From: Gammaproteobacteria bacterium
GTDB taxonomy: Bacteria > Pseudomonadota > Gammaproteobacteria > VBWC01
Length of the DNA: 64,000 nucleotides
Direction of reading: 5' to 3'
Assembly: GCA_023266115.1 (NCBI GenBank)
Contig: JAHFRU010000004.1
Coordinates: forward strand, 142,001 to 206,000
In this document: positions 1 through 64,000 of the stretch, piece by piece
How positions within the stretch are numbered: position 1 is the first letter of the stretch
Layout of the letters: the number at the start of each line of letters is the position of its first letter
Notes under the pieces: generated by a model
The model's database searches: none
Seen by the model: the letters and a program-made list of their open reading frames with translations, nothing else
Told to the model about the DNA's origin: nothing
Position numbers and translations under genes: made by a program

Positions 1-1361
1 TGGATATGCAACGTCTGGTCCTTGATCACCGCTGTACGTATCGAGATCGCCGTATCCATATTGTTACCCCAACCGAGGTAACCAACCGCCCCCGCATAGA
101 TGCCGCGCTTGACCGGCTCCAGCTCATCGATGATCTCCATCGCGCGGACTTTCGGCGCACCGCTGACCGTGCCGGCGGGAAAGGTCGCGCGCAACACATC
201 GATTGCCGTCCTGCCGGGTGTCAACCGGCCGGTGACGTTCGACACGATATGCATCACATGGGAATACCGCTCGACGACCATTTTTTCGGTCAGCGTGACG
301 GTGCCGGTTTCTGCCACACGACCGACATCGTTACGCCCCAGATCCACCAGCATCAGATGTTCGGCGAGCTCCTTCGGGTCGCTCAGCAGATCCTGCTCGA
401 GATTTCGGTCCTCCCGCTCGCTGCTCCCGCGGCGACGCGTCCCGGCGATCGGCCTGACGGTGACAAGATCGTCCTCAAGACGCACCAGAATTTCCGGCGA
501 CGATCCGACGATATGAAACCCGCCAAGGTCCAGATAATACATATATGGCGACGGATTGAGGCGACGCAACGCGCGATACAGGCTGAGCGGCGCTGCGCTA
601 AAGGGAATCGACAGGCGTTGAGACAACACCACCTGCATGATATCGCCTTCGACTATATACTCCTTGGCACGACCGACCGCCGCCTCGAACTGCTCGCGAC
701 TGAAGTCCGACTTGAAGTCCTCTTCGTCGACCTGTGCCACCGGGTGTTGCCGGGTTTCCGCCTGCAACGGCGCATGCAGCAACGCGACCAGCGCGTCGAG
801 ACGCTGCTTCGCCGCGCCCCATGCATCGGCTTGCTTCGGATCCGCATGGACTATCAAATAAAGCTTGCCGGCGAGGTTATCAAACACGACCACTTCGTCG
901 GAAACCATCAGCAATATGTCTGGCGTCCCGACCGTATCGGGATTCGGGCAAGTACGAATACGCGGCTCGATGTACCTGACGGCGTCGTAGCCGAAGTAGC
1001 CCACCAGCCCACCGGTGAATTTCGGCAGATCGCGCAGTTGCGGTGACCGGAAACGCCCCTTGAACGATTCGATCCACGCCAGCGGGTCCCTGACACTGAT
1101 CGTCTCGTCCACGGTTCCGTTGTGCAGTAGTTCGACATCATTGTCGCGGACTCGCACAATCGTCGTGCAGGGCAGGCCGATAATCGAGTAACGACCCCAT
1201 TTCTCGCCGCCCTGCACTGATTCAAACAAATACGAATACGGGCCATCGGCCAGTTTCAGGTAGGTACTCAACGGCGTATCAAGATCGGCGGGAACTTCGC
1301 GTACGACGGGGATGCGGTTAAAACCGGCGGCAGCGTATTCCTTGAACTGTTCTAATGACAT
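1..1361 (-). CDS. trpE: anthranilate synthase component I, 3' end cut by window edge
   Basis: Converts chorismate and glutamine (with TrpG) to anthranilate, the first step of tryptophan synthesis. About 453 codons are present and the frame is still open at base 1, so the last few dozen residues lie outside. Visible family marks are an N-terminal tryptophan-binding-like stretch (YLFESVQGG), the chorismate-binding block with [10 protein letters not shown], and the very conserved [18 protein letters not shown] followed by YAGAVGY. The start at 1361 (ATG TCA TTA GAA) is the only reasonable Met in frame. The gph stop is about 33 bases upstream, so trpE is probably transcribed with rpe and gph, a common gammaproteobacterial arrangement. 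trpG, trpD and trpC would be expected beyond the edge. Assignment is firm. Confidence 0.97.
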
Positions 1362-1394
1362 TGCGGCATGTGTGCTGGTTGCCCGGCCCCGGTT

Positions 1395-2105
1395 TCAGGC
1401 GGCACCCATCAATATACCGCGCAATGCGGCCAGCGTCTCGATTACCACATCCGGTTTCGCCTGACGGATATCCTCGCCGTGGTTATAGCCGTACGGAACG
1501 CAGGCCACCTGAAATCCCGCCGCCCGTGCAGCGGTCACATCGTTAACCGAATCACCGACCATCAACGCATCGGCAGGCGCGACCTTGAAAAACGCGGCGG
1601 CATGCAACAGCGGCATCGGGTCCGGCTTTTTGCGCGGCAGGGAGTCGCCGCTAACGACCAGCGCGAAATAATCATAGACACCGAGATCCTTCAACAACGG
1701 CTCGGTAAACTCCGCCGCCTTGTTGGTGACGCAACCGAGGGCAAACCCGGCGGACTGCAAGTCGTCGAGCCCTTCCTCGACACCTGCATACAAGCGGCTG
1801 CGCTTGCTGGTGTTGTCACGATACAACTGGAAAAACACCGGATAGGCCCGCTCGAACAATGCCTCATCGGGCTCACCTTCAAGCTTGCCGATCAATGCGC
1901 GGCGCACCAGACGCTCGACGCCGTTACCGACCCAGTCGCGTACGCGTTTCTCGCCATGCGGCGCCATATTGAGGTGTTTCATCATTTCGTCGACGCAGAA
2001 AGCCAAATCGGGCACGCTGTCCACCATCGTTCCATCCACGTCTATCAGTATCATTTTCGGCCTGCGTAATGCCATCAACATGCCACCCTGCGGCTGGCTC
2101 GCCAT
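1395..2105 (-). CDS. gph: phosphoglycolate phosphatase (HAD family)
   Basis: Dephosphorylates 2-phosphoglycolate, a by-product of DNA repair or oxygenase activity. It is a HAD hydrolase: motif I is DVDGTMVDS (about residues 22-30), motif II is the Ser/Thr near VTNKAAE, and the late motif is KKPDPMPLLHAA followed by MVGDSVNDVTAARAAG. The ATG at 2105 overlaps the rpe stop by one base (TGATG), which argues for translational coupling. An internal ATG at 2075 would give the more usual spacing of about ten residues before DxD and cannot be excluded. The residue following DVDGT is Met rather than the usual Leu, a mild variation. It lies between rpe and trpE, as in many relatives. Confidence 0.93.
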   Translation of the reverse strand: MASQPQGGMLMALRRPKMILIDVDGTMVDSVPDLAFCVDEMMKHLNMAPHGEKRVRDWVGNGVERLVRRALIGKLEGEPDEALFERAYPVFFQLYRDNTSKRSRLYAGVEEGLDDLQSAGFALGCVTNKAAEFTEPLLKDLGVYDYFALVVSGDSLPRKKPDPMPLLHAAAFFKVAPADALMVGDSVNDVTAARAAGFQVACVPYGYNHGEDIRQAKPDVVIETLAALRGILMGAA

Positions 2106-2773
2106 CAAACCTTGGCCAGCTCGGCGCGCATCGCCTTGATGGTGGCCTTATAGTCCTTGGTGCTGAATATCGCCGACCCCGCGACGAAGGTATCGGCACC
2201 GGCGGCCGCAATCTCGCGAATATTGTCGACCTTGACGCCACCATCGATCTCCAGCCGGATGTCGCGACCGCTGGCGTCGATAATCGTGCGCGCCTCGCGC
2301 AGTTTCTGCAGCGCCTCCGGAATAAAACTCTGGCCGCCAAACCCGGGGTTGACCGACATGATCAGCACCATATCGATCTTGTCGAGCACGTGCTTCAAAT
2401 AATCGAGCGACGTCGCGGGATTGAACACCAGGCCCGATTTACAACCCGCGCCGCGAATCAGTTGCAGCGTGCGGTCGATGTGCTCGCTGGCTTCCGGATG
2501 AAAGGTGATATAGGTCGCGCCAGCAGCAGCGAAATCCGGAATTATCCGGTCCACCGGCTTGACCATCAGATGCACGTCGATATCCGCCGTCACGCCATGT
2601 TTGCGCAATGCCTCGCATACCAGCGGGCCTATAGTCAGGTTCGGCACATAATGATTGTCCATCACGTCGAAGTGGACGATGTCCGCGCCGGCGGCAAGAA
2701 CGGCCTTGACCTCCTCACCCAAACGCGCGAAGTCGGCGGATAGTATCGACGGGGCGATCTTGTAATCTGACAT
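2105..2773 (-). CDS. rpe: ribulose-phosphate 3-epimerase
   Basis: Interconverts ribulose 5-phosphate and xylulose 5-phosphate in the pentose phosphate pathway. The 222-residue protein is of normal length for this TIM barrel. Metal and catalytic residues are visible in [17 protein letters not shown] (His34, Asp36), [18 protein letters not shown] and the late DGGVKVDN. The ATG at 2773 is preceded by GAGG at a spacing of about 8. First gene of an rpe-gph-trpE unit; its upstream gap also holds the end of the act operon, so it may have its own promoter. Confidence 0.96.
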
Positions 2774-2831
2774 AATTTTGACCTCAACGATGTAATCGAA
2801 ACGCTGGCCGCTAACCCGGGTAGCGTCGGCG

Positions 2832-2860
2832 GGCCGATAACTTTACCTGATCAATCGGCC
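2832..2860. other. stem-loop upstream of rpe
   Basis: Seven-base perfect inverted repeat GGCCGAT / ATCGGCC with a 15-base loop in the gap between actF and rpe, about 60 bases before the rpe start. It could be an operator, part of the rpe leader or an end-of-transcript structure. No T-tract follows on either strand, so a simple intrinsic terminator is unlikely. Confidence 0.35.
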
Positions 2861-2961
2861 ATTTTCACGTGCTGAATGGGGTCAAGCCACGCCACTCACG
2901 GCCGCGCGCGACGTGAAAACACCATGCAAAACAGAGGAGAATCCTGGGCGGGGAGTGAGAA

Positions 2962-2986
2962 CGCCGGCACCCGAACGGCGCCGGCG
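2962..2986 (-). terminator. GC-rich hairpin after actF
   Basis: Inverted repeat of ten bases with one mismatch (CGCCGGCACC / GGCGCCGGCG) and a five-base loop, starting 16 bases after the actF stop. This is the expected place for the end of the act operon transcript. No U-tract follows, so it may act as an RNA-stabilising end or assist Rho rather than terminate alone. Confidence 0.45.
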
Positions 2987-3002
2987 GGAATTGACTTGGC
3001 GA

Positions 3003-4034
3003 TCAGGCGCTGACCAGACCCTTCCTGCGCATATTCCATCTGACGGCTGCCCAGCCCGCTGCAAAGATCACCGCGGTAACGGCAACATCGAACAACGAAG
3101 TCATCGGTATGTGGTACTCACCCTGCAAAGAACCCGCGATCCACGTATAGCGCTCGATCCAGGTCCCGATCACGATCGAAAACGCCACCATGACGATAAT
3201 CACCGGGTTATGGCGATTCGGTGTAATCGCAAGCGTGGTAAACGGAATGATGAATTTCAGCACCAGGAACGACCACCACAGGCCGGCATAACCTTCATAC
3301 ATCATGTTGAAATAGCGCCCCATGTCACCCGGCAGACGGCCATACCACATGATCAGGAACTGGGTGAAATACAGATAGGTGTACAGAATCGTCATGGCGA
3401 GCATGAACTGCGCCATGAAGTTGAAAATGTGTAATTCAAACGGCTTGTTCAACTTGCCTGACTGACACAGGAAAAACAGCAGGATCGTGAAAAACGCCAG
3501 GAAGCAGTGGAAATTGCTCTGGAAATGATAGAACGCGTAACTCGCGCTGTGCCAGCTCGGTAACATCGTCATTTCAAAATCCCACGCCACCATAGTGGCA
3601 TACGAGATGTAGAAAAATGGAATCAGCAGCGCGACATTGCGAAAACGGCGCTGCGCCTTGTAGGAGCTGTCGGTTTCACTGAGGCGCTGGTATTTGACAA
3701 ACAGCGAAAACAGCGTTGCTACGATCGCAAACCCGGCAACCTCGCGCAACACAAGAAACGTGTAGTTATGCCAGCCCGGCAAGTGATTACCTTCCTCATG
3801 TGCATGCGCCAGCCACTGAAATGTCGCCTCGCCATTCGACAACAGTATCGCGAGCAAAAATCCGGCCAATGCAAACAGCACCCACAGGGAGCACGCAATA
3901 TCGCGGACCTGAAAACGCCACTGACCGTTAGCGAGATGCAATACCGACGAAAACACCACCGAGCATAGCGCGATATAAAGGACGAAAAGGAAATCCGTCG
4001 TCAGAACCGACCAGCTGCCGAACACAATATCCAT
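3003..4034 (-). CDS. actF: alternative complex III subunit ActF (NrfD-like membrane protein)
   Basis: Polytopic inner-membrane protein of the NrfD/PsrC superfamily, the second such subunit of alternative complex III (ActC is the other). About 343 residues with roughly ten hydrophobic segments; charged loops such as HAHEEGNHLPGWHNY separate them. The start is placed at the ATG at 4034 (MDIVFGSWSVL), preceded by AGGGG at good spacing; the frame extends further upstream but that part lies in the actE end and lacks membrane character. It is the last gene of the act operon. The identification rests on its place after a DUF3341 subunit and a monohaem cytochrome c, and on its resemblance to ActC in the family fold, not on catalytic motifs. 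Confidence 0.85.
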   Translation of the reverse strand: MDIVFGSWSVLTTDFLFVLYIALCSVVFSSVLHLANGQWRFQVRDIACSLWVLFALAGFLLAILLSNGEATFQWLAHAHEEGNHLPGWHNYTFLVLREVAGFAIVATLFSLFVKYQRLSETDSSYKAQRRFRNVALLIPFFYISYATMVAWDFEMTMLPSWHSASYAFYHFQSNFHCFLAFFTILLFFLCQSGKLNKPFELHIFNFMAQFMLAMTILYTYLYFTQFLIMWYGRLPGDMGRYFNMMYEGYAGLWWSFLVLKFIIPFTTLAITPNRHNPVIIVMVAFSIVIGTWIERYTWIAGSLQGEYHIPMTSLFDVAVTAVIFAAGWAAVRWNMRRKGLVSA

Positions 4035-4066
4035 AGCTACCCCTGATTGTTCGTTTTCAATTCCGG

Positions 4067-4633
4067 TTACTGCGTGGCCGCGGTATGCACGCCGGCCGCC
4101 GCGGCATCTTTGGCGAGACCATGACGAACGTAATTGACAACGTGCCAACGCTCCTCAACGTTCAAGTCGTTCGATCCGCGATGGTCTTCGCGCGCGGCCG
4201 GCACACCATAGGCGGGCATTACATAACTGCCGAACGTGATGGTGCCAAAAATCCAGCCTTCGGTGAGCGATTCCTGTACATAACTGTCCACCAGCGAGAT
4301 CGCGCCGATCTTGTTGGTCACCGGGGAATCTGCCTGGCCGGTCAGACCGTGGCACGCCGCGCAGTAGATCCTGAACAGCGTACGGCCTTTTTTCATCGAC
4401 GCGTCCGACAGGGGAATCGGGTTAGTGAGCCCCTTGGCTTCCTCACGATTGGCAATCTTGGTGGGGAAACCCGTTACCGGCACGGAACGAGTCGGAAACG
4501 GGTACATTTCCTTTTCGTTAAAGGGTTCCTGCGGCTTCAGGCTGGGCTGATTCATCATGTCCGTGGACCAGGGCCACGCCAACGCCAGGGTCGGAGCGAA
4601 CAAGAGCGCTGCAAACAGGCTGACAACCTTCAT
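4067..4633 (-). CDS. actE: alternative complex III subunit ActE (monohaem cytochrome c)
   Basis: Periplasmic cytochrome c of 188 residues that passes electrons from the iron-sulfur and haem chain of the complex to an acceptor. It has a cleavable-type signal peptide (about residues 1-19, ending LALA), one haem-binding motif CAACH near residue 93, and a probable Met ligand in VMPAYG about 50 residues later. No lipobox cysteine is seen at the end of the signal peptide. The ATG overlaps the actD stop by four bases (ATGA), so translation is probably coupled. One haem, a c-type cytochrome fold and the place between DUF3341 and an NrfD-like protein fit ActE. Confidence 0.88.
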   Translation of the reverse strand: MKVVSLFAALLFAPTLALAWPWSTDMMNQPSLKPQEPFNEKEMYPFPTRSVPVTGFPTKIANREEAKGLTNPIPLSDASMKKGRTLFRIYCAACHGLTGQADSPVTNKIGAISLVDSYVQESLTEGWIFGTITFGSYVMPAYGVPAAREDHRGSNDLNVEERWHVVNYVRHGLAKDAAAAGVHTAATQ

Positions 4634-5157
4634 CGAAGCACCTCTTCACGAATTTCCAGCACCTTGTGCCGTTTAAAAAGCTGCTTCACCGGTTCGAGCT
4701 GATTGTCGTTCAGTGACATCTCGATACCGACCTGATCGACGCTGACATTCTCGCTATAAAGCGAGTTGCGCTTGCGCAGCAACCGCGCAGTGATGATGAA
4801 ACTGATCACCGTAAACAATACGCCGAACAGGATCAGCATCTCATAGGTCAGCACGATATTGGTCGGCAACGGCACCACCGGCTTGCCGCCCTGAGGCTGT
4901 ACCAGAAACGTCGCTTGTGCCGACGACAGGAACAGGAAGCCGAACGTCATGCCGAACAGCGCGCCGCACAACGTGAACTTCGGCACGTGCGATGGTCGTT
5001 CGCCGAGCACTTCCTCGATTTCCGGATGCTCGATCGGTGAAATCAACGTTACGTCGTCGACACCGAGGCCGGGCACGCGACGGTCACGCAATTCAGCGAT
5101 CGCGTTGAAGGCCTCTTCGAAATCGCGGAACAAACCCATGATGCGATGTTTAGCCAT
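4630..5157 (-). CDS. actD: alternative complex III subunit ActD (DUF3341)
   Basis: Small membrane subunit of 175 residues typical of alternative complex III. A soluble N-terminal part (IMGLFRDFEEAFNAIAELRD, GVDDVTLISP) is followed by two hydrophobic helices at about residues 62-82 and 102-127, then a charged C-terminal tail. It starts 3 bases after the actC stop and overlaps actE by four bases. The DUF3341 family is almost diagnostic for this complex. It carries no cofactor motif. Confidence 0.9.
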   Translation of the reverse strand: MAKHRIMGLFRDFEEAFNAIAELRDRRVPGLGVDDVTLISPIEHPEIEEVLGERPSHVPKFTLCGALFGMTFGFLFLSSAQATFLVQPQGGKPVVPLPTNIVLTYEMLILFGVLFTVISFIITARLLRKRNSLYSENVSVDQVGIEMSLNDNQLEPVKQLFKRHKVLEIREEVLR

Positions 5158-5160
5158 TGT

Positions 5161-6576
5161 TTATGCTCCCTCCAGACCTGGCGTCGCGGTTCCCGACGAC
5201 TGGTGATCGCCGGTACGACGATGGAATACATGCGCCTGCTCGTCGCGCGCCAAGCGGCGGCGGTGATAGACCATTTCCTTGACCTCGTACATCGAGACCG
5301 ACGGAAATATCTTCACAAAAACCAGGAACAGCAGTCCGAACCAGCCAAAGCTGCCAAAGACTATCGCCCACTGCACCATGCTGGGGTACATGATGTCCCA
5401 CGCCATCGGGTGATAGCCATACGCCAGGGTCGGCGAAACGATCATGTACCGCTCCAGCCACATACCGACGTTCAACAGCAGTGACACGACGAACATGGTC
5501 GGAATATGCCGCCGCAGTTTCTCGAAGGCGAGCGTAAACGGCAGGACCGAACCGAAGAACATCATGGCCCAGAAGAACGGCGAGTACGGACCGTAGAACT
5601 TGCCCAGCAGTACCTCCTTGTCGGCATAGTTATGGCCGTACCAGACCGATGCGAACTCGATCAGGTTGAGGTAGGTCCAGACCATCGCGATCGCGAACGT
5701 CAGTTTGCAGGTCTTCTCCAGAATCGGGATCGTCATGTACTCCTCGAAGCGGAAGAAGTAACGCAGACAGATAAACAGCGTGATGATCGCGGCACATCCG
5801 GAGTACAGCGCGCCCGCAACGAAGTATGGCGGGAACGTGGTCACATGCCAGCCGGGCTGGATCGACATCGCGAAGTCGGACGACACGATGGAGTGCACCG
5901 ATACGGCCAGCGGAATCAGGAAACACGCCATCAGCAGATAGGTCTTGCGGAAGTTACGCCATTGCCGGTCGTCACCGCGCCAGCCCAGTGACAGCGCAGT
6001 ATAGAGTTTCTTGCGCCAGCCCCTGGCGTTGTCACGGCAGATCGCCAGATCCGGGATCATGCCGATAAACAGAAACAGCGCCGACGACGTCAGGTAGGTA
6101 AATACCGCAAACGCATCCCAGATCAGCGGTGAGCGGAAGTTCGGCCAGATGCCGCGATCGCTGACGTACGGCAACGTCCAGTAGATATTCCAGAGGCGGC
6201 CGGCATGAATGACCGGGAACAGGCCCGCGGTCATCAGCGAGAACGTCGTCATTGCCTCGGCGAACCGGTAGATAGGCTTGCGCCAGTCGGAGCGGATGAT
6301 ATGCAAAATCGCGGACAACAGGGTTCCGGAGTGACTCATGCCGATCCAGAAAATGAACGTCGCGATATAGATATCCCACATATGCGGCCAGTTCAGGTTT
6401 GCCGGCCCCATCCCGGTGCTGTACTGGTAGATCTCGGCAGTTACCGCGCACGCCAGCATCGCGATGCAGCACCCGACCGCGATCCAGTACCCAATGCGCG
6501 GGTTCTCCATACTCCGCAACACGTCCTTGTTGATCTGGGCCCACTTTATGTCTTCATTAATATCTTTTGTCTGCAT
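5161..6576 (-). CDS. actC: alternative complex III subunit ActC (NrfD-like, quinol-binding candidate)
   Basis: Polytopic NrfD/PsrC-type protein of 471 residues with about ten transmembrane segments. In characterised complexes this subunit forms the quinol site next to the iron-sulfur subunit. Characteristic parts seen are FWIGMSHSGTLLSAILHIIR (a loop with His near the periplasmic face), WRKPIYRFAEAMTTF and GWHVTTFPPYFVAGALYSG. It starts with ATG at 6576, 47 bases after actB2 ends. Long length and position directly after the ferredoxin-like subunit separate it from ActF. Confidence 0.92.
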   Translation of the reverse strand: MQTKDINEDIKWAQINKDVLRSMENPRIGYWIAVGCCIAMLACAVTAEIYQYSTGMGPANLNWPHMWDIYIATFIFWIGMSHSGTLLSAILHIIRSDWRKPIYRFAEAMTTFSLMTAGLFPVIHAGRLWNIYWTLPYVSDRGIWPNFRSPLIWDAFAVFTYLTSSALFLFIGMIPDLAICRDNARGWRKKLYTALSLGWRGDDRQWRNFRKTYLLMACFLIPLAVSVHSIVSSDFAMSIQPGWHVTTFPPYFVAGALYSGCAAIITLFICLRYFFRFEEYMTIPILEKTCKLTFAIAMVWTYLNLIEFASVWYGHNYADKEVLLGKFYGPYSPFFWAMMFFGSVLPFTLAFEKLRRHIPTMFVVSLLLNVGMWLERYMIVSPTLAYGYHPMAWDIMYPSMVQWAIVFGSFGWFGLLFLVFVKIFPSVSMYEVKEMVYHRRRLARDEQAHVFHRRTGDHQSSGTATPGLEGA

Positions 6577-6623
6577 GCCTACACCATTTACCGAGTGACG
6601 TTAAGTGGAATAAGAAATCCGCG

Positions 6624-7538
6624 TCAGACTTCCCGGACACGCTCAAGAAACATGACACATGGATCGGTATTGAGCTCCTCCAGGAGGCGGTACCCGCGCA
6701 AATCAGGATTCGGCTTCTTTTGCGAGGTCTTGCCGAGCTCGACCTGATGACCGCGCCATAACTTGCTCACCTGGCTATCCGGATTGAGCATATCACCGAA
6801 GGAGATGGCGCTCGTCGGACAGGTCTGCTGACAGGCCGTCTGGAATTCCATGTCCTGCACCTTCGCCCGCCCGGGCGCGACCTTGAATTGCTGATCGCCC
6901 ACATTCACGAAGCCACCCTCCGCCACCACCCGATTCTCCATTTTAGCCTTGTCTTTTGCCGCACGTATCCGTTGCACGCAGAACGTGCACTTCTCCATCA
7001 CGCCCTTGTCCCGGACCGTCAGATCCGGATTCAGCTGCATATGCAGCGGTGCCGGCCATGACGATTCGTAATACGACCAGAAGTTAAAATAGCGCAGGCG
7101 GTACGGACAGTTATTGGAGCAGTAGCGGGAACCGATACAGCGGTTGTACACCTGGGCATTCAGGCCATCCGGGGTGTGGTAGGTCGCTGCCACCGGACAG
7201 ACCGGCTCGCAGGTTGCCGCGTTGCAATTCTGGCAATTCGTCGGTACAAAACTCGCGCCGTGGACCTGATATTCGCTAACGCGGTCCTCGCCGAGGTTCG
7301 GCTCGTCCCAGTAACGCTCTACCCGCATCCAGTGCAGTGCGTGGCCCTTCTCGAACTTCTCCTTGCCGACCACGGCAAGATTGTTCTCCGCATAGCAGGC
7401 GACCGAACAGGCGTTACAACCGATACACAGATTGAGATCGATGGCCATGCCCCACATATGCTCGTACTTGTGGTGGCCGCCCTGTTCGCGACCCTTGCGG
7501 TAGTCACCCCAGTTTTCAAGCAGATTCCTAAGCGACAT
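6624..7538 (-). CDS. actB2: alternative complex III iron-sulfur subunit, separate B2 part of ActB
   Basis: Ferredoxin-like protein of about 304 residues (DmsB/NrfC/PsrB type) carrying four cluster motifs. Three look like full four-Cys sets: CIGCNACSVAC, CQNCNAATCEPVC, and pairs CTFC / CQQTC. The remaining one, CIGSRYCSNNC, has Ser where the second Cys is usual, as expected for a [3Fe-4S] cluster, the known composition (three cubanes plus one 3Fe cluster) of ActB. The start is taken at 7538 (MSLRNLLENWGDY), which overlaps the actB1 end by 11 bases; an in-frame upstream extension is unlikely. In well-studied complexes this part is fused to B1; here it is a separate gene, as in the related Qrc complex. 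It has no signal peptide, so it may be exported bound to the Tat-dependent B1. Confidence 0.9.
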   Translation of the reverse strand: MSLRNLLENWGDYRKGREQGGHHKYEHMWGMAIDLNLCIGCNACSVACYAENNLAVVGKEKFEKGHALHWMRVERYWDEPNLGEDRVSEYQVHGASFVPTNCQNCNAATCEPVCPVAATYHTPDGLNAQVYNRCIGSRYCSNNCPYRLRYFNFWSYYESSWPAPLHMQLNPDLTVRDKGVMEKCTFCVQRIRAAKDKAKMENRVVAEGGFVNVGDQQFKVAPGRAKVQDMEFQTACQQTCPTSAISFGDMLNPDSQVSKLWRGHQVELGKTSQKKPNPDLRGYRLLEELNTDPCVMFLERVREV

Positions 7539-9774
7539 CGGTCTTGCCTCCCTCGGTACGGTTGAACTGGTCGGAGGTAATGGTCGCCGCAAGCTTGCGG
7601 CCCAGCTGCGTATCGTTACCGCCCATCTTCACCAGCTCGTGAGTTCTTCCGGTCTTCTCGATCCTGACGCGCGTAGCGAACAGCGCCAATTCACCGGTCT
7701 TGCTGTCCGTCACCTGGCTGAGTATCTTCAACGGATTCACACCGCGTGGCTTGCCGGTCGGATCGACGTTATAACGCCCGTACTCGGTGTGCCCCCGCCC
7801 CATCGGCACGGCGATCGCGTCCTTCTGGATACCCTTGTAGATGAAAGCCTGGGCCTCGATCGACCCTTGAGCAGAAGAAACGCGGACGTAGTCTCCGACC
7901 TTCACATCGAACTTCGCAGCCGTCGCCGGATGCATTTCGACCCAGGAATCCCAGACCGTCTTGGTGATCTGATCCGGCGCCTCCTGCAACCACGGTAAAT
8001 TAGCGTGCCGTCCGTCCCACATCCCGAGGCGGGCCGCCGGCACCAGGTGATACTGATACTCGCTGTCGGCCTTGTAGGCCGGCAGAACTACCGTGCTGGC
8101 GGACACGTTGAGCGTACGCGCTTCGCCCACCAGCTTGATCAGACCGGTTTGCAAAGTCGCCTGCCAGAACTCCTTGTCATTGGCCGCGCCGTGGCGAACG
8201 CCGGCCGGCAAGCCTGCGGCAAAGTTGTTCAGATACGCATAGTAATCGGCAAACGGCGCATAGTCGGACGCACGTTGCATCTTCAGCAACGCCAGCAACA
8301 AGTCGCCCATACCGCGCGTAGTCTGATACAACGGCTCCATCAGCGGCTGCTGGAAACCGAGCACGGGCTCACCCGGCTGATAACCGGCCGCGTGGGTACC
8401 CCAGTCCTCCAGCGCAGAACGAATCGGCAACACCAGATCCGCCAGCGCCGTCGTCTCATCGCGGAACATCGAGAACGCGACCTTGAACGGCACCTTGGCA
8501 AGGTGATCTTCCAGTGCGAGGCTGGCCGGCGCGGTATAGACCGGATTCGTGCCGTAGAAAAACACCGTATCGAAACGCTTGTTCTTCAGGCCCTCGGCAA
8601 AACTCAGCAAATCAGCGGTATTGCCTTCACGGGCCGCCAGTTGCGGCAACGGAAAACTATGGCCCGGCTCGATGGTCTGGCCGACATTGCCGAGCAGGAT
8701 ATTCAGCAGCATCACGGCCGTGGCCGATTCGTAACCGTGCGCGTGCCCTTCCGCCGACGGCCCGCTGATGACCAGGCTCGGGCTATGCTTTTTCAGCATG
8801 GCCGCGGCGCGCTCGATCAGGTCACCGCTGACGCCGGTCACCTTGGCAACCTCGGTGAACGGATAATTGGCGATCAGATTGCGCACCGCTAGCGGCAGAT
8901 GGCTCGCATCAACATGGTGCTTGAAGATCAGTGAATTTGCGATGCCCAGCGCCAGCACACCCTCTGTCCCGGGACGTACCGGCAGCCACAGGTCGGCATT
9001 GGCGCCCGTCAGGCTCATCGCCGGTTCCGCCTGGATCAGCACACCGCGCGGCGCGGCACGGAATTTTGCATATTGCGTCGCGAAATGAACCGGGGAGTTC
9101 CAGGTACCGAGAAAATCCGCACCGAACGACAGCACCGCCTTCGCGCGGTCCAGGCGATAACGCGGCCGCGGATCACCGAGCGTGTCGCGGCTTACCGCCT
9201 GCCCGACCGCCGTGTTGATGACTTCATGTACGAAGTGATTGCCAGAGTTGATCGCCTCAAGGTGCGCCTTGATCAACACTGCCTGATGGCCACTGACGGT
9301 ACCGGTCACCCAGGCAAACTTGTCGCCGCTCACGCCGCTGCCGGCACCAATCTTACTCTCCAGCAGCTTGAAGGCCTCATCCCAGGAGACCGGAGACAAC
9401 TCGCCATTCTGCCGCAGTAACGGCTGGGTCAGGCGATCCGGGTTGTAATGCGTCTGTAGCGACGCCTGGCCCATCTGGCACAATTTCGAATAATTGATCG
9501 GCGAATCCGGGTTACCCTCGAGCTTCAGGACGCGACCCTCGCGCACGCGGCCATGAAAGCCACAGCCGGCCGGACAGGCCTGGCAGGTCGACGCAAACCA
9601 AACACCAATACCCGGAATGACATATTCCTCGGGCACGAGGTACGAGACAACCCTTTCCTTGCCTTCCTCCAGCGTCACGGTGGTGGGCATATCGCAACCG
9701 GCGAGCGCGGCACCTGCGCCACTCAAGCCGACGATCTTCATAAACTCGCGACGATTAACCTTGTTAGCGCTCAT
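7528..9774 (-). CDS. actB1: alternative complex III molybdopterin-oxidoreductase-like subunit, separate B1 part of ActB
   Basis: Large periplasmic subunit (748 residues) of the molybdopterin oxidoreductase superfamily. In alternative complex III this domain lacks the molybdenum cofactor and serves structurally. The N-terminus has a twin-arginine signal (NRREFMKIVGLSG) ending in a lipobox-like LAGC at about residue 27, so it may be a Tat-exported lipoprotein. A CxxCxxxC-x27-C set (CQACPAGC then KLC, residues about 60-100) is retained and could hold one [4Fe-4S] cluster. The C-terminal domain contains the usual dinucleotide-binding-like block (HPATAAKFDVKVGDYVRV, then PMGRGHTEYG). No clear Mo-ligating Cys/Ser/Sec motif was recognised. 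ATG at 9774 is preferred to the GTG just before it. It starts 57 bases after actA. Confidence 0.9.
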   Translation of the reverse strand: MSANKVNRREFMKIVGLSGAGAALAGCDMPTTVTLEEGKERVVSYLVPEEYVIPGIGVWFASTCQACPAGCGFHGRVREGRVLKLEGNPDSPINYSKLCQMGQASLQTHYNPDRLTQPLLRQNGELSPVSWDEAFKLLESKIGAGSGVSGDKFAWVTGTVSGHQAVLIKAHLEAINSGNHFVHEVINTAVGQAVSRDTLGDPRPRYRLDRAKAVLSFGADFLGTWNSPVHFATQYAKFRAAPRGVLIQAEPAMSLTGANADLWLPVRPGTEGVLALGIANSLIFKHHVDASHLPLAVRNLIANYPFTEVAKVTGVSGDLIERAAAMLKKHSPSLVISGPSAEGHAHGYESATAVMLLNILLGNVGQTIEPGHSFPLPQLAAREGNTADLLSFAEGLKNKRFDTVFFYGTNPVYTAPASLALEDHLAKVPFKVAFSMFRDETTALADLVLPIRSALEDWGTHAAGYQPGEPVLGFQQPLMEPLYQTTRGMGDLLLALLKMQRASDYAPFADYYAYLNNFAAGLPAGVRHGAANDKEFWQATLQTGLIKLVGEARTLNVSASTVVLPAYKADSEYQYHLVPAARLGMWDGRHANLPWLQEAPDQITKTVWDSWVEMHPATAAKFDVKVGDYVRVSSAQGSIEAQAFIYKGIQKDAIAVPMGRGHTEYGRYNVDPTGKPRGVNPLKILSQVTDSKTGELALFATRVRIEKTGRTHELVKMGGNDTQLGRKLAATITSDQFNRTEGGKTDVA

Positions 9775-9831
9775 CACAATCCATCCTCACTTCGAATTTC
9801 GTGGCGGGCCGTGTTACCCCGGGGCAGGTCG

Positions 9832-10452
9832 CTACTTATGACATTGCCAGCAATCAAAGGGCCCGTGATTCGCTTCGTGACACCGCTTGCAGAACCCCAT
9901 ATTCAGTGGCTTGGTTTTATGAGCCACGGTCATCGTCTTCACTTCACCGTGACAGAATGCGCACACCTCCGAAACGTTTTCCGTCGGCAAGGCGTCGTTA
10001 TCAAACACAAAGCGCTTCAGGTGTTTTTCGTGCGTAAAATGCACGTAATCCGGCACGTCGTGAACCTTGTTCCACGGCGGCGGCTCGCGGTTTTCCCAGT
10101 ATTCCGTCAGCTTCTTGATGCGCGGCTTGTCGGTCGCAATGACGCTGTGGCATCCCATGCACTTGCTGGTCGGCGGAATCCCGGCAACCTTGCTGCGACG
10201 CGCATAGGTATGGCAGTACATACAATTGATTTTATTGACATCGGCATGGATGTTATGCGGGAACTCGATCGGCTGGGCAACGTCTTTTCCGTCATGCGTC
10301 CCCTGCGGCGGAATCGCTCCGGGAACTTCCGCGACGGCTGTAAAAGACAGTACTAACGCGGCAACGCCCAGCACGATGCCCAAGCTGCCAAGGACACGAC
10401 GCGCATTACCACGCCTACCGCTATCATACGAACACTGATGGTTGACAGACAT
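9832..10452 (-). CDS. actA: alternative complex III subunit ActA (pentahaem cytochrome c)
   Basis: Membrane-anchored multihaem cytochrome c, first gene of the act operon. Five CxxCH motifs are visible: CMYCH, CMGCH, CAFCH, CKRCH and CWQCH, the last two residues from the C-terminus; several extra His residues (FPHNIHAD, FTHEKH) can be distal ligands. An N-terminal hydrophobic helix (about residues 19-42) is an anchor or uncleaved signal. Start is ATG at 10452 with GAGG about six bases before; a TTG 12 bases upstream is less likely. Five haems in about 206 residues match the ActA family (Qrc complexes have a related cytochrome). Confidence 0.92.
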   Translation of the reverse strand: MSVNHQCSYDSGRRGNARRVLGSLGIVLGVAALVLSFTAVAEVPGAIPPQGTHDGKDVAQPIEFPHNIHADVNKINCMYCHTYARRSKVAGIPPTSKCMGCHSVIATDKPRIKKLTEYWENREPPPWNKVHDVPDYVHFTHEKHLKRFVFDNDALPTENVSEVCAFCHGEVKTMTVAHKTKPLNMGFCKRCHEANHGPFDCWQCHK

Positions 10453-11141
10453 CTCCACCCTCAATAAGTAATTACTGATTAGGTTTCAGAATTCAGACAA
10501 ACCGAAGCGCAATGCGAAACTGCAAGCATAAGGAAATACCGGCTCATAGGCCATGACCATAGCGAAATGAAGTATTCCAGCCCTCACCCGTTCGTTTCAT
10601 CGACCTGCCGGCAGATACACAGCCGGGTTCAATACGAACCGGCTCCGTCTGCCCCCCCTGCTTTTGTACGCACACCGCGTGAACGATGCGCTGCTGGTAC
10701 GACCTGCCTAAACCCGGAACTTTTTTATTGGAATATTCCAGTGTTACAGAGTACCGCCAAGCACTCACCAGAGCCCGGCATGCTAGACCAGTTTCGCGCA
10801 CGGTGTCAACGACAAAATCACTCAGGTATTGGTCAATCAATATGCCTGAAATCCGGCCGTTTTGCCAACCGCTTGCCGTCACTCAACCAATACGTCCGAT
10901 GCTGTAAGGATTTAAACCTGAGCGCCTGAACAGCAAAAATAATGGTAGCGAATGATCGATCACCGAACCGGGACGTCGAGGCGGACAAGTATCGAGTCCG
11001 CTCGTCGTCAGCCAATTGCCTGCCGCAGCAATCGCTTGCACCGTTCACGGTGACGATAGCGACATCAACCGGTTTTTCCAGGTCAATAATTACCGCCGCA
11101 ATACTCGCGGCCAGCCGCGAGGCGATGGCTGGGCTGGCGGC
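10453..11141. other. long non-coding stretch upstream of actA
   Basis: About 690 bases between actA and the end of the nif3 pseudogene. No convincing gene, RNA or repeat is recognised. It must hold the act operon promoter. The composition is lower in GC near 10460-10530 and 10710-10760 (TTTTTTATTGGAATATTCC with palindrome GGAATATTCC). The lack of any gene in so compact a genome suggests decayed coding DNA or a complex control region. Confidence 0.5.
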
Positions 11142-11901
11142 TCAGGCGGGGTTATCGATGTCGATATGCCGGTGCAAAATGCCGAATGTTGCTGCAATAT
11201 GATCACCCAGCGCCTGCACGCCATACCGCTCCGTGGCATGATGCCCCGCCGCGAAGTAATGAATATCTAGTTCCCGCGCCTGATGCACGGTACGTTCCGA
11301 TATCTCGCCGCTGAGATAGGCGTCGAGGCCCAAGCGCTGCCGCCTGCTCCAGATAATCCTGTGCCGCGCCGGCCCAGAAACCGATGGTTGCGATCTGTTC
11401 CGGTCCCGCCGCGACATGTAACGGCAGTCGGCCAAGTCGGTCAGCCACTCGTTGCGCGAACGCCGCGGCGGATACCGGCTCACGCAGCCTGCCATACCTG
11501 CCGATCGCAGGCCCCGCGGCCGCACCAAAACCATCAACGATATCGATACCGAGCACGCGGGCGGGCTGGGCATTGTGGCCATACACAGGAGGCGCATCGA
11601 GCGGCAGGCAGTACGCGATCAGGCCGATATTGTTCGACAGCAACAGCTGCAGACGCCGTCGGCGCATCCCGGTGATACAGACGTCCTCGCCCCTTCAGAA
11701 ATAACCATGATGCACCAGCACCGCGTCGGCGCCGGCATCGATCGCCGCCTCGAGCAACGCGACACTGGCGGTTACGCCGGTGATCAGGGTATGGACGCTC
11801 TCCCGACCCTCGATCTGGAGACCATTGGGCGCGTAATCAACAAATGACGCGGTATCGAGCAGCTTGCCGGCATATCGGACAAGTTCTTGCAAACGGACCA
11901 T
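11142..11901 (-). pseudogene. ybgI: Nif3/YbgI-family dinuclear metal protein, broken
   Basis: Reads as a Nif3-like protein (NGLQIEG, GVTAS, LVHHGYF; later [18 protein letters not shown] and a C-terminal HIDIDNPA) with two lesions. First, after VHHGYF the codon expected to be Trp is TGA (11695-11697); the same frame then continues with RGEDVCITGMRRRRLQLLLSN. Second, near 11330 the frame shifts by +1 in a GGG run: GCG CTT GGG CCT CGA in place of GCG CTT GGC CTC GAC, after which the family sequence [15 protein letters not shown] resumes in another frame. TGA is an ordinary stop elsewhere (rpe), so recoding is unlikely. Either a pseudogene or two sequencing errors. The function of the family is uncertain (metal-binding, cofactor or GTP-cyclohydrolase-like roles suggested). 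Divergent from algW. Confidence 0.88.
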
Positions 11902-11963
11902 CGCGCACCTATAAATCGTTGCATTCGACTCGGGTTTGTCTCTACGTGTAAAGTATCGGGCCT

Positions 11964-13142
11964 ATGGAAATAAAAAAATTATTACCCTATCTGGCGCAAG
12001 GCGTAATTGTCGGTGCCGCCATCGGTTTCGTCGCCTTGCTGTTGTTCCGCCAGGACAGCCAGCCGCAACATGCTGTCACCCAGCTTACCGAAAATGGCGG
12101 CGAGATGTCGCGCCTCCGGGAAGCGCCGCGGCACCCGGACGCGGCACCGGCATCCTACGCCGATGCCGTCGCCGCCGCGACGCCGGCGGTGGTCAACGTG
12201 TACACCACCAAGATCGTGACGCAGCGGCCGAACCCGTTGCTTGAGGATCCGTTCTTCCGCCGGTTTTTCGGGGACGTGGTACCGCAAGTGCCGCGGCAGC
12301 GCCTTGAGAACAGTCTCGGTTCGGGCGTCGTTGTCAGCAACAACGGCTACATCCTGACAAATAACCATGTGATCGAGGGCGCCGACCAGATCGAGATCGC
12401 GCTGGCCGATGGCCGCACGGCGCAGGCATCCGTCGTCGGCACCGATCCGGACACCGACGTCGCTGTGCTGAAGATCGATCTGGAAAACGTGCCAACCATT
12501 GTGCTCGGCGGCTCGGACAACCTGCGCATCGGCGACGTCGTGCTGGCCATCGGCGATCCGTTCGGCGTCGGCCAGACGGTCACGATGGGCATCGTCAGCG
12601 CGACCGGCCGCAGCCGTCTCGGCATCAGCACCTACGAGAATTTCATTCAAACCGACGCCGCCATCAATCCCGGGAATTCCGGCGGCGCGTTAATCAACGC
12701 CTACGGCGAACTGATCGGCATCAATACCGCAATCTATTCGCGCAGTGGCGGCTCACAGGGTATCGGCTTCGCCATTCCGGTCAGCCTCGCAAAAAGCGTC
12801 ATGACGCAGATCATCGATCATGGCCGGGCGGTGCGCGGCTGGCTGGGCATCGAAACACAGGACATCAATCCCGCGCTGGCGGAATCGTTCGGCCTGCAAG
12901 ACACGCGCGGCATCATCGTCGCCGGCGTGTTGCGTGGTGGGCCCGCCGATCAATCCGGCCTGCAACCGGGCGATGTCATTACCGATATCGACGGCAAGCC
13001 GGTCACGGATTCGCGCGGCATGATGAATCTCATCGCACAAACCAAGCCGGGCACCGTCATCGAAATCCGGCTGACACGCAACAACTCGCCCAGCGTCGTC
13101 AAGGCAACCGTCGGTGACCGTCCGTCACCGCACGAACGCTGA
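11964..13142 (+). CDS. algW: periplasmic serine endoprotease DegS/AlgW type
   Basis: S1C (HtrA) protease of 392 residues with one PDZ domain, the site-1 protease that senses misfolded outer-membrane proteins and starts RseA/MucA cleavage. N-terminal membrane helix at about residues 8-28. Catalytic triad is visible: His135 in TNNHVIEG, Asp165 in DPDTDVAVL, Ser239 in NPGNSGGAL. The single PDZ domain spans about 285-385 (GWLGIETQDI, GPADQSGLQPGDVITDIDGKPV). A single PDZ plus N-terminal anchor separates DegS/AlgW from DegP/DegQ (two PDZ). It sits beside the his/tat block, as algW does near hisC in pseudomonads. Followed by a good intrinsic terminator. Confidence 0.93.
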   Translation: MEIKKLLPYLAQGVIVGAAIGFVALLLFRQDSQPQHAVTQLTENGGEMSRLREAPRHPDAAPASYADAVAAATPAVVNVYTTKIVTQRPNPLLEDPFFRRFFGDVVPQVPRQRLENSLGSGVVVSNNGYILTNNHVIEGADQIEIALADGRTAQASVVGTDPDTDVAVLKIDLENVPTIVLGGSDNLRIGDVVLAIGDPFGVGQTVTMGIVSATGRSRLGISTYENFIQTDAAINPGNSGGALINAYGELIGINTAIYSRSGGSQGIGFAIPVSLAKSVMTQIIDHGRAVRGWLGIETQDINPALAESFGLQDTRGIIVAGVLRGGPADQSGLQPGDVITDIDGKPVTDSRGMMNLIAQTKPGTVIEIRLTRNNSPSVVKATVGDRPSPHER

Positions 13143-13193
13143 CCGGGCCTCCGGAACCATACGCGGCCTGGCGCGCGGCACGGAGCAACACTC

Positions 13194-13218
13194 GCGGCAC
13201 TTGCGTCGCCGCTTTTTT
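13194..13218 (+). terminator. intrinsic terminator of algW
   Basis: GCGGC stem, loop, GCCGC stem, then six T (13213-13218), about 50 bases after the algW stop and before the convergent tatC end. Confidence 0.7.
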
Positions 13219-13306
13219 CAGGCAGACGTGAGCGGTTCAAACGTTCGCACCGAAGTCCTGCGCCTTTTTTTCTCACATCACCGCGAGACGGCAGATCGCC
13301 TGCCTG

Positions 13307-14110
13307 CTAGCTGTCAGGCGGCGGCGGATGTTCCGGCGTACCCTGGTCGTCCGGTGGCGACTGGTCATCGGCGGCCGGAACGGCGATACGCTTTGCCACG
13401 TAAACACCGACCTCGAACAACAACCACATCGGTACCGCGAGCAGCGTCTGCGAAATGACGTCTGGCGGGGTTAACAGCATACCGACAACAAACGCACCAA
13501 CGATCACATAGGGGCGTTTTTCGATCAGGCTCTCGGTCGTTGTGATACCGACCCTGACGAGCAGGATCGTTGCCACCGGCACCTGGAACGCGACACCAAA
13601 CGCAAAAAATATCGTCAACACGAAATCGAGATACCGGCCGATGTCCGTCATGACGGTGACGCCCTCAGGCGCGACTGCAACAAAAAATCTGAACATCAAC
13701 GGAAACACCACGAAATACGCGAACAGCATGCCGACATAAAAAAGCGCCACCGCGGCCGCCATCATGGGAAGTGCGAAACGTCGCTCGGAGCGATGCAGTC
13801 CGGGCGCGACAAATGCCCAGAACTGATACAGAATCGCCGGCATCGAAACAAAGACGGCGAGCACCATCGTAAACTTGATCGGCGCGAGAAACGGCGAGGT
13901 GACTTCGGTAGCGACCATCGTCGCTCCATGCGGCAGCTCGTTCAACAACGGCAGCGCAAGCGTCGAATAAAGCTGATTAGCGAACGGCATTAAAACGAGA
14001 AACACCACCAGCACAATACCAAGAATACGCAGCAAGCGGCTTCGCAACTCAAGCAAGTGTGCGGTAAACGGCAGTTCCGGATCCGGTGGATACTTATTGG
14101 GACGAGGCAT
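13307..14110 (-). CDS. tatC: Sec-independent protein translocase TatC
   Basis: Core receptor of the twin-arginine translocase; binds RR signal peptides in the inner membrane. Six hydrophobic helices are seen. Conserved parts include FTAHLLELRSRLLR at the N-terminus, the SPFLAPIK cytoplasmic loop, PAILYQFWAFVAPGLHRSERR, and the TPPDVISQTLLAVPMWLLFE end. Start chosen at ATG 14110 (MPRPNKYPPDPELPF), overlapping tatB by 17 bases; longer in-frame starts read through tatB and are improbable. Proline-rich C-terminal tail. Last gene of a tatABC set attached to the his operon. ActB1 encoded about 4 kb away is a likely substrate. Confidence 0.95.
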   Translation of the reverse strand: MPRPNKYPPDPELPFTAHLLELRSRLLRILGIVLVVFLVLMPFANQLYSTLALPLLNELPHGATMVATEVTSPFLAPIKFTMVLAVFVSMPAILYQFWAFVAPGLHRSERRFALPMMAAAVALFYVGMLFAYFVVFPLMFRFFVAVAPEGVTVMTDIGRYLDFVLTIFFAFGVAFQVPVATILLVRVGITTTESLIEKRPYVIVGAFVVGMLLTPPDVISQTLLAVPMWLLFEVGVYVAKRIAVPAADDQSPPDDQGTPEHPPPPDS

Positions 14111-14465
14111 CGCGGCTGGATGTCGTGGTGATTGCCGGCGGCGCATCGCCTGATGAAGCCTGCGCGCCGCTGCCCGGCGCATTGGAATCGGAAGGCGGCC
14201 GCATGCCTGCGGGTATCGACGTACTTGTCTCGTCGATCTGCTTATGCAGATCGGCGATGCTGGTTTCCCGATCGATCAGGTTCTTGAGCTCTTCGGCCTT
14301 GTTGACCTCACGCTCGAATTCATTCCGGATGGACGCTGCCATCTGTCGCGCACGATGCAGCCAGCGGCCGGCGTCGCGCGCTAACCTGGGTAAACGCTCC
14401 GGACCGACCACCAGCAGCGCTACGACGGCGACAACAACGAGCTCCCCGAAGCCGATATCGAACAT
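14094..14465 (-). CDS. tatB: Sec-independent protein translocase TatB
   Basis: Inner-membrane partner of TatC in substrate recognition; 123 residues. N-terminal MFDIGFGELVVVAVVALLVVGPERLP is cut short here as MFDIGFGELVVVAVVALL followed by VVGPERLP: helix, hinge with Pro, then an amphipathic helix (ARDAGRWLHRARQM) and a long coiled, charged segment. Glu8 in the helix is typical of TatB. It starts six bases before (downstream of) the tatA stop. Confidence 0.94.
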   Translation of the reverse strand: MFDIGFGELVVVAVVALLVVGPERLPRLARDAGRWLHRARQMAASIRNEFEREVNKAEELKNLIDRETSIADLHKQIDETSTSIPAGMRPPSDSNAPGSGAQASSGDAPPAITTTSSRDASSQ

Positions 14466-14471
14466 GGCATG

Positions 14472-14711
14472 TTACGACTGGGCGCGGTCCTTTTCCTTGG
14501 ACGTGACTTCACCCTCGATCACGCGTTTGCCGGCCGGCTGATCGAGCTTTTCTGCGGTCTCATCGTCGCCTTGCTTCTGATCCTGCATTGCCTCGCGGAA
14601 TCCCTTCACCGCGTTGCCAAGATCGCCACCGAGGCCACGCAGCTTCTTCGCGCCGAACAACAACAACACGATGACGAGAACGATCAATAACTGCCAGATG
14701 CTAATACCCAT
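14472..14711 (-). CDS. tatA: Sec-independent protein translocase TatA
   Basis: Pore-forming small subunit of the Tat translocase, 79 residues. [20 protein letters not shown] is the membrane helix, followed by the hinge [14 protein letters not shown] and amphipathic helix [11 protein letters not shown]. The start is ATG 14711; the frame extends 65 codons further upstream but that part has no TatA likeness. The gap of 127 bases to hisE could carry a separate promoter. Confidence 0.95.
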
Positions 14712-14838
14712 GGTAATTCTCCAAAACGAAAACGCCTGTCTGCCAGGCACGCATCCTGTGACGTATACCGAGCGTCCCTGATAACCCCTGGAGAGGTAGC
14801 TGGCAAGCCGGTTTGCCACGCGTCGCCCGGCCGGCCCG

Positions 14839-15153
14839 CTATTTCCGCGCGGCTTTCTCGGCCAGCCCTGACTGCCCGAAACGACGCTCCAGTTCATGCA
14901 GCACATCGTCCACCTTTATTCCCCGGTGCGTCAACAAAACCAGCGTATGAAACCACAGATCGGCGGTTTCATGGACCACCTGCCCGTCGTCCGTACCCTT
15001 GCCGGCGATAACGGTCTCTGCGGCCTCCTCGGCAATCTTCTTCAGTATCGCGTCGGTACCCTTCGCGTACAGCGCGGCGACGTACGATTGCGCCGGATCA
15101 GCGGATTTGCGCTGCAGCAGCACCTGTTCGAGTTGTTTCAATGTATCGGCCAT
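14839..15153 (-). CDS. hisE: phosphoribosyl-ATP pyrophosphatase
   Basis: Second step of histidine synthesis: hydrolyses PR-ATP to PR-AMP and pyrophosphate. 104 residues, all-alpha MazG-like fold with the metal-binding set [15 protein letters not shown] and [14 protein letters not shown]. Separate from hisI, as in Pseudomonas and unlike the fused HisIE of enteric bacteria. It follows hisI by 34 bases. Confidence 0.95.
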
Positions 15154-15187
15154 AGCATGAACCCGTTAGTCGCACGTTGGTGCGTCG

Positions 15188-15577
15188 TCACTCTTTGTAA
15201 ATGGCGGCGGGATCTTTCAGCACCGGCTCCATCACCGTCCACCGCTCGCCAACCAGCTGCCGGTAAAAACAACTTTCGCGCCCGGTATGACAGGCGATGC
15301 CGCCGCCTTGTTCGACACGCAGCAGAATCGTATCGCCGTCACAATCCAGGCGGATTTCCACCACGCGCTGCCGGTGCCCCGATTGCTCGCCCTTGTGCCA
15401 CAGTTGCCGGCGGGAACGCGACCAGTACACCGCCTCGCCGCCGGCGACCGTCTGCTGCAACGCCTCACGATTCATCCAGGCGCACATCAGCAGCCGGCCG
15501 GTCGCCTCGTCCTGCACGACCACCGGAACCAGCCCGTCGCCGTTCCAGCGGATGTCGCTCAACCATGCGTCGCTCAT
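15188..15577 (-). CDS. hisI: phosphoribosyl-AMP cyclohydrolase
   Basis: Third step of histidine synthesis, opening the adenine ring of PR-AMP. 129 residues with the metal site residues in [17 protein letters not shown] and the [11 protein letters not shown] motif; [10 protein letters not shown] is also conserved. ATG at 15577 is preferred to the GTG directly before it. Between hisF and hisE. Confidence 0.95.
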
Positions 15578-15685
15578 CACTACCGTGCCTCGTCACACCG
15601 GGGATATCACCGATTTATCGCGTCATCCCGGGCGGTACACCGATGCGTCAGTGCGCGGGCAACAGAACCGCCCGCGGCGGATATT

Positions 15686-16459
15686 CTACAACCTTACCTC
15701 GATGCCGTGGGCCGCCATGTGGCGCTTGGCTTCCTGGACCGTGTATTCGCCGTAATGAAATATACTTGCCGCGAGCACCGCATCGGCGTGCCCCAGTGTC
15801 GCCCCGGCCACCAGATGATCCAGCGTCCCGACGCCACCCGAGGCAATGAGCGGCACCGGCACCACATCGGCGACCGCGCGGTTCAGCGCGATATCGAAAC
15901 CGTCGCGGGTCCCGTCCCGATCCATGCTGGTCAGCAGTATCTCGCCGGCGCCGTATTCCGCCATCCGTTGCGCCCAGCCTACCGCATCAATACCGGTCGG
16001 ATGCCTGCCGCCGTGCGTGAATATCTCCCAACGATCGGGCGTACCCGGCGCGCTGACCTTTTTTGCATCCACCGCGACGACGATGCACTGCGAGCCGAAG
16101 CGCTGTGCCGCCTGCCGGACGAACTCCGGATTACTTACCGCTGCCGTATTGATCGCGACCTTGTCGGCGCCGGCGCGCAGCATGCGGCGGATGTCCTCGA
16201 CGCTGCGGATACCGCCACCCACCGTTAGCGGAATAAATACCTGACTGGCCACCGCCTCGACAATGTGGATCATCGTGTCCCTGTCCTCGTGGCTCGCCGT
16301 GATATCGAGAAACACCAGCTCGTCGGCGCCCTGCTCGTCATAGCGCCGCGCGATCTCGACCGGATCGCCGGCGTCACGTATGCCGACGAAACGCACGCCC
16401 TTGACGACGCGGCCCTTGTCCACGTCCAGGCACGGAATGATACGGGTGGCAAGCGTCAT
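15686..16459 (-). CDS. hisF: imidazole glycerol phosphate synthase, cyclase subunit
   Basis: Cyclase half of the HisH/HisF enzyme that makes imidazole glycerol phosphate and AICAR. TIM barrel of 257 residues: [20 protein letters not shown] at the start (catalytic Asp in CLDVD), LTVGGGIRS, the phosphate sites and [15 protein letters not shown] (second catalytic Asp), then [11 protein letters not shown]. The ATG at 16459 gives the normal family N-terminus; an in-frame extension of 17 codons is discounted. Confidence 0.96.
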
Positions 16460-16556
16460 CACGATCAATCCAGGAGGCTTAAAAACCCATGCAAACAAGC
16501 CGTGTCGCAACGGCGTTCACCGGCCGGCGGCAACGGGACGGGGGCCGCAGAAATAT

Positions 16557-17300
16557 TCAGGCCGCGCCGCATAGCTCGCGGGCCAGGCGCTGCCCCTCGG
16601 CAAAGTCCAGCGTGCCTTCATACAGGGCCCGGCCGGTAATCGCGCCGATGATGCCCTCGTCCGCGACCGCGCATAACGCGCGGACGTCGTCGAGGCTGGA
16701 CACGCCGCCGGAGGCAATCACCGGTACCGTGATCGATCGCGCCAGCTGGACGGTCGCGTCGATATTGACGCCGCTCAGCATGCCGTCGCGGCTGATGTCG
16801 GTATAAATAATCGCCGACACGCCGTCCTGCTCGAAATGCTGCGCCAGGTCGTTCACGTCATGGTGGGAGAGCTTCGACCAGCCGTCGATGGCGACCTTGC
16901 CGTCGCGCGCGTCCAGCCCGACGATGATATGACCGGGAAATTCCACGCAAACATTCGACACGAAATGCGGCGTGTTGACCGCCTTCGTGCCGATCACAAC
17001 GTAATTGACGCCGACGTCGAGATAGGCCTGGATGATGTCGTCATCCCGTATTCCGCCGCCCACCTGTATCACGAGATCGGGAAAACTCTCCGCGATCTCG
17101 TGGATAACGCCGCTGTTGACCGGTTTACCGGAACGGGCGCCGTCAAGATCGACGAGATGCAATCGCGTCGCCCCCGCGCCGACCCAGCGCTGCGCCATCG
17201 CCAGCGGGTCATCGGAATAGACGGTCTGGGCATCCATATCCCCCTGACGCAGACGCACGCATTTGCCACCTTTGATATCAATCGCGGGGATCAATAACAT
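16557..17300 (-). CDS. hisA: ProFAR isomerase
   Basis: Isomerises ProFAR to PRFAR in histidine synthesis. 247-residue TIM barrel: [20 protein letters not shown] (catalytic Asp in AIDI), [10 protein letters not shown], and [14 protein letters not shown] (second Asp). Start set at the ATG at 17300, six codons inside the longest frame. Sits between hisH and hisF as usual. Confidence 0.96.
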
Positions 17301-17379
17301 GACTCTTTCCTCGACCATAGGTAAACAACGGAAATATCAGAACCGCCGCTAACGGCTGGCACACAACGGCCGGGGCCGA

Positions 17380-18021
17380 TTAGCGGCATGAACCGTTCCA
17401 TCGCAAAAAATTGGCCAGCAGCGTCAGGCCCGCCTGCTGGCTTTTTTCCGGATGAAATTGCACAGCAAAAATATTATCGCGCGCAAGCGCCGACGCAAAG
17501 GTTTCGCCATAACCGGTCGTCGCGGCGACGTCACGCGTATCGTCCGGCACGACATAGTAACTGTGCACGAAATAGAAACGGCTGCCTGTTTCGATATCCT
17601 TCCACAACGGGTGCGTCCCGACCTGGTCGACAGGGCTCCAGCCCATGTGCGGGACTTTCAGGCGTGCGCCGCCGACAGACATGCCGCTGAAACGTCTTAC
17701 CCGGCCGCCGATCGCACCCAATGCCGGCGTGCCGTCATTCTCATCACTGAAGTCAAGCAGCGCCTGCATGCCCAGGCATATGCCCAGAAACGGCCGCGTG
17801 CGCAGCGCATCGACTATGGCCGGGATCAGTTCAAGACGCGCCAGTTCCGTCATGCAGTCGCGCAGCGCGCCGACGCCCGGCAACACGACACGGTCTGCCT
17901 GCCCTACCCTGCCGGGATCGCTGGTGATTTCGATACGGGAGCCCCCGGACACATGTTCCAGCGCCTTCGAAACAGAGCGAAGGTTTCCCATGCCGTAGTC
18001 GATTACCACTGTGGTCGCCAT
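17380..18021 (-). CDS. hisH: imidazole glycerol phosphate synthase, glutaminase subunit
   Basis: Class I glutamine amidotransferase that feeds ammonia to HisF. 213 residues; catalytic Cys82 in GICLGMQ, catalytic His and Glu in VQFHPEKSQ near residue 193, and the oxyanion segment LPGVGALRDCM. Start ATG 18021. Confidence 0.96.
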   Translation of the reverse strand: MATTVVIDYGMGNLRSVSKALEHVSGGSRIEITSDPGRVGQADRVVLPGVGALRDCMTELARLELIPAIVDALRTRPFLGICLGMQALLDFSDENDGTPALGAIGGRVRRFSGMSVGGARLKVPHMGWSPVDQVGTHPLWKDIETGSRFYFVHSYYVVPDDTRDVAATTGYGETFASALARDNIFAVQFHPEKSQQAGLTLLANFLRWNGSCR

Positions 18022-18062
18022 CGGGAAGATCTATACAGTTTTGCTGCTGACTCGCTGTGCTC

Positions 18063-18656
18063 TCAGAGACTTCCCTTCGTGGACGGGATGACGGCACCCA
18101 TGCGCGTGTCGGTTTCCAGGGCCATGCGCATGGCCCTGCCCCACGCCTTGAAGATCGTTTCGACGATGTGATGCGCGTTCTCGCCCCGGATGCGGTCGAT
18201 GTGCAGCGTGACCAGCGCATGATTGACGAAGCCCTGGAAAAACTCACGGAACAGATCGACGTCGAAATCACCGACGCGGGCACGCGGGAACTCGACCTGA
18301 TACACCAGACCGGGGCGTCCGGAAAAATCGATGACGACACGTGACAACGCCTCGTCAAGCGGCACGCAGGCATGCCCATAGCGACGAATGCCCTGCTTGT
18401 CGCCGACCGCCTGCGCAATCGCCTGGCCCAGCGTTATGCCAATATCCTCAACGGTGTGGTGCGCGTCAATGTGGAGATCACCCCTGGCCTTGACGTCAAG
18501 ATCGATCAGGCCGTGCCTGGCGATCTGGTCGAGCATGTGGTCAAGAAACGCGAGCCCGGTCTGCAGGCGCGCCTCGCCGCTGCCGTCGATGTTCACGGCG
18601 ACTTCGATGTCGGTCTCTTTCGTCTTGCGTTTGACGCTGGCTTTGCGTGCTTTCAT
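18063..18656 (-). CDS. hisB: imidazoleglycerol-phosphate dehydratase
   Basis: Dehydrates IGP to imidazole acetol phosphate. 197 residues: only the dehydratase domain, without the phosphatase domain of the enteric fusion, so histidinol-phosphate phosphatase must be encoded elsewhere. Mn-binding motifs [11 protein letters not shown]-like ([18 protein letters not shown]) and the second [15 protein letters not shown] are clear. The N-terminus is Lys-rich. Confidence 0.95.
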
Positions 18657-18767
18657 GACTGCGAATTCTGCGGCTGCCCGGGGGCACCCGCCGTTAGCGG
18701 GTCCACCATCGTTGTTCCTGAATGGCGACTAGCATACCTCCAAGTTCCACGGCGAGGCAAAAACGCT

Positions 18768-19886
18768 TCATGTGGCCAGCGCCGCCGTTAACGCTGCCAG
18801 GAACGCCGTGTTCTCCTCCGGCGTACCAACGGTTACACGCAGACAATCCTTCAGCACACCGCCCTCGCCATCGAGACTCTTGATCAACACGCCCCGCGCC
18901 TTGATCGATTCCAGTATCGGGCGGGCACGTCCGGCGGGGACACGGAACAGGATGAAATTCGCCCGGCTGGGAAACACCGTCAGTCCGGCGAGCAGCGCCA
19001 TTGCCCGCTGCAAGCGCTCGCGCCCGGCACATATCGCGGCGGCCTGCTCCCGGAGCATATCCGCATGCCGCAGCGCGAACGCGGCGCTCGCCTGCGTCAG
19101 CACGTTGATGTTGTAGGGCAGCCGGATCTTGTTGATCTCGGCCAGCCATGCGGGCGCGCCGATCAACAGGCCGAGACGCAGTCCGGCGAGCCCGATCTTG
19201 GATAAGGTGCGCATGACCAGCAGGTTCGGATACCGGTCGAGCAAATGCATGAAACTGTGGCCGGCGAATATCTCATAGGCCTCGTCGATCACGACCAGGC
19301 CGGGCGCTGCCTCGATCACCGCACAGATGTCGTCCTCGTCAAACAGATTGCCGGTCGGATTGTTCGGGCAGGCGAGAAATGTGAGGCGCGGCTCATGCTG
19401 TTCGATGGCCTGCCGCAAGGCGGCGACATCCAGACCGAAGCCGTTCGCAAGCAGCGGCACGCCGACGAAGTCCATGCCGGTCGCCAGCGCGATCGGCCGG
19501 AACATCGAAAAGCCCGGCTGCACCCCGAGCATTACCGTACCGCTGCTGCCAACCGCGAGCGCCAGCATCTGGATCAACTCGTCCGAGCCGTTGCCGAGCA
19601 ACACCTCGTAGTCGGAGGGGATCGCAAAGAAGCGCCGCAGTTCGTCCACCAGCACGCGTGACGCCGCGTCCGGATAACGATTCAGGCTGACGTCGCGCAG
19701 TTCCGCCAGCCAGGCGTCGCGCAGCGCCGGCGGCCACGTATACGGATTCTCCATCGCGTCGAGCTTGATCAAGCCGCCGGAATCGGGCACGTGATAGGCG
19801 GACAACTGGCGCACCTCGCGGCGTACCAGCCGCTCGACCAGCTGCGCGAGTTCGCCGCGCGCGGTGGCTTTGGATGACGATGACAT
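18768..19886 (-). CDS. hisC: histidinol-phosphate aminotransferase
   Basis: PLP enzyme that transaminates imidazole acetol phosphate. 372 residues, fold type I: NPYTWPPALRDAWLAELRD near the start, GNGSDELIQML, NNPTGNLFDEDD, VIDEAYEIFAG, and the PLP Lys in MRTLSKIGLAGLRLG. It follows hisD by 18 bases. Confidence 0.95.
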   Translation of the reverse strand: MSSSSKATARGELAQLVERLVRREVRQLSAYHVPDSGGLIKLDAMENPYTWPPALRDAWLAELRDVSLNRYPDAASRVLVDELRRFFAIPSDYEVLLGNGSDELIQMLALAVGSSGTVMLGVQPGFSMFRPIALATGMDFVGVPLLANGFGLDVAALRQAIEQHEPRLTFLACPNNPTGNLFDEDDICAVIEAAPGLVVIDEAYEIFAGHSFMHLLDRYPNLLVMRTLSKIGLAGLRLGLLIGAPAWLAEINKIRLPYNINVLTQASAAFALRHADMLREQAAAICAGRERLQRAMALLAGLTVFPSRANFILFRVPAGRARPILESIKARGVLIKSLDGEGGVLKDCLRVTVGTPEENTAFLAALTAALAT

Positions 19887-19904
19887 CGGTGACAGTGTGT
19901 CCGG

Positions 19905-21215
19905 CTATGGTTTGGTGCGTTTACTGATCCGATACTCCGCCGAGCGGGCATGCGCGGTCAAGCCTTCACCGCGCGCCAGCCGCGCCGCGGTCACGCCGAG
20001 TGTCGTCGCGCCCTGCGCCGAACAGTGGATCAGGCTCGAGCGTTTCTGGAAGTCGTAGACCCCGAGTGGCGATGAAAAGCGCGCGGTGCGCGCCGTCGGC
20101 AACACGTGGTTGGGCCCGGCGCAATAATCACCGACCGCCTCGGCCGTGTAGCGGCCCATGAAGATCGCTCCGGCGTGGCGGATGCCCGGCAGCAGCGCGT
20201 CGGGATCGGCGACCGACAGCTCAAGGTGCTCCGGCGCGATCCAGTTAATCACCTCGACCGCCTCGGCGAGATCGCGCACCTCGATCAGTGCACCGCGCGC
20301 GCTCAGCGACTTTTCGATGATCGCCGCCCGCTCCATGCCGGGCAGCAGCCGTTCGATGCTGCGCGTGACCTGCGCAAGAAACGCGGCATCGGGACTGACC
20401 AGTATCGATTGCGCGTCCTCGTCGTGCTCGGCCTGCGCAAACAGATCCATCGCGATCCAGTCGGGATCGGACTGGCCGTCGCAGACGATCAATATTTCCG
20501 ACGGGCCCGCGATCATGTCGATGCCGACCGTGCCGAACACCAGACGCTTGGCGGTGGCGACGTAGATATTGCCGGGACCGACGATCTTGTCGACCGGCGG
20601 CACGGTTGCCGTGCCATAGGCCAGCGCGGCGACAGCCTGTGCGCCACCGATCGCGAACACGCGATCGACACCGGCGATCGCCGCCGCCGCCAGCACCAGA
20701 TCATTGACCACGCCGTCCGGCGTCGGCACCACCATGATCAGCTCGCCGACGCCGGCGACTCTGGCGGGCACTGCGTTCATGAGTACCGACGACGGATACG
20801 CCGCCTTGCCGCCCGGCACGTACAACCCCACGCGATCCAGCGGCGTGACCTGCTGTCCGAGCACCGTGCCGTCCGCTTCCGTATAGGTCCACGACGTCGC
20901 CTTCTGGTGCTCGTGATAGCCGCGCACGCGCTCCGCCGCGAACATCAGGGCCGCGCGCTCTGCATCCGGTATTTTCTGCAGCGCCGCCTGCAGGCGCGCC
21001 GTCGGGATTTCCAGCTCGCGCATCGCCGTGACACCGAGGCGGTCGAAACGGTTGGTGTAGTCGATGACCGCGGCATCGCCGCGGATGCGCACGTCGGCGA
21101 GGATGTCGCGCACGCGTTGCAGCACCTGCGCGTCGCTCGCGTCGTCCCAGGCGCGCAGACGCGCCAGCTGCTGGCGGAATTCCGGGGAGGCGGTTGTCAG
21201 ACGTTGCATGTTCAT
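19905..21215 (-). CDS. hisD: histidinol dehydrogenase
   Basis: Zn-dependent NAD enzyme that oxidises histidinol to histidine in two steps. 436 residues with [59 protein letters not shown] (Zn ligands) and the late APEHLELSV / [14 protein letters not shown]. Start at ATG 21215, or two codons later. Confidence 0.96.
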
Positions 21216-21262
21216 GCGGCGGTTCGGGTTAGCGGCGTTGCGCGGTCAACAGAGTCGAACGG

Positions 21263-21907
21263 TCAGGCGCCAGCGGCTTCTTTCACTGCCTGCTCCATCA
21301 AGCCAAGAAATTTCTTCACGGCATCATGTTTCATCTTCATCGACGCGCGATTTACGATCAAACGCGAACTAACCTCGGCGATGGTTTCCAGCGGCGTCAA
21401 ACCGTTCGCCTGCAGCGTGCTGCCGGTATCGACGAGATCGACGATGCGGTCCGCCAGCCCGACCAGCGGTGCCAGCTCCATCGACCCGTACAACTTGATG
21501 ATCTCTACCTGGATACCCTGCGCCGCAAAATAGCGCCTCGTGGTGTTGACGTATTTGGTCGCCACGCGCAGCCGCGAACCGCTTTTCACCGCCGTTTTCG
21601 GCCCGGCCAGCATCATCCGGCAACGCGCGATTTTCAGATCCAGCGGCTCGTACAAACTGTCGCTGTCGTATTCGAGCAGCACATCCTTGCCGGCAATGCC
21701 GAGATCAGCGGCGCCGTACTCGACAAACGTCGGCACGTCGGCCGCCCGTATGATCACCAGCCTGACATCAGGCCGGTTGGTCTCGAGTATCAGCTTGCGG
21801 CTGCGTGCCGGATCATCGACCGGCACGACACCGGCCGCTGCCAGTAACGGCAGAGCCTCGCTGAAAATGCGTCCCTTGGACACCGCAATGGTCAGTACGT
21901 TATTCAT
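21263..21907 (-). CDS. hisG: ATP phosphoribosyltransferase, short form
   Basis: First committed enzyme of histidine synthesis: ATP + PRPP to PR-ATP. 214 residues, so the short (HisG_S) type that lacks the C-terminal regulatory domain. Motifs: [18 protein letters not shown] at the start, [15 protein letters not shown], and the PRPP loop [13 protein letters not shown]. The start is ATG 21907 rather than the GTG/ATG frame ten codons upstream. Short HisG normally works with the HisRS-like HisZ; no hisZ is present in this window. Confidence 0.95.
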
Positions 21908-21961
21908 CGTTCGACAACCCGGCACAGCATCTTGCAAAACGTGGACAGCGGCACACTACCG

Positions 21962-23224
<1,263 letters not shown>

Positions 23225-23296
23225 TCAATCAGTACCTGAGAAATTGCCCAATCACCGCCCCGCCAGGATAGCAACGAGGCCGGCCTGTCGTCACGG

Positions 23297-23554
23297 TTAC
23301 CTCGGTTGCGCGGGTGCGCCGCCGAGCTGCTCCCATTGCAGCTTCGTATAGGTTTTCATCGATAGCGCATGGATTGCAGACTGCATGCGATTGCCGAGTG
23401 TCCCGTAAACGATGCGCTGCTGTTGCAGCAGGCTCTTGCCGGCAAACTGGTCGGATACGACCACCGCCTCGAAATGCACGCCGTCGCCGTCGATCTGGAC
23501 GATCGACCCCGGCAGCCCCGCCTCGATGAGTTTCTTGATGTCGCCTGCCTGCAT
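23297..23554 (-). CDS. ibaG: BolA-family protein IbaG
   Basis: Small BolA-like protein (85 residues) that in relatives binds monothiol glutaredoxin with an Fe-S cluster and answers acid stress. The fold marks are VHFEAVVVSDQFAGKSLLQQQRIVYGTL and a conserved region ending IHALSMKTYT (the invariant His of BolA). Lies between mlaB and murA, the usual place of this member. Confidence 0.9.
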   Translation of the reverse strand: MQAGDIKKLIEAGLPGSIVQIDGDGVHFEAVVVSDQFAGKSLLQQQRIVYGTLGNRMQSAIHALSMKTYTKLQWEQLGGAPAQPR

Positions 23555-23651
23555 TGTCGTTTACCGCCCGGTGTTTGCCTTGTTGCAAGTCGGCGAATGA
23601 TAACAAAAAACAGCTGGATTCTCAGCCCGGGCACCAAACTGCCGGATTTAA

Positions 23652-23951
23652 CTACTGCAGGGGCAGCAACGTGTCGAGACTGCTGACCTTCGCGATGGCC
23701 AGCAACGGCCCGGGAATATTCTGGAACCGGATCTGCTTGTGCTGGTGCTGTGCGGCACGCAGCCACTCCACCAGTAACACCAGCCCGGCGCTGTCGGCAC
23801 GCGTGACACCGGCAAGATCCACGGTCACCGTATCCCCGTCAGCGGCAAACCGGTCGTGGCGCTGCCAGATTTCCGGTACTGTTTCGAAGGTCAGTTCGCC
23901 GGCGATGCGGTAGTGGCCGCCTTCGCCGACTTCCACGGTATATTTAGCCAT
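23652..23951 (-). CDS. mlaB: MlaB, STAS-domain subunit of phospholipid transporter
   Basis: Cytoplasmic STAS protein (99 residues) that stabilises MlaF in the MlaFEDB ABC complex. VDLAGVTRADSAGLVLLVEWLR contains the conserved STAS turn and helix. It overlaps the mlaC end by 8 bases. Identified by domain and by its place at the end of mlaFEDCB. Confidence 0.9.
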   Translation of the reverse strand: MAKYTVEVGEGGHYRIAGELTFETVPEIWQRHDRFAADGDTVTVDLAGVTRADSAGLVLLVEWLRAAQHQHKQIRFQNIPGPLLAIAKVSSLDTLLPLQ

Positions 23952-24549
23952 TGCCCGACTGCCGGTTCTTCTGCACCAGCTGTTCTATCAGCCCGTCCAT
24001 ACCCTTGCTGCTGATCTCGCTGGAAAAACTCGACCGGTAATTGATGACGAGGCTGATGTCCTCAACCGTCACATCGAATATTTTCCAGGTGCCCTGATCG
24101 AGATACAGCCGGTAACTGACCGCAACCGGCTGGCCGCCGGGACGATCGATGCTGCTGTGCACCACCGCCTCCTGGCTGCCTTTGTCCCACTGCGCCGGCT
24201 GGTAGGTAAACTTGTCATCGACATACTTCATCAGCGACGACGCATAGGTCCGGACCAGCATGGTACGGAACTCGTCGGTGAAGCGCTTGCGCTGATCCGG
24301 CGACGCATCGCGCCAGTGCTTGCCCAATACCCACTTGGACATCCGTATAAAGTCGAAATGCGGTATCACCAGATCCTGAATGACGCCGTAGATGCGGTCG
24401 GGATCCTGCTCGATCTGCGCGCGCTCGGCCTTGAGCCGCGCTATCGTCTGGTCCGCCGCCTGCTGCACGAACTCGTGCGGCAACGTTTCGGCCCGGCCGG
24501 TGACCGCAAACAAACCCAGCAATAACACCAGCAATACGCGCATCAACAT
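23944..24549 (-). CDS. mlaC: MlaC, periplasmic phospholipid-binding protein
   Basis: Shuttle between the outer-membrane MlaA and the MlaFEDB complex. 201 residues with a signal peptide (MLMRVLLVLLLGLFAVTGRA) and the MlaC/Ttg2D body (DFIRMSKWVLGKHWRDASPDQ, FRTMLVRTYASSLMKY, DVTVEDISLVINYRSSF). Starts one base after the mlaD stop region, part of one operon. mlaA is not in the window. Confidence 0.94.
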   Translation of the reverse strand: MLMRVLLVLLLGLFAVTGRAETLPHEFVQQAADQTIARLKAERAQIEQDPDRIYGVIQDLVIPHFDFIRMSKWVLGKHWRDASPDQRKRFTDEFRTMLVRTYASSLMKYVDDKFTYQPAQWDKGSQEAVVHSSIDRPGGQPVAVSYRLYLDQGTWKIFDVTVEDISLVINYRSSFSSEISSKGMDGLIEQLVQKNRQSGNG

Positions 24550-24550
24550 G

Positions 24551-25027
24551 TTAACTGCCTCCGTTTTCCTTCACCGTCTGGTTGAACAGGAACTTGCTGA
24601 TCAGCCGTTCCATCACCAGGGCCGACTGTGTCAGGGAAATGCTGTCCTGATCGCGCATATAGGTGTCGTCCGCGCCGGGCTCCAGCCCGACATACTGCTC
24701 ACCGAGCAGTCCCGAGGTATAAATGCTCGCCGAGGAATCCTTTGGAATCCGGTCATACTGCGGATTGATCCTCAACGTTACCACTGCCTGATAGGCATTC
24801 TGGTCAAATTCGATCGCCGCTACGCGGCCGATACGCACCCCGCCCATCGTTACCGGCGAACGCACCTTCAGGCCGCCGATATTCTCGAACCGCGCGCTCA
24901 ACTGGTAGCCGTTGCCTTCGGTAAAGGCGCTGATGTTGCTGACCTTCATCGCCAGCATGAACAACGCCGCCAGACCGGCCGCGATGAACAACCCGACCGC
25001 CACTTCGATGGATCGCCTGTTTATCAT
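24551..25027 (-). CDS. mlaD: MlaD, MCE-domain subunit of phospholipid transporter
   Basis: Inner-membrane anchored MCE protein that forms a hexameric ring on MlaE. 158 residues: N-terminal helix (about 7-28), then the MCE core with ARFENIGGLKVRSPVTMGGVRIG and TSGLLGEQYVGLEPG. Between mlaE and mlaC with almost no spacing. Confidence 0.95.
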   Translation of the reverse strand: MINRRSIEVAVGLFIAAGLAALFMLAMKVSNISAFTEGNGYQLSARFENIGGLKVRSPVTMGGVRIGRVAAIEFDQNAYQAVVTLRINPQYDRIPKDSSASIYTSGLLGEQYVGLEPGADDTYMRDQDSISLTQSALVMERLISKFLFNQTVKENGGS

Positions 25028-25029
25028 GA

Positions 25030-25848
25030 TTATATGCCCCCGAACATCAATGCCGTCAGAACGAAATCGAGCGCCAGGATCGCAAACGCCGAGTGCACCA
25101 CGGTACGCGTTGTCGAGCGGCTTACGCCCTCGGTCGTCGGTACCGTGTCATAGCCTTCATAAACCGCAATCCACGTCGCCACGAAACCGAATACAAAGCT
25201 CTTGATGACACCGTTGACGATGTCTTCGCGCAGATCGACATTCGCCTGCATCTGCGACCAGAACGCACCGCTGTCGACGCCGAGCAGGCCGACACCGACG
25301 AAGAATCCGCCCAGGATGCCGACCGCGCTGAAGATCGCCGCCAGCAGCGGCATCGACAACATCCCGGCCAAAAATCGCGGCGCGACGACGCGCTTGATCG
25401 GATCGACCGCCATCATTTCCATACCCGACAGCTGTTCGGTCGCCTTCATCAGGCCGATTTCCGCGGTCAGCGCCGACCCGGCCCGGCCGGCGAACAGCAG
25501 CGCCGCCACCACCGGCCCGAGTTCCCGCACCAGTGACAGCGCGACGACCTGGCCGAGCGAATCCTCGGCGCCGAAATCCACCAGCGTGTTGTACATCTGC
25601 AGACCGAGCACCATGCCGACATTCAGCCCGGAGATCGCGATGATCGTGAACGACAGCACACCGATCGAGTACATCTGCGCAATCAGCAGCGATGGTCGCA
25701 GCAAGGTATCCGACATGCCGCCGAACACGCGAAGCAGGAACAGATGCCCGCGCCCGAGCCGTTCAAACAGGATCAGGCCGGTACGGCCCAGCGACTGCAA
25801 CCAGTCCATTACACGATACCCCCACCGACCCAGGCGATCATCCGCCAT
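25030..25848 (-). CDS. mlaE: MlaE, permease subunit of phospholipid transporter
   Basis: Permease of the Mla ABC transporter, about 272 residues, with the family signatures [61 protein letters not shown] split across about residues 65-120, and [13 protein letters not shown]. The ATG at 25848 has a strong GGAGG seven bases before it and overlaps mlaF by 11 bases; an ATG at 25809 would give the typical family N-terminus ([12 protein letters not shown]) and is the alternative. Confidence 0.94.
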
Positions 25849-26656
25849 CCTCCAGCAGGTCGGCACGATAATCCGGCGCCGGATACTGGAACGGCACAGG
25901 GCCGTCCGGCAACGCCTGCAAAAACTGCTGGACCCAGTCCGAACGGGATTTTTTCAGCTCCGCCGGCGGTCCGTGATCGACGACCTTGCCTTCCGAGATC
26001 ATATAGATGTAATCGGAGATCGCCGACACCTCCGTCACGTCGTGCGAGACGATGATACTGGTAATGCCGAGGCTCTGGTTCAAATGCCGGATCAACTGCA
26101 TGATCACGCCGACAGTGATCGGGTCCTGTCCGGTGAACGGCTCGTCATACATGATCATCATCGGGTCCAGCGCCACCGCGCGCGCCAGCGCCACGCGCCG
26201 CGCCATGCCGCCGGACAGCTCCGCCGGCATCAGGTTGCGCGCGCCACGCAGACCAACCGCCTGCAGCTTGATCAATACCAGGTCGCGTATCATCGCTTCC
26301 GGCAATCTGGTGTGTTCGCGCAACGGATAGGCGACGTTCTCGAAAATCGTCAGACCGGTAAACAGCGCACCGGTTTGAAACATCATGCCCATATGCTTGC
26401 GCAACGCAAACAGCTGGTCGGTCTTCAGCTTTGGCACTTCCAGACCATCGACCAGCACGCTGCCGGAATCCGGCTTGAGCTGGCCGCCAATCATGCGCAG
26501 CAGCGTGGTCTTGCCGGTGCCGCTGGGACCCATGATCGTCGTTATCTTGCCGCGCTGGATGTCGATGTCGGCGCCGTCGAAGATCACGCGCGCGCCGAAA
26601 CGGAAATGCAGATCGCGTATCTTGACGAGCAGTTCCGGTCGATCCGATGCGGTCAT
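25838..26656 (-). CDS. mlaF: MlaF, ATPase subunit of phospholipid transporter
   Basis: ABC ATPase of 272 residues energising phospholipid transport. Walker [15 protein letters not shown]-loop region [21 protein letters not shown], signature [14 protein letters not shown], Walker [16 protein letters not shown] and switch His in VSHDVTEV are all visible. First gene of mlaFEDCB, 13 bases after the nitrilase-family gene. Confidence 0.96.
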
Positions 26657-26669
26657 ACAGCCGTGCCCG

Positions 26670-27512
26670 TTATCCGCAACGCAGCCGCCGGTGATCCAGC
26701 GCCGGAAAATTGCGGCGCACGGTATCCAGCAGCGTGCGATCGATATCGACGCAGATCACGCCAGCACCGTGCGCCTGGCGCCCCCGGATGACGCCCCACG
26801 GATCGACGATCATGCTGTTGCCATAGGTTTCGCGGCCGCTGATGTGATAGCCGCCCTGCGCCGCGGCAATCACGTAACTCAGATTCTCGATCGCGCGAGC
26901 CCGTATCAGGGACTCCCAGTGCGCCTTGCCGGTAAGCGCGGTGAACGCCGCCGGCAGCGCCAGTATTTCCATGCCATCGTCGAGCATGCGGCGGAACAGC
27001 TCCGGGAAACGCAGGTCGTAACAGACGCCGACGCCGAGCCGTCCGAACGGCGTGTCGACGACGCATACCTGGTCGCCGGGCTCGATCGTCACCGATTCGT
27101 TGTACACCTCGTTGCTCTCCGCCAGCCTGACGTCGAACAGGTGCATCTTGTCGTAGCGCGCCACGCGCTCGCCGGCGGGGTTGTACACCAGACATGACGC
27201 CTTCACCCTGCCCGGATCACGCGCGGCCAGCGGTATCGTTCCGCCGACCAGCCACAGCTTGTGGTCGCGCGCCTGGCGTGCCAGAAAATCCTGGATAGGG
27301 CCGGTCCCGTCGCGTTCCCGGGCGACCAGTTTGTCCGTCTCGCTGTTGCCCATCAGCGCGAAATTTTCCGGCAATACCACCAGGGCGGCGCCACTGCCGG
27401 CGGCCAGCCGGATCAGCCGCTCGGCCTCGCCAAGATTGGCGCTGACGTTCGGGCCCGACGCCATTTGAATCGCGGCGGCGCGTCCCGCGACGGTGCTGCT
27501 GGGTTCTGCCAT
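26670..27512 (-). CDS. carbon-nitrogen hydrolase (Nit family, probable deaminated-glutathione amidase)
   Basis: Nitrilase-superfamily amidase, 280 residues. The Glu-Lys-Cys triad is seen in VVLPENFALMG (Glu), YDKMHLFDV (Lys) and GVGVCYDLRFPELFR (Cys); the second conserved Glu is in KAHWESLIRARAIEN. The subfamily next to yhdP and rng in pseudomonads repairs deaminated glutathione. The precise substrate here is inferred from neighbourhood and motif style only. Almost no gap to yhdP. Confidence 0.88.
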   Translation of the reverse strand: MAEPSSTVAGRAAAIQMASGPNVSANLGEAERLIRLAAGSGAALVVLPENFALMGNSETDKLVARERDGTGPIQDFLARQARDHKLWLVGGTIPLAARDPGRVKASCLVYNPAGERVARYDKMHLFDVRLAESNEVYNESVTIEPGDQVCVVDTPFGRLGVGVCYDLRFPELFRRMLDDGMEILALPAAFTALTGKAHWESLIRARAIENLSYVIAAAQGGYHISGRETYGNSMIVDPWGVIRGRQAHGAGVICVDIDRTLLDTVRRNFPALDHRRLRCG

Positions 27513-27516
27513 GTAA

Positions 27517-30500
27517 TTACCTTTTCCCTGTCTGTCCCTGCTTGGACAAACGCTCGACCACCGGATTGCTCCAGTCGCCCTTGACCGAATACTGGACCGT
27601 TACGATATCGTCGATACCCGGCTTGAACAGCTTCTCCGCCAGAAATATCGCCGCGCCTACCACCGGCCCGCCGGCCAGCGCGCCGGCAACCGGCAGCCCG
27701 GAACTGACCTGCGGCGTCACGGTGACCAGTTGATCGTAATCATGACTGGCCAGACCGACCCGGCCCTTCATCTCGATACGCGCGGCCGGGCCAGCCAGAT
27801 AAAAGTCTTCAGTATAGGCGTTACCGCCGTCAATGGAAAACTGGCCGGACAACTTGTCGAAGCCAAAGCCCTTTTTAAACAAATCGCTGAAATCCAGCGA
27901 TAGACGCCGCGGCAACGCCTGCACACTCAACAGCCCGAACAGGCGACCCGCGCCGGGTTCGATATCCAGAACCTGGCCGTTCTCAATATTAAGGTGCAAC
28001 CTTCCGTCGAGCTTTTCCAGCGCGAACGCGCTTAACGGACCTTGCCAGAGTGCAATCAGCTCGACCTGACCCTTGCCGCCGTCGATACCGCCCACATAGT
28101 CCAGGTTCTTCAGCAGCTGGCCCAGGTTGGCGGTATCGGCCTTGATGTCCACCGACGAGGAGTGCGCGCCCGTGACGACCACCCAGTCGCCGCGTATGGC
28201 AATCTGCGCCGTCGGCGAATCCAGTTTCATTTCATCGATGTGCATCCCGTCGGGACGCCGCGAAGTCACCAGATCGAGGCTGCCCCAGTCGGCGTTACCG
28301 TAGATGAACTGCCGGCTGCGCACGCGCATGACCGGCAGTTTGCGCGGATCGAGCGGTTGCTTGCTGTCCTCGCCCGTCAGCCGCGCGAGCTTGAGATACT
28401 CGAGATCCATGACCAGCGGCACCGACAGATCAATCGGGTACTGCACCTTGCCGGCCAGTTGCTGGCTGGTAACATCCGCCAGCCACATTTTCGGGTCGCG
28501 TCGCGCGACCAGCCGGACATCGTCGAACTGCCGATCAAATACGATGGCCTGTCCGATTTCGATACTCACGCTCGACAACTTCGGCGCGTCGTCGCGCAGC
28601 GCCCCGCCCGTGTCAACAATCTCGCTCCATTCCCCCGGCGCCATGCGTTGCAGCTGACCGGACACATGGATGCCCGGCGTCGCCGGCAATACGGCCTCTC
28701 CGCCACCGAAACGCAATGCCACCCGGTCCGTCACGAAACCCTTGCCGGTATCGCGCCGGCCGTAGACGACGCGCAACTCGTCGCCGTAGTCGATGCGCAC
28801 TGGGTGCTCCGGCCCCTGCGGCAATGCCATCACAATGCGCAGCGCGCGCGGCGTGCTCGCGCCCTTGCCCAGTGGCGGCGGGAAACGCACGTCGACGCCC
28901 TGCAACCCGGAACGGATATCCAGCGTCACGTCCGCCGGCTTGTCGACCTGCGGCTGTATGCTGAGCTCGGCCTGCCAGTCGGTCCGGCCGCTGACGCGAT
29001 CAAACACCAGCGGCAGGTCGGCGATCCTGGCGAATTCGCGCATCGACGCATTGCCGCGCGCAAAGAAGCGGGTGACCGGCGGCTCGACCGCAGCATCGCT
29101 GCGCGCGCCGATCCGCGCGGGCAAACCCATCAGCCGCGCATCGATGTCTTCTGCCGACAGCCCCGCATCGGTGAACCCGAGGCGGCCATTGATATCGGTG
29201 ATGTCGACGCGGTTACCGGCCAGTTGCAGCGTAGTGTTCTCGAACACGATGCTGGCGTCGACGCCGGCACGCGCATGCTGCCGCAACGGGACGCGCAAGG
29301 CGAGCTGGAGCTTGCTGTCACCGCTCGCCGTCGCGCCTTCCAGATATTTTCCGAACCGGTCATGCAGCGGGCTTTCGCGCAGATACCGCAACGCGTCGCC
29401 GGTCGGGCCGTGCGCACTGCCATCGATCACCACCTCACGTTCCGGCGCCGCGAAGTCCGCGATCGTGACAAGGGTCCGATCGAGCGTCGACGCAAACGAC
29501 TTGCCTTTATGACCGATGACCGTCATACCGCTGTTCTCGAAGGCAACCTCGGCCTCGACCTCTTCCAGACGCGGCCAGCCGCGCGCGTAATCGAGAATCG
29601 CATCGCGCACGTTAAAGCGCGTCTCGAATCGTCCGCTGCCATCATCGAACGGAAAATCTTTCGTGTCACCGTGAAACACCAGCCCGCCGGATGTTACATC
29701 GCCGCCGACGATGGCCTGGTCGAGCCAGTCGACGGCCGCCGGCGACATAATGCGTACCGGCAGATACCGTGACGTGCGGGCCGCGTTACCGTGTTCGTAA
29801 CTGACCAGCAGGTCGAGGAACGGTGACGACCGGTCATCCGGCAACACCAGGGTCATCGTGCCTTGCGCGGCAATATCGTTGCTACGCGCATCAAGCAGCC
29901 CGGTCCGCACCTGCCACGCGTCGTCACTGCGATGCCAGTCGATGCGGCCGCTCGCTTCATTAAGGGACAACGGCCCGCGGAACAGATCGCCGAAATCGAT
30001 CACCGCCTGTTGTGTCGCGAGATCGAAATGGCCGTCTGTCGCGCTGGTCGCGAGCGAACCGGCCAGACCGGCGATCCCTGGCACCTTCTTCCACGGCCGC
30101 GTCGTCACGGCATCGAGGTCGGCGGCGACATCGACGCTGTCTGCCGCGTCGTTGTTCTTCTGATAACGCACACGCAGGCGTCGAACAATGCCACGCGGCT
30201 CGATATCGATCACCGCTGCACGCCAGTCGTCCTTCAGGTCGCGGCTGGACAGCAGCAGCCTGGCAAGGTCATCGATGCGCGCATAATCCATTTCGCCCTC
30301 GAACACCGGGCCGTCGTCGTAGCGCGCGTAGGCCATATGAAACTCCGACGGCGGCCAGATCCCGTCGCCGCGCTTCACCAGGAACCGCTCGGCACCGGCC
30401 GCCCAGCCGTCATCGCGCCGCTGCCAGGTAAACCGCCCTGATACCGCGTCGATCAACACCCCGGTCGCCGATTGCGCTCGCTCGTTCGCAGTGCCGGGCG

Positions 30501-31392
30501 CGCCTACAAAATGCAGACCGGAGGCGCTGACATCCGCGTCGATGTTGACCGGCTTGCCATCGACCCAGTTGCTCCACAGCTTGAAATCCGTACGGCCGTC
30601 GGCCAGCCGCGTGCCCAGCAATTCGGTATCGCCGAGCCAGCCCGGCAGACGCACGGCGGTGCCTTGCACATAGACCTCGCCGCGCCAGTGATCCGATCGC
30701 ATGAAATTGCCGCTAACGTCGACGCCGAACTGCAACCGGCGCCCGAGGTCATCCGGCAACATCGCGAAACCCTCGAGCTGATGTTGCTCACCCTGATTGC
30801 GCAAGCGCAGATAGACATCACTGAAACGCTGCGGTATTGCGTCTTTCATCCGATCTATCCATTCGATTTCGCCGGCCTCGACGGCCAGATGATTCTGCCG
30901 CAAAAACCACTGCTCTATCGCCTCTCGCTGGCGCTGGCCGGCCGCTCCATCCTGCACGGCGGGTTTCGGACCGGCGTAGCCGCTGACCGAAATTGCGCCG
31001 GCAGTGTCGCGAACCAGTGTCAGCCGGATGCCGACAATAGTGATCGCGCCGGGTTGAAGCGCGCCGAAGCGTAACGATTTCAGCAGGTCGATGCCGATAT
31101 AGGCCTGATCAAACCGGGCGAGTACGGTCTCGCCGTCATGGTCCAGCAGCTGGACATCGTCGAGCTTGAGGCGCGGACCGAAACCGCGCCAGGCGGCGCC
31201 GAGTCCGCCGATGCGGATCGGTTGCTGAAACGACCGGCTGGCCCATTGTTCGACGTTTTCGCGGTACTTGCCGGCGACCGGCAGGAGCAGCTGCATGGTG
31301 CCGGTAAACGCCGCCATGAAGATCACCGTGACGGCAACGGCGACCCAGCAGAGTCTGCGCAGCTTGCGGAACCACTGGCGATTCGAACTCAC
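27517..31392 (-). CDS. yhdP: YhdP family AsmA-like envelope protein
   Basis: Very large inner-membrane anchored periplasmic protein (1291 residues) of the YhdP/TamB/AsmA group, proposed bridges that carry phospholipids from the inner to the outer membrane. N-terminal helix at about residues 12-36, then a long beta-rich body of DUF3971 type with repeated beta-taco-like segments, ending with an AsmA_2-like C-terminal region (LDGRLHLNIENGQVLDIEPG, GRLFGLLSVQALPRRLSLDF, IEMKGRVGLASHDYDQLVTV). Length matches the family. It follows rng and precedes the nitrilase gene. Its closeness to mlaFEDCB puts two lipid-transport systems within 6 kb. Confidence 0.92.
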   Translation of the reverse strand: MSSNRQWFRKLRRLCWVAVAVTVIFMAAFTGTMQLLLPVAGKYRENVEQWASRSFQQPIRIGGLGAAWRGFGPRLKLDDVQLLDHDGETVLARFDQAYIGIDLLKSLRFGALQPGAITIVGIRLTLVRDTAGAISVSGYAGPKPAVQDGAAGQRQREAIEQWFLRQNHLAVEAGEIEWIDRMKDAIPQRFSDVYLRLRNQGEQHQLEGFAMLPDDLGRRLQFGVDVSGNFMRSDHWRGEVYVQGTAVRLPGWLGDTELLGTRLADGRTDFKLWSNWVDGKPVNIDADVSASGLHFVGAPGTANERAQSATGVLIDAVSGRFTWQRRDDGWAAGAERFLVKRGDGIWPPSEFHMAYARYDDGPVFEGEMDYARIDDLARLLLSSRDLKDDWRAAVIDIEPRGIVRRLRVRYQKNNDAADSVDVAADLDAVTTRPWKKVPGIAGLAGSLATSATDGHFDLATQQAVIDFGDLFRGPLSLNEASGRIDWHRSDDAWQVRTGLLDARSNDIAAQGTMTLVLPDDRSSPFLDLLVSYEHGNAARTSRYLPVRIMSPAAVDWLDQAIVGGDVTSGGLVFHGDTKDFPFDDGSGRFETRFNVRDAILDYARGWPRLEEVEAEVAFENSGMTVIGHKGKSFASTLDRTLVTIADFAAPEREVVIDGSAHGPTGDALRYLRESPLHDRFGKYLEGATASGDSKLQLALRVPLRQHARAGVDASIVFENTTLQLAGNRVDITDINGRLGFTDAGLSAEDIDARLMGLPARIGARSDAAVEPPVTRFFARGNASMREFARIADLPLVFDRVSGRTDWQAELSIQPQVDKPADVTLDIRSGLQGVDVRFPPPLGKGASTPRALRIVMALPQGPEHPVRIDYGDELRVVYGRRDTGKGFVTDRVALRFGGGEAVLPATPGIHVSGQLQRMAPGEWSEIVDTGGALRDDAPKLSSVSIEIGQAIVFDRQFDDVRLVARRDPKMWLADVTSQQLAGKVQYPIDLSVPLVMDLEYLKLARLTGEDSKQPLDPRKLPVMRVRSRQFIYGNADWGSLDLVTSRRPDGMHIDEMKLDSPTAQIAIRGDWVVVTGAHSSSVDIKADTANLGQLLKNLDYVGGIDGGKGQVELIALWQGPLSAFALEKLDGRLHLNIENGQVLDIEPGAGRLFGLLSVQALPRRLSLDFSDLFKKGFGFDKLSGQFSIDGGNAYTEDFYLAGPAARIEMKGRVGLASHDYDQLVTVTPQVSSGLPVAGALAGGPVVGAAIFLAEKLFKPGIDDIVTVQYSVKGDWSNPVVERLSKQGQTGKR

Positions 31393-31485
31393 GATTGGTC
31401 CAGGCTCGTCACGAGTATGTCACTTGGGTCCGGCCATGGCCGGCGGATCGGGGGGCACGCGCCGGGCAGTTAACCCGCACGAGGG

Positions 31486-32943
31486 TTACATCGGCACGAC
31501 ATCAAACTGTTCCTGCGTATACATCGGCTCGACCTGTACCTTGATCGGCTTGCCGATGAATCTCTCCAGATCCGTCACATTGCCGGACTCCGCGTTGGTC
31601 AGCAGCTCGACCACCTCGTGGGCGGCAATCACGCGATATTGCTGCACGTCAAACTGACGCGCCTCGCGCAGTATTTCGCGAAAGATTTCGTAGCAGACGG
31701 TCTCGGGCGTCTTGATCGTGCCGCGCCCTTCGCAGGTCGGACAGGTTTCGCACAACACATGTTCGAGGCTTTCGCGGGTACGTTTGCGTGTCATCTCGAC
31801 CAGCCCGAGGCTGGTGATCTCGCTGATCGTCGTCCGGGCGCGATCCCGCGCCACCGCTTTTTCGAGCGCGCGCAGCACCTGACGCTTGTGCTCCTCGTCC
31901 TCCATGTCGATGAAATCGAGAATGATGATGCCGCCAAGATTACGCAGCCGCAGCTGCCGCGCGATGGTCTGGGTTGCCTCGAGATTGGTTTTAAATATCG
32001 TTTCTTCGAGGTTGCGCCGCCCGACAAACGCGCCGGTGTTGACGTCCACGGTAGTCATCGCCTCGCGCTGATCGATAACCAGATAGCCGCCCGATTTCAG
32101 CGACACCTTGCGACTCAGCGCCTTCTTGATCTCGTCCTCGACCGAGTAAACGTCGAACAGCGGCGTCTCGTCGGGGAAATATTCGATACGCAGCAACAGC
32201 TCCGGCATGAACTGCCGTGCGAACTCCACCAGTTCCTCGAACGTCGCCTTGTCATCCACCCGGACCTTGTCGATGTCCGATCCGACCAGGTCCAGCATCG
32301 TGCGTTGCACCAGGCGCAGCCCTTCATAGACCAGCGTGCCGGCAGTGGCCTCGCCGGCGCGGCTCTGGATCTTGCCCCACATGTTCTGCAGAAATTCGAT
32401 ATCGGTGACGAGTTCGTCGTCGGTCGCGCCCTCGGCGGCCGTGCGCAGGATGTACCCGCCCGGCGCGCCCGCGGGAATGTGCTGCCGCACGAATTCCTTG
32501 AGCCGTTGCCGTTCGGCCTCGTCCTCGATTTTTTGCGATACGCCGACGTAGACCGGACCGGGCATGAAGACCAGATAACGCGACGGAATCGATATCTGTG
32601 TGGTCAGCCGCGCGCCCTTGGTGCCGAGCGGCTCCTTGACCACCTGCACCAGAACTTCCTGTCCATTCGACAACAGCTGGTTGATAGTAGCGCCGCTTTT
32701 ACCGTCGCCGACCGAACCGGCGGCAACATCGGAGGCATGCAGAAAGGCGGTGCGCTCGGCGCCGATATCCAGAAACGCTGCCTGCATGCCGGGCAACACG
32801 CGGCAGACCTTGCCCTTGTAAACACTGCCGACCCAGCCCTTTTGCGCGCCGCGCTCGATCGATATCTCCTCGAGCACACCCGCCTCGACCAGCGCCACGC
32901 GTGTTTCACGCGGCGTCACATTAATCAGAATTTCCTGGCCCAT
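31486..32943 (-). CDS. rng: ribonuclease G
   Basis: Endoribonuclease of the RNase E/G family (485 residues) for 16S rRNA 5' maturation and mRNA decay. N-terminal S1 domain (GSVYKGKVCRVLPGMQAAFLDIG split by insertion), 5' sensor part, the catalytic Asp region GGIIILDFIDMEDEEHK and the zinc-link CPTCEGRG are seen. Lacks the long C-terminal scaffold of RNase E. Start MGQEILINVTPRETRVALVE is standard. Flanked by maf and yhdP as in many gammaproteobacteria. Confidence 0.96.
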   Translation of the reverse strand: MGQEILINVTPRETRVALVEAGVLEEISIERGAQKGWVGSVYKGKVCRVLPGMQAAFLDIGAERTAFLHASDVAAGSVGDGKSGATINQLLSNGQEVLVQVVKEPLGTKGARLTTQISIPSRYLVFMPGPVYVGVSQKIEDEAERQRLKEFVRQHIPAGAPGGYILRTAAEGATDDELVTDIEFLQNMWGKIQSRAGEATAGTLVYEGLRLVQRTMLDLVGSDIDKVRVDDKATFEELVEFARQFMPELLLRIEYFPDETPLFDVYSVEDEIKKALSRKVSLKSGGYLVIDQREAMTTVDVNTGAFVGRRNLEETIFKTNLEATQTIARQLRLRNLGGIIILDFIDMEDEEHKRQVLRALEKAVARDRARTTISEITSLGLVEMTRKRTRESLEHVLCETCPTCEGRGTIKTPETVCYEIFREILREARQFDVQQYRVIAAHEVVELLTNAESGNVTDLERFIGKPIKVQVEPMYTQEQFDVVPM

Positions 32944-32962
32944 GCGTCGACCGAATGTTGTT

Positions 32963-33619
32963 TCAGCTTAATCCAATGCCGAATTCCGTCAGCAGCTCCG
33001 CCGTTTCATGCAACGGTAAACCGACGATACCCGAATAACTGCCCTCGATACGCCGGACAAATATCGCCGCCCGTCCCTGTATCGCGTACCCGCCCGCCTT
33101 GTCGCGCGGCTCGCCGCTGGCCCAGTACGCCGTCATCTCCACAGCGGTCAGCGGCCGGAATGTCACCTGGCTGACACTTAACCGGCACGCCTCGACCAGC
33201 GGGCTGTCAGGCGCCGATTGTGACATGTGGCGGCCGGGTTGCCCACTGCCGACCAGCGCCACCGCGGTCATAACGGTATGGGTATGCCCGGACAGCCGCG
33301 CAAGCATGGCCAGGCCATCGCGCCGGTCGCGCGGCTTGCCCAGAATCTCGCCGCCCTGCTGCTCCGGGCCGGGATAAACAACGACCGCGGTATCGGCGCC
33401 GAGCACCGGCAGCGGGTCGCCACTGGCAGCCGCCGCCGTCCAGCCACACCGCGCCTTCAACAGCGCCAGACGCCGCACATAGTCGGCCGGCGCTTCACCG
33501 GGCAACGGGGTCTCGTCGACGTCGACGCTGACCGGACGAAAACGGACGCCGATTTGTGCAAGCAAGTCACGTCGCCGCGGCGACGAGGACGCCAGCACGA
33601 TCCGGCAGGCACCGGTCAT
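32963..33619 (-). CDS. Maf-like nucleoside triphosphate pyrophosphatase
   Basis: House-cleaning nucleotide pyrophosphatase (dTTP/UTP type, YhdE-like) of 218 residues. [16 protein letters not shown], the catalytic [32 protein letters not shown] and [22 protein letters not shown]-like C-terminal motifs are present. The ATG at 33619 overlaps the rlmH stop by four bases (ATGA); the 65-codon upstream extension lies inside rlmH and is not used. An insertion around residues 125-145 ([20 protein letters not shown]) is longer than I recall for the family. Confidence 0.9.
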
Positions 33620-34086
33620 GCGCGATGATACGGATGGTTCTTCAGGATGCTCCATGCCCGGTAAATCTGTTCCGCGACCAGGATACGAACGAGCATATGG
33701 GGCAAGGTCAACGGCGACAAGGACCAGCGCTGGCCGGCACGTGTTAAACAGGCCGGCGCCAGGCCGTCGGCCCCGCCGACCAGCAGCGCAACGTTGCACC
33801 CGCTGTGCAGCCACTGGTCGAGCCGGCCCGACAGCGCCACGCTGCCGAACGACTCGCCGTTGACGTCGAGTGCGACCACCAGCGCATTGTCCGGAACTGC
33901 CGCGAGCATACGTGCGCCTTCCATCGCCATGGCCTTTTGTTCGTTAACGCCGCCGGCCCGTTTCACCGCGGGTATCTCGACCAGATGCAGCGCGCATTCG
34001 CGCGGCAGGCGCTGGGCGAATTCGTTGAACCCGTCGGCGACCCAGCCAGGCATGCGCTGCCCGACGCTGATCAGATCGATACGCAT
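33616..34086 (-). CDS. rlmH: 23S rRNA pseudouridine1915 N3-methyltransferase
   Basis: SPOUT methyltransferase of 156 residues modifying helix 69 of 23S rRNA. The AdoMet knot is visible as [13 protein letters not shown] and [20 protein letters not shown], with the C-terminal NHPYHR. The start [15 protein letters not shown] has GGGAGGTG just upstream. Companion of rsfS and maf. Confidence 0.96.
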
Positions 34087-34265
34087 GGACACCTCCCGGG
34101 GTAACCCTGAAAATCCAACCGCGTATTTTTCAGCCATGAAAAACGCCGGGCGGGATTTTCGTTCTTCTTCGTTTTCCAGTCACTCTCGCAACCGGGAAGT
34201 GGCGGCACGCCCCCGCACCACACGAACCTCTGCATGAATCATGCGGCTCCCGGGCAACACCAGGT

Positions 34266-34619
34266 TTATTCTTCCGCGACCGCGGCGGCCTGCTTGTCGA
34301 TATCCCACAGCCGCTCGAGTTTATAAAACTCCCGTGCGCTGGGGCGCATTACGTGTATAACGACATCACCGAGATCCACCAGCAGCCACTCGGCCTCGCG
34401 CTCGCCCTCGACACCCAGCGGCCGAACCCCGATCTCGCGCGCCTTTTCCAGGACATGATCCGCCAGCCCCTTGACATGACGGGTCGAATTACCGCTGACC
34501 ACCACCATGAAGTCGGTAATACTGGTCATCTCGCGCACGTCGAGCACCTGTATGTCCACACCCTTGAGATCTTCCAGCGCGTCTACGACGGCAGTTACCA
34601 GTTGTCGGTCATTCTTCAT
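34266..34619 (-). CDS. rsfS: ribosomal silencing factor
   Basis: Binds ribosomal protein L14 and blocks subunit joining in starvation. 117 residues, DUF143 fold with [24 protein letters not shown] (split over about residues 21-44), [21 protein letters not shown] and a C-terminal RLWDIDK. Between nadD and rlmH, the standard order. About 180 bases separate it from rlmH, with only a small GCATG-AAT-CATGC palindrome near 34234. Confidence 0.95.
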
Positions 34620-34730
34620 TATGTAATTCCATTGTTCAGGCGCCTACCATTTCCACCGGTTCCAACCCCCTCTCCCGCCCGGAGCGGGGCGGCGGGATCA
34701 ACAAAAAACAATTTTTCATACTCCCTCATC

Positions 34731-34806
34731 CTCGGCAACTGCTCCTGCGTTGCTCTCGGTCACTGCTCCCGGCGCGACTCTACCTAGCTCATCCATGGGC
34801 TCGTCC
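34731..34806 (-). repeat. intergenic repeat, copy left of nadD
   Basis: Read on the minus strand, this segment runs GGACGAGCCC...GGTAGAGTCGCGCCGGGAGCA..GACCGAGA. A related sequence occurs on the plus strand at 35621-35695, so nadD is flanked by two inverted copies, similar over about 70 bases by eye. Lies in a 250-base gap between rsfS and nadD that holds no other recognisable feature except the AT-rich ACAAAAAACAATTTTT. Confidence 0.6.
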
Positions 34807-34869
34807 TGCCTCCATGCAGTCGCAACCTTCCCCCTAAGTCCGCAGCAGGCCCGTGCAAAGTGAGCATGG

Positions 34870-35514
34870 TCAAACCGCCGACGGATACAAGCCCTGCTCC
34901 AGAATATAGCGACCCACCCCGTCCGGCAGCAGATAACGCACGCTATGGCCAGCGGCTACCAGCTCCCGGATACGGGTTGCCGAGATATCAATCTGCGTCA
35001 CCGACTGCTCGCACACCAGACCGGCCGGCTGCGCCCGCAACATGGCGAAATCCGTCACGCGACGGTCCGCGAACATCGCCGCCAGTTCGCCTTGCAGCGC
35101 AGATGGCGCGCCCGGGCGGCGCACGACAATCAGATGCGCAAGCTCCGGTATCTCGCGCCAGCGCTGCCACGTATCGAACCTGATAAATGCGTCATAGCCA
35201 ACGACCAGACACAACGGCGTGTCGCCAAGCTCCTCACGCAACGACGCCAGCGTATCCACCATGTACGACGGTCCCGGACGACGCAGCTCGCGCTCGTCGA
35301 TCACCAGACCGGGCTCGTCACCGACCGCGCGGGTGAGCATAGCCAGTCGTTGCGCGGCGCTCGCCCCCGGTGCCGCTCGGTGCGGTGGCTCGCGGCACGG
35401 GATCAGCCGCATCTCGGCCAGCGCCAGCTGCCGGTATAGCTCCAGTGCGGTGCGCAGATGACCGAAGTGGGGTGGATCGAACGTGCCGCCGAAGATACCG
35501 ACCGGGTTCGTCAT
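34870..35514 (-). CDS. nadD: nicotinate-nucleotide adenylyltransferase
   Basis: Makes nicotinate adenine dinucleotide in NAD synthesis. 214 residues, nucleotidyltransferase fold: GIFGGTFDPPHFGHLRTALE (HxGH motif) at the start, VVGYDAFIRFDTWQRW and the ISATRIRELVAAG motif near the C-terminus. Start ATG 35514. Flanked on each side by a copy of an intergenic repeat. Confidence 0.96.
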   Translation of the reverse strand: MTNPVGIFGGTFDPPHFGHLRTALELYRQLALAEMRLIPCREPPHRAAPGASAAQRLAMLTRAVGDEPGLVIDERELRRPGPSYMVDTLASLREELGDTPLCLVVGYDAFIRFDTWQRWREIPELAHLIVVRRPGAPSALQGELAAMFADRRVTDFAMLRAQPAGLVCEQSVTQIDISATRIRELVAAGHSVRYLLPDGVGRYILEQGLYPSAV

Positions 35515-35573
35515 GTCCTTCGGACAGCACAGTCAAAGTAATCCGAAAAACCAAGGGAGAAATCTCTCACTGG

Positions 35574-35772
35574 TTCGTCATTCCGGGCCCCTGCTTTCGC
35601 AGGGGCAGGCTGCGCGTAGCGGACGAGTCCACGAACGGACGAGGTAGAGTCCTGCCGGGAGCAAGGACCGAGACCATGTCCGGAACCAGGGGTCGAGACC
35701 CGGAATCCAGTGTTTTCGAATCATGGCGTCGCTGGATTCCTGCGAAGTTTATACCCGGAGGGTACGGGAATA
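35574..35772. repeat. composite palindromic repeat right of nadD
   Basis: Starts TTCGTCATTCCGGG, contains a hairpin (CCCCTGC-TTTC-GCAGGGG, about 35588-35605), then the block at 35621-35695 shared in inverted form with 34731-34806, then GACCCGGAATCCAG (35697-35710) and CTGGATTCC (35732-35740). The outer motifs are the same as in the 89-base element at 41215-41303, so this looks like that element type with an extra internal block. It fills most of the nadD-proA gap. Confidence 0.6.
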
Positions 35773-35799
35773 ATAACAGCACGATTAATCAACGCTTTG

Positions 35800-37083
35800 C
35801 TAGCGACGTACGTGGCCATCCCCGATCACTATGTATTTCAGCGAGGTCAACCCTTCCAGCCCCACCGGCCCGCGCGCGTGAAACTTGTCCGTGCTGATGC
35901 CGATCTCGGCACCGAGTCCATATTCGAAACCGTCGGCGAAGCGCGTTGACGCGTTCACCATCACCGAGCTCGAATCGACCTCGGCGAGAAAACGCCGCGC
36001 CCGCGTAATATCCTCGGTGACGATCGCGTCGGTATGGTTCGAGCCATACACGCGAATATGCTCCATCGCCTGATCCAGACCGTCGACCACGCGTAGCGAC
36101 AAGATAGGCGCGAGGTACTCGGTATGCCAGTCCTCTTCGGTCGCTGCGGTAATGCCCTTGAGTATGCCGCACGTCACCGCGCAGCCGCGCAGCTCGACAC
36201 CTTCCTTGCTGTACATCCGGCCCAGCTCCGGCAACACCTGCGCGGCCACCGCGCGCGCCACCAGCAACGTCTCCATGGTGTTGCAGGTGCCGTAGCGCTG
36301 CGTCTTGGCATTGAACGCAATCGCGATCGCCTTGTTCAGGTCGGCCTTGTCATCGATGTAGACATGGCAGACGCCGTGCAAATGCTTGATTACCGGCACG
36401 GTCGCCTCGCGGCTGATACGCTCGATCAGGCCCTTTCCGCCACGCGGCACGATGACATCGACGAATTCGCTCAGCGCCACCAGTTCACCGACCGCCGCGC
36501 GGTCGGTGGTGTCGATTACCTGCACGACATCGACCGGCAGACCGGCCTGTTCGAGACCGCGATGCACGCAGCGCGCAATCGCGCGATTGGACTGGATTGC
36601 CTCGGAGCCGCCACGCAAGATCGTCGCGTTGCCGGATTTCAGACACAAGGCGGCGGCGTCAGCGGTGACGTTCGGCCGCGACTCATAAATAATGCCGACG
36701 ACGCCGAGTGGCACGCGCATACGCCCGACCTGGATGCCGGACGGCCGGTAGTTGAGATCGCTGATCTCGCCGATCGGGTCCGGCAGCTGCGCAACCTGGC
36801 GCAAGCCTTCCGACATCGCGCGGATGCGTAACGGGTTCAACTCCAGCCGGTCGACCATGGCGTCGTCGAGACCGTGCGCGCTCGCGGCAGCAAGGTCCTG
36901 CTGGTTCGCGGCCAGCAGTTCGTTCGCTGCTGCATCGATCGCCGCGGCAATCGCTTCGAGCGCGGTGTTTTTTTCCGCCGTGGTCGCACGCGCCATCGCG
37001 CGCGCGGCCGCGCGCGCGCGGCGACCGACATCGATCATGTAATCGTGCAGTTTGAAACCGGACCGGTCGGGTGTTGCGCTCAT
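35800..37083 (-). CDS. proA: gamma-glutamyl phosphate reductase
   Basis: Second step of proline synthesis, reducing glutamyl 5-phosphate with NADPH. About 427 residues, aldehyde dehydrogenase fold: [25 protein letters not shown] in parts, [13 protein letters not shown], the catalytic Cys in [14 protein letters not shown] and the C-terminal [17 protein letters not shown]. Start chosen at ATG 37083 (MSATPDRSG), 16 bases after holA ends; an ATG at 37038 is possible. Inserted between holA and nadD, which are neighbours in many relatives. proB is not in the window. Confidence 0.94.
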
Positions 37084-37099
37084 GGCTCTATACCCCGCG

Positions 37100-38128
37100 C
37101 TACGCCAGCGCGGCATGGTGGATAACGGGTTTACCCGCGATATTGAGCGCCAATTGTAGCAATTCATCCCACGCATTGCCCACGGCCGCGCCTTTGACCA
37201 CCCGGTCGATCGTCGCTACATCCTGCAACAGGCGCCGCCAGCGCGCCATATCGTGCCGCGCCAGCGCCTGCTTGACCAGCGGCCGGCGTTTTTCCCAGAC
37301 ACCTGCCGTGACCAGTGCCTGGTCCAGCGCGCCGGCCGACGGCCGGCCGGCGACACCGGCCAGCAGGCGCAGCTCGCGCGCCAGTGCCCACACGACCAGC
37401 ACGGCTTCGGTGCCCTCGCCGCGCAGGCCATCGAGAATCCGGATGACCCGCAGCGCATCGCCGGCGAGCGCCGCGTCAACCAGCTTGTAGACGTCGTAAC
37501 GTGCGCTGCTCGCCACCGCATCGATCACGGTGTCGGCGTCGAGCTTGCCGGCACCATATTGCAGGCGCAGCTTCTCGATCTCCTGCACCGCCGCCAGCGG
37601 ATTGCCTTCGATCCGCTCCGCCAGCACCTGTGCCGCTTCCGGCGTCGGGTTCAGGCCCGCCGCCTGCATGCGCCGGTGGATCCATTGCGGCAACTGGCCG
37701 GGTTCGATCGGCCAGACCGGCAGGAACACGCCGGCGGCGGCGATCGCCTGCACCCACTTCGCGTTGCGACCGCCACTATCGAGCTTGCCACAGACAATCA
37801 GCAATACAGTATCCACCGCCGGACGCGTCACGTAATCCACCAGTGCCGCTGCGCCCTGCTGGCCAGGTTTGCCGGACGGCAGGCGCACCTCGATCAATCT
37901 TCGTGCGGAGAACAATGACAAGCTGGCCGACGCGTGTGTCAGCGACGCCCAGTCATAGTTGCCGTCGGCACTGATGACGACACGCTCCTGACAACCCGAG
38001 GTGCGCGCCGCGGCACGTATCAGATCAGCGGCCTCCTGCACCAGCAACGGTTCGTCGCCGGCGATGAGATACACCGGCGCGACACCGCGCTCAAGATGCC
38101 GTGGCAGTTGTTCAACCGTCAGTTTCAT
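37100..38128 (-). CDS. holA: DNA polymerase III delta subunit
   Basis: Clamp-loader subunit that opens the beta sliding clamp. 342 residues with the family start [40 protein letters not shown] (clamp contact area) and the helical collar domain at the C-terminus. It overlaps lptE by 17 bases. Confidence 0.95.
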
Positions 38129-38681
38129 CGTGGGCCTTTTGTCTGAGCTTTTGCAGGCGACGCAGAATCTCGTTGATCACATCGCGGCGCATGTCTCTAT
38201 ATAACAGGCTTTCCTCGGACTGCTTGGCCAGTACGTCGTTCTGGTCGAACGAGTAATCGCGCACCCGGCTGATGGACTGTTCCGGCAACCGTTCCTTGCC
38301 AGCGGCATCGCTGACACGGAAACTGATCGCATAGTGCAGCTCGTATTCCTGCACCTTGCCGGTCGAGCCGACCGACAACACCCGCCGCGAGCGGTCCTCC
38401 TTGCTGATGGTCAGCACCGCTTCCGCCGATCTCGCGTCGGCCGCGAATTCGGTGCCCGTCGAGCGCAACGCGCGGCGCAGATCAACAATAAACTCGTTAC
38501 TAACGCCGTCGTTCTGCAGCCAGGTCACCGGCATGTCAATATCCGCCAGCGCGGCACCGCGCAAGTGAAACCCGCAACCGGTAAACACCAGCACCGCAAG
38601 CAATAGCAGACCAATCGACACCCGGCGCGGCCACAACAACGGCGTGCCGGCGACCGGATATCCTGACGCGTTACTGAACAA
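38112..38681 (-). CDS. lptE: LPS assembly lipoprotein LptE
   Basis: Outer-membrane lipoprotein plug of the LptD LPS translocon. Lipobox LVFTGC (Cys about residue 36 from the first possible start), then GFHLRGAA, the hallmark of the family, and [18 protein letters not shown]. No ATG is available at the 5' end: the start is TTG at 38681, overlapping the leuS stop by a few bases, or GTG at 38621 just before the hydrophobic part of the signal. The true start is uncertain, the product is not. Confidence 0.93.
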
Positions 38682-41145
38682 CGATATTCACCAGTTTGCC
38701 GGGCACGACGATCTTCTTCTTGATCTGCTTGCCCTCGATAAAGCGCACGACGTTCGGCGCCGTGATGGCCGTCGATTCGATCTCCGCATGGCTCGCCGAT
38801 GCCGGCACCGAGATGCGGTCCCGGAGTTTGCCGTTGACCTGCACGACCAGTTCGATCCGGTCGCGCACCAGCGCCGCCGGATCGAACTGCGGCCAGGCAG
38901 CATCGAGAATATCGGTGGTATGGCCAGCCGCACGCCACAGTGCATGCGCGGCATGCGGGATGATCGGCGCCAGCAACCGCAACAGCATGTCGATGCTCTC
39001 GGCGAATACCGCCTGCGTATCGCGATCCGCCTCCTTGACCGACACCTGCGACAGGGTGTTGACCATCTTCATCGCTGCGGCGATGACGGTATTGAACTGA
39101 TACTTCGTCACGTCACGATTCGCCTGCTCCAGCAGCGCGTGTAACTCGGCGCGTAACTGACGGGCCGACGGACTGGTCTTGCTCCAGTCGGTGGCCATGG
39201 AGGCCGTCGTCCGTTCGCGTACCAGCACCAGATGCTCGGGCTCCGTGGCCAAACGCCACAGCCGCTTCAGAAACCGGGACGCGCCCTCGACCGCATCGTC
39301 GTTCCACTCCAGGCTCTGTTCCGGCGGCGCGGCGAACATCGTGAACAGCCGCACGGTGTCGGCGCCGTACTTGTCGATCAGCGCCTGCGGGTCGACGGTA
39401 TTGCCTTTGGACTTGGACATCTTGGCGCCGTCCTTCAGCACCATGCCCTGCGTCAGCAAGCGGCTGAATGGTTCGGCACCGGTCACCAGCCCCGCGTCTC
39501 TCATCAGCTTGTGAAAGAAGCGCGCGTACAGCAGATGCAAAATCGCATGCTCAATGCCACCGATGTACTGATCGACCGGCAGCCAGTAGTCGGCACGGCC
39601 ATCCAGCATCGCCGTGTTGTTGTCATGGCTGCAATAGCGCGCGTAATACCACGACGATTCCATGAAGGTATCGAAGGTATCGGTCTCGCGTTCGGCCGCA
39701 CCGCCGCATTTTGGACAGGTCGTTTGGTAGAACTCCGGCATCTTCTTGAGCGGCGACCCGCCGGCAGCATCGAACGCCACGTCCTCGGGCAGCACGACCG
39801 GCAATTGCGCATCCGGCACCGGCACCGCGCCACATTTGGGACAGTTGATGATCGGGATCGGCGCACCCCAGTAGCGCTGGCGTGACACGCCCCAGTCGCG
39901 CAGACGGAAGTTCACGCGCCGCGTACCCTTGCCGGCGACTTCCAGATGTTTCGCAATCGCATCGAACGCCTGCGCGGATGTCAGCCCGCTGAACCTGCCC
40001 GATTCGATCAGCACGCCCTTGTCAACGAACGCACCCTGCTCCAGATCGACTGCCGCGCCGTCCTGCGGCGCGATGACCTGTTTGATGCCAAGGCCGTATT
40101 TCGTGGCAACTTCCCAGTCGCGCTGGTCATGCGCCGGCACGGCCATGACCGCGCCGCTGCCATAGCCCATCAGCACAAAGTTCGCGACCCAGACGGGAAC
40201 CTGTTCGCCGGTGATCGGATGCACGGCCTTCAGCCCGGTGTCGACGCCGCGCTTCTCCATGGTCTCGAGCACCGCCTCGGACGTGCCGGTCTGTTTGCAC
40301 TCGGCAATAAACGCGGTAAGTTCGGGATGATTCCGCGCCGCACACCCGGCCAGTGGATGCTCGGCGGCGACCGCGACGTAGGTCACGCCCATCAGCGTGT
40401 CCGGGCGCGTCGTGAACACGGTCAGCGGCTCACCGTCGACCGTGAATTGCAACTCGACGCCCTCGGAACGGCCGATCCAGTTGCGCTGCATCGTACGCAC
40501 CTGCTCGGGCCAGTCGGTAAGCGTGTCGATCTCGGCCAGCAGTTCGTCGGCATAATCGGTAATCTTCAAAAACCACTGCGAAATCTCTTTGCGCTCGACC
40601 GGCGTGTCGCAGCGCCAGCAGCAGCCATCGACCACCTGTTCGTTGGCGAGCACGGTCTGGTCGTTCGGGCACCAGTTCACCGGCGCGGTCTTTTTATAGG
40701 CAAGGCCTTTGGCAAACAGCCGCGTAAACAGCCACTGCTCCCAGCGGTAATACTCCGGCCTGCACGTCGCAATCTCGCGGTCCCAGTCGTAACCAAAGCC
40801 GAGGCGCTTGAGCTGCGCCTTCATATAGGCGATGTTGTCGTAGGTCCAGCGCGCTGGCGGCACGTTGTTCTTGATCGCGGCGTTCTCGGCCGGCAGACCA
40901 AACGCATCCCAGCCCATCGGCTGTAACACGTTCTTGCCTTTCATGCGCTGGTAGCGGCTGATCACATCGCCAATCGTGTAGTTGCGCACATGCCCCATGT
41001 GCAACCGTCCGCTCGGGTACGGGAACATCGACAGGCAATAGAATTTTTCCTTGCCGTTGTTTTCCGTGACCGCGAAGCTGTTGTTCTGCTCCCACGATGC
41101 CTGGGCCTGCTGCTCGACTTCTATTGGTTCGTATCGCTGATCCAT
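38671..41145 (-). CDS. leuS: leucyl-tRNA synthetase
   Basis: Class I aminoacyl-tRNA synthetase, 824 residues. HIGH-type motif in [24 protein letters not shown] in [14 protein letters not shown], zinc-knuckle-like CPKCG and CWRC pairs, and the CP1 editing domain ([38 protein letters not shown]) are all clear. First gene of leuS-lptE-holA. Confidence 0.97.
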
Positions 41146-41214
41146 ATTCAGATTTTCTTCAATGTCACTGATCCGGCCCTGCGTGTATCATAAGGTTCGT
41201 GGAAGCCCCAATGA

Positions 41215-41303
41215 ATTCGTCATTCCGGGCGGAGCGAAGCGAAGACCCGGAATCCAGCGGCCGTTAGCGGGACTGGATTCCCGCTTTCGCGGGAATGACG
41301 AAT
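41215..41303. repeat. 89-base element with perfect 12-base terminal inverted repeats
   Basis: ATTCGTCATTCC (41215-41226) and GGAATGACGAAT (41292-41303) are exact inverted ends. Inside are the motifs GACCCGGAATCCAG and CTGGATTCCCGC-TTTC-GCGGGAAT, which can fold into nested hairpins. It lies upstream of leuS and of the divergent YbeL-like gene. Similar motifs occur at 35574-35772. Looks like a small non-autonomous (MITE/REP-like) element. Confidence 0.75.
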
Positions 41304-41433
41304 CTTGATACATGTCGCCCTCGCAGGCGATGCTCAATAATAGGAGCTTCCTGATGTCGATATCCGCAGCCTCCCGCCTGGCGGCGATTATAGCGTGGAC
41401 GGCAAACAATTGACGGCAAAAACAGGTGAACCG

Positions 41434-41961
41434 ATGATTCAGCACAAGCAACCCGCGACCGGCGACCGGCTCATAGCCGCCTACAACCGCATGATGGAAC
41501 GCGTCCGGGCCATGATCGACGAGGCCAGCAAGAAGGCGCTGCCGACATTACAGCATCGCGTCGACGCGGCCAAGGCCAAGGCCGTCGAGCTCGGCGAACT
41601 GACGCGTGAGGAGGCCGAGAAGATCGGCACCTATTTAAAGCGCGATATCGAGGATGCCGCCGAATACCTGTCCGGTCCGTCGCAGGAATTCGCCGACTGG
41701 CTCAGGTTCGATATCCAGCTGATCGAGGAACGGCTGCTGGAGATGTTCCTGACGGTGGCCGACCAGACCAAGGTGGAGCTGATGGAACTGGAACACGAGG
41801 CCCGGCGCGCCGACGCGTGGCATACCGGCGAGATCGCCGGCATCGGTACCCTGCAGTGCTTCGACTGCGGTGAGCTGCTGCACTTCCACGCCACCGGCCA
41901 CATTCCCCCCTGCCCCGTGTGCCGCGGCACCGCGTTCCGGCGGGTAGCGCCGGAGGAGTGA
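41434..41961 (+). CDS. zinc ribbon-containing protein (YbeL/DUF1451 type)
   Basis: 175-residue soluble protein of unknown function. A helical, charged N-terminal part with probable coiled coil (ERVRAMIDEASKKALPTL, AKAKAVELGELTREEAEKIG) is followed by a C-terminal zinc ribbon CFDCGELLHFHATG..PPCPVCRG. Start is the ATG at 41434 with AGGTG six bases before it; a GTG at 41395 is in frame but lacks such a site. The family is often found near leuS in gammaproteobacteria. Divergent from leuS. Confidence 0.88.
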   Translation: MIQHKQPATGDRLIAAYNRMMERVRAMIDEASKKALPTLQHRVDAAKAKAVELGELTREEAEKIGTYLKRDIEDAAEYLSGPSQEFADWLRFDIQLIEERLLEMFLTVADQTKVELMELEHEARRADAWHTGEIAGIGTLQCFDCGELLHFHATGHIPPCPVCRGTAFRRVAPEE

Positions 41962-41987
41962 CGCGGAGATGCGGTGCTACACTTGCT

Positions 41988-42104
41988 ATGGCAGAGGAAG
42001 CAATGCAAAGAGTTCTTGATCGACTTGCCGAGATAGAAGCTGCTCTCGACGACCTAAAGCGAAAAGAATCGGTCTTCCCAAGACCGCTGTTGACAAATTT
42101 GTAG
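41988..42104 (+). CDS. small ORF, 38 residues, predicted helical
   Basis: ATG to TAG frame directly after the zinc-ribbon gene. The peptide has a heptad-like run VLDRLAEIEAALDDLKRKE that could form a coiled coil, and its lower-GC codon use differs from its left neighbour. No good ribosome binding site was seen. Could be a real small protein, the tail of a decayed gene, or chance. Confidence 0.3.
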   Translation: MAEEAMQRVLDRLAEIEAALDDLKRKESVFPRPLLTNL

Positions 42105-42109
42105 CAAGC

Positions 42110-42195
42110 GTAGCCCGGATGGAATGAAATGAAATCCGGGGATTGGTGGGTTGGATGATGAACTCCTCGATTCCGCTGCGCTGCATCGAGGCTAC
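42110..42195. repeat. REP-like palindromic element
   Basis: Begins GTAGCCCGGAT and ends ATCGAGGCTAC, so the outer six bases are inverted (GTAGCC/GGCTAC). It contains GGAATGAAATGAAATCCGGGG, an imperfect palindrome with the start, and a hairpin CCTCGA-N15-TCGAGG. GTAGCCCGGAT-type elements are common intergenic repeats in Proteobacteria. Marks the left edge of the ATP-grasp island. The rest of the 41962-42275 gap holds only the small ORF above. Confidence 0.6.
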
Positions 42196-42275
42196 AAAAT
42201 TAATGCGAGTGCCGATCAGGCAATCGGCGCGCAGCAACAACTCGCGTAACACATCCTGGCCGTTGTTGGATTGCG

Positions 42276-43496
42276 TCAAACTAATCCCGCCGACTTTAGT
42301 CGCCGCCGCTGCTCGACGATGTCGTCACGCGACTCCCCCAGCAGCAGGCCTGCCATGGTCGGCGCCGCACCGGTGGCGCCCATGGCGGCAGGGTCGAAGG
42401 TGCCGAACGGAACAAAGCACCCGGTATCCATCAGATCGCGCGCCGCGCGCAGCATGTCGCCGAAGCTGCCGGCATAGCGCCAGATGCGAAATTCGGCGGA
42501 CGGCAGTCCGGCGCGTCTGGCCACGGCATCGTGTATCAGCAGCGGTGTCGTCGATCCGTTGAAACGAAAGTTCAGATCATAAATATAAAATGAGCCGTCA
42601 CCGGTCAGCGCGGCATCCATGCCGGCGAAACCGCGGTAGCCGAGCCGTGCTGCGCTCGCTACGATCTCGCCGGCGGCATCGATCAGCGCCGCCGGCGGCG
42701 CGACGTCCGGCCCCAGCCAGTTGCCGAGATAGCCGCACTGTGCATCGATGATCTGTTCGGTGGTACCGATGTACGACACCATGCCATTGGCGGCCACGGC
42801 ATAGTTCACGCAGAAATTTTTCGCCATCGGGATATAGTCTTCAATGACGATGCGTTCGCAGCCGCTGAAGGTTGCCAGTGCACGCGCAACGTCTGTCGCG
42901 GTATGGCACAGGCGGACGCTTAAGCCGCCGCCACTGGTCTCGTCGCTCGCGACCTTGATAAGTAACGGCAGCGCATGTTGTTGCAGCGTTTCGGCATCGA
43001 ACAACGATGGATCACACAATATGCGCTCCGGAAGACAGAACACCGGCACCAGTTCAGCGAGGTTGCCCTTGTTATTGAGCCAGGACAGCAGCGATGAATC
43101 GATCCAGGTCGGGCCGGGGCGCAGCGACGCGTCCGGTTGCACGTGCTGGTCGATGACGATGATGCCCTGCTCCGCAAAGCGCACGAGCTGCGTATAACGG
43201 TCATCCGGGTCGCGATAGGTCACCGGTGTGGCGGTGATCTGGAAGCCGGCATCCCGCAGCAGTGCCAGACCCCCGCCGGTCGCCGAACCCGCGCTGCACA
43301 ACACCGGCATTTCGCCGGCAATAACGAGCTGGTTGCCGGTCTTGGCGTCGGCCGATGCCGGGTTGTGCGGCACCCAGTCAGCGGCGTTCTCGGGCGCGCG
43401 CGAGTTGAATGCGTAACCGGGACCGCACAGGTCAAACAACGTAGGTTCTGGAATAATCAGCGCCTTCACGCAGGGAGCCAGTCTTGAGAACTTCAC
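42276..43496 (-). CDS. ATP-grasp domain protein of unknown substrate
   Basis: 406-residue soluble protein with an ATP-grasp fold. Visible parts: LPLLIKVASDETSGGGLSV (nucleotide-binding Lys and Gly-rich loop), RIVIEDYIPMAKNFCVNY (adenine-contact Glu and strand), and the metal-binding end YIYDLNFRFNGST (Asp, Asn). The N-terminal third (NSRAPENAADWVPHN, FAEQGIIVIDQHV) resembles a pre-ATP-grasp domain. ATP-grasp enzymes join a carboxylate, through an acylphosphate, to an amine, thiol or hydroxyl. Start is GTG at 43496 (a second GTG at 43469 is possible). Divergent from the two paralogous ATP-grasp genes. I do not recognise a named enzyme. Confidence 0.75.
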   Translation of the reverse strand: MKFSRLAPCVKALIIPEPTLFDLCGPGYAFNSRAPENAADWVPHNPASADAKTGNQLVIAGEMPVLCSAGSATGGGLALLRDAGFQITATPVTYRDPDDRYTQLVRFAEQGIIVIDQHVQPDASLRPGPTWIDSSLLSWLNNKGNLAELVPVFCLPERILCDPSLFDAETLQQHALPLLIKVASDETSGGGLSVRLCHTATDVARALATFSGCERIVIEDYIPMAKNFCVNYAVAANGMVSYIGTTEQIIDAQCGYLGNWLGPDVAPPAALIDAAGEIVASAARLGYRGFAGMDAALTGDGSFYIYDLNFRFNGSTTPLLIHDAVARRAGLPSAEFRIWRYAGSFGDMLRAARDLMDTGCFVPFGTFDPAAMGATGAAPTMAGLLLGESRDDIVEQRRRLKSAGLV

Positions 43497-43578
43497 CTTT
43501 TACCCGTCAGCGGGGCATCCGTATACGTGTTATTTCCCATGACGCGAATACGCCTGCTGGCATAGTATCGACACTGCC

Positions 43579-44661
43579 ATGAAGAAACTGAAAAATCTGA
43601 TTACTCATATGCGACAGGCATCGGGCGTGCGCAGCATACCCGCGCAACTGCTCGACATCATTTTGCACAAGCTGATTCTGTGCGTGAGCGCGGCGGATTA
43701 CTACCATTTTGAGTTCTATCGCCCGGGCAAGACCTGGCAACAGAAAAGCCGTTATGTCGCGCTTGGCGGCTCGATCTACTGGCCGTTCGAGAACAATGAG
43801 TTCAGGTACGGCACCGCGCTAACGGACAAATATGTGCAGAAGCACCTGCTGATCGGGTTCGACCTGCCGACGCCGCGACTGATGGCCACGGTGGGGCCGG
43901 GCCGGGACATACAGGACGACACGCAGTGGCGTGATTTTTTAAATACCGTACAGCAGCCGATCATGCTCAAGCCGGTCAGCAGCGCCGGCGGCGACGGTAT
44001 CCTTGCGGTATCGAGGCGCGGCGAGCGGTTCTTCGCCGGCACGGCGAGCCAGACACCGGAGCAGCTGTGGGAACACATGCAATCAAAGTCGTATCAGGGA
44101 TTCCTGATCGAGGAGCGGGTCAGCAACACGGGCGTACTGGCGCGCCTGAATCCAACAAGCCTGAATACCTTTCGCGTCGTGACCATCAAGACCAACGACG
44201 GCGTCTGGCACGTGGCTGCGCCCGCCGTAAAAATCGGCGCGCCGGGTGCGGTGACCGATAACAATGCCCAGGGTGGTATACAAATCAATCTCGATGAATC
44301 AGGCAGACCACGCCACACGTTTGATTTCGCTACGCGGCAGTCCATCACGCATCATCCCGAGACCGGTATCGATCTGATGAATCTGGAGCTGGAGGGTTAT
44401 CGCGACGTGATTGACCTGGCGCTGCGCGCATCGCGGTGCTTTGGTTTTCTGGGCACCGTCGGCTGGGATATCGCATGGACGGATCAAGGCGCGATGATCA
44501 TCGAGGGCAATATCGTCTGGGGTTGCAGCAGCCTGCAACGCGGCGGACCGGGCATGATCACCGATACCCTGGCAGCCGGATTGAAGCGGCATCACGTCTT
44601 CGGCCGATGGGACAAAAGCCGACTCTATCCTGGCTACAACCGCCGGCCGTTCTGGTCCTGA
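43579..44661 (+). CDS. sugar-transfer-associated ATP-grasp protein, copy 1
   Basis: 360 residues of the ATP-grasp group found in polysaccharide loci (sugar-transfer-associated ATP-grasp, PF14397 type). Conserved features: YWPFENNEFRYG and KYVQKHLLIGFDLPTPR near the N-terminus, LKPVSSAGGDGILAV (Lys and Gly loop), FLIEERV (Glu), and GWDIAWTDQGAMIIEGNIVWG at residues about 315-335, here quoted in part, with the metal-binding Glu/Asn. No signal peptide or membrane helix. A second copy at 45899-46996 is about 70 percent identical by eye. No clear ribosome binding site precedes the ATG. Probably ligates an amino acid or other acid to a sugar or glycan precursor; this is inference. Confidence 0.8.
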   Translation: MKKLKNLITHMRQASGVRSIPAQLLDIILHKLILCVSAADYYHFEFYRPGKTWQQKSRYVALGGSIYWPFENNEFRYGTALTDKYVQKHLLIGFDLPTPRLMATVGPGRDIQDDTQWRDFLNTVQQPIMLKPVSSAGGDGILAVSRRGERFFAGTASQTPEQLWEHMQSKSYQGFLIEERVSNTGVLARLNPTSLNTFRVVTIKTNDGVWHVAAPAVKIGAPGAVTDNNAQGGIQINLDESGRPRHTFDFATRQSITHHPETGIDLMNLELEGYRDVIDLALRASRCFGFLGTVGWDIAWTDQGAMIIEGNIVWGCSSLQRGGPGMITDTLAAGLKRHHVFGRWDKSRLYPGYNRRPFWS

Positions 44662-44701
44662 CGGAGATGACGGCGACGGAAAATGTCAGCGCAAAGTAAT
44701 A

Positions 44702-45862
44702 ATGCACGTTCCGGCACCGGAGCGATTACCCGAAATGAAGGCGATAATTAATCGGTTACGCAGCAGGTTGCGGGTGTATCGAAAGAATGGCTGGCTGCTG
44801 GATGGAAATGAAAAACACAGCAACAGCCATCTCAAAATATTCTACGCGCGGCGCGCGCTGAACAAGAATTGGATCGCCCACCTCGCATACGGCGTTGTGT
44901 ATCGCGAAGACCACGAGGGCAAGGTCTGGATATGGGCTATTCCGTGGTTGGCAGCGCGATACAGGGATATCGCACTGGTGATAGGCCAGGAAAATGCCAG
45001 CGAACTCAAACGGGCTGGCCGCCGCAGTGACTTCTATGTGCCGTTCCGGGTAGATAGCGAATTCAATCTACCGCTGAACGAAGACAAAATCAGGAGCAAG
45101 GAAGGCGTTCGCAGCGATATACGAAATGTCCGGAAATATCGCCAAGAATACGAAATCACCCACGAAGATCAGAAATTCCGGTTGTTCTATGACACGATGT
45201 ACGTGGCTCATACTCTCAAGGCGCAGGGTAACTGCGGGGCGCTGATGCCATTCGATTTAATGATAAAACAGATCGACAGCGCGGACCTGATACCGACCAG
45301 ACGTGGCACAGAGTACGTTGCTGGCGAAGTCGTCGTCCATGAGCGGAATGGCGTTCGCGCGTGGTCGCTTGGCGTGAAGGACGGCGATAACCGGTATGTC
45401 AGGGAAGGGGTGCTTGGCGCTATTTAACATTTTGAAATGCAGTATCTGGCTGAACAGGGTTTCTGCAAACTGAATGCCGGGGCGTCGCGGGCGTCCCTTG
45501 AAGGCGGCGCGCTGCAATACAAGAAGAAGTGGGAAGCGCGCATCACCCCGCCCGGGTGCGGAGGCTTCCTGTTGCGTATTGCCAAGGGATCACCGGGTCT
45601 GACGGCTTTTTTGCAGAATAATCCATTCATCAGTTGTCTGAACGATGCTCTGGACGGCATCATATTCGGGCCAGAACAATGCGCGATCACCTGCGACCAG
45701 AACGACAGGGTCAAAACGAAGTGCGGGATTCCAGGCTTGAAGGACCTTGAGATTTATTATTTGAAAGAATCCGGCGAACAACATCCGGTTGCAAGGCTGG
45801 AAAACCTCGCGACAATGCCGGCGGATGGCATCCCCGGCCGGCTAACTGAACTGTACGAATAA
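44702..45862 (+). pseudogene. FemAB/GNAT-like acyltransferase interrupted by one in-frame TAA
   Basis: One reading frame of 386 codons broken only by TAA at 45425-45427. The part before it (241 residues) has the FemAB/BioF2-like centre with RSDIRNVRKYRQEYEITHED and a long helix DTMYVAHTLKAQGN; the part after resumes as HFEMQYLAEQGFCKLNAGAS and RASLEGGALQYKKKWEAR, matching the usual end of this family (a G-SRPFLNDG-L-YK-KWG style motif). The expected residue at the stop is Tyr (one base change from TAC/TAT). If split, ATG 45437 could start a separate product but without a ribosome site. Composition is visibly poorer in GC than the flanks. The family transfers amino acyl groups or acyl groups to amines of cell-wall or polysaccharide precursors. 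Confidence 0.75.
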
Positions 45863-45898
45863 CCGGATTGTGATCGACACGCAGCCACTGATATCGCC

Positions 45899-46996
45899 AT
45901 GAAAAAATTAAAACGCCTGGTATGGTATATGCGCAAGGCATCACAAGTACGCAGCATACCGGCGCAGCTCGTCGACATTGTGCTGCACAGACTACTCCTC
46001 TGCCTGAGCCCGGCCGATTACTACCGTCACGAGTTTTATCGTCCCGGCAAGACGTGGGAAGAAAAAAGCCGCTATGTCACGGCAGATGGCTCGGTGTACT
46101 GGCCGTTCGAGAACAATGAATCAAAATTCGGCATCTCGTTAACGGACAAGTATGTCCAGAAACACTTGCTGATCGGACTAGGCCTGCCGACACCGCGACT
46201 ATTGGCCACCGCAGGCACAGACCATAGTATCCAGACCGCCGCGCAGTGGCGTGAGTTTCTGGAGAACGTCGCACAACCTCTGGTACTCAAACCGGTGAGC
46301 AGCGCGTGTGGCGCCGGAATTCTGGTAGTGAAAAAAAATGGCGATCGCTTTCATTCCATCAGGGACAACTACACGGCGGAACAACTCTGGGAACACATGC
46401 AACGCGTATCAAGAAGAGGTTTCCTGATCGAAGAAAGAGTCTGCAACGCGGGAGTACTGGCCCGCCTGAATGCGACCAGCCTGAACACTTTCCGGGTCGC
46501 GACCATTAAAACCAGTGACGGCAGATGGCATGTAGCCGCGACGGTCGTACATATCGGCGCACCGGGTACTATGGTGGATAACGAGGAGGACAGTGGTTAC
46601 CAGATCAGCCTGGACGATTCTGGCCGCCCCCGTTACGCATATGATTTCACGAGTCAGACCGCGATCACGCACCATCCCGAAACCGGCATCGATCTGATTA
46701 ACCTGGAACTGGAGGGATACCGTGACGTGACCGCTCTTGCGCTCCGCGCGTCGCGGAGTTTCGGTTTTCTCGGCACCATAGGCTGGGATATCGCGTGGAC
46801 CGACAAAGGCGCGATGATCATCGAGGGTAATATCGTCTGGGAGTGCCACAACTTTCAGCGCGGCGTACCCGGCGTGATAAACGATACGCTCGCAAGAGGC
46901 CTGACGCGGCACCGTATCTTTGACCGCTGGGACAAAACGAGACTCTATCCCGGTTATGACCGGCGGCGGTTCTGGGCCCGCTGGAACCGTACCTAA
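45899..46996 (+). CDS. sugar-transfer-associated ATP-grasp protein, copy 2
   Basis: 365-residue paralogue of the protein at 43579-44661, same length and motifs: LKPVSSACGAGILVV, FLIEERVCNAGVLARLN, DIAWTDKGAMIIEGNIVWE, and RWDKTRLYPGYDRR near the end. Differences cluster in the N-terminal surface and around residues 130-165, and GG in the Gly-rich loop becomes CG. Both copies have the same short leader before the ATG and no clear ribosome site. Tandem duplication with the broken FemAB-like gene between; divergence suggests different substrates or partial redundancy. It ends about 100 bases before the convergent lnt gene. Confidence 0.8.
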   Translation: MKKLKRLVWYMRKASQVRSIPAQLVDIVLHRLLLCLSPADYYRHEFYRPGKTWEEKSRYVTADGSVYWPFENNESKFGISLTDKYVQKHLLIGLGLPTPRLLATAGTDHSIQTAAQWREFLENVAQPLVLKPVSSACGAGILVVKKNGDRFHSIRDNYTAEQLWEHMQRVSRRGFLIEERVCNAGVLARLNATSLNTFRVATIKTSDGRWHVAATVVHIGAPGTMVDNEEDSGYQISLDDSGRPRYAYDFTSQTAITHHPETGIDLINLELEGYRDVTALALRASRSFGFLGTIGWDIAWTDKGAMIIEGNIVWECHNFQRGVPGVINDTLARGLTRHRIFDRWDKTRLYPGYDRRRFWARWNRT

Positions 46997-47094
46997 AAAC
47001 AATTTCCGTTCTGTCTTCCGGATCAAATGGATTGACGGCCATGTGTTTTGCTGCTTGCCAGGTATGACATCACAATGTCGGCCCGACCCGCGAA

Positions 47095-48609
47095 CTATGC
47101 CCGACCACTCCGCAGCCACCCGGCCACCATAAGAAACGCGATCGTCAACACCACCACCGGTACATTGCCCGCATCGATATACGGCGTCGTGCCCCGCTGC
47201 GGCTGGACCGTACCGCTCAGTACATAGGTCTCGAACTGCGGCGCGGTGTCGACGAGCTGGCCTTTCCGGTCGATGATCGCGGTGACGCCGGTGTTGGTGG
47301 CGCGCAGCATCGGCCGGGCGGTTTCAACGGAGCGCATGCGCGCGATCTGCAGGTGCTGGTGCGGGCCTATCGAGCGGCCGAACCAACCGTCGTTGCTGAC
47401 GTTCACCAGCAGGCCCGCCTCGGGCAGCGTTTCGATGACCTCTTCGCCGAACGCATCTTCAAAACAGATCGAGATGCTGATCTTGTGGCCGGCCGCCTCA
47501 AGCAGCGGCTGACCACTGTGGCCGGCGCTGAAGTCGGACATCGGCACGTCCATGAACGCGACCAGCCCGCCGAGCAGATACTTGAACGGCAGGGACTCGG
47601 TGAATGGAACCAGATGGCGCTTGTGATAAAAGCCTTTGGTGCTGCCGGCGCTGATCATGCTGTTGTAGTACCGCCCGCTGGCCAGGTCCATGTACAACAC
47701 GCCTGCCAGCAGGTCAGTGCCCTCGGCGCGCAGTTCTTCGCTGAACTCGTCGAACATGAACTCGAGTTCGTCGTAAAACGCCGGCATGGCCGATTCCGGC
47801 CAGATCACCAGATCGGCGCCCCACTGCTGGCGCGTCAGATCGCGATACATATCGATCGTCGGCTGGCGCTGGTCGGGATGCCATTTTACGTCCTGCGAGA
47901 TGTTGCCCTGGATCATCGCAATCTTCAGCGGTGCGCCATCCGGTTCAGTCCACTCGATCTGACTCAACACAAAACCGGCGAGCCAGATTACGGCGAGCGA
48001 GGCGAGCCAGCCCGTCTTGGCCATCCAGCCACGGTCGGTCAACAGCAACACCAGCAGCCCGGCACTTAATGCGACCATCAACGACACGCCATAGACACCG
48101 GCCACCGGCGCGTAGCCGACAAGCGGGCTGTCGATCTGGCTGTAACCAAGATTCAGCCACGGGAATCCGGTCAGGAACCAGCCGCGCACCCATTCGGCAA
48201 GCACCCAGCCGGCCGGCAGTACCAGCAGCAGCTGCAGGCGCGCGGCACGCATCCCCAACCTGTGACTAACGCGGTTACACCAATAACCGTACAACGCCGG
48301 GAACAGCGCGAGAAACGCCACCAGCAGCGCGGTCAGAAATAGCGCGAGCGCCAGCGGTACATGGCCGTAGTGGTGGACGCTGATAAATATCCAGGTAATG
48401 CCCGTACCGAACATGCCCAGACCGAACAACCAGCCACGCCAGAACGCCCGGCCGCGTGACACCTCCAGCCACAACGCGAATAGCACGGCGGGCGCTACGA
48501 CGGCGACCGGAAAATAGTTGAATGGCGCAAAGGCCAGCGGCAAAGACGCACCGGCGGCGACTGCCGCAACATCACCCGGCCAACCGGTCCGCAGAATTCG
48601 TGGGAACAT
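47095..48609 (-). CDS. lnt: apolipoprotein N-acyltransferase
   Basis: Adds the third acyl chain to lipoproteins in the inner membrane. 504 residues: about seven N-terminal membrane helices, then a nitrilase domain with WPESAMPAF (Glu), GFYHKRHLVPF (Lys) and ISICFEDAFGEEV (Cys). The oxyanion-side VSNDGWFGRSIGPHQH is also typical. Followed upstream by corC as in most gammaproteobacteria. Confidence 0.96.
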   Translation of the reverse strand: MFPRILRTGWPGDVAAVAAGASLPLAFAPFNYFPVAVVAPAVLFALWLEVSRGRAFWRGWLFGLGMFGTGITWIFISVHHYGHVPLALALFLTALLVAFLALFPALYGYWCNRVSHRLGMRAARLQLLLVLPAGWVLAEWVRGWFLTGFPWLNLGYSQIDSPLVGYAPVAGVYGVSLMVALSAGLLVLLLTDRGWMAKTGWLASLAVIWLAGFVLSQIEWTEPDGAPLKIAMIQGNISQDVKWHPDQRQPTIDMYRDLTRQQWGADLVIWPESAMPAFYDELEFMFDEFSEELRAEGTDLLAGVLYMDLASGRYYNSMISAGSTKGFYHKRHLVPFTESLPFKYLLGGLVAFMDVPMSDFSAGHSGQPLLEAAGHKISISICFEDAFGEEVIETLPEAGLLVNVSNDGWFGRSIGPHQHLQIARMRSVETARPMLRATNTGVTAIIDRKGQLVDTAPQFETYVLSGTVQPQRGTTPYIDAGNVPVVVLTIAFLMVAGWLRSGRA

Positions 48610-48641
48610 AGGGCAAGGGTAAGCGAGCGCGTTAAGGTCGC

Positions 48642-49538
48642 TTACGTCTTCGGGCTGCCATCCTGACCATTGCCGTCAGCAGCAATATCACCGGTACCGT
48701 CGTGCAGCGACACTTGCAGCAGGTGGATACGACGGCTGTTGGCGTGTAACACCTTGAACTCGAAAGGCTCCAGCACCATGGTTTCACCGCGCTTGGGCAA
48801 ATGGCCGAACCGGTTCATGACCAAGCCGCCGATGGTGTCGAACTCTTCTTCGCTGAACTGGGTATGGAAGTACTCGTTGAAATCCTCGATCGCCGTCAGC
48901 GCCTTGACGGTATAGTGCCGGTCATTGTGCTTTTTGATGTGCACGTCGTCTTCGATATCGTGCTCGTCAATGATCTCGCCGACGATCTGCTCGAGCACGT
49001 CCTCAATGGTCACCAGACCCGCCACGCCGCCGTACTCATCGACGACGATGGCGATATGGTTGCGGCTGGCACGAAACTCTTTCAACAACACATTCAGGCG
49101 CTTGCTTTCCGGGATAAACACCGCCGGGCGCAACAGGTCGCGCACGTTGAAACTGGCCTCGGTGCCTTGCTGAAAGTAGGGCAACAGGTCCTTGGCGAGC
49201 AAAATACCCGCGATGTCATCACGGGTGTCGCCGATGACCGGGAAACGTGAATGGGCGGACTTGGTGATCACCGGCAGCAGGTCCCGTAATGAGGCATCCC
49301 GCTCGACGATGACCATCTGCGCGCGCGGTATCATGATATCGCGCACCTGCATCTCGGCCACTTGCAGCACACCTTCGATCATCTGCAGCGCATCGCCGTC
49401 GATCAGGTCGCGGCTTTGCGCATCGCGCAAGAACTGGATCAGTTGTTCCTGGTCTTTGGGTTCGCCCATCAGCGCCTGGCTGAGGCGGTCGATCCAGGAA
49501 CGGGTCGCGGTCGCGGTACTCGGTCGGGGGTCGTTCAT
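48642..49538 (-). CDS. corC: CorC/HlyC-type CBS domain protein
   Basis: Cytosolic CBS-pair protein linked to Mg/Co efflux in enteric bacteria. 298 residues: MIPRAQMVIVERDASLRD (first CBS), HIAIVVDEYGGVAGLVTIED (second CBS), then the CorC_HlyC transporter-associated domain (FDTIGGLVMNRFGHLPKRGE). No membrane DUF21 part. Start MNDPRPSTAT at ATG 49538; a frame extension of 12 codons is ignored. Part of miaB-phoH-ybeY-corC-lnt. Confidence 0.93.
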   Translation of the reverse strand: MNDPRPSTATATRSWIDRLSQALMGEPKDQEQLIQFLRDAQSRDLIDGDALQMIEGVLQVAEMQVRDIMIPRAQMVIVERDASLRDLLPVITKSAHSRFPVIGDTRDDIAGILLAKDLLPYFQQGTEASFNVRDLLRPAVFIPESKRLNVLLKEFRASRNHIAIVVDEYGGVAGLVTIEDVLEQIVGEIIDEHDIEDDVHIKKHNDRHYTVKALTAIEDFNEYFHTQFSEEEFDTIGGLVMNRFGHLPKRGETMVLEPFEFKVLHANSRRIHLLQVSLHDGTGDIAADGNGQDGSPKT

Positions 49539-49615
49539 AAAGGGCAGTAAAACGTGGAGAAAACGATAGTGCAATACATGGATCTTTCAAACCTGCGTGA
49601 TATTAATGCTTGATT

Positions 49616-50104
49616 CTATAGTCTGTTCGTCCGGCTTTCACCAGATTCTTCATACGGGCTGGCCCAGCCTAAGGCCTTTAGTATAGATATTTCAATGGCT
49701 TCCATCTCTGCTGCCGCGACGGAATCGACATGGTCGTAACCAACCAGATGCAATGCGCCGTGGACAATGAGGTGGGTCCAGTGTGCCTGCGCGGTCTTCC
49801 CCTGGCTGGCCGCCTCGTCCATCACCAGGGGCGCGCACACCACGATGTCACCCAGCAAAGGCGGGACTAGCAGGTCCGGCTGATCCATCGGAAACGACAG
49901 GACGTTGGTCGGGCCGGCTTTTTGCCGGTATGTCTGGTTAAGCGTGGCGGACTCCGCGCGATCGACGATCCTGACCGTCAGCTGACCGCTGTCGCACCGT
50001 CCGTGCAGTGCCGCGCGTACCCATTGCCGGATCTCGCGCGCCGCAGGCAGCCACAGCTCGCGGGCCGGTTTGACGGCCTTCTGGATCGCTACCTGGATGG
50101 TCAC
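49616..50104 (-). CDS. ybeY: endoribonuclease YbeY
   Basis: Metal-dependent RNase acting in 16S rRNA 3' maturation and ribosome quality control. 162 residues with the zinc motif HLIVHGALHLVGYDH and LNQTYRQKAGPTNVLSFP. Its ATG overlaps the phoH stop by four bases. Confidence 0.96.
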   Translation of the reverse strand: MTIQVAIQKAVKPARELWLPAAREIRQWVRAALHGRCDSGQLTVRIVDRAESATLNQTYRQKAGPTNVLSFPMDQPDLLVPPLLGDIVVCAPLVMDEAASQGKTAQAHWTHLIVHGALHLVGYDHVDSVAAAEMEAIEISILKALGWASPYEESGESRTNRL

Positions 50105-51141
50105 TCGTCTCCTGGATAGCCGCGTTTGTCGGGCGACGATTCGAACGCCTCGTACGCGGTCACTATCCGTTGCACCAACGGGTGCCGGACGACATCTTTC
50201 GCCTGGAAAAACGTGAAGCTGATGCCGTCCACGTCTTTTAGTACTTCGATCGCATGGCGCAGGCCGGAGCGCTTCTCGCGCGGCAGGTCGGTCTGGGTCA
50301 CGTCGCCGGTCACCACCACCGTCGAGCCGAAGCCGATACGCGTTAGAAACATCTTCATCTGCTCGATCGTCGTGTTCTGCGCCTCGTCGAGAATAATGAA
50401 CGCCTCATTGAGTGTGCGCCCGCGCATATAGGCCAGCGGCGCAATCTCGATGACGTTACGCTCGACCAGCTTGGCGACGCGCTCGAACCCCAGCATCTCG
50501 TGCAGCGCGTCATAGAGCGGGCGCAGATACGGGTCGATCTTCTGCGCGAAGTCGCCCGGCAGAAACCCGAGCCGCTCGCCGGCCTCCACCGCCGGCCGCA
50601 CCAGCAACAGGCGGCGCACCTGCTCGCGCTCCAACGCTTCAACCGCGCACGCCACGGCAAGATAGGTCTTGCCGGTGCCCGCCGGGCCGACGCCGAAGCT
50701 GATGTCGTGCGAACCGACGTTTTTCAGGTAGCGCGCCTGGTTAGGGCCCAGCGCCTTGATCTGGCCGCGACGTCCCATGACGCCGAGGTCATCGCTCTTG
50801 ACCGGAGACTCGGTCAACACCGGCTCGGGGCCGAAGCCGGCCTCTTTCAACAACAGATGAATCCTCGACGGCGTCAGCGCGGCGCGCGCGGTCTCGCCGT
50901 AGAGGCTACGCAGCATCTCTTCGGCGGCATGCACCGGAGCCGCATCCCCTATCACCCGGAATACGTTGTCGCGGTTGTTGATCTCGACACCGAGGCGGCG
51001 TTCGAGCATGCGCAGGTTTTCATCGAACTGACCGCAGAGATTCGCGAGTCGCTTGTTATCGGCGGGCTCCAGTATGACGTCACTGGATTTGAGATGGGTA
51101 TTCAATAGTTTCTTGCGTAATGATTTGACTGATGTGGACAT
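50101..51141 (-). CDS. phoH: PhoH-like ATPase YbeZ
   Basis: Predicted RNA-linked ATPase that works with YbeY. 346 residues, with N-terminal KH-like domain and Walker A GVGPAGTGKTYLAV, Walker B AFIILDEAQNTT, and FGSTVVVTGDVTQTDLP. Coupled to ybeY by an ATGA overlap, and 13 bases after miaB. Confidence 0.95.
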   Translation of the reverse strand: MSTSVKSLRKKLLNTHLKSSDVILEPADNKRLANLCGQFDENLRMLERRLGVEINNRDNVFRVIGDAAPVHAAEEMLRSLYGETARAALTPSRIHLLLKEAGFGPEPVLTESPVKSDDLGVMGRRGQIKALGPNQARYLKNVGSHDISFGVGPAGTGKTYLAVACAVEALEREQVRRLLLVRPAVEAGERLGFLPGDFAQKIDPYLRPLYDALHEMLGFERVAKLVERNVIEIAPLAYMRGRTLNEAFIILDEAQNTTIEQMKMFLTRIGFGSTVVVTGDVTQTDLPREKRSGLRHAIEVLKDVDGISFTFFQAKDVVRHPLVQRIVTAYEAFESSPDKRGYPGDE

Positions 51142-51154
51142 TCAGATAGCACTT

Positions 51155-52510
51155 CTACCAGTTGGCAACATGAAGTTCTCCCGGTTGTTCGACAAGTTCT
51201 CCACGCAACGAGCGCGGCAGCGCTTCGGTAATTCGTATATCAACAAACCGCCCGACCCACCGTTGATCACCCGCGAAATTGACCGAGCGGTTATTTTCCA
51301 ACTTGCCGGTCAACACGGCGTTGTCCCTGCGCGACGGGCCTGCCACCAGAATACGCTGTACCGTGCCGACCAGGCGCCGGTTCTTTTTAAACGCCATATC
51401 TTCGATACGGCTCTGCAGCACAGCGAGGCGTTCCTGCTTGACCGCGAGCGGCACGTCGTCCGGCAGATTCGCGGCCGGGGTGCCGGGCCGCTGGCTGTAC
51501 ATGAAGCTGTAGGAGTCGTCGAATCCGACCGCGTCGATCAGGTCCATCGTGGCCTGAAAATCGGCGGCGGTCTCACCGGGAAAGCCGACGATGAAATCGG
51601 AGGAAAGGCTGATATCGGGCCGCGCCTCGCGCAGTCGGCGTATCGTGGAACGGTACTCCAGTGCGGTATGGCCACGTTTCATCAGGGCCAGTATCCGGTC
51701 CGAACCGCTCTGCACCGGCAGGTGCAGGTGTCCCACCAGCTGGGGTACGTCTTTATGGACCTTGATCAGGTTCTCTGTCATCTCCACCGGATGCGATGTC
51801 GTATAACGAATCCTGTCGATACCCTTTATATCGGCCACAAACTCAATCAATAGAGCCAGATCCGCCTCGCCGCCATCCGCCATATCGCCGCGGTAGGCAT
51901 TGACGTTCTGTCCGAGCAGCGTCACCTCGCGCACGCCCTGGGCCGCCAGTTGGCGGATTTCATCGATCACGTCATCGAACGGCCGACTGAACTCCTCGCC
52001 ACGGGTATAGGGCACGACACAGAACGTACAGTACTTGCTGCACCCTTCCATGACCGACACATAAGCGGTCGGCCCATCGGCACGCGGCGCCGGCAGGTTG
52101 TCGAACTTTTCGATTTCGGGAAACGTGATATCGACGACGGTGCGCCGCTCACGCACCAGCCGGTCGAGCATCGCCGGCAGCCGGTGCAAGGTCTGCGGAC
52201 CGAATACCAGATCGACGTAGGGCGCGCGCCGATGGATCGCATCGCCTTCCTGGCTGGCCACGCAACCGCCCACGCCGATGATCAAATCCGGGCGCGCCAG
52301 CTTCCATTCGCGCCAGCGCCCGAGCTGTGAGAAAACCTTTTCCTGGGCCTTTTCCCGCACTGAACAGGTATTGAGGATGAGAACGTCGGCGTCTTCAGGG
52401 GTGCTGGTTAACTCGAGCCGGTGTGAGTTCGCGAGCAGGTCAGCCATGCGCGACGAATCGTACTCGTTCATCTGACAGCCGAATGTCTTGATAAATAACT
52501 TGCGTCCCAT
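51155..52510 (-). CDS. miaB: tRNA-2-methylthio-N6-dimethylallyladenosine synthase
   Basis: Radical SAM methylthiotransferase modifying i6A37 of tRNA. 451 residues: N-terminal UPF0004 domain with [10 protein letters not shown] and [12 protein letters not shown], the radical cluster motif [16 protein letters not shown], and a C-terminal TRAM domain. Start [13 protein letters not shown] at 52510; the frame runs 26 codons further but without family likeness. Confidence 0.96.
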
Positions 52511-52677
52511 ACGCTCCTTAACAGAAACCCGATCGGGCGAGCGAATCGCGATGGGACTATTGTCCGTGATCCGGCGCCGGCAACGCAAGTCAACTGCACA
52601 AATCCAGCGACTCAGGAACCGCCAAAAAGATTCCGGAGTTACCTGCGGTGCGGCAAGGCTTCGGCTGTTTTTTTTGT

Positions 52678-52708
52678 CCCGAAAAAATCCATTGAGGGTT
52701 TTTCCGGG
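52678..52708 (-). terminator. possible hairpin terminator after amtB
   Basis: Imperfect inverted repeat CCCGAAAAA / TTTTTCCGGG (one bulge) 7 bases beyond the amtB stop. The T-run lies in the stem rather than after it, so terminator activity is only plausible. A T8 run at 52668-52675 is nearby on the plus strand. The rest of the 52511-52714 gap shows nothing recognised. Confidence 0.35.
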
Positions 52709-52714
52709 GTCTCG

Positions 52715-53911
52715 TCACTTATCGTAGCCGGCCTCCGAGGAAATCTTGTGGATCGCCAGATCGGCGCCTTCGAATTCCTGCTCCCGGGTCAACCGGATAC
52801 CGACCGCGGCCTTGAACATGCCGTAGACGACGAATCCGCCAATCAGCGCGATGCCAACCCCCATTGCGGTACCAGCCAGTTGAGACATAAAACTGACGCC
52901 ACCGACGCCGCCGAAGACCTGGAGTCCGAAAATGCCCGCCGCGATACCGCCCCACGCGCCGCACAGGCCGTGCAGCGGCCATACGCCGAGCACGTCATCG
53001 ATCTTCCAGCGGTTCTGGGTAAGCATGAAGGTCACGACGAACAACCCGCCGGCCACAGCGCCGGTGACCAACGCGCCGATCGGATGCATCACGTCGGACC
53101 CCGCACAGATCGCCACCAGCCCGGCCAGCGGCCCGTTATGGACGAAACCCGGGTCGTTTCTGCCGGCTGCCAGCGCCGCCAGCACGCCACCGACCATCGC
53201 CATCAGTGAATTCAGAGCAACGAGGCCGCTGACCGCGTCGATCTTCTGCGCCGACATCACGTTAAATCCGAACCAACCCACGGTCAGTATCCATGCACCC
53301 AGCGCGAGAAACGGAATGCTCGACGGCGGATGCGCAAACACCTCGCCGTTCTTGCCATAGCGCCCATGGCGCGCACCCAACAGGATCACCGCCACCAACG
53401 CCAGCCAGCCGCCCATCGCGTGCACCACCACCGACCCGGCGAAATCATGGAACGCCGCGCCGAATTGCATCTTCAGCCATTCCTGAATACCGAAATTACC
53501 GTTCCAGGCAATGCCTTCAAAAAACGGGTAGATAAACCCGACCAGCACCGCTGAAGCCGCCAGCTGCGGATAGAATTTCGCCCGCTCCGCGATACCGCCC
53601 GAAATAATCGCCGGAATCGCCGCAGCAAAGGTCAGCAGGAAAAAGAACTTGACCAGCTCGTAACCGTTCTTCTCCACCAGGGTTTCGGCGCCCTGCATGA
53701 AACCCATGCCGTAGGCGACGCCATAGCCTATAAAGAAGTACGCGATGGTCGAGATCGAAAAATCACAGATAATCTTGACCAGCGCATTCACCTGGTTCTT
53801 CTTGCGCACCGTGCCGACCTCGAGAAACGCGAAGCCGGAGTGCATCGCAAGCACCATGATCGCGCCAAGCAAGATAAACAATACATCGCTGCCGCTTCGA
53901 AAGGCTTCCAT
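52715..53911 (-). CDS. amtB: ammonium transporter
   Basis: Inner-membrane ammonia channel of the Amt/Rh family, 398 residues with eleven-helix layout. The twin-His pore is visible: His in HDFAGSVVVHAMGG and His in WPLHGLCGAWGG; the Phe gate FAFLEVGTVRKKN and the signature AAIPAIISGGIAERAKF are present. There is no signal-peptide-like first helix as in E. coli AmtB, so the mature form starts directly. No glnK is adjacent on either side. It may be nitrogen regulated (see possible sigma-54 site). Confidence 0.95.
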   Translation of the reverse strand: MEAFRSGSDVLFILLGAIMVLAMHSGFAFLEVGTVRKKNQVNALVKIICDFSISTIAYFFIGYGVAYGMGFMQGAETLVEKNGYELVKFFFLLTFAAAIPAIISGGIAERAKFYPQLAASAVLVGFIYPFFEGIAWNGNFGIQEWLKMQFGAAFHDFAGSVVVHAMGGWLALVAVILLGARHGRYGKNGEVFAHPPSSIPFLALGAWILTVGWFGFNVMSAQKIDAVSGLVALNSLMAMVGGVLAALAAGRNDPGFVHNGPLAGLVAICAGSDVMHPIGALVTGAVAGGLFVVTFMLTQNRWKIDDVLGVWPLHGLCGAWGGIAAGIFGLQVFGGVGGVSFMSQLAGTAMGVGIALIGGFVVYGMFKAAVGIRLTREQEFEGADLAIHKISSEAGYDK

Positions 53912-53943
53912 AAAACTCCCCCCTGTTACCCGAGTACCCGCTG

Positions 53944-53960
53944 TGGCGCGCCTATTGCCA
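53944..53960 (-). promoter_or_regulatory. weak sigma-54-like site before amtB
   Basis: On the minus strand TGGCAATAGGCGCGCC has GG and GC at the 12-base step of the -24/-12 promoter (consensus TGGCAC-N5-TTGC), about 33 bases from the amtB ATG. The -12 half is poor. Suggested only because amt genes are often NtrC/sigma-54 controlled. Confidence 0.25.
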
Positions 53961-54055
53961 GAAGCAAACTCTGTTAGTGCGTAATTTATATAATCAATCT
54001 GCTATTCGCTAATGAAATGCGTTTTACGGCGAAAAACACCTTAAATTGCCGCAAA

Positions 54056-56791
54056 TCAGGCGCAGTTTTTACTTTTATAGTATGCGCTCTGGCGCGGCTC
54101 GCCCTGCGGGCGGCCGGACCGCGGCCGGAAACCCATGGCAAACAGTCCAGCCAGCGCGATAACCATCAGCCAGCCCGGAGCAAATACGCCGCCACCCCCG
54201 CCCCCGGCGGAGACTACCCGCGTCGTGATGCTGGCGAGGTTGTTCGTTAACACCGGATCCGATTCACTGGCGCGGGCGATGAGTGCGGCCCGGGTATACG
54301 ATGCGGCGTCTGCCGGCACGTAGGTGAGCAACACCGATGCCGATGCATTGCCGGCCAGCACGCCCAGTTCACAAACAACCACCCGCTGCACCAGAGTACA
54401 GGTACCCTGCGATGGCACGGCCGACAACACCGTTAATGACTGCGGTTCGTCGAACGAAACCGGGGAGGTATCCACCAGCATGATTTCGTCAGCCGTGTCG
54501 GGACCCCCGTTGATCACGGTCACCGTCGATGTATACGGTTGCCCGGCGATCACCGACGATGTCGCGTTATCGGTCTTGGTCACGACCAGATCGGTGCTCC
54601 GGGTCGGGGCGATACGTACGACAAACGCATCGCTGGTGCCGCGCAGCGACGCCTGAATAGCGGCAACGGACGGAAACGTCAGCAGGTCACTGCCGGCGTA
54701 GGTGTCGGCAATCTGGCTGTCGGGCGCCGGCGTCGCGTCAGAGCGCAGCGTCTGGCCAACGACATGCGCGACGTTCGCCGCGTCCAGCGCGATACCAAAC
54801 GCGGTGTCCGATCCCGGCCCGCCGAGAAACGTGGAATACACCAGCGCGCCGCTGCTGGAAAGATTGACGACAAACGCATCCGAATCGCCCAGCAGATACC
54901 CCTGCATGACGTTCTTCAACGGAAAACCGGGCGAGACCGTTTGCCCGGCAACAAATGCATTACCGCTCGCATCGACCGCGATCGCGTTACCGATATCAAT
55001 GCCCGCGCCACCGAGAAACGTCGAATACGACAACGCCGTGCCGGTCGCGTTGAGTTTGGTGACGAACGCATCCCGCGTGATCCCGGCGGTGGCATGCGTT
55101 GCCTGTACCGGGTTCAATGTCGGGAAATCCAGCGATATGGTGGCCCCGGTGACATACGCGTTGCCCGAACCATCGACGGCGATGGCATAACTGCGATCGA
55201 AGTTGATCCCCCCCAGGTAGGTGGAATACACCAGACTGCTGCCAGCACTGCCGAGCTTCGTCACAAAGGCATCACCGGCGCCGGCGGGAAATTCCCGGTA
55301 AGCACCGGCCGTCTTGGGAAAGTCTCCTGAAAACGTCGCGCCGGTGACATAGGCATTGCCCGAGCCGTCCACTGCAATACCCGTGACGCTGTCATCGCCG
55401 GCGCCACCGAGAAACGTCGAATAGGTCAGCACACCGGTGCTGGAGAATTTCGATACGAAGCCGTCTTTCGCCCCGCCGATCGCCCCCTGAAAAGGCGACG
55501 CGGTCGGAAAACCACCCGACGCCGTCTCGCCGCCGACGTACGCGTTACCGGAACCATCCACGGCGATCGCCGCGCCGCTGTCGGCGCCACTGCCGCCATG
55601 ATACGTGGAAAACACCAGCTCATTGCCCGCCGTGTTCAGCTTCGCAACGAAGGCGTCCGACAGACCGCCGTCACAGCCACTGCCGCTGCCGCACACACCG
55701 TCACGCGGGCTTGCCAGCGGAAAATTAGACGATGTGGTATCGCCGGTCACAAACGCATTCCCGGCGCTGTCGATCGCAATGCCGTTACCGGCATCGTCGC
55801 CGCTGCCGCCGAGATAGGTCGCGTAAACCCGGCTGCCGCCCAGGTTGAGCTTCAGCACAAACACGTCCTTGTTCCCCGCATGCAACGCTTGCGTGGTGCC
55901 GGACGACGTCGGAAAATCGATCGAGTCCGTCTCGCCGGTTATATAGATGCCGGTTGCATTTACCGCAATGCCACGGCCAACGTCGCTGCCGCTGCCGCCG
56001 TACACCGTCGCGTAGCTGATCACCGGATCAATGATCAGCGGGTAGGCGACATCATAGGAAGCGATGTCGAAACCGACCTGGTTGCGTGCCTTGTGGATAA
56101 ATCGCCCGTCGACCGGGACGCGCGCGCCCGCGATATCCTGATAGACCACCGGCGCGTGCTGTACCAGCGTGCGCCCGGCGCTGCGCAACACCAGATTGCC
56201 GCGCTCATCAATCGCCACTGTCGCACCGTCGAACTGCAGTCGGATAGCCTCGGCACGTGCGCCAGGATTGACGACGAAGTCGTATTCCGCCGCATTACCC
56301 TCGCCGTGAAAAACCAGATTGATGCCGGGATAAAGCGCGCGGTAGACCACAGTATCGAACACCGGCACGTCGGTACGCCAGGCGTCCAGGTTACTACCGG
56401 TCAAATAATTCAGCTGCTCCGGCTGGAGTCCGCGGCCCTCGACCGGCACCGCCGGATCGGCGCCGACAAACCGCAACCGGACCGATGCGCGCTGACTGGT
56501 CACCGGGTCGGCATCGCCGGCCAACGACCAGACCACTTCGTCGCGCGCCAGGAACAGGGTGTAACCGCGGCCGCGCGCCAGATACCGGACCTGCGCCGAC
56601 ACCTGCCCGTCGTTACGCTCGAAACGCAGCGGAAACCCGTCGGCAACAGCCTTCGCTGCCAAGGCGTTCGATGCAGCGGATACGGACCCCGGCGCCCCGC
56701 CGGCATGCGCCGCGGGCATCAGCAACAGCGCCGCGAGCACGGCCCAGAAAACGTTGCGTTTTGTGCTCGAATGCCTTCGATAATTCCGCAT
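54056..56791 (-). CDS. secreted SBBP-repeat beta-propeller protein with DUF11-like domain and C-terminal sorting-like tail
   Basis: About 911 residues. Signal peptide MRNYRRHSSTKRNVFWAVLA, then ...LLLMPAAHA. A N-terminal domain of about 230 residues (FERNDGQVSAQVRYLARG, ELNYLTG-like, YPGINLVFHGEG) of the kind that precedes SBBP repeats. Next come eight or so SBBP repeats, each with GGSGxDxGxGIAVDxxGNAYVTGxTxSxDFPT spacing. After these a DUF11-like domain (VVTKTDNATSSVIAGQPYT) and a Gly6 linker, hydrophobic helix VFAPGWLMVIALAGLFAMG and Arg tail resembling CTERM-type sorting signals. No enzyme motif. Start at ATG 56791 is chosen because it begins a good signal peptide; a longer frame exists. 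Probably cell-surface or adhesive; function unknown. Confidence 0.8.
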   Translation of the reverse strand: MRNYRRHSSTKRNVFWAVLAALLLMPAAHAGGAPGSVSAASNALAAKAVADGFPLRFERNDGQVSAQVRYLARGRGYTLFLARDEVVWSLAGDADPVTSQRASVRLRFVGADPAVPVEGRGLQPEQLNYLTGSNLDAWRTDVPVFDTVVYRALYPGINLVFHGEGNAAEYDFVVNPGARAEAIRLQFDGATVAIDERGNLVLRSAGRTLVQHAPVVYQDIAGARVPVDGRFIHKARNQVGFDIASYDVAYPLIIDPVISYATVYGGSGSDVGRGIAVNATGIYITGETDSIDFPTSSGTTQALHAGNKDVFVLKLNLGGSRVYATYLGGSGDDAGNGIAIDSAGNAFVTGDTTSSNFPLASPRDGVCGSGSGCDGGLSDAFVAKLNTAGNELVFSTYHGGSGADSGAAIAVDGSGNAYVGGETASGGFPTASPFQGAIGGAKDGFVSKFSSTGVLTYSTFLGGAGDDSVTGIAVDGSGNAYVTGATFSGDFPKTAGAYREFPAGAGDAFVTKLGSAGSSLVYSTYLGGINFDRSYAIAVDGSGNAYVTGATISLDFPTLNPVQATHATAGITRDAFVTKLNATGTALSYSTFLGGAGIDIGNAIAVDASGNAFVAGQTVSPGFPLKNVMQGYLLGDSDAFVVNLSSSGALVYSTFLGGPGSDTAFGIALDAANVAHVVGQTLRSDATPAPDSQIADTYAGSDLLTFPSVAAIQASLRGTSDAFVVRIAPTRSTDLVVTKTDNATSSVIAGQPYTSTVTVINGGPDTADEIMLVDTSPVSFDEPQSLTVLSAVPSQGTCTLVQRVVVCELGVLAGNASASVLLTYVPADAASYTRAALIARASESDPVLTNNLASITTRVVSAGGGGGGVFAPGWLMVIALAGLFAMGFRPRSGRPQGEPRQSAYYKSKNCA

Positions 56792-56939
56792 GCGTTGAGC
56801 ATAGCACGAGACCACACAGAGGTCTTTTGCGGCGCGGATCAACCGCGTCATCCACGTGCCGGCGCGACGCTCAAGGCACGGCGCATTCCAGCCGATATTT
56901 TAACCATGGGCCGAAGTTAACGATATCGGCGCCGGGGAT

Positions 56940-56951
56940 CCCCCCCCCCCC
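56940..56951. repeat. 12-base poly-C tract
   Basis: Run of twelve C between the divergent SBBP and FG-GAP genes, about 67 bases upstream of the lipoprotein ATG and about 150 from the SBBP ATG. Such tracts slip in replication and may change promoter spacing (phase variation). It could also be an assembly-uncertain length. Confidence 0.7.
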
Positions 56952-57017
56952 GGGCCAGGGTTCGGGCGTAGCACCGACAGAATTCCGGTGGCTTAACGAT
57001 CATTTCAGGAGTTCGAC

Positions 57018-59594
57018 ATGCGTCGCCCGTTCCACCTGTTACCGCTCGTGCTGCTGCCCCTGACGCTAGTCGGCTGCGGGGGATCGAGCATACCTGCGAC
57101 GACGCCAGTAACGGTCGCAACCTACACCGTCGGCGGAACCGTATCGGGCCTGGCCGGCACCGGCCTCGTACTGCGTAACAACGGCAGCGATGCCCTGGGC
57201 GTCAGCGCCAGCGGCGCGTTCACCTTCGCCACCGCGCTTACCGACGGCAGTGGCTACAGCGTCACCATCGCGACGCAACCGGGTTCGCCGGCGCAGACCT
57301 GCGCTCCGACAAATAACAGCGGCGCACTCAGTGGTGCGAATATCACCAACGTAACGATTACCTGTACCACGAATTCCTACACCATCAGCGGCACGGTATC
57401 CGGGCTCACCGGCAGCGGTCTCGTATTGCGCAACAACGGCGGCAACGATCTGGCGATCAGCGCCAACGGCGTGTTCGCCTTCACGACGGCGATCACCAGC
57501 GGCAGCAGCTACGGCGTCACGGTCGCGGCGCAACCGGGGTCACCGGCCCAGACCTGCACGCCGACGAGTAGCAGCGGCACTGTCAGCGGTGCAAACGTCA
57601 CCAACGTGGCGATTACCTGTGCGACGAGTTCCTACACCATCGGCGGCGCGGTGTCCGGGCTCACCGGCAGCGGCCTCGTAATACGCAACAACGGCGGCGA
57701 CGATCTGGCGATCAGCGGCAACGGCGCGTTCACCTTTGCGACAGCGCTCGCCGACGGCAGCAGCTACAACGTCACGGTCGCGACCCAACCGGGGTCACCG
57801 GCCCAGACCTGCACGCCGACGAGTAACAGCAGCACCGTCAGCGGTGCGAACGTCACCAATGTCGCGATCACGTGCACCGGCGGAGGCGCCCCGCCGGCAA
57901 CGACGCTAATTCTCGGCGTCGGCATCAAAACGTTCAACTTTTCCTGGGCGGCGTCCGCCGGCGCGACCCATTACAAGCTCTATGAGGACCCCGACGGCGT
58001 CTCCGGGTTCAGCCAGGTCGGCGGCAATATCGCCGGCACCAGCACCAGCGTCGATATCGCGGTTCATCGACACAATTGGGTCAACGCGGTCTACATGCTT
58101 GATGCCTGCGTCAACGCGAGTTGTACCGCCTCGAACCAGGTGACGACCACCAGCGCCATGCTCACTGCCATCGGTTATTTCAAGGCATCGAATACCGGCG
58201 ACAGCGACGAGTTCGGCGCGGTACTGGCGGTAAGCGCCGACGGCACCACCCTCGCTGTCGGCAGCTACCGGGAAGACAGCAACGCCACCGGTATCGGCGG
58301 TGACCAGACCGATAATTCGGCCAACGACGCCGGCGCAGTGTACGTTTTCACGCGCAGCGGCACCACCTGGTCGCAACAGGCCTACATCAAGGCGTCCAAT
58401 GCCGAGGCCGATGACCGGTTCGGTTACTCCATCGCGCTGAGCGATGACGGCAACACGCTGGCCGTCGGCGCCTACCAGGAAGACAGCAATGCCACCGGTA
58501 TCGGCGGTAACCAGGCGGATAATTCCTCCACCGAGGCCGGCGCGGTGTACGTTTTCACTCGCAGCGGTACGACCTGGACGCAACAGGCCTACATCAAGGC
58601 CTCCAATGCGGGGGATCTTGATACCTTCGGCTACGCCGTTGCCCTCAACGACAACGGCAACACCCTCGCGGTGGACGCCATTGACGAAGCCAGTAATGCC
58701 ACCGGCATCAATGGCGACGAAGCGGATAACTCCGCTACCAGCGCGGGTGCGGTGTACGTCTTCACACGCAGCGGCACCACCTGGACACAACAGGCCTACA
58801 TCAAGGCATCCAACGCCGAGGCGTTCGATACCTTCGGCTATGCCGTTGCCCTCAGCGGCGACGGCAATACGCTCGCGGTGGACGCCAATAACGAAGCCAG
58901 TAATGCCACCGGCATCAATGGCGACGAGACGGATAACTCCGCTACCAGCGCGGGTGCGGTGTACGTCTTCACGCGCAGCGGCACCACCTGGACACAACAG
59001 GCCTACATCAAGGCATCCAACGCCGAGGCGTTCGACACCTTCGGCACCGCAATCGCGTTAAATGGCGACGGCAATACCCTCGCTGCCGGGGCATTCAATG
59101 AAGACAGCAATAGCACCGGCATAAATGGCAACCAGGCGGACAATTCGGCGAGCAGGTCAGGAGCGGTGTACGTCTTCACGCGCAGCGGCACCACCTGGAC
59201 GCAACAGGTCTACATCAAGGCATCCAACGCCGAGGCCAGCGACCGGTTCGGCGTGGCGCTGACGTTAAGCAACAATGGCAATACGCTAGCTGTCGGCGCA
59301 ACAGGCGACAGCAGCAATGCCACGGGTGTTGGTGGCGATCAAACCGACAACTCGAATAGCGGGGCCGGGGCCGCGTATATCTTCACCCGCAGCGGCACCA
59401 CGTGGTCGCAAGACAAATACATCAAGGCGTCGAATACCGGCGCCAGTGATCGATTCGGTCAGTCGCTGACGCTGAATAGCGACGGCGCCACGCTGGCGAT
59501 CAGTGCTACACGAGAGGACAGCAACGCGACCGGCATCGGCGGCGACCAGACCGACGAAACGGTATTGAACTCCGGCGCCGTCTATCTCTACTAA
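57018..59594 (+). CDS. repeat-rich lipoprotein with seven FG-GAP type repeats
   Basis: 858 residues, exported lipoprotein: signal ends LTLVGCGG with lipid Cys20. Residues about 35-290 are three 85-residue units (TVSGLTGSGLVLRNNG, QPGSPAQTCTPTS, NVTNVAITC) of a carbohydrate-adhesin-like beta domain, each with two Cys. A linker of Fn3-like sequence (FSWAASAGATHYKLYEDP) follows, then seven FG-GAP/integrin-like repeats of exactly 69 residues, each starting Y(I/F)KASN and containing GAVYVFTRSGTTW. These probably form a seven-bladed beta-propeller. The ATG is preceded by AGGAG at good spacing. No catalytic motif; a surface-exposed binding or adhesion role is likely. Divergent from the SBBP protein. 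Confidence 0.82.
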   Translation: MRRPFHLLPLVLLPLTLVGCGGSSIPATTPVTVATYTVGGTVSGLAGTGLVLRNNGSDALGVSASGAFTFATALTDGSGYSVTIATQPGSPAQTCAPTNNSGALSGANITNVTITCTTNSYTISGTVSGLTGSGLVLRNNGGNDLAISANGVFAFTTAITSGSSYGVTVAAQPGSPAQTCTPTSSSGTVSGANVTNVAITCATSSYTIGGAVSGLTGSGLVIRNNGGDDLAISGNGAFTFATALADGSSYNVTVATQPGSPAQTCTPTSNSSTVSGANVTNVAITCTGGGAPPATTLILGVGIKTFNFSWAASAGATHYKLYEDPDGVSGFSQVGGNIAGTSTSVDIAVHRHNWVNAVYMLDACVNASCTASNQVTTTSAMLTAIGYFKASNTGDSDEFGAVLAVSADGTTLAVGSYREDSNATGIGGDQTDNSANDAGAVYVFTRSGTTWSQQAYIKASNAEADDRFGYSIALSDDGNTLAVGAYQEDSNATGIGGNQADNSSTEAGAVYVFTRSGTTWTQQAYIKASNAGDLDTFGYAVALNDNGNTLAVDAIDEASNATGINGDEADNSATSAGAVYVFTRSGTTWTQQAYIKASNAEAFDTFGYAVALSGDGNTLAVDANNEASNATGINGDETDNSATSAGAVYVFTRSGTTWTQQAYIKASNAEAFDTFGTAIALNGDGNTLAAGAFNEDSNSTGINGNQADNSASRSGAVYVFTRSGTTWTQQVYIKASNAEASDRFGVALTLSNNGNTLAVGATGDSSNATGVGGDQTDNSNSGAGAAYIFTRSGTTWSQDKYIKASNTGASDRFGQSLTLNSDGATLAISATREDSNATGIGGDQTDETVLNSGAVYLY
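57120..57884 (+). repeat. three tandem 255-base repeats in the lipoprotein gene
   Basis: Unit starts at 57120, 57375 and 57630 (ACCTACACC / TCCTACACC), a constant step of 255 bases or 85 codons. The second and third units are the more similar pair at DNA level. Confidence 0.85.
58176..59594 (+). repeat. seven tandem 207-base repeats in the lipoprotein gene
   Basis: The phase marker TAC/TAT-TTC/ATC-AAGG recurs at 58176, 58383, 58590, 58797, 59004, 59211 and 59418, always 207 bases apart (69 codons). The stretches around 58681-58836 and 58888-59043 are nearly identical, so one unit was copied recently. Confidence 0.9.
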
Positions 59595-59647
59595 CGCCGG
59601 CGGGACATCGCGGCTACCCGCGAGACACCGATAGCGCACTCGACGCG

Positions 59648-60136
59648 TCAGCGAAGATAAGCCGTTAACGCGTCCCGGATTGACGGGAACGCGAACGCGC
59701 TCAACGCTATTTCGGATTTATTCAGCCATACCACTCCCGCGACGTCATCGGCCGGCAGGATCGCGGGCCGCTCAGGCAGCACCATCGTGAAAATCAGATC
59801 CAGCGTCCGGTACTCTACGGATCGGTATGGATAGACATTCGGGTATGAACCAAAGTAAACCGGATTGACGCATTCCACGCCCAGTTCTTCGGCCAGCTCG
59901 CGCCGCAACGCCTGCTCAGCCGACTCGTGGTAATCGACGAAACCGCCGGGCAGGTCCAGCTTGCCCGCCTCCGGTTCGCCGGCCCGCACACAGGCGAGTA
60001 TCGCGCCATCCACTTCAAGAATCGCGGCGGCTGCCGCGGCGACATTCAGAAACAACGTAAAGCCGCAGGCGCTGCAGACATGGGATTTCGTTTGCCGAAG
60101 AAAAACAGGTTGAGCACAACGTGGACAGTATTTCAT
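59648..60136 (-). CDS. Nudix hydrolase with N-terminal zinc ribbon
   Basis: 162 residues. Two CxxC pairs (Cys4/Cys7 and Cys21/Cys24) make a zinc ribbon, followed by a Nudix domain with the full box GGFVDYHESAEQALRREL then AEELG (G-x5-E-x7-RE-x2-EE-x-G). This architecture is close to NudC-like or zinc-ribbon Nudix proteins; the substrate (nucleotide or ADP-ribose type) cannot be told. Convergent with the lipoprotein gene. Confidence 0.9.
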   Translation of the reverse strand: MKYCPRCAQPVFLRQTKSHVCSACGFTLFLNVAAAAAAILEVDGAILACVRAGEPEAGKLDLPGGFVDYHESAEQALRRELAEELGVECVNPVYFGSYPNVYPYRSVEYRTLDLIFTMVLPERPAILPADDVAGVVWLNKSEIALSAFAFPSIRDALTAYLR

Positions 60137-60168
60137 GGCCGCATGATCCGACGTGTGCCATTCAAGAA

Positions 60169-60245
60169 TGGTGGCTATGGGTGGACTCGAACCACCGACC
60201 TCAGCATTATGAGTGCCGCGCTCTAACCAGCTGAGCTACATAGCC
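60169..60245 (-). tRNA. tRNA-Met (CAT), elongator type
   Basis: 77 bases on the minus strand with the acceptor stem GGCTATG / CATAGCC, discriminator A and encoded CCA. The D-arm reads TAGCTCAGCTGGTTAGAGC, the anticodon loop CTCATAA gives anticodon CAT, and the T-arm contains GGTTCGAGTCC. It closely follows the E. coli elongator methionine tRNA pattern; a lysidine tRNA-Ile2 also has CAT but the acceptor and anticodon stem fit Met better. Confidence 0.93.
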
Positions 60246-60321
60246 ACGGATAAGGGGCGCCTATAATACAAAAAAATCCGCGATCCGGCTCCCCCTGATT
60301 AAACCAGATCGCCGCCGGGAC

Positions 60322-61413
60322 TCAGACGTTGAAGCGGAAGTGCATGACGTCGCCGTCGTGGACGAGATATTCCTTGCCTTCCAGCCGCCATTTGCCGGCT
60401 TCCTTCGCGCCCGGTTCGCCGCCGTTGGTAATGAAATCGTGGTAACCGATGACCTCGGCGCGGATAAAGCCCTTTTCGAAATCGGTGTGGATCTCGCCGG
60501 CGGCCTGCGGCGCCGTCCCGCCGACCCTGACGGTCCAGGCGCGCACCTCTTTTTCGCCGGCCGTGAAGAACGTCTGCAGACCGAGCAGTTGATAGCCGGC
60601 CCGGATGACCCGGTTCAAGCCCGGCTCCGCCAGTCCGAGGTCGGACAGGAACTCGGCCTTTTCATCGTCGGGCAGATCGGCCAGTTCGGCCTCGATGGCC
60701 GCGCAGACCGGCACGACAACGGCGTTCTCCGCCGCGGCAATCCGCTGGACAACTTCGAGCAACGGATTGTTTGTGAAACCGTCCTCGGCGACGTTGGCGA
60801 TATACATCGTCGGCTTCGCGGTCAGCAGTTGCAGCGACTTCAGATACTTGTGCTGCTCGTCGCTAAACGACAGCGCGTGCACCATGCGGCCGGCATCGAG
60901 TTGCACGCGCACCGCATCCAGCACCTCCTGCTGCATCTTCGCCTCTTTGTCGCCGCTGCGCGCGGCCTTGCCGGCGCGGTGTAGCGCCTTCTCGACGGTA
61001 TCCATGTCCGCCAGCGCCAGCTCGGTGTTGATTACCTCGATATCGCCGGCCGGGTCGACTTTACCTGAGACATGCACGATGTCGTCGTTCTCGAAGCAGC
61101 GCACGACATGCGCGATCGCGTCCGTCTCACGGATATTGGCGAGAAACTTGTTGCCGAGACCTTCGCCCTTCGACGCGCCGGCTACCAGTCCGGCGATGTC
61201 AACGAACTCGATGGTCGTCGGCAGCACGCGCTGCGGCTTGACGATCTCCGCCAGCGCATCCAGCCGCGGGTCTGGCACCGCCACGACACCGATATTCGGC
61301 TCGATGGTACAGAACGGATAGTTCGCCGCGGCGATACCGGCGCGCGTCAGCGCGTTGAATAGCGTGGACTTGCCGACGTTCGGCAGGCCGACGATGCCGC
61401 ATTTAATGCCCAT
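60322..61413 (-). CDS. ychF: redox-regulated ATPase YchF
   Basis: Obg-related P-loop ATPase binding the ribosome and involved in stress responses. 363 residues: G1 [15 protein letters not shown]3 [17 protein letters not shown], and the C-terminal TGS domain ([22 protein letters not shown]). Usual neighbour of pth. Confidence 0.96.
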
Positions 61414-61454
61414 ACAATGATCCCGCTAAACGCCCATATGTTAAAGAGTGCCTC

Positions 61455-61505
61455 GTCACTCCAGCCCGGGGCCTGCCCTCGACAGCGATCGGGGCCGGGA
61501 ATGAC
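61455..61505. repeat. short palindromic element between ychF and pth
   Basis: GTCACTCCAGCCCGG at the left and CCGGGAATGAC at the right form inverted ends similar to those of the 89-base element at 41215-41303 (GTCATTCC/GGAATGAC), with a different centre. Confidence 0.5.
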
Positions 61506-61529
61506 AACCGTAAATGCGACCTGCAACAA

Positions 61530-62108
61530 TCACTCCGTATGCAAGCGGTGCATCGCCTTCTGTAACTCACCGCCAAACAACAGCGGCATGACCGGCAGCG
61601 CCGCGGTGATTGCGTCATCGATGCCTTTCCTGTCGTCGCCGGACGGCGGACCGAGCACATAGTCCGTGACCAGATCAGCGCTGCCCGGATGGCCGATACC
61701 GATACGCAACCGGACGAAGTCGTTGCCGCCGAGGTGGTCGATGATGTCGCGCAGACCGTTGTGCCCACCGTGGCCACCACCCCGTTTTAGCCGCGCGGTG
61801 CCCGGCGGCAGATCGAGTTCGTCGTGTGCGATCAGGATATTTTCAACGGGGATCTTGTAGAACCGGGCGATGGCGCCGACCGCCTCGCCGCTGCAGTTCA
61901 TAAAGCCCGTCGGCCTGGCGAACCAGACGTCGTGACCCGTAATGGGCGTCTTGCAGACATCGGCGCGAAACTTCGCCTCGGCCCGCAGTTCCGCCCTGAC
62001 GTCCGCGGCCAGCCGGTCGAGCAGCCAGAACCCGGCGTTGTGGCGCGTGCCCTGATAACGCGCGCCCGGGTTCCCGAGACCGACGACAAGTTCAATGCGC
62101 GATGACAA
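61530..62108 (-). CDS. pth: peptidyl-tRNA hydrolase
   Basis: Releases peptides from stalled peptidyl-tRNA. 192 residues: ELVVGLGNPGARYQGTRHNAG with the catalytic His, FARPTGFMNCSGEAV, ILIAHDELDLPPGTARLK and GGHGGHNGLRDII. There is no ATG at the family N-terminus; the best start is TTG at 62108 with GGAG eight bases before it. A longer frame up to 62255 reads through the hairpin region and is not credible as protein. Confidence 0.93.
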   Translation of the reverse strand: MSSRIELVVGLGNPGARYQGTRHNAGFWLLDRLAADVRAELRAEAKFRADVCKTPITGHDVWFARPTGFMNCSGEAVGAIARFYKIPVENILIAHDELDLPPGTARLKRGGGHGGHNGLRDIIDHLGGNDFVRLRIGIGHPGSADLVTDYVLGPPSGDDRKGIDDAITAALPVMPLLFGGELQKAMHRLHTE

Positions 62109-62170
62109 AGCCGGTGCTCCGCTGGCGGACTGTTGAAAAACAGCCCGCGTGCGGTGCAGGGACGCGCCGC

Positions 62171-62272
62171 CATTTTTCAAACAGTAGAAACACTGTTTGA
62201 AAAATGAAACAAAACAAAAATCGCACTTTTTGTTTTGTTTGTTGAAAAAGGCCACGGATGGACTTTTTCAAC
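62171..62272. repeat. three abutting perfect inverted repeats between rplY and pth
   Basis: Stem 1: 62171-62185 with 62192-62206 (15 bases, CATTTTTCAAACAGT). Stem 2: 62207-62220 with 62227-62240 (14 bases, AAACAAAACAAAAA). Stem 3: 62241-62250 with 62263-62272 (10 bases, GTTGAAAAAG). All are perfect and each begins where the last ended. A small CTGTT-GAAA-AACAG hairpin lies at 62130-62143. The TTTTTCAAC/GTTGAAAAA motif recurs, so this may be a decayed mobile palindromic element. Confidence 0.85.
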
Positions 62273-62311
62273 ATCTTGATAAGCCTCGCCGCAACACCGG
62301 CAGGAACGGGA

Positions 62312-62995
62312 TTAATCCGCGTCCCCGCCCTTCTTCTCCGCCTCGGCACCCGCGGCTGCAGGCGCACCCGCGGCGGCCTCGACAACCAGCGCCGCTTCCG
62401 TCTCGACGACGGCGCGCGGAATGTAAACCGTGACAACCGGCTGGTCGTGCTCCCCGTCCTCGTGCGCGAGCGCCGGAATTTCCACACCGGCCGGCAGTTT
62501 CAGCCCCGACAGATGAATAACATCGCCGATACCCAGCGCCGACACGTCAACCTCGATGTATTCCGGCAGATTGGCCGGCAAACAGGCGATTTCCACATCG
62601 CTCATCAAATGGGACACCAGACCGCCGCCGATCTTGACGCCGGGCGCTATGTCCTCATTGATAAAATGCAGCGGCACGTGCATATGCAGTTTTTCGGTCG
62701 CGCTGACGCGCTGGAAGTCCAGGTGCTGAATGCGCGGCTTGCTGGCGTGGCGCTGCACATCGCGCAGAATGGCCTTCTCGGTCTCACTGCCAATCCTGAT
62801 ATCAAGAATGCGCGAGAAGAATGCCTCGTGCCGTAGCTGGTTCATCACCTTGTGATGGTCAAACACCACGTTGACCGGCGGCTTGCCAGCGCCATACATA
62901 ATTGCCGGAACCTTGTCTGCACGACGCAAGCGGCGGCTCGCTCCTTTCCCCACGTCGTTGCGGATCTCTCCGACCAGTTCAAAATTATTCGCCAT
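62312..62995 (-). CDS. rplY: 50S ribosomal protein L25 (Ctc form)
   Basis: Binds 5S rRNA. 227 residues, so the long general-stress type with the extra C-terminal domain; ends with an Ala/Glu/Lys-rich low-complexity tail. Motifs: GKGASRRLRRADKVPAIMYG and IQHLDFQRVSATEKLHMHVP. Of two near ATGs, 62995 has the better distance from GGGAG; 63001 is possible. Confidence 0.95.
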   Translation of the reverse strand: MANNFELVGEIRNDVGKGASRRLRRADKVPAIMYGAGKPPVNVVFDHHKVMNQLRHEAFFSRILDIRIGSETEKAILRDVQRHASKPRIQHLDFQRVSATEKLHMHVPLHFINEDIAPGVKIGGGLVSHLMSDVEIACLPANLPEYIEVDVSALGIGDVIHLSGLKLPAGVEIPALAHEDGEHDQPVVTVYIPRAVVETEAALVVEAAAGAPAAAGAEAEKKGGDAD

Positions 62996-63076
62996 TACCA
63001 TTACTCCCGATTTAAATACGCCACACTGCGTGGCAACTAATGGGACACGTCCGCGACCAAACATGTCCCCGATAAC

Positions 63077-63118
63077 GCGCAGTGATAACAGGAGTTAATC
63101 TGGCTGTTATCACTGCGC
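63077..63118. other. 14-base perfect inverted repeat between prs and rplY
   Basis: GCGCAGTGATAACA (63077-63090) and TGTTATCACTGCGC (63105-63118) with a 14-base loop, 8 bases after the prs stop. No T-run follows on the minus strand. May limit read-through from prs or be an operator of rplY. Confidence 0.55.
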
Positions 63119-63126
63119 AAATTCGT

Positions 63127-64000
63127 TCAGTCCATGAACAGCGAGCTGACCGACTCCTCTTCATGGATGCGGCGCATCGTCTCCGCCAGCATTTCCGCGA
63201 CGCTCAGCTGCCGGATGCGCTTGCAGGCCTTGGCCTGCGGCCGTAACGGAATCGTGTCCGTCACCACCAGCTCGTCGAGCACCGATGCCTCGATATTCTT
63301 CACCGCCGGCCCGGACAGCACCGGGTGCGTGCAATACGCGACCACCCTGGCGGCGCCCTCGGCCTTCAGCGCCCGGGCGGCCTCGCACAGCGTACCCGCC
63401 GTGTCGACCATATCGTCGACCAACACGCAGGTGCGCCCCTCGACCTCGCCGATGATGTTCATCACGCGGGCCTCGTTCGGCTGCGGACGGCGCTTGTTGA
63501 TAATCGCCAGGTCCGCGTCGTCGAGCCGTTTCGCCAGCGCCCGCGCCCGGACGACGCCGCCGACGTCGGGCGATACAATGATCACCCGCGGATATTTCTG
63601 CCGCCATACCTCGCCGAGCAATATCGGTGACGCATAGACATTGTCCACCGGCACCGAGAAAAACCCCTGAATCTGATCGGCGTGCAGATCCACGGTCAGA
63701 ATACGGTTGGCGCCAACGTTGACAATCATGTCGGCAACCACCTTGGCCGTGATCGGCACGCGTGCCGAATGCGGCCGCCGGTCCTGACGCGAATAACCGA
63801 AATACGGTATCACTGTCGTGATACGACGCGCTGACGAGCGGCGCACCGCGTCGATCATCGCCATCAATTCCATCAGGTTCTCGCTGGTCGGCGCGCAGGT
63901 CGGCTGGATGATAAACACATCCTTGCCGCGCACGTTCTCCATGATCTCGACCATGACCTCGCCGTCGCTGAAACGACCGACGATGGCCCTGCCCAGCGGC
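63127..64000 (-). CDS. prs: ribose-phosphate pyrophosphokinase, 5' end cut by window edge
   Basis: Makes PRPP from ribose 5-phosphate and ATP, for nucleotide, His, Trp and NAD synthesis. About 290 C-terminal residues are present and the frame is open at 64000, so roughly 25 N-terminal residues are missing. [48 protein letters not shown] and the PRPP loop [13 protein letters not shown] are clear. Confidence 0.97.

Follow-up and report, generated by a model that had tools for sequence, protein, structure and literature searches.

A probable genus-restricted accessory locus of ATP-grasp ligases between leuS and lnt, with a stable divergent gene pair and a decaying addition

ATP-grasp enzymes activate a carboxylate as an acyl-phosphate, which is then passed to an amine (or a hydroxyl). 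The described proteins closest to those reported here include the staphylococcal L-aspartate--L-methionine ligase LdmS (NF047900) and the ATPgrasp_ST family (PF14397), many members of which are encoded beside glycosyltransferases or flippases. No functional study of ATPgrasp_ST was found in a literature search, and searches on the staphylococcal ligase, on ATP-grasp combined with FemAB and on ATP-grasp combined with exosortase returned no direct match. ATP-grasp and Fem-type GNAT ligases are peptide-bond makers, and amidoligase clusters include operons with ATP-grasp ligases (PMC2922099). The locus analysed here resembles these clusters in that the same folds lie side by side. It differs from them in that the cluster holds no modifying enzymes, carriers or transporters, and in that the set is not conserved.

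The locus is located between leuS/DUF1451 and lnt in a gammaproteobacterial genome, within a 64,000-nucleotide stretch of contig JAHFRU010000004.1 (referred to as the window, to which coordinates refer unless a locus is named). As an earlier sequence-only reading had stated, four genes, named A to D, are present in this interval:

41395-41961: DUF1451 gene
42276-43496, minus strand: gene A, LdmS-like ATP-grasp ligase of 406 aa (homology to NF047900 and PDB 7r8p)
43497-43578, no strand: divergent A/B spacer of 82 bp
43579-44661, plus strand: gene B, sugar-transfer-associated ATP-grasp (ATPgrasp_ST) protein of 360 aa (PF14397)
44702-45862, plus strand: gene C, putatively GNAT/FemAB-like and broken, with a single frame of some 386 codons (the genome has intact paralogues)
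45425-45427, plus strand: in-frame TAA cutting gene C
45899-46996, plus strand: gene D, second ATPgrasp_ST paralogue of 365 aa (PF14397)
47095-48609: lnt

The start that had been given for the island, 41988, falls some 290 bp short of the first gene, and the spacer there holds a short sequence and no gene. Genes B, C and D are co-directional and separated by gaps of about 40 bp. Given this operon-like layout, the three may have acted jointly before C was broken. GC3 is 0.63 in C and 0.65 in D, versus 0.73–0.83 in the neighbouring genes. The promoter signal in the A/B region is not significant, the single promoter-like site being fewer than in shuffled sequences. No glycosyltransferase, transporter or carrier gene was seen in the island, in agreement with the earlier description; elsewhere in the window, the judgement was based on ORFs.

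Judged by sequence, A is clearly a distant homologue of LdmS. In a profile search, A matched NF047900 at E 2e-49 with 168.3 bits, which does not reach the equivalog cut-off of 475, and the substrate pair of LdmS is therefore not transferable to A. The protein, which is missed by Pfam, shows full-length homology (residues 16-398, E 6.6e-30, 129 bits) to PDB 7r8p, titled only as an ATP-grasp domain-containing protein, which we take to be the staphylococcal enzyme; 7r8q was likewise matched by sequence. A DLNFR-NGST motif is common to A and 7r8p. Unlike LdmS, A is encoded on the chromosome of a gammaproteobacterium, and its neighbour is an ATPgrasp_ST gene.

B and D are full members of the ATPgrasp_ST family, with PF14397 scores of 139.3 and 118.5 bits, respectively, against a gathering cut-off of 31.4. 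As the two proteins are also 69% identical, their earlier designation as sugar-transfer-associated ATP-grasp paralogues holds. An alignment of 30 relatives of B, D among them, shows K84, K131, R199, D297 and E309 as invariant residues, and N311 is found in 29 of the 30. Unlike many of their relatives, B and D are not accompanied by glycan genes, as judged from the ORFs nearby. The association with sugar-transfer genes, from which the family takes its name and which is not a criterion of the model, was thus not observed for either protein.

The structure model of B (pLDDT 87.6) features an ATP-grasp ligase fold with a helical N-terminus. Its best matches are RimK, LysX and ArgX (Z 15-16), and TIGR02291, an alpha-L-glutamate ligase-like NCBIfam model, is a weak match. 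These matches would fit a RimK-, LysX- or ArgX-like role of A, B and D, with proteins or cofactors as the targets instead of glycans. We consider such a role very unlikely, as many other ATP-grasp enzymes match the B model at similar Z scores, no LysW-like carrier protein was seen among the neighbouring ORFs, and the contexts of PF14397 genes elsewhere are often glycan-related.

The reading frame of C, which opens at 44702, meets the TAA and then continues for a further 144 open, homologous codons, a run with a chance probability of about 0.001. The stop falls within the best-modelled, GNAT-like core of the protein, ahead of its most conserved motif, L-YKKKW. Both halves of C align to two intact paralogues in the same genome (31% identity to the gene at 5927-7111 of locus L013, and 20% to that at 6078-7223 of locus L014). 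An interpretation as two separate short genes was rejected, as the halves are in frame with each other and match the same intact genes. Going by its reading frame, C as sequenced is not functional, a break that the sequence-only reading had missed; the TAA may have arisen in sequencing or assembly.

The family of C is less well defined than its fold. No Pfam family (FemAB included) matched C at E values up to 5, nor did any NCBIfam model, and one of the intact paralogues shows a weak match to Acetyltransf_6 (PF13480). The model of the read-through protein is of low confidence (mean pLDDT 54.8), a value with which its nearest folds have to be read: FemX chains come first (E 1e-4), followed by streptothricin aminoacyl-tRNA-dependent synthases and MprF. 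In its best-modelled part, C is GNAT-like and may resemble the dupli-GNAT aminoacyltransferases of the FemX/FemAB and MprF type; it differs from these and from Acetyltransf_6 in that it lacks a Pfam match and is cut by a stop. The label “FemAB/GNAT-like” has fair support from modelling at the fold level and is tentative at the family level. With this proviso, profile, homology and fold matches bear out the enzyme classes of the sequence-only reading, namely three ATP-grasp ligases and one GNAT/FemAB-like protein.

In both this genome and that of the sister species introduced below, an intact C paralogue is convergent to a gene for a small secreted protein and to a gene for an oxidoreductase-like protein that by eye resembles GMC (3948-7111 of L013 and 3834-6997 of L012). 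In the sister alone, two tandem, similar-looking genes are inserted near this paralogue (1905-3604 of L012).

The sister species is represented by the gammaproteobacterial MAG X1_MaxBin.010 (VBWC01000004.1), the one further genome of the order in the comparison, in which the locus reads leuS-DUF1451-A-B-lnt. Cultured members of the genus were not encountered. A and B are divergent there too, across a spacer of 110 bp. The A proteins of the two species are 81% identical (dN/dS 0.23), and the start of the sister gene aligns to an in-frame GTG nine codons further in; the B proteins are 91% identical (dN/dS 0.17, dS 0.26). The corresponding dN/dS values are 0.10 for leuS and 0.17 for lnt. Both A and B are under purifying selection. 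The B–D split, for which dS is 1.2 and dN/dS 0.17, is much older than the split between the species, since dS between the two B genes is only 0.26.

No remnants of C or D were found between B and lnt in the sister, and its genome carries neither D nor a direct counterpart of C anywhere, just the two C paralogues. C and D may either be ancestral and have been lost in the sister, or have been acquired from a relative; the pair looks like a lineage-specific, decaying addition. We favour, with a probability of about 0.6, a genus-restricted accessory locus formed by a stable, divergent A–B core, its conservation being that seen in a single two-species comparison, and a decaying C–D addition, over a conserved four-enzyme pathway.

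The distribution of the genes was analysed in a sample of 369 genomes of the class (272 genera), in which relatives of B were collected at E values up to 1e-8 and those of A at up to 1e-12. Relatives of A are restricted to its own genus, and those of B and C occur in 8 and 4 of the 272 genera, respectively. In a phylum sample of 132 genera, A and C were found in this genome alone. The flanks (up to 10 kb) of 69 named loci with B relatives carry an A homologue in the sister only, that is, in none of the relatives outside the genus, and a C homologue in none of the 69. The next nearest B, in UBA1844 (30% identical), is solitary, with pilT-like genes and a toxin-antitoxin-like pair as its neighbours. 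A phage origin was rejected, as B has no match in the phage collection and C has no relative in viral contigs. An origin from mobile plasmids was also rejected; the relatives of A and B found there are all distant (24-31% identical), and the C paralogue has none.

The lack of A near B outside the genus, the solitary UBA1844 gene and the rearranged short sequences carried by the spacers of the locus would fit a scheme in which A, B, C and D were inserted separately between housekeeping genes, at a site that tolerates insertions, and are functionally unconnected, A and B included. This is unlikely, in our estimate, because A and B are divergent across 82-110 bp in both species and are both under purifying selection. 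Neighbourship over so short a divergence need not imply a joint function.

The sequence-only reading had taken the four genes as one set that could attach amino acids to a glycan or lipid precursor. A single pathway of this kind would require that the sister lost C and D and that the TAA is either erroneous or of very recent origin. The operon-like layout of B, C and D speaks for it, as do the contexts in which the families occur elsewhere. For instance, B relatives are found near glycosyltransferases, polysaccharide flippases, DegT aminotransferases and nucleotide-sugar dehydrogenases, although none of these occurs at more than a minority of the loci, and a relative on a Lactococcus plasmid is surrounded by glycosyltransferases. 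A Lichenicola relative, by contrast, is an orphan. Relatives of C have asparagine synthase-like, glycosyltransferase, Mur-ligase-like and polysaccharide pyruvyl transferase genes in their neighbourhood. Closely spaced tandem ATPgrasp_ST genes, up to four copies, were seen at roughly 7 of the 69 loci, and duplication of the B–D type is thus recurrent in the family. The longest array in the 69 loci is that of an Oscillospiraceae MAG (SVJS01000001.1, 7263-11550 of L039), in which four ATPgrasp_ST genes are arranged head to tail. The strongest C relatives outside the genus are two tandem C-family genes located upstream of an asparagine synthase-like gene (9362-13703 of L105, genome G310).

A relative of A is coupled to a GNAT gene on a Gemmobacter aquarius plasmid (NZ_CP028919.1, 3743-7207 of L109). 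In this locus, the LdmS-like ATP-grasp gene and an Acetyltransf_6 gene overlap, with polysaccharide pyruvyl transferase and mannose-nucleotide genes beside them, which makes the locus a candidate for an amino acid-decorated glycan. This single instance, in which the Acetyltransf_6 protein cannot be recognised as homologous to C (5 bits), mildly favours a partnership between A and a GNAT protein. The A relative comes after a possible PP-loop ATPase, recognised by eye from a SAGVDS motif.

Against these points, the combination was found in no sampled genome outside the genus, C is broken, C and D are missing from the sister, and glycan genes were not seen in the island. A lack of co-occurrence in other genomes, which the sequence-only reading had itself named as grounds for refutation, is largely what the survey of B relatives showed, and we regard a four-gene pathway as rather improbable. 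The claim also matters less, because the set is not conserved and one of its genes is broken.

We return to the accessory locus with an A–B core. We infer, as we do for all substrates and for any joint action of A and B, that A, B and D should activate a carboxylate as an acyl-phosphate, since this is the established chemistry of ATP-grasp enzymes. By analogy with LdmS, A would probably convert the carboxylate of an amino acid into an acyl-phosphate at the expense of ATP and join it to a second amino acid, most likely yielding a dipeptide-like product. B and its old duplicate D would probably form an ATP-driven amide or, less likely, ester bond in the same manner, on a carboxylate that a sugar (glycan) or small molecule either bears or is to be linked with. 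C would formerly have been a FemAB-like acyl- or aminoacyltransferase. That A and B work in series, A making a dipeptide that B attaches to a sugar or a lipid headgroup in a genus-specific peptidyl-glycan modification, is a doubtful extension of this scheme. Since the usual glycan machinery is not adjacent, the divergent A/B pair is a small, self-contained place to test what an ATPgrasp_ST ligase attaches.

The related families had also been placed in exosortase/EPS loci. The part of this statement that concerns glycan-type loci stands for the B and C families, as described above, and the exosortase part does not: no PF09721 match was found in the genome, which is 98% complete. Nor was the sorting-like tail ascribed to an SBBP protein in the window confirmed, as no sorting domain was present among the NCBIfam matches of this protein at E values up to 1. 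An exosortase/PEP-CTERM-associated locus was accordingly rejected. The genes for the SBBP protein, a beta-propeller, and for a large protein resembling a lipoprotein are divergent at 54056-59594; the tail of the SBBP protein has a hydrophobic stretch followed by basic residues.

Two short sequences were identified in the vicinity of A. At 42104-42235, a 132-bp spacer sequence has a counterpart of 97% identity in the spacer of the sister, and the flanks differ on both sides. This sequence, which carries a TAGCCCGGATG...AATCCGGGG inverted repeat, is possibly a dispersed intergenic repeat. At 41188-41451, a spacer reading frame has a translation that includes SFPRKRES, presumably the mark of a dispersed repeat common in proteobacteria.
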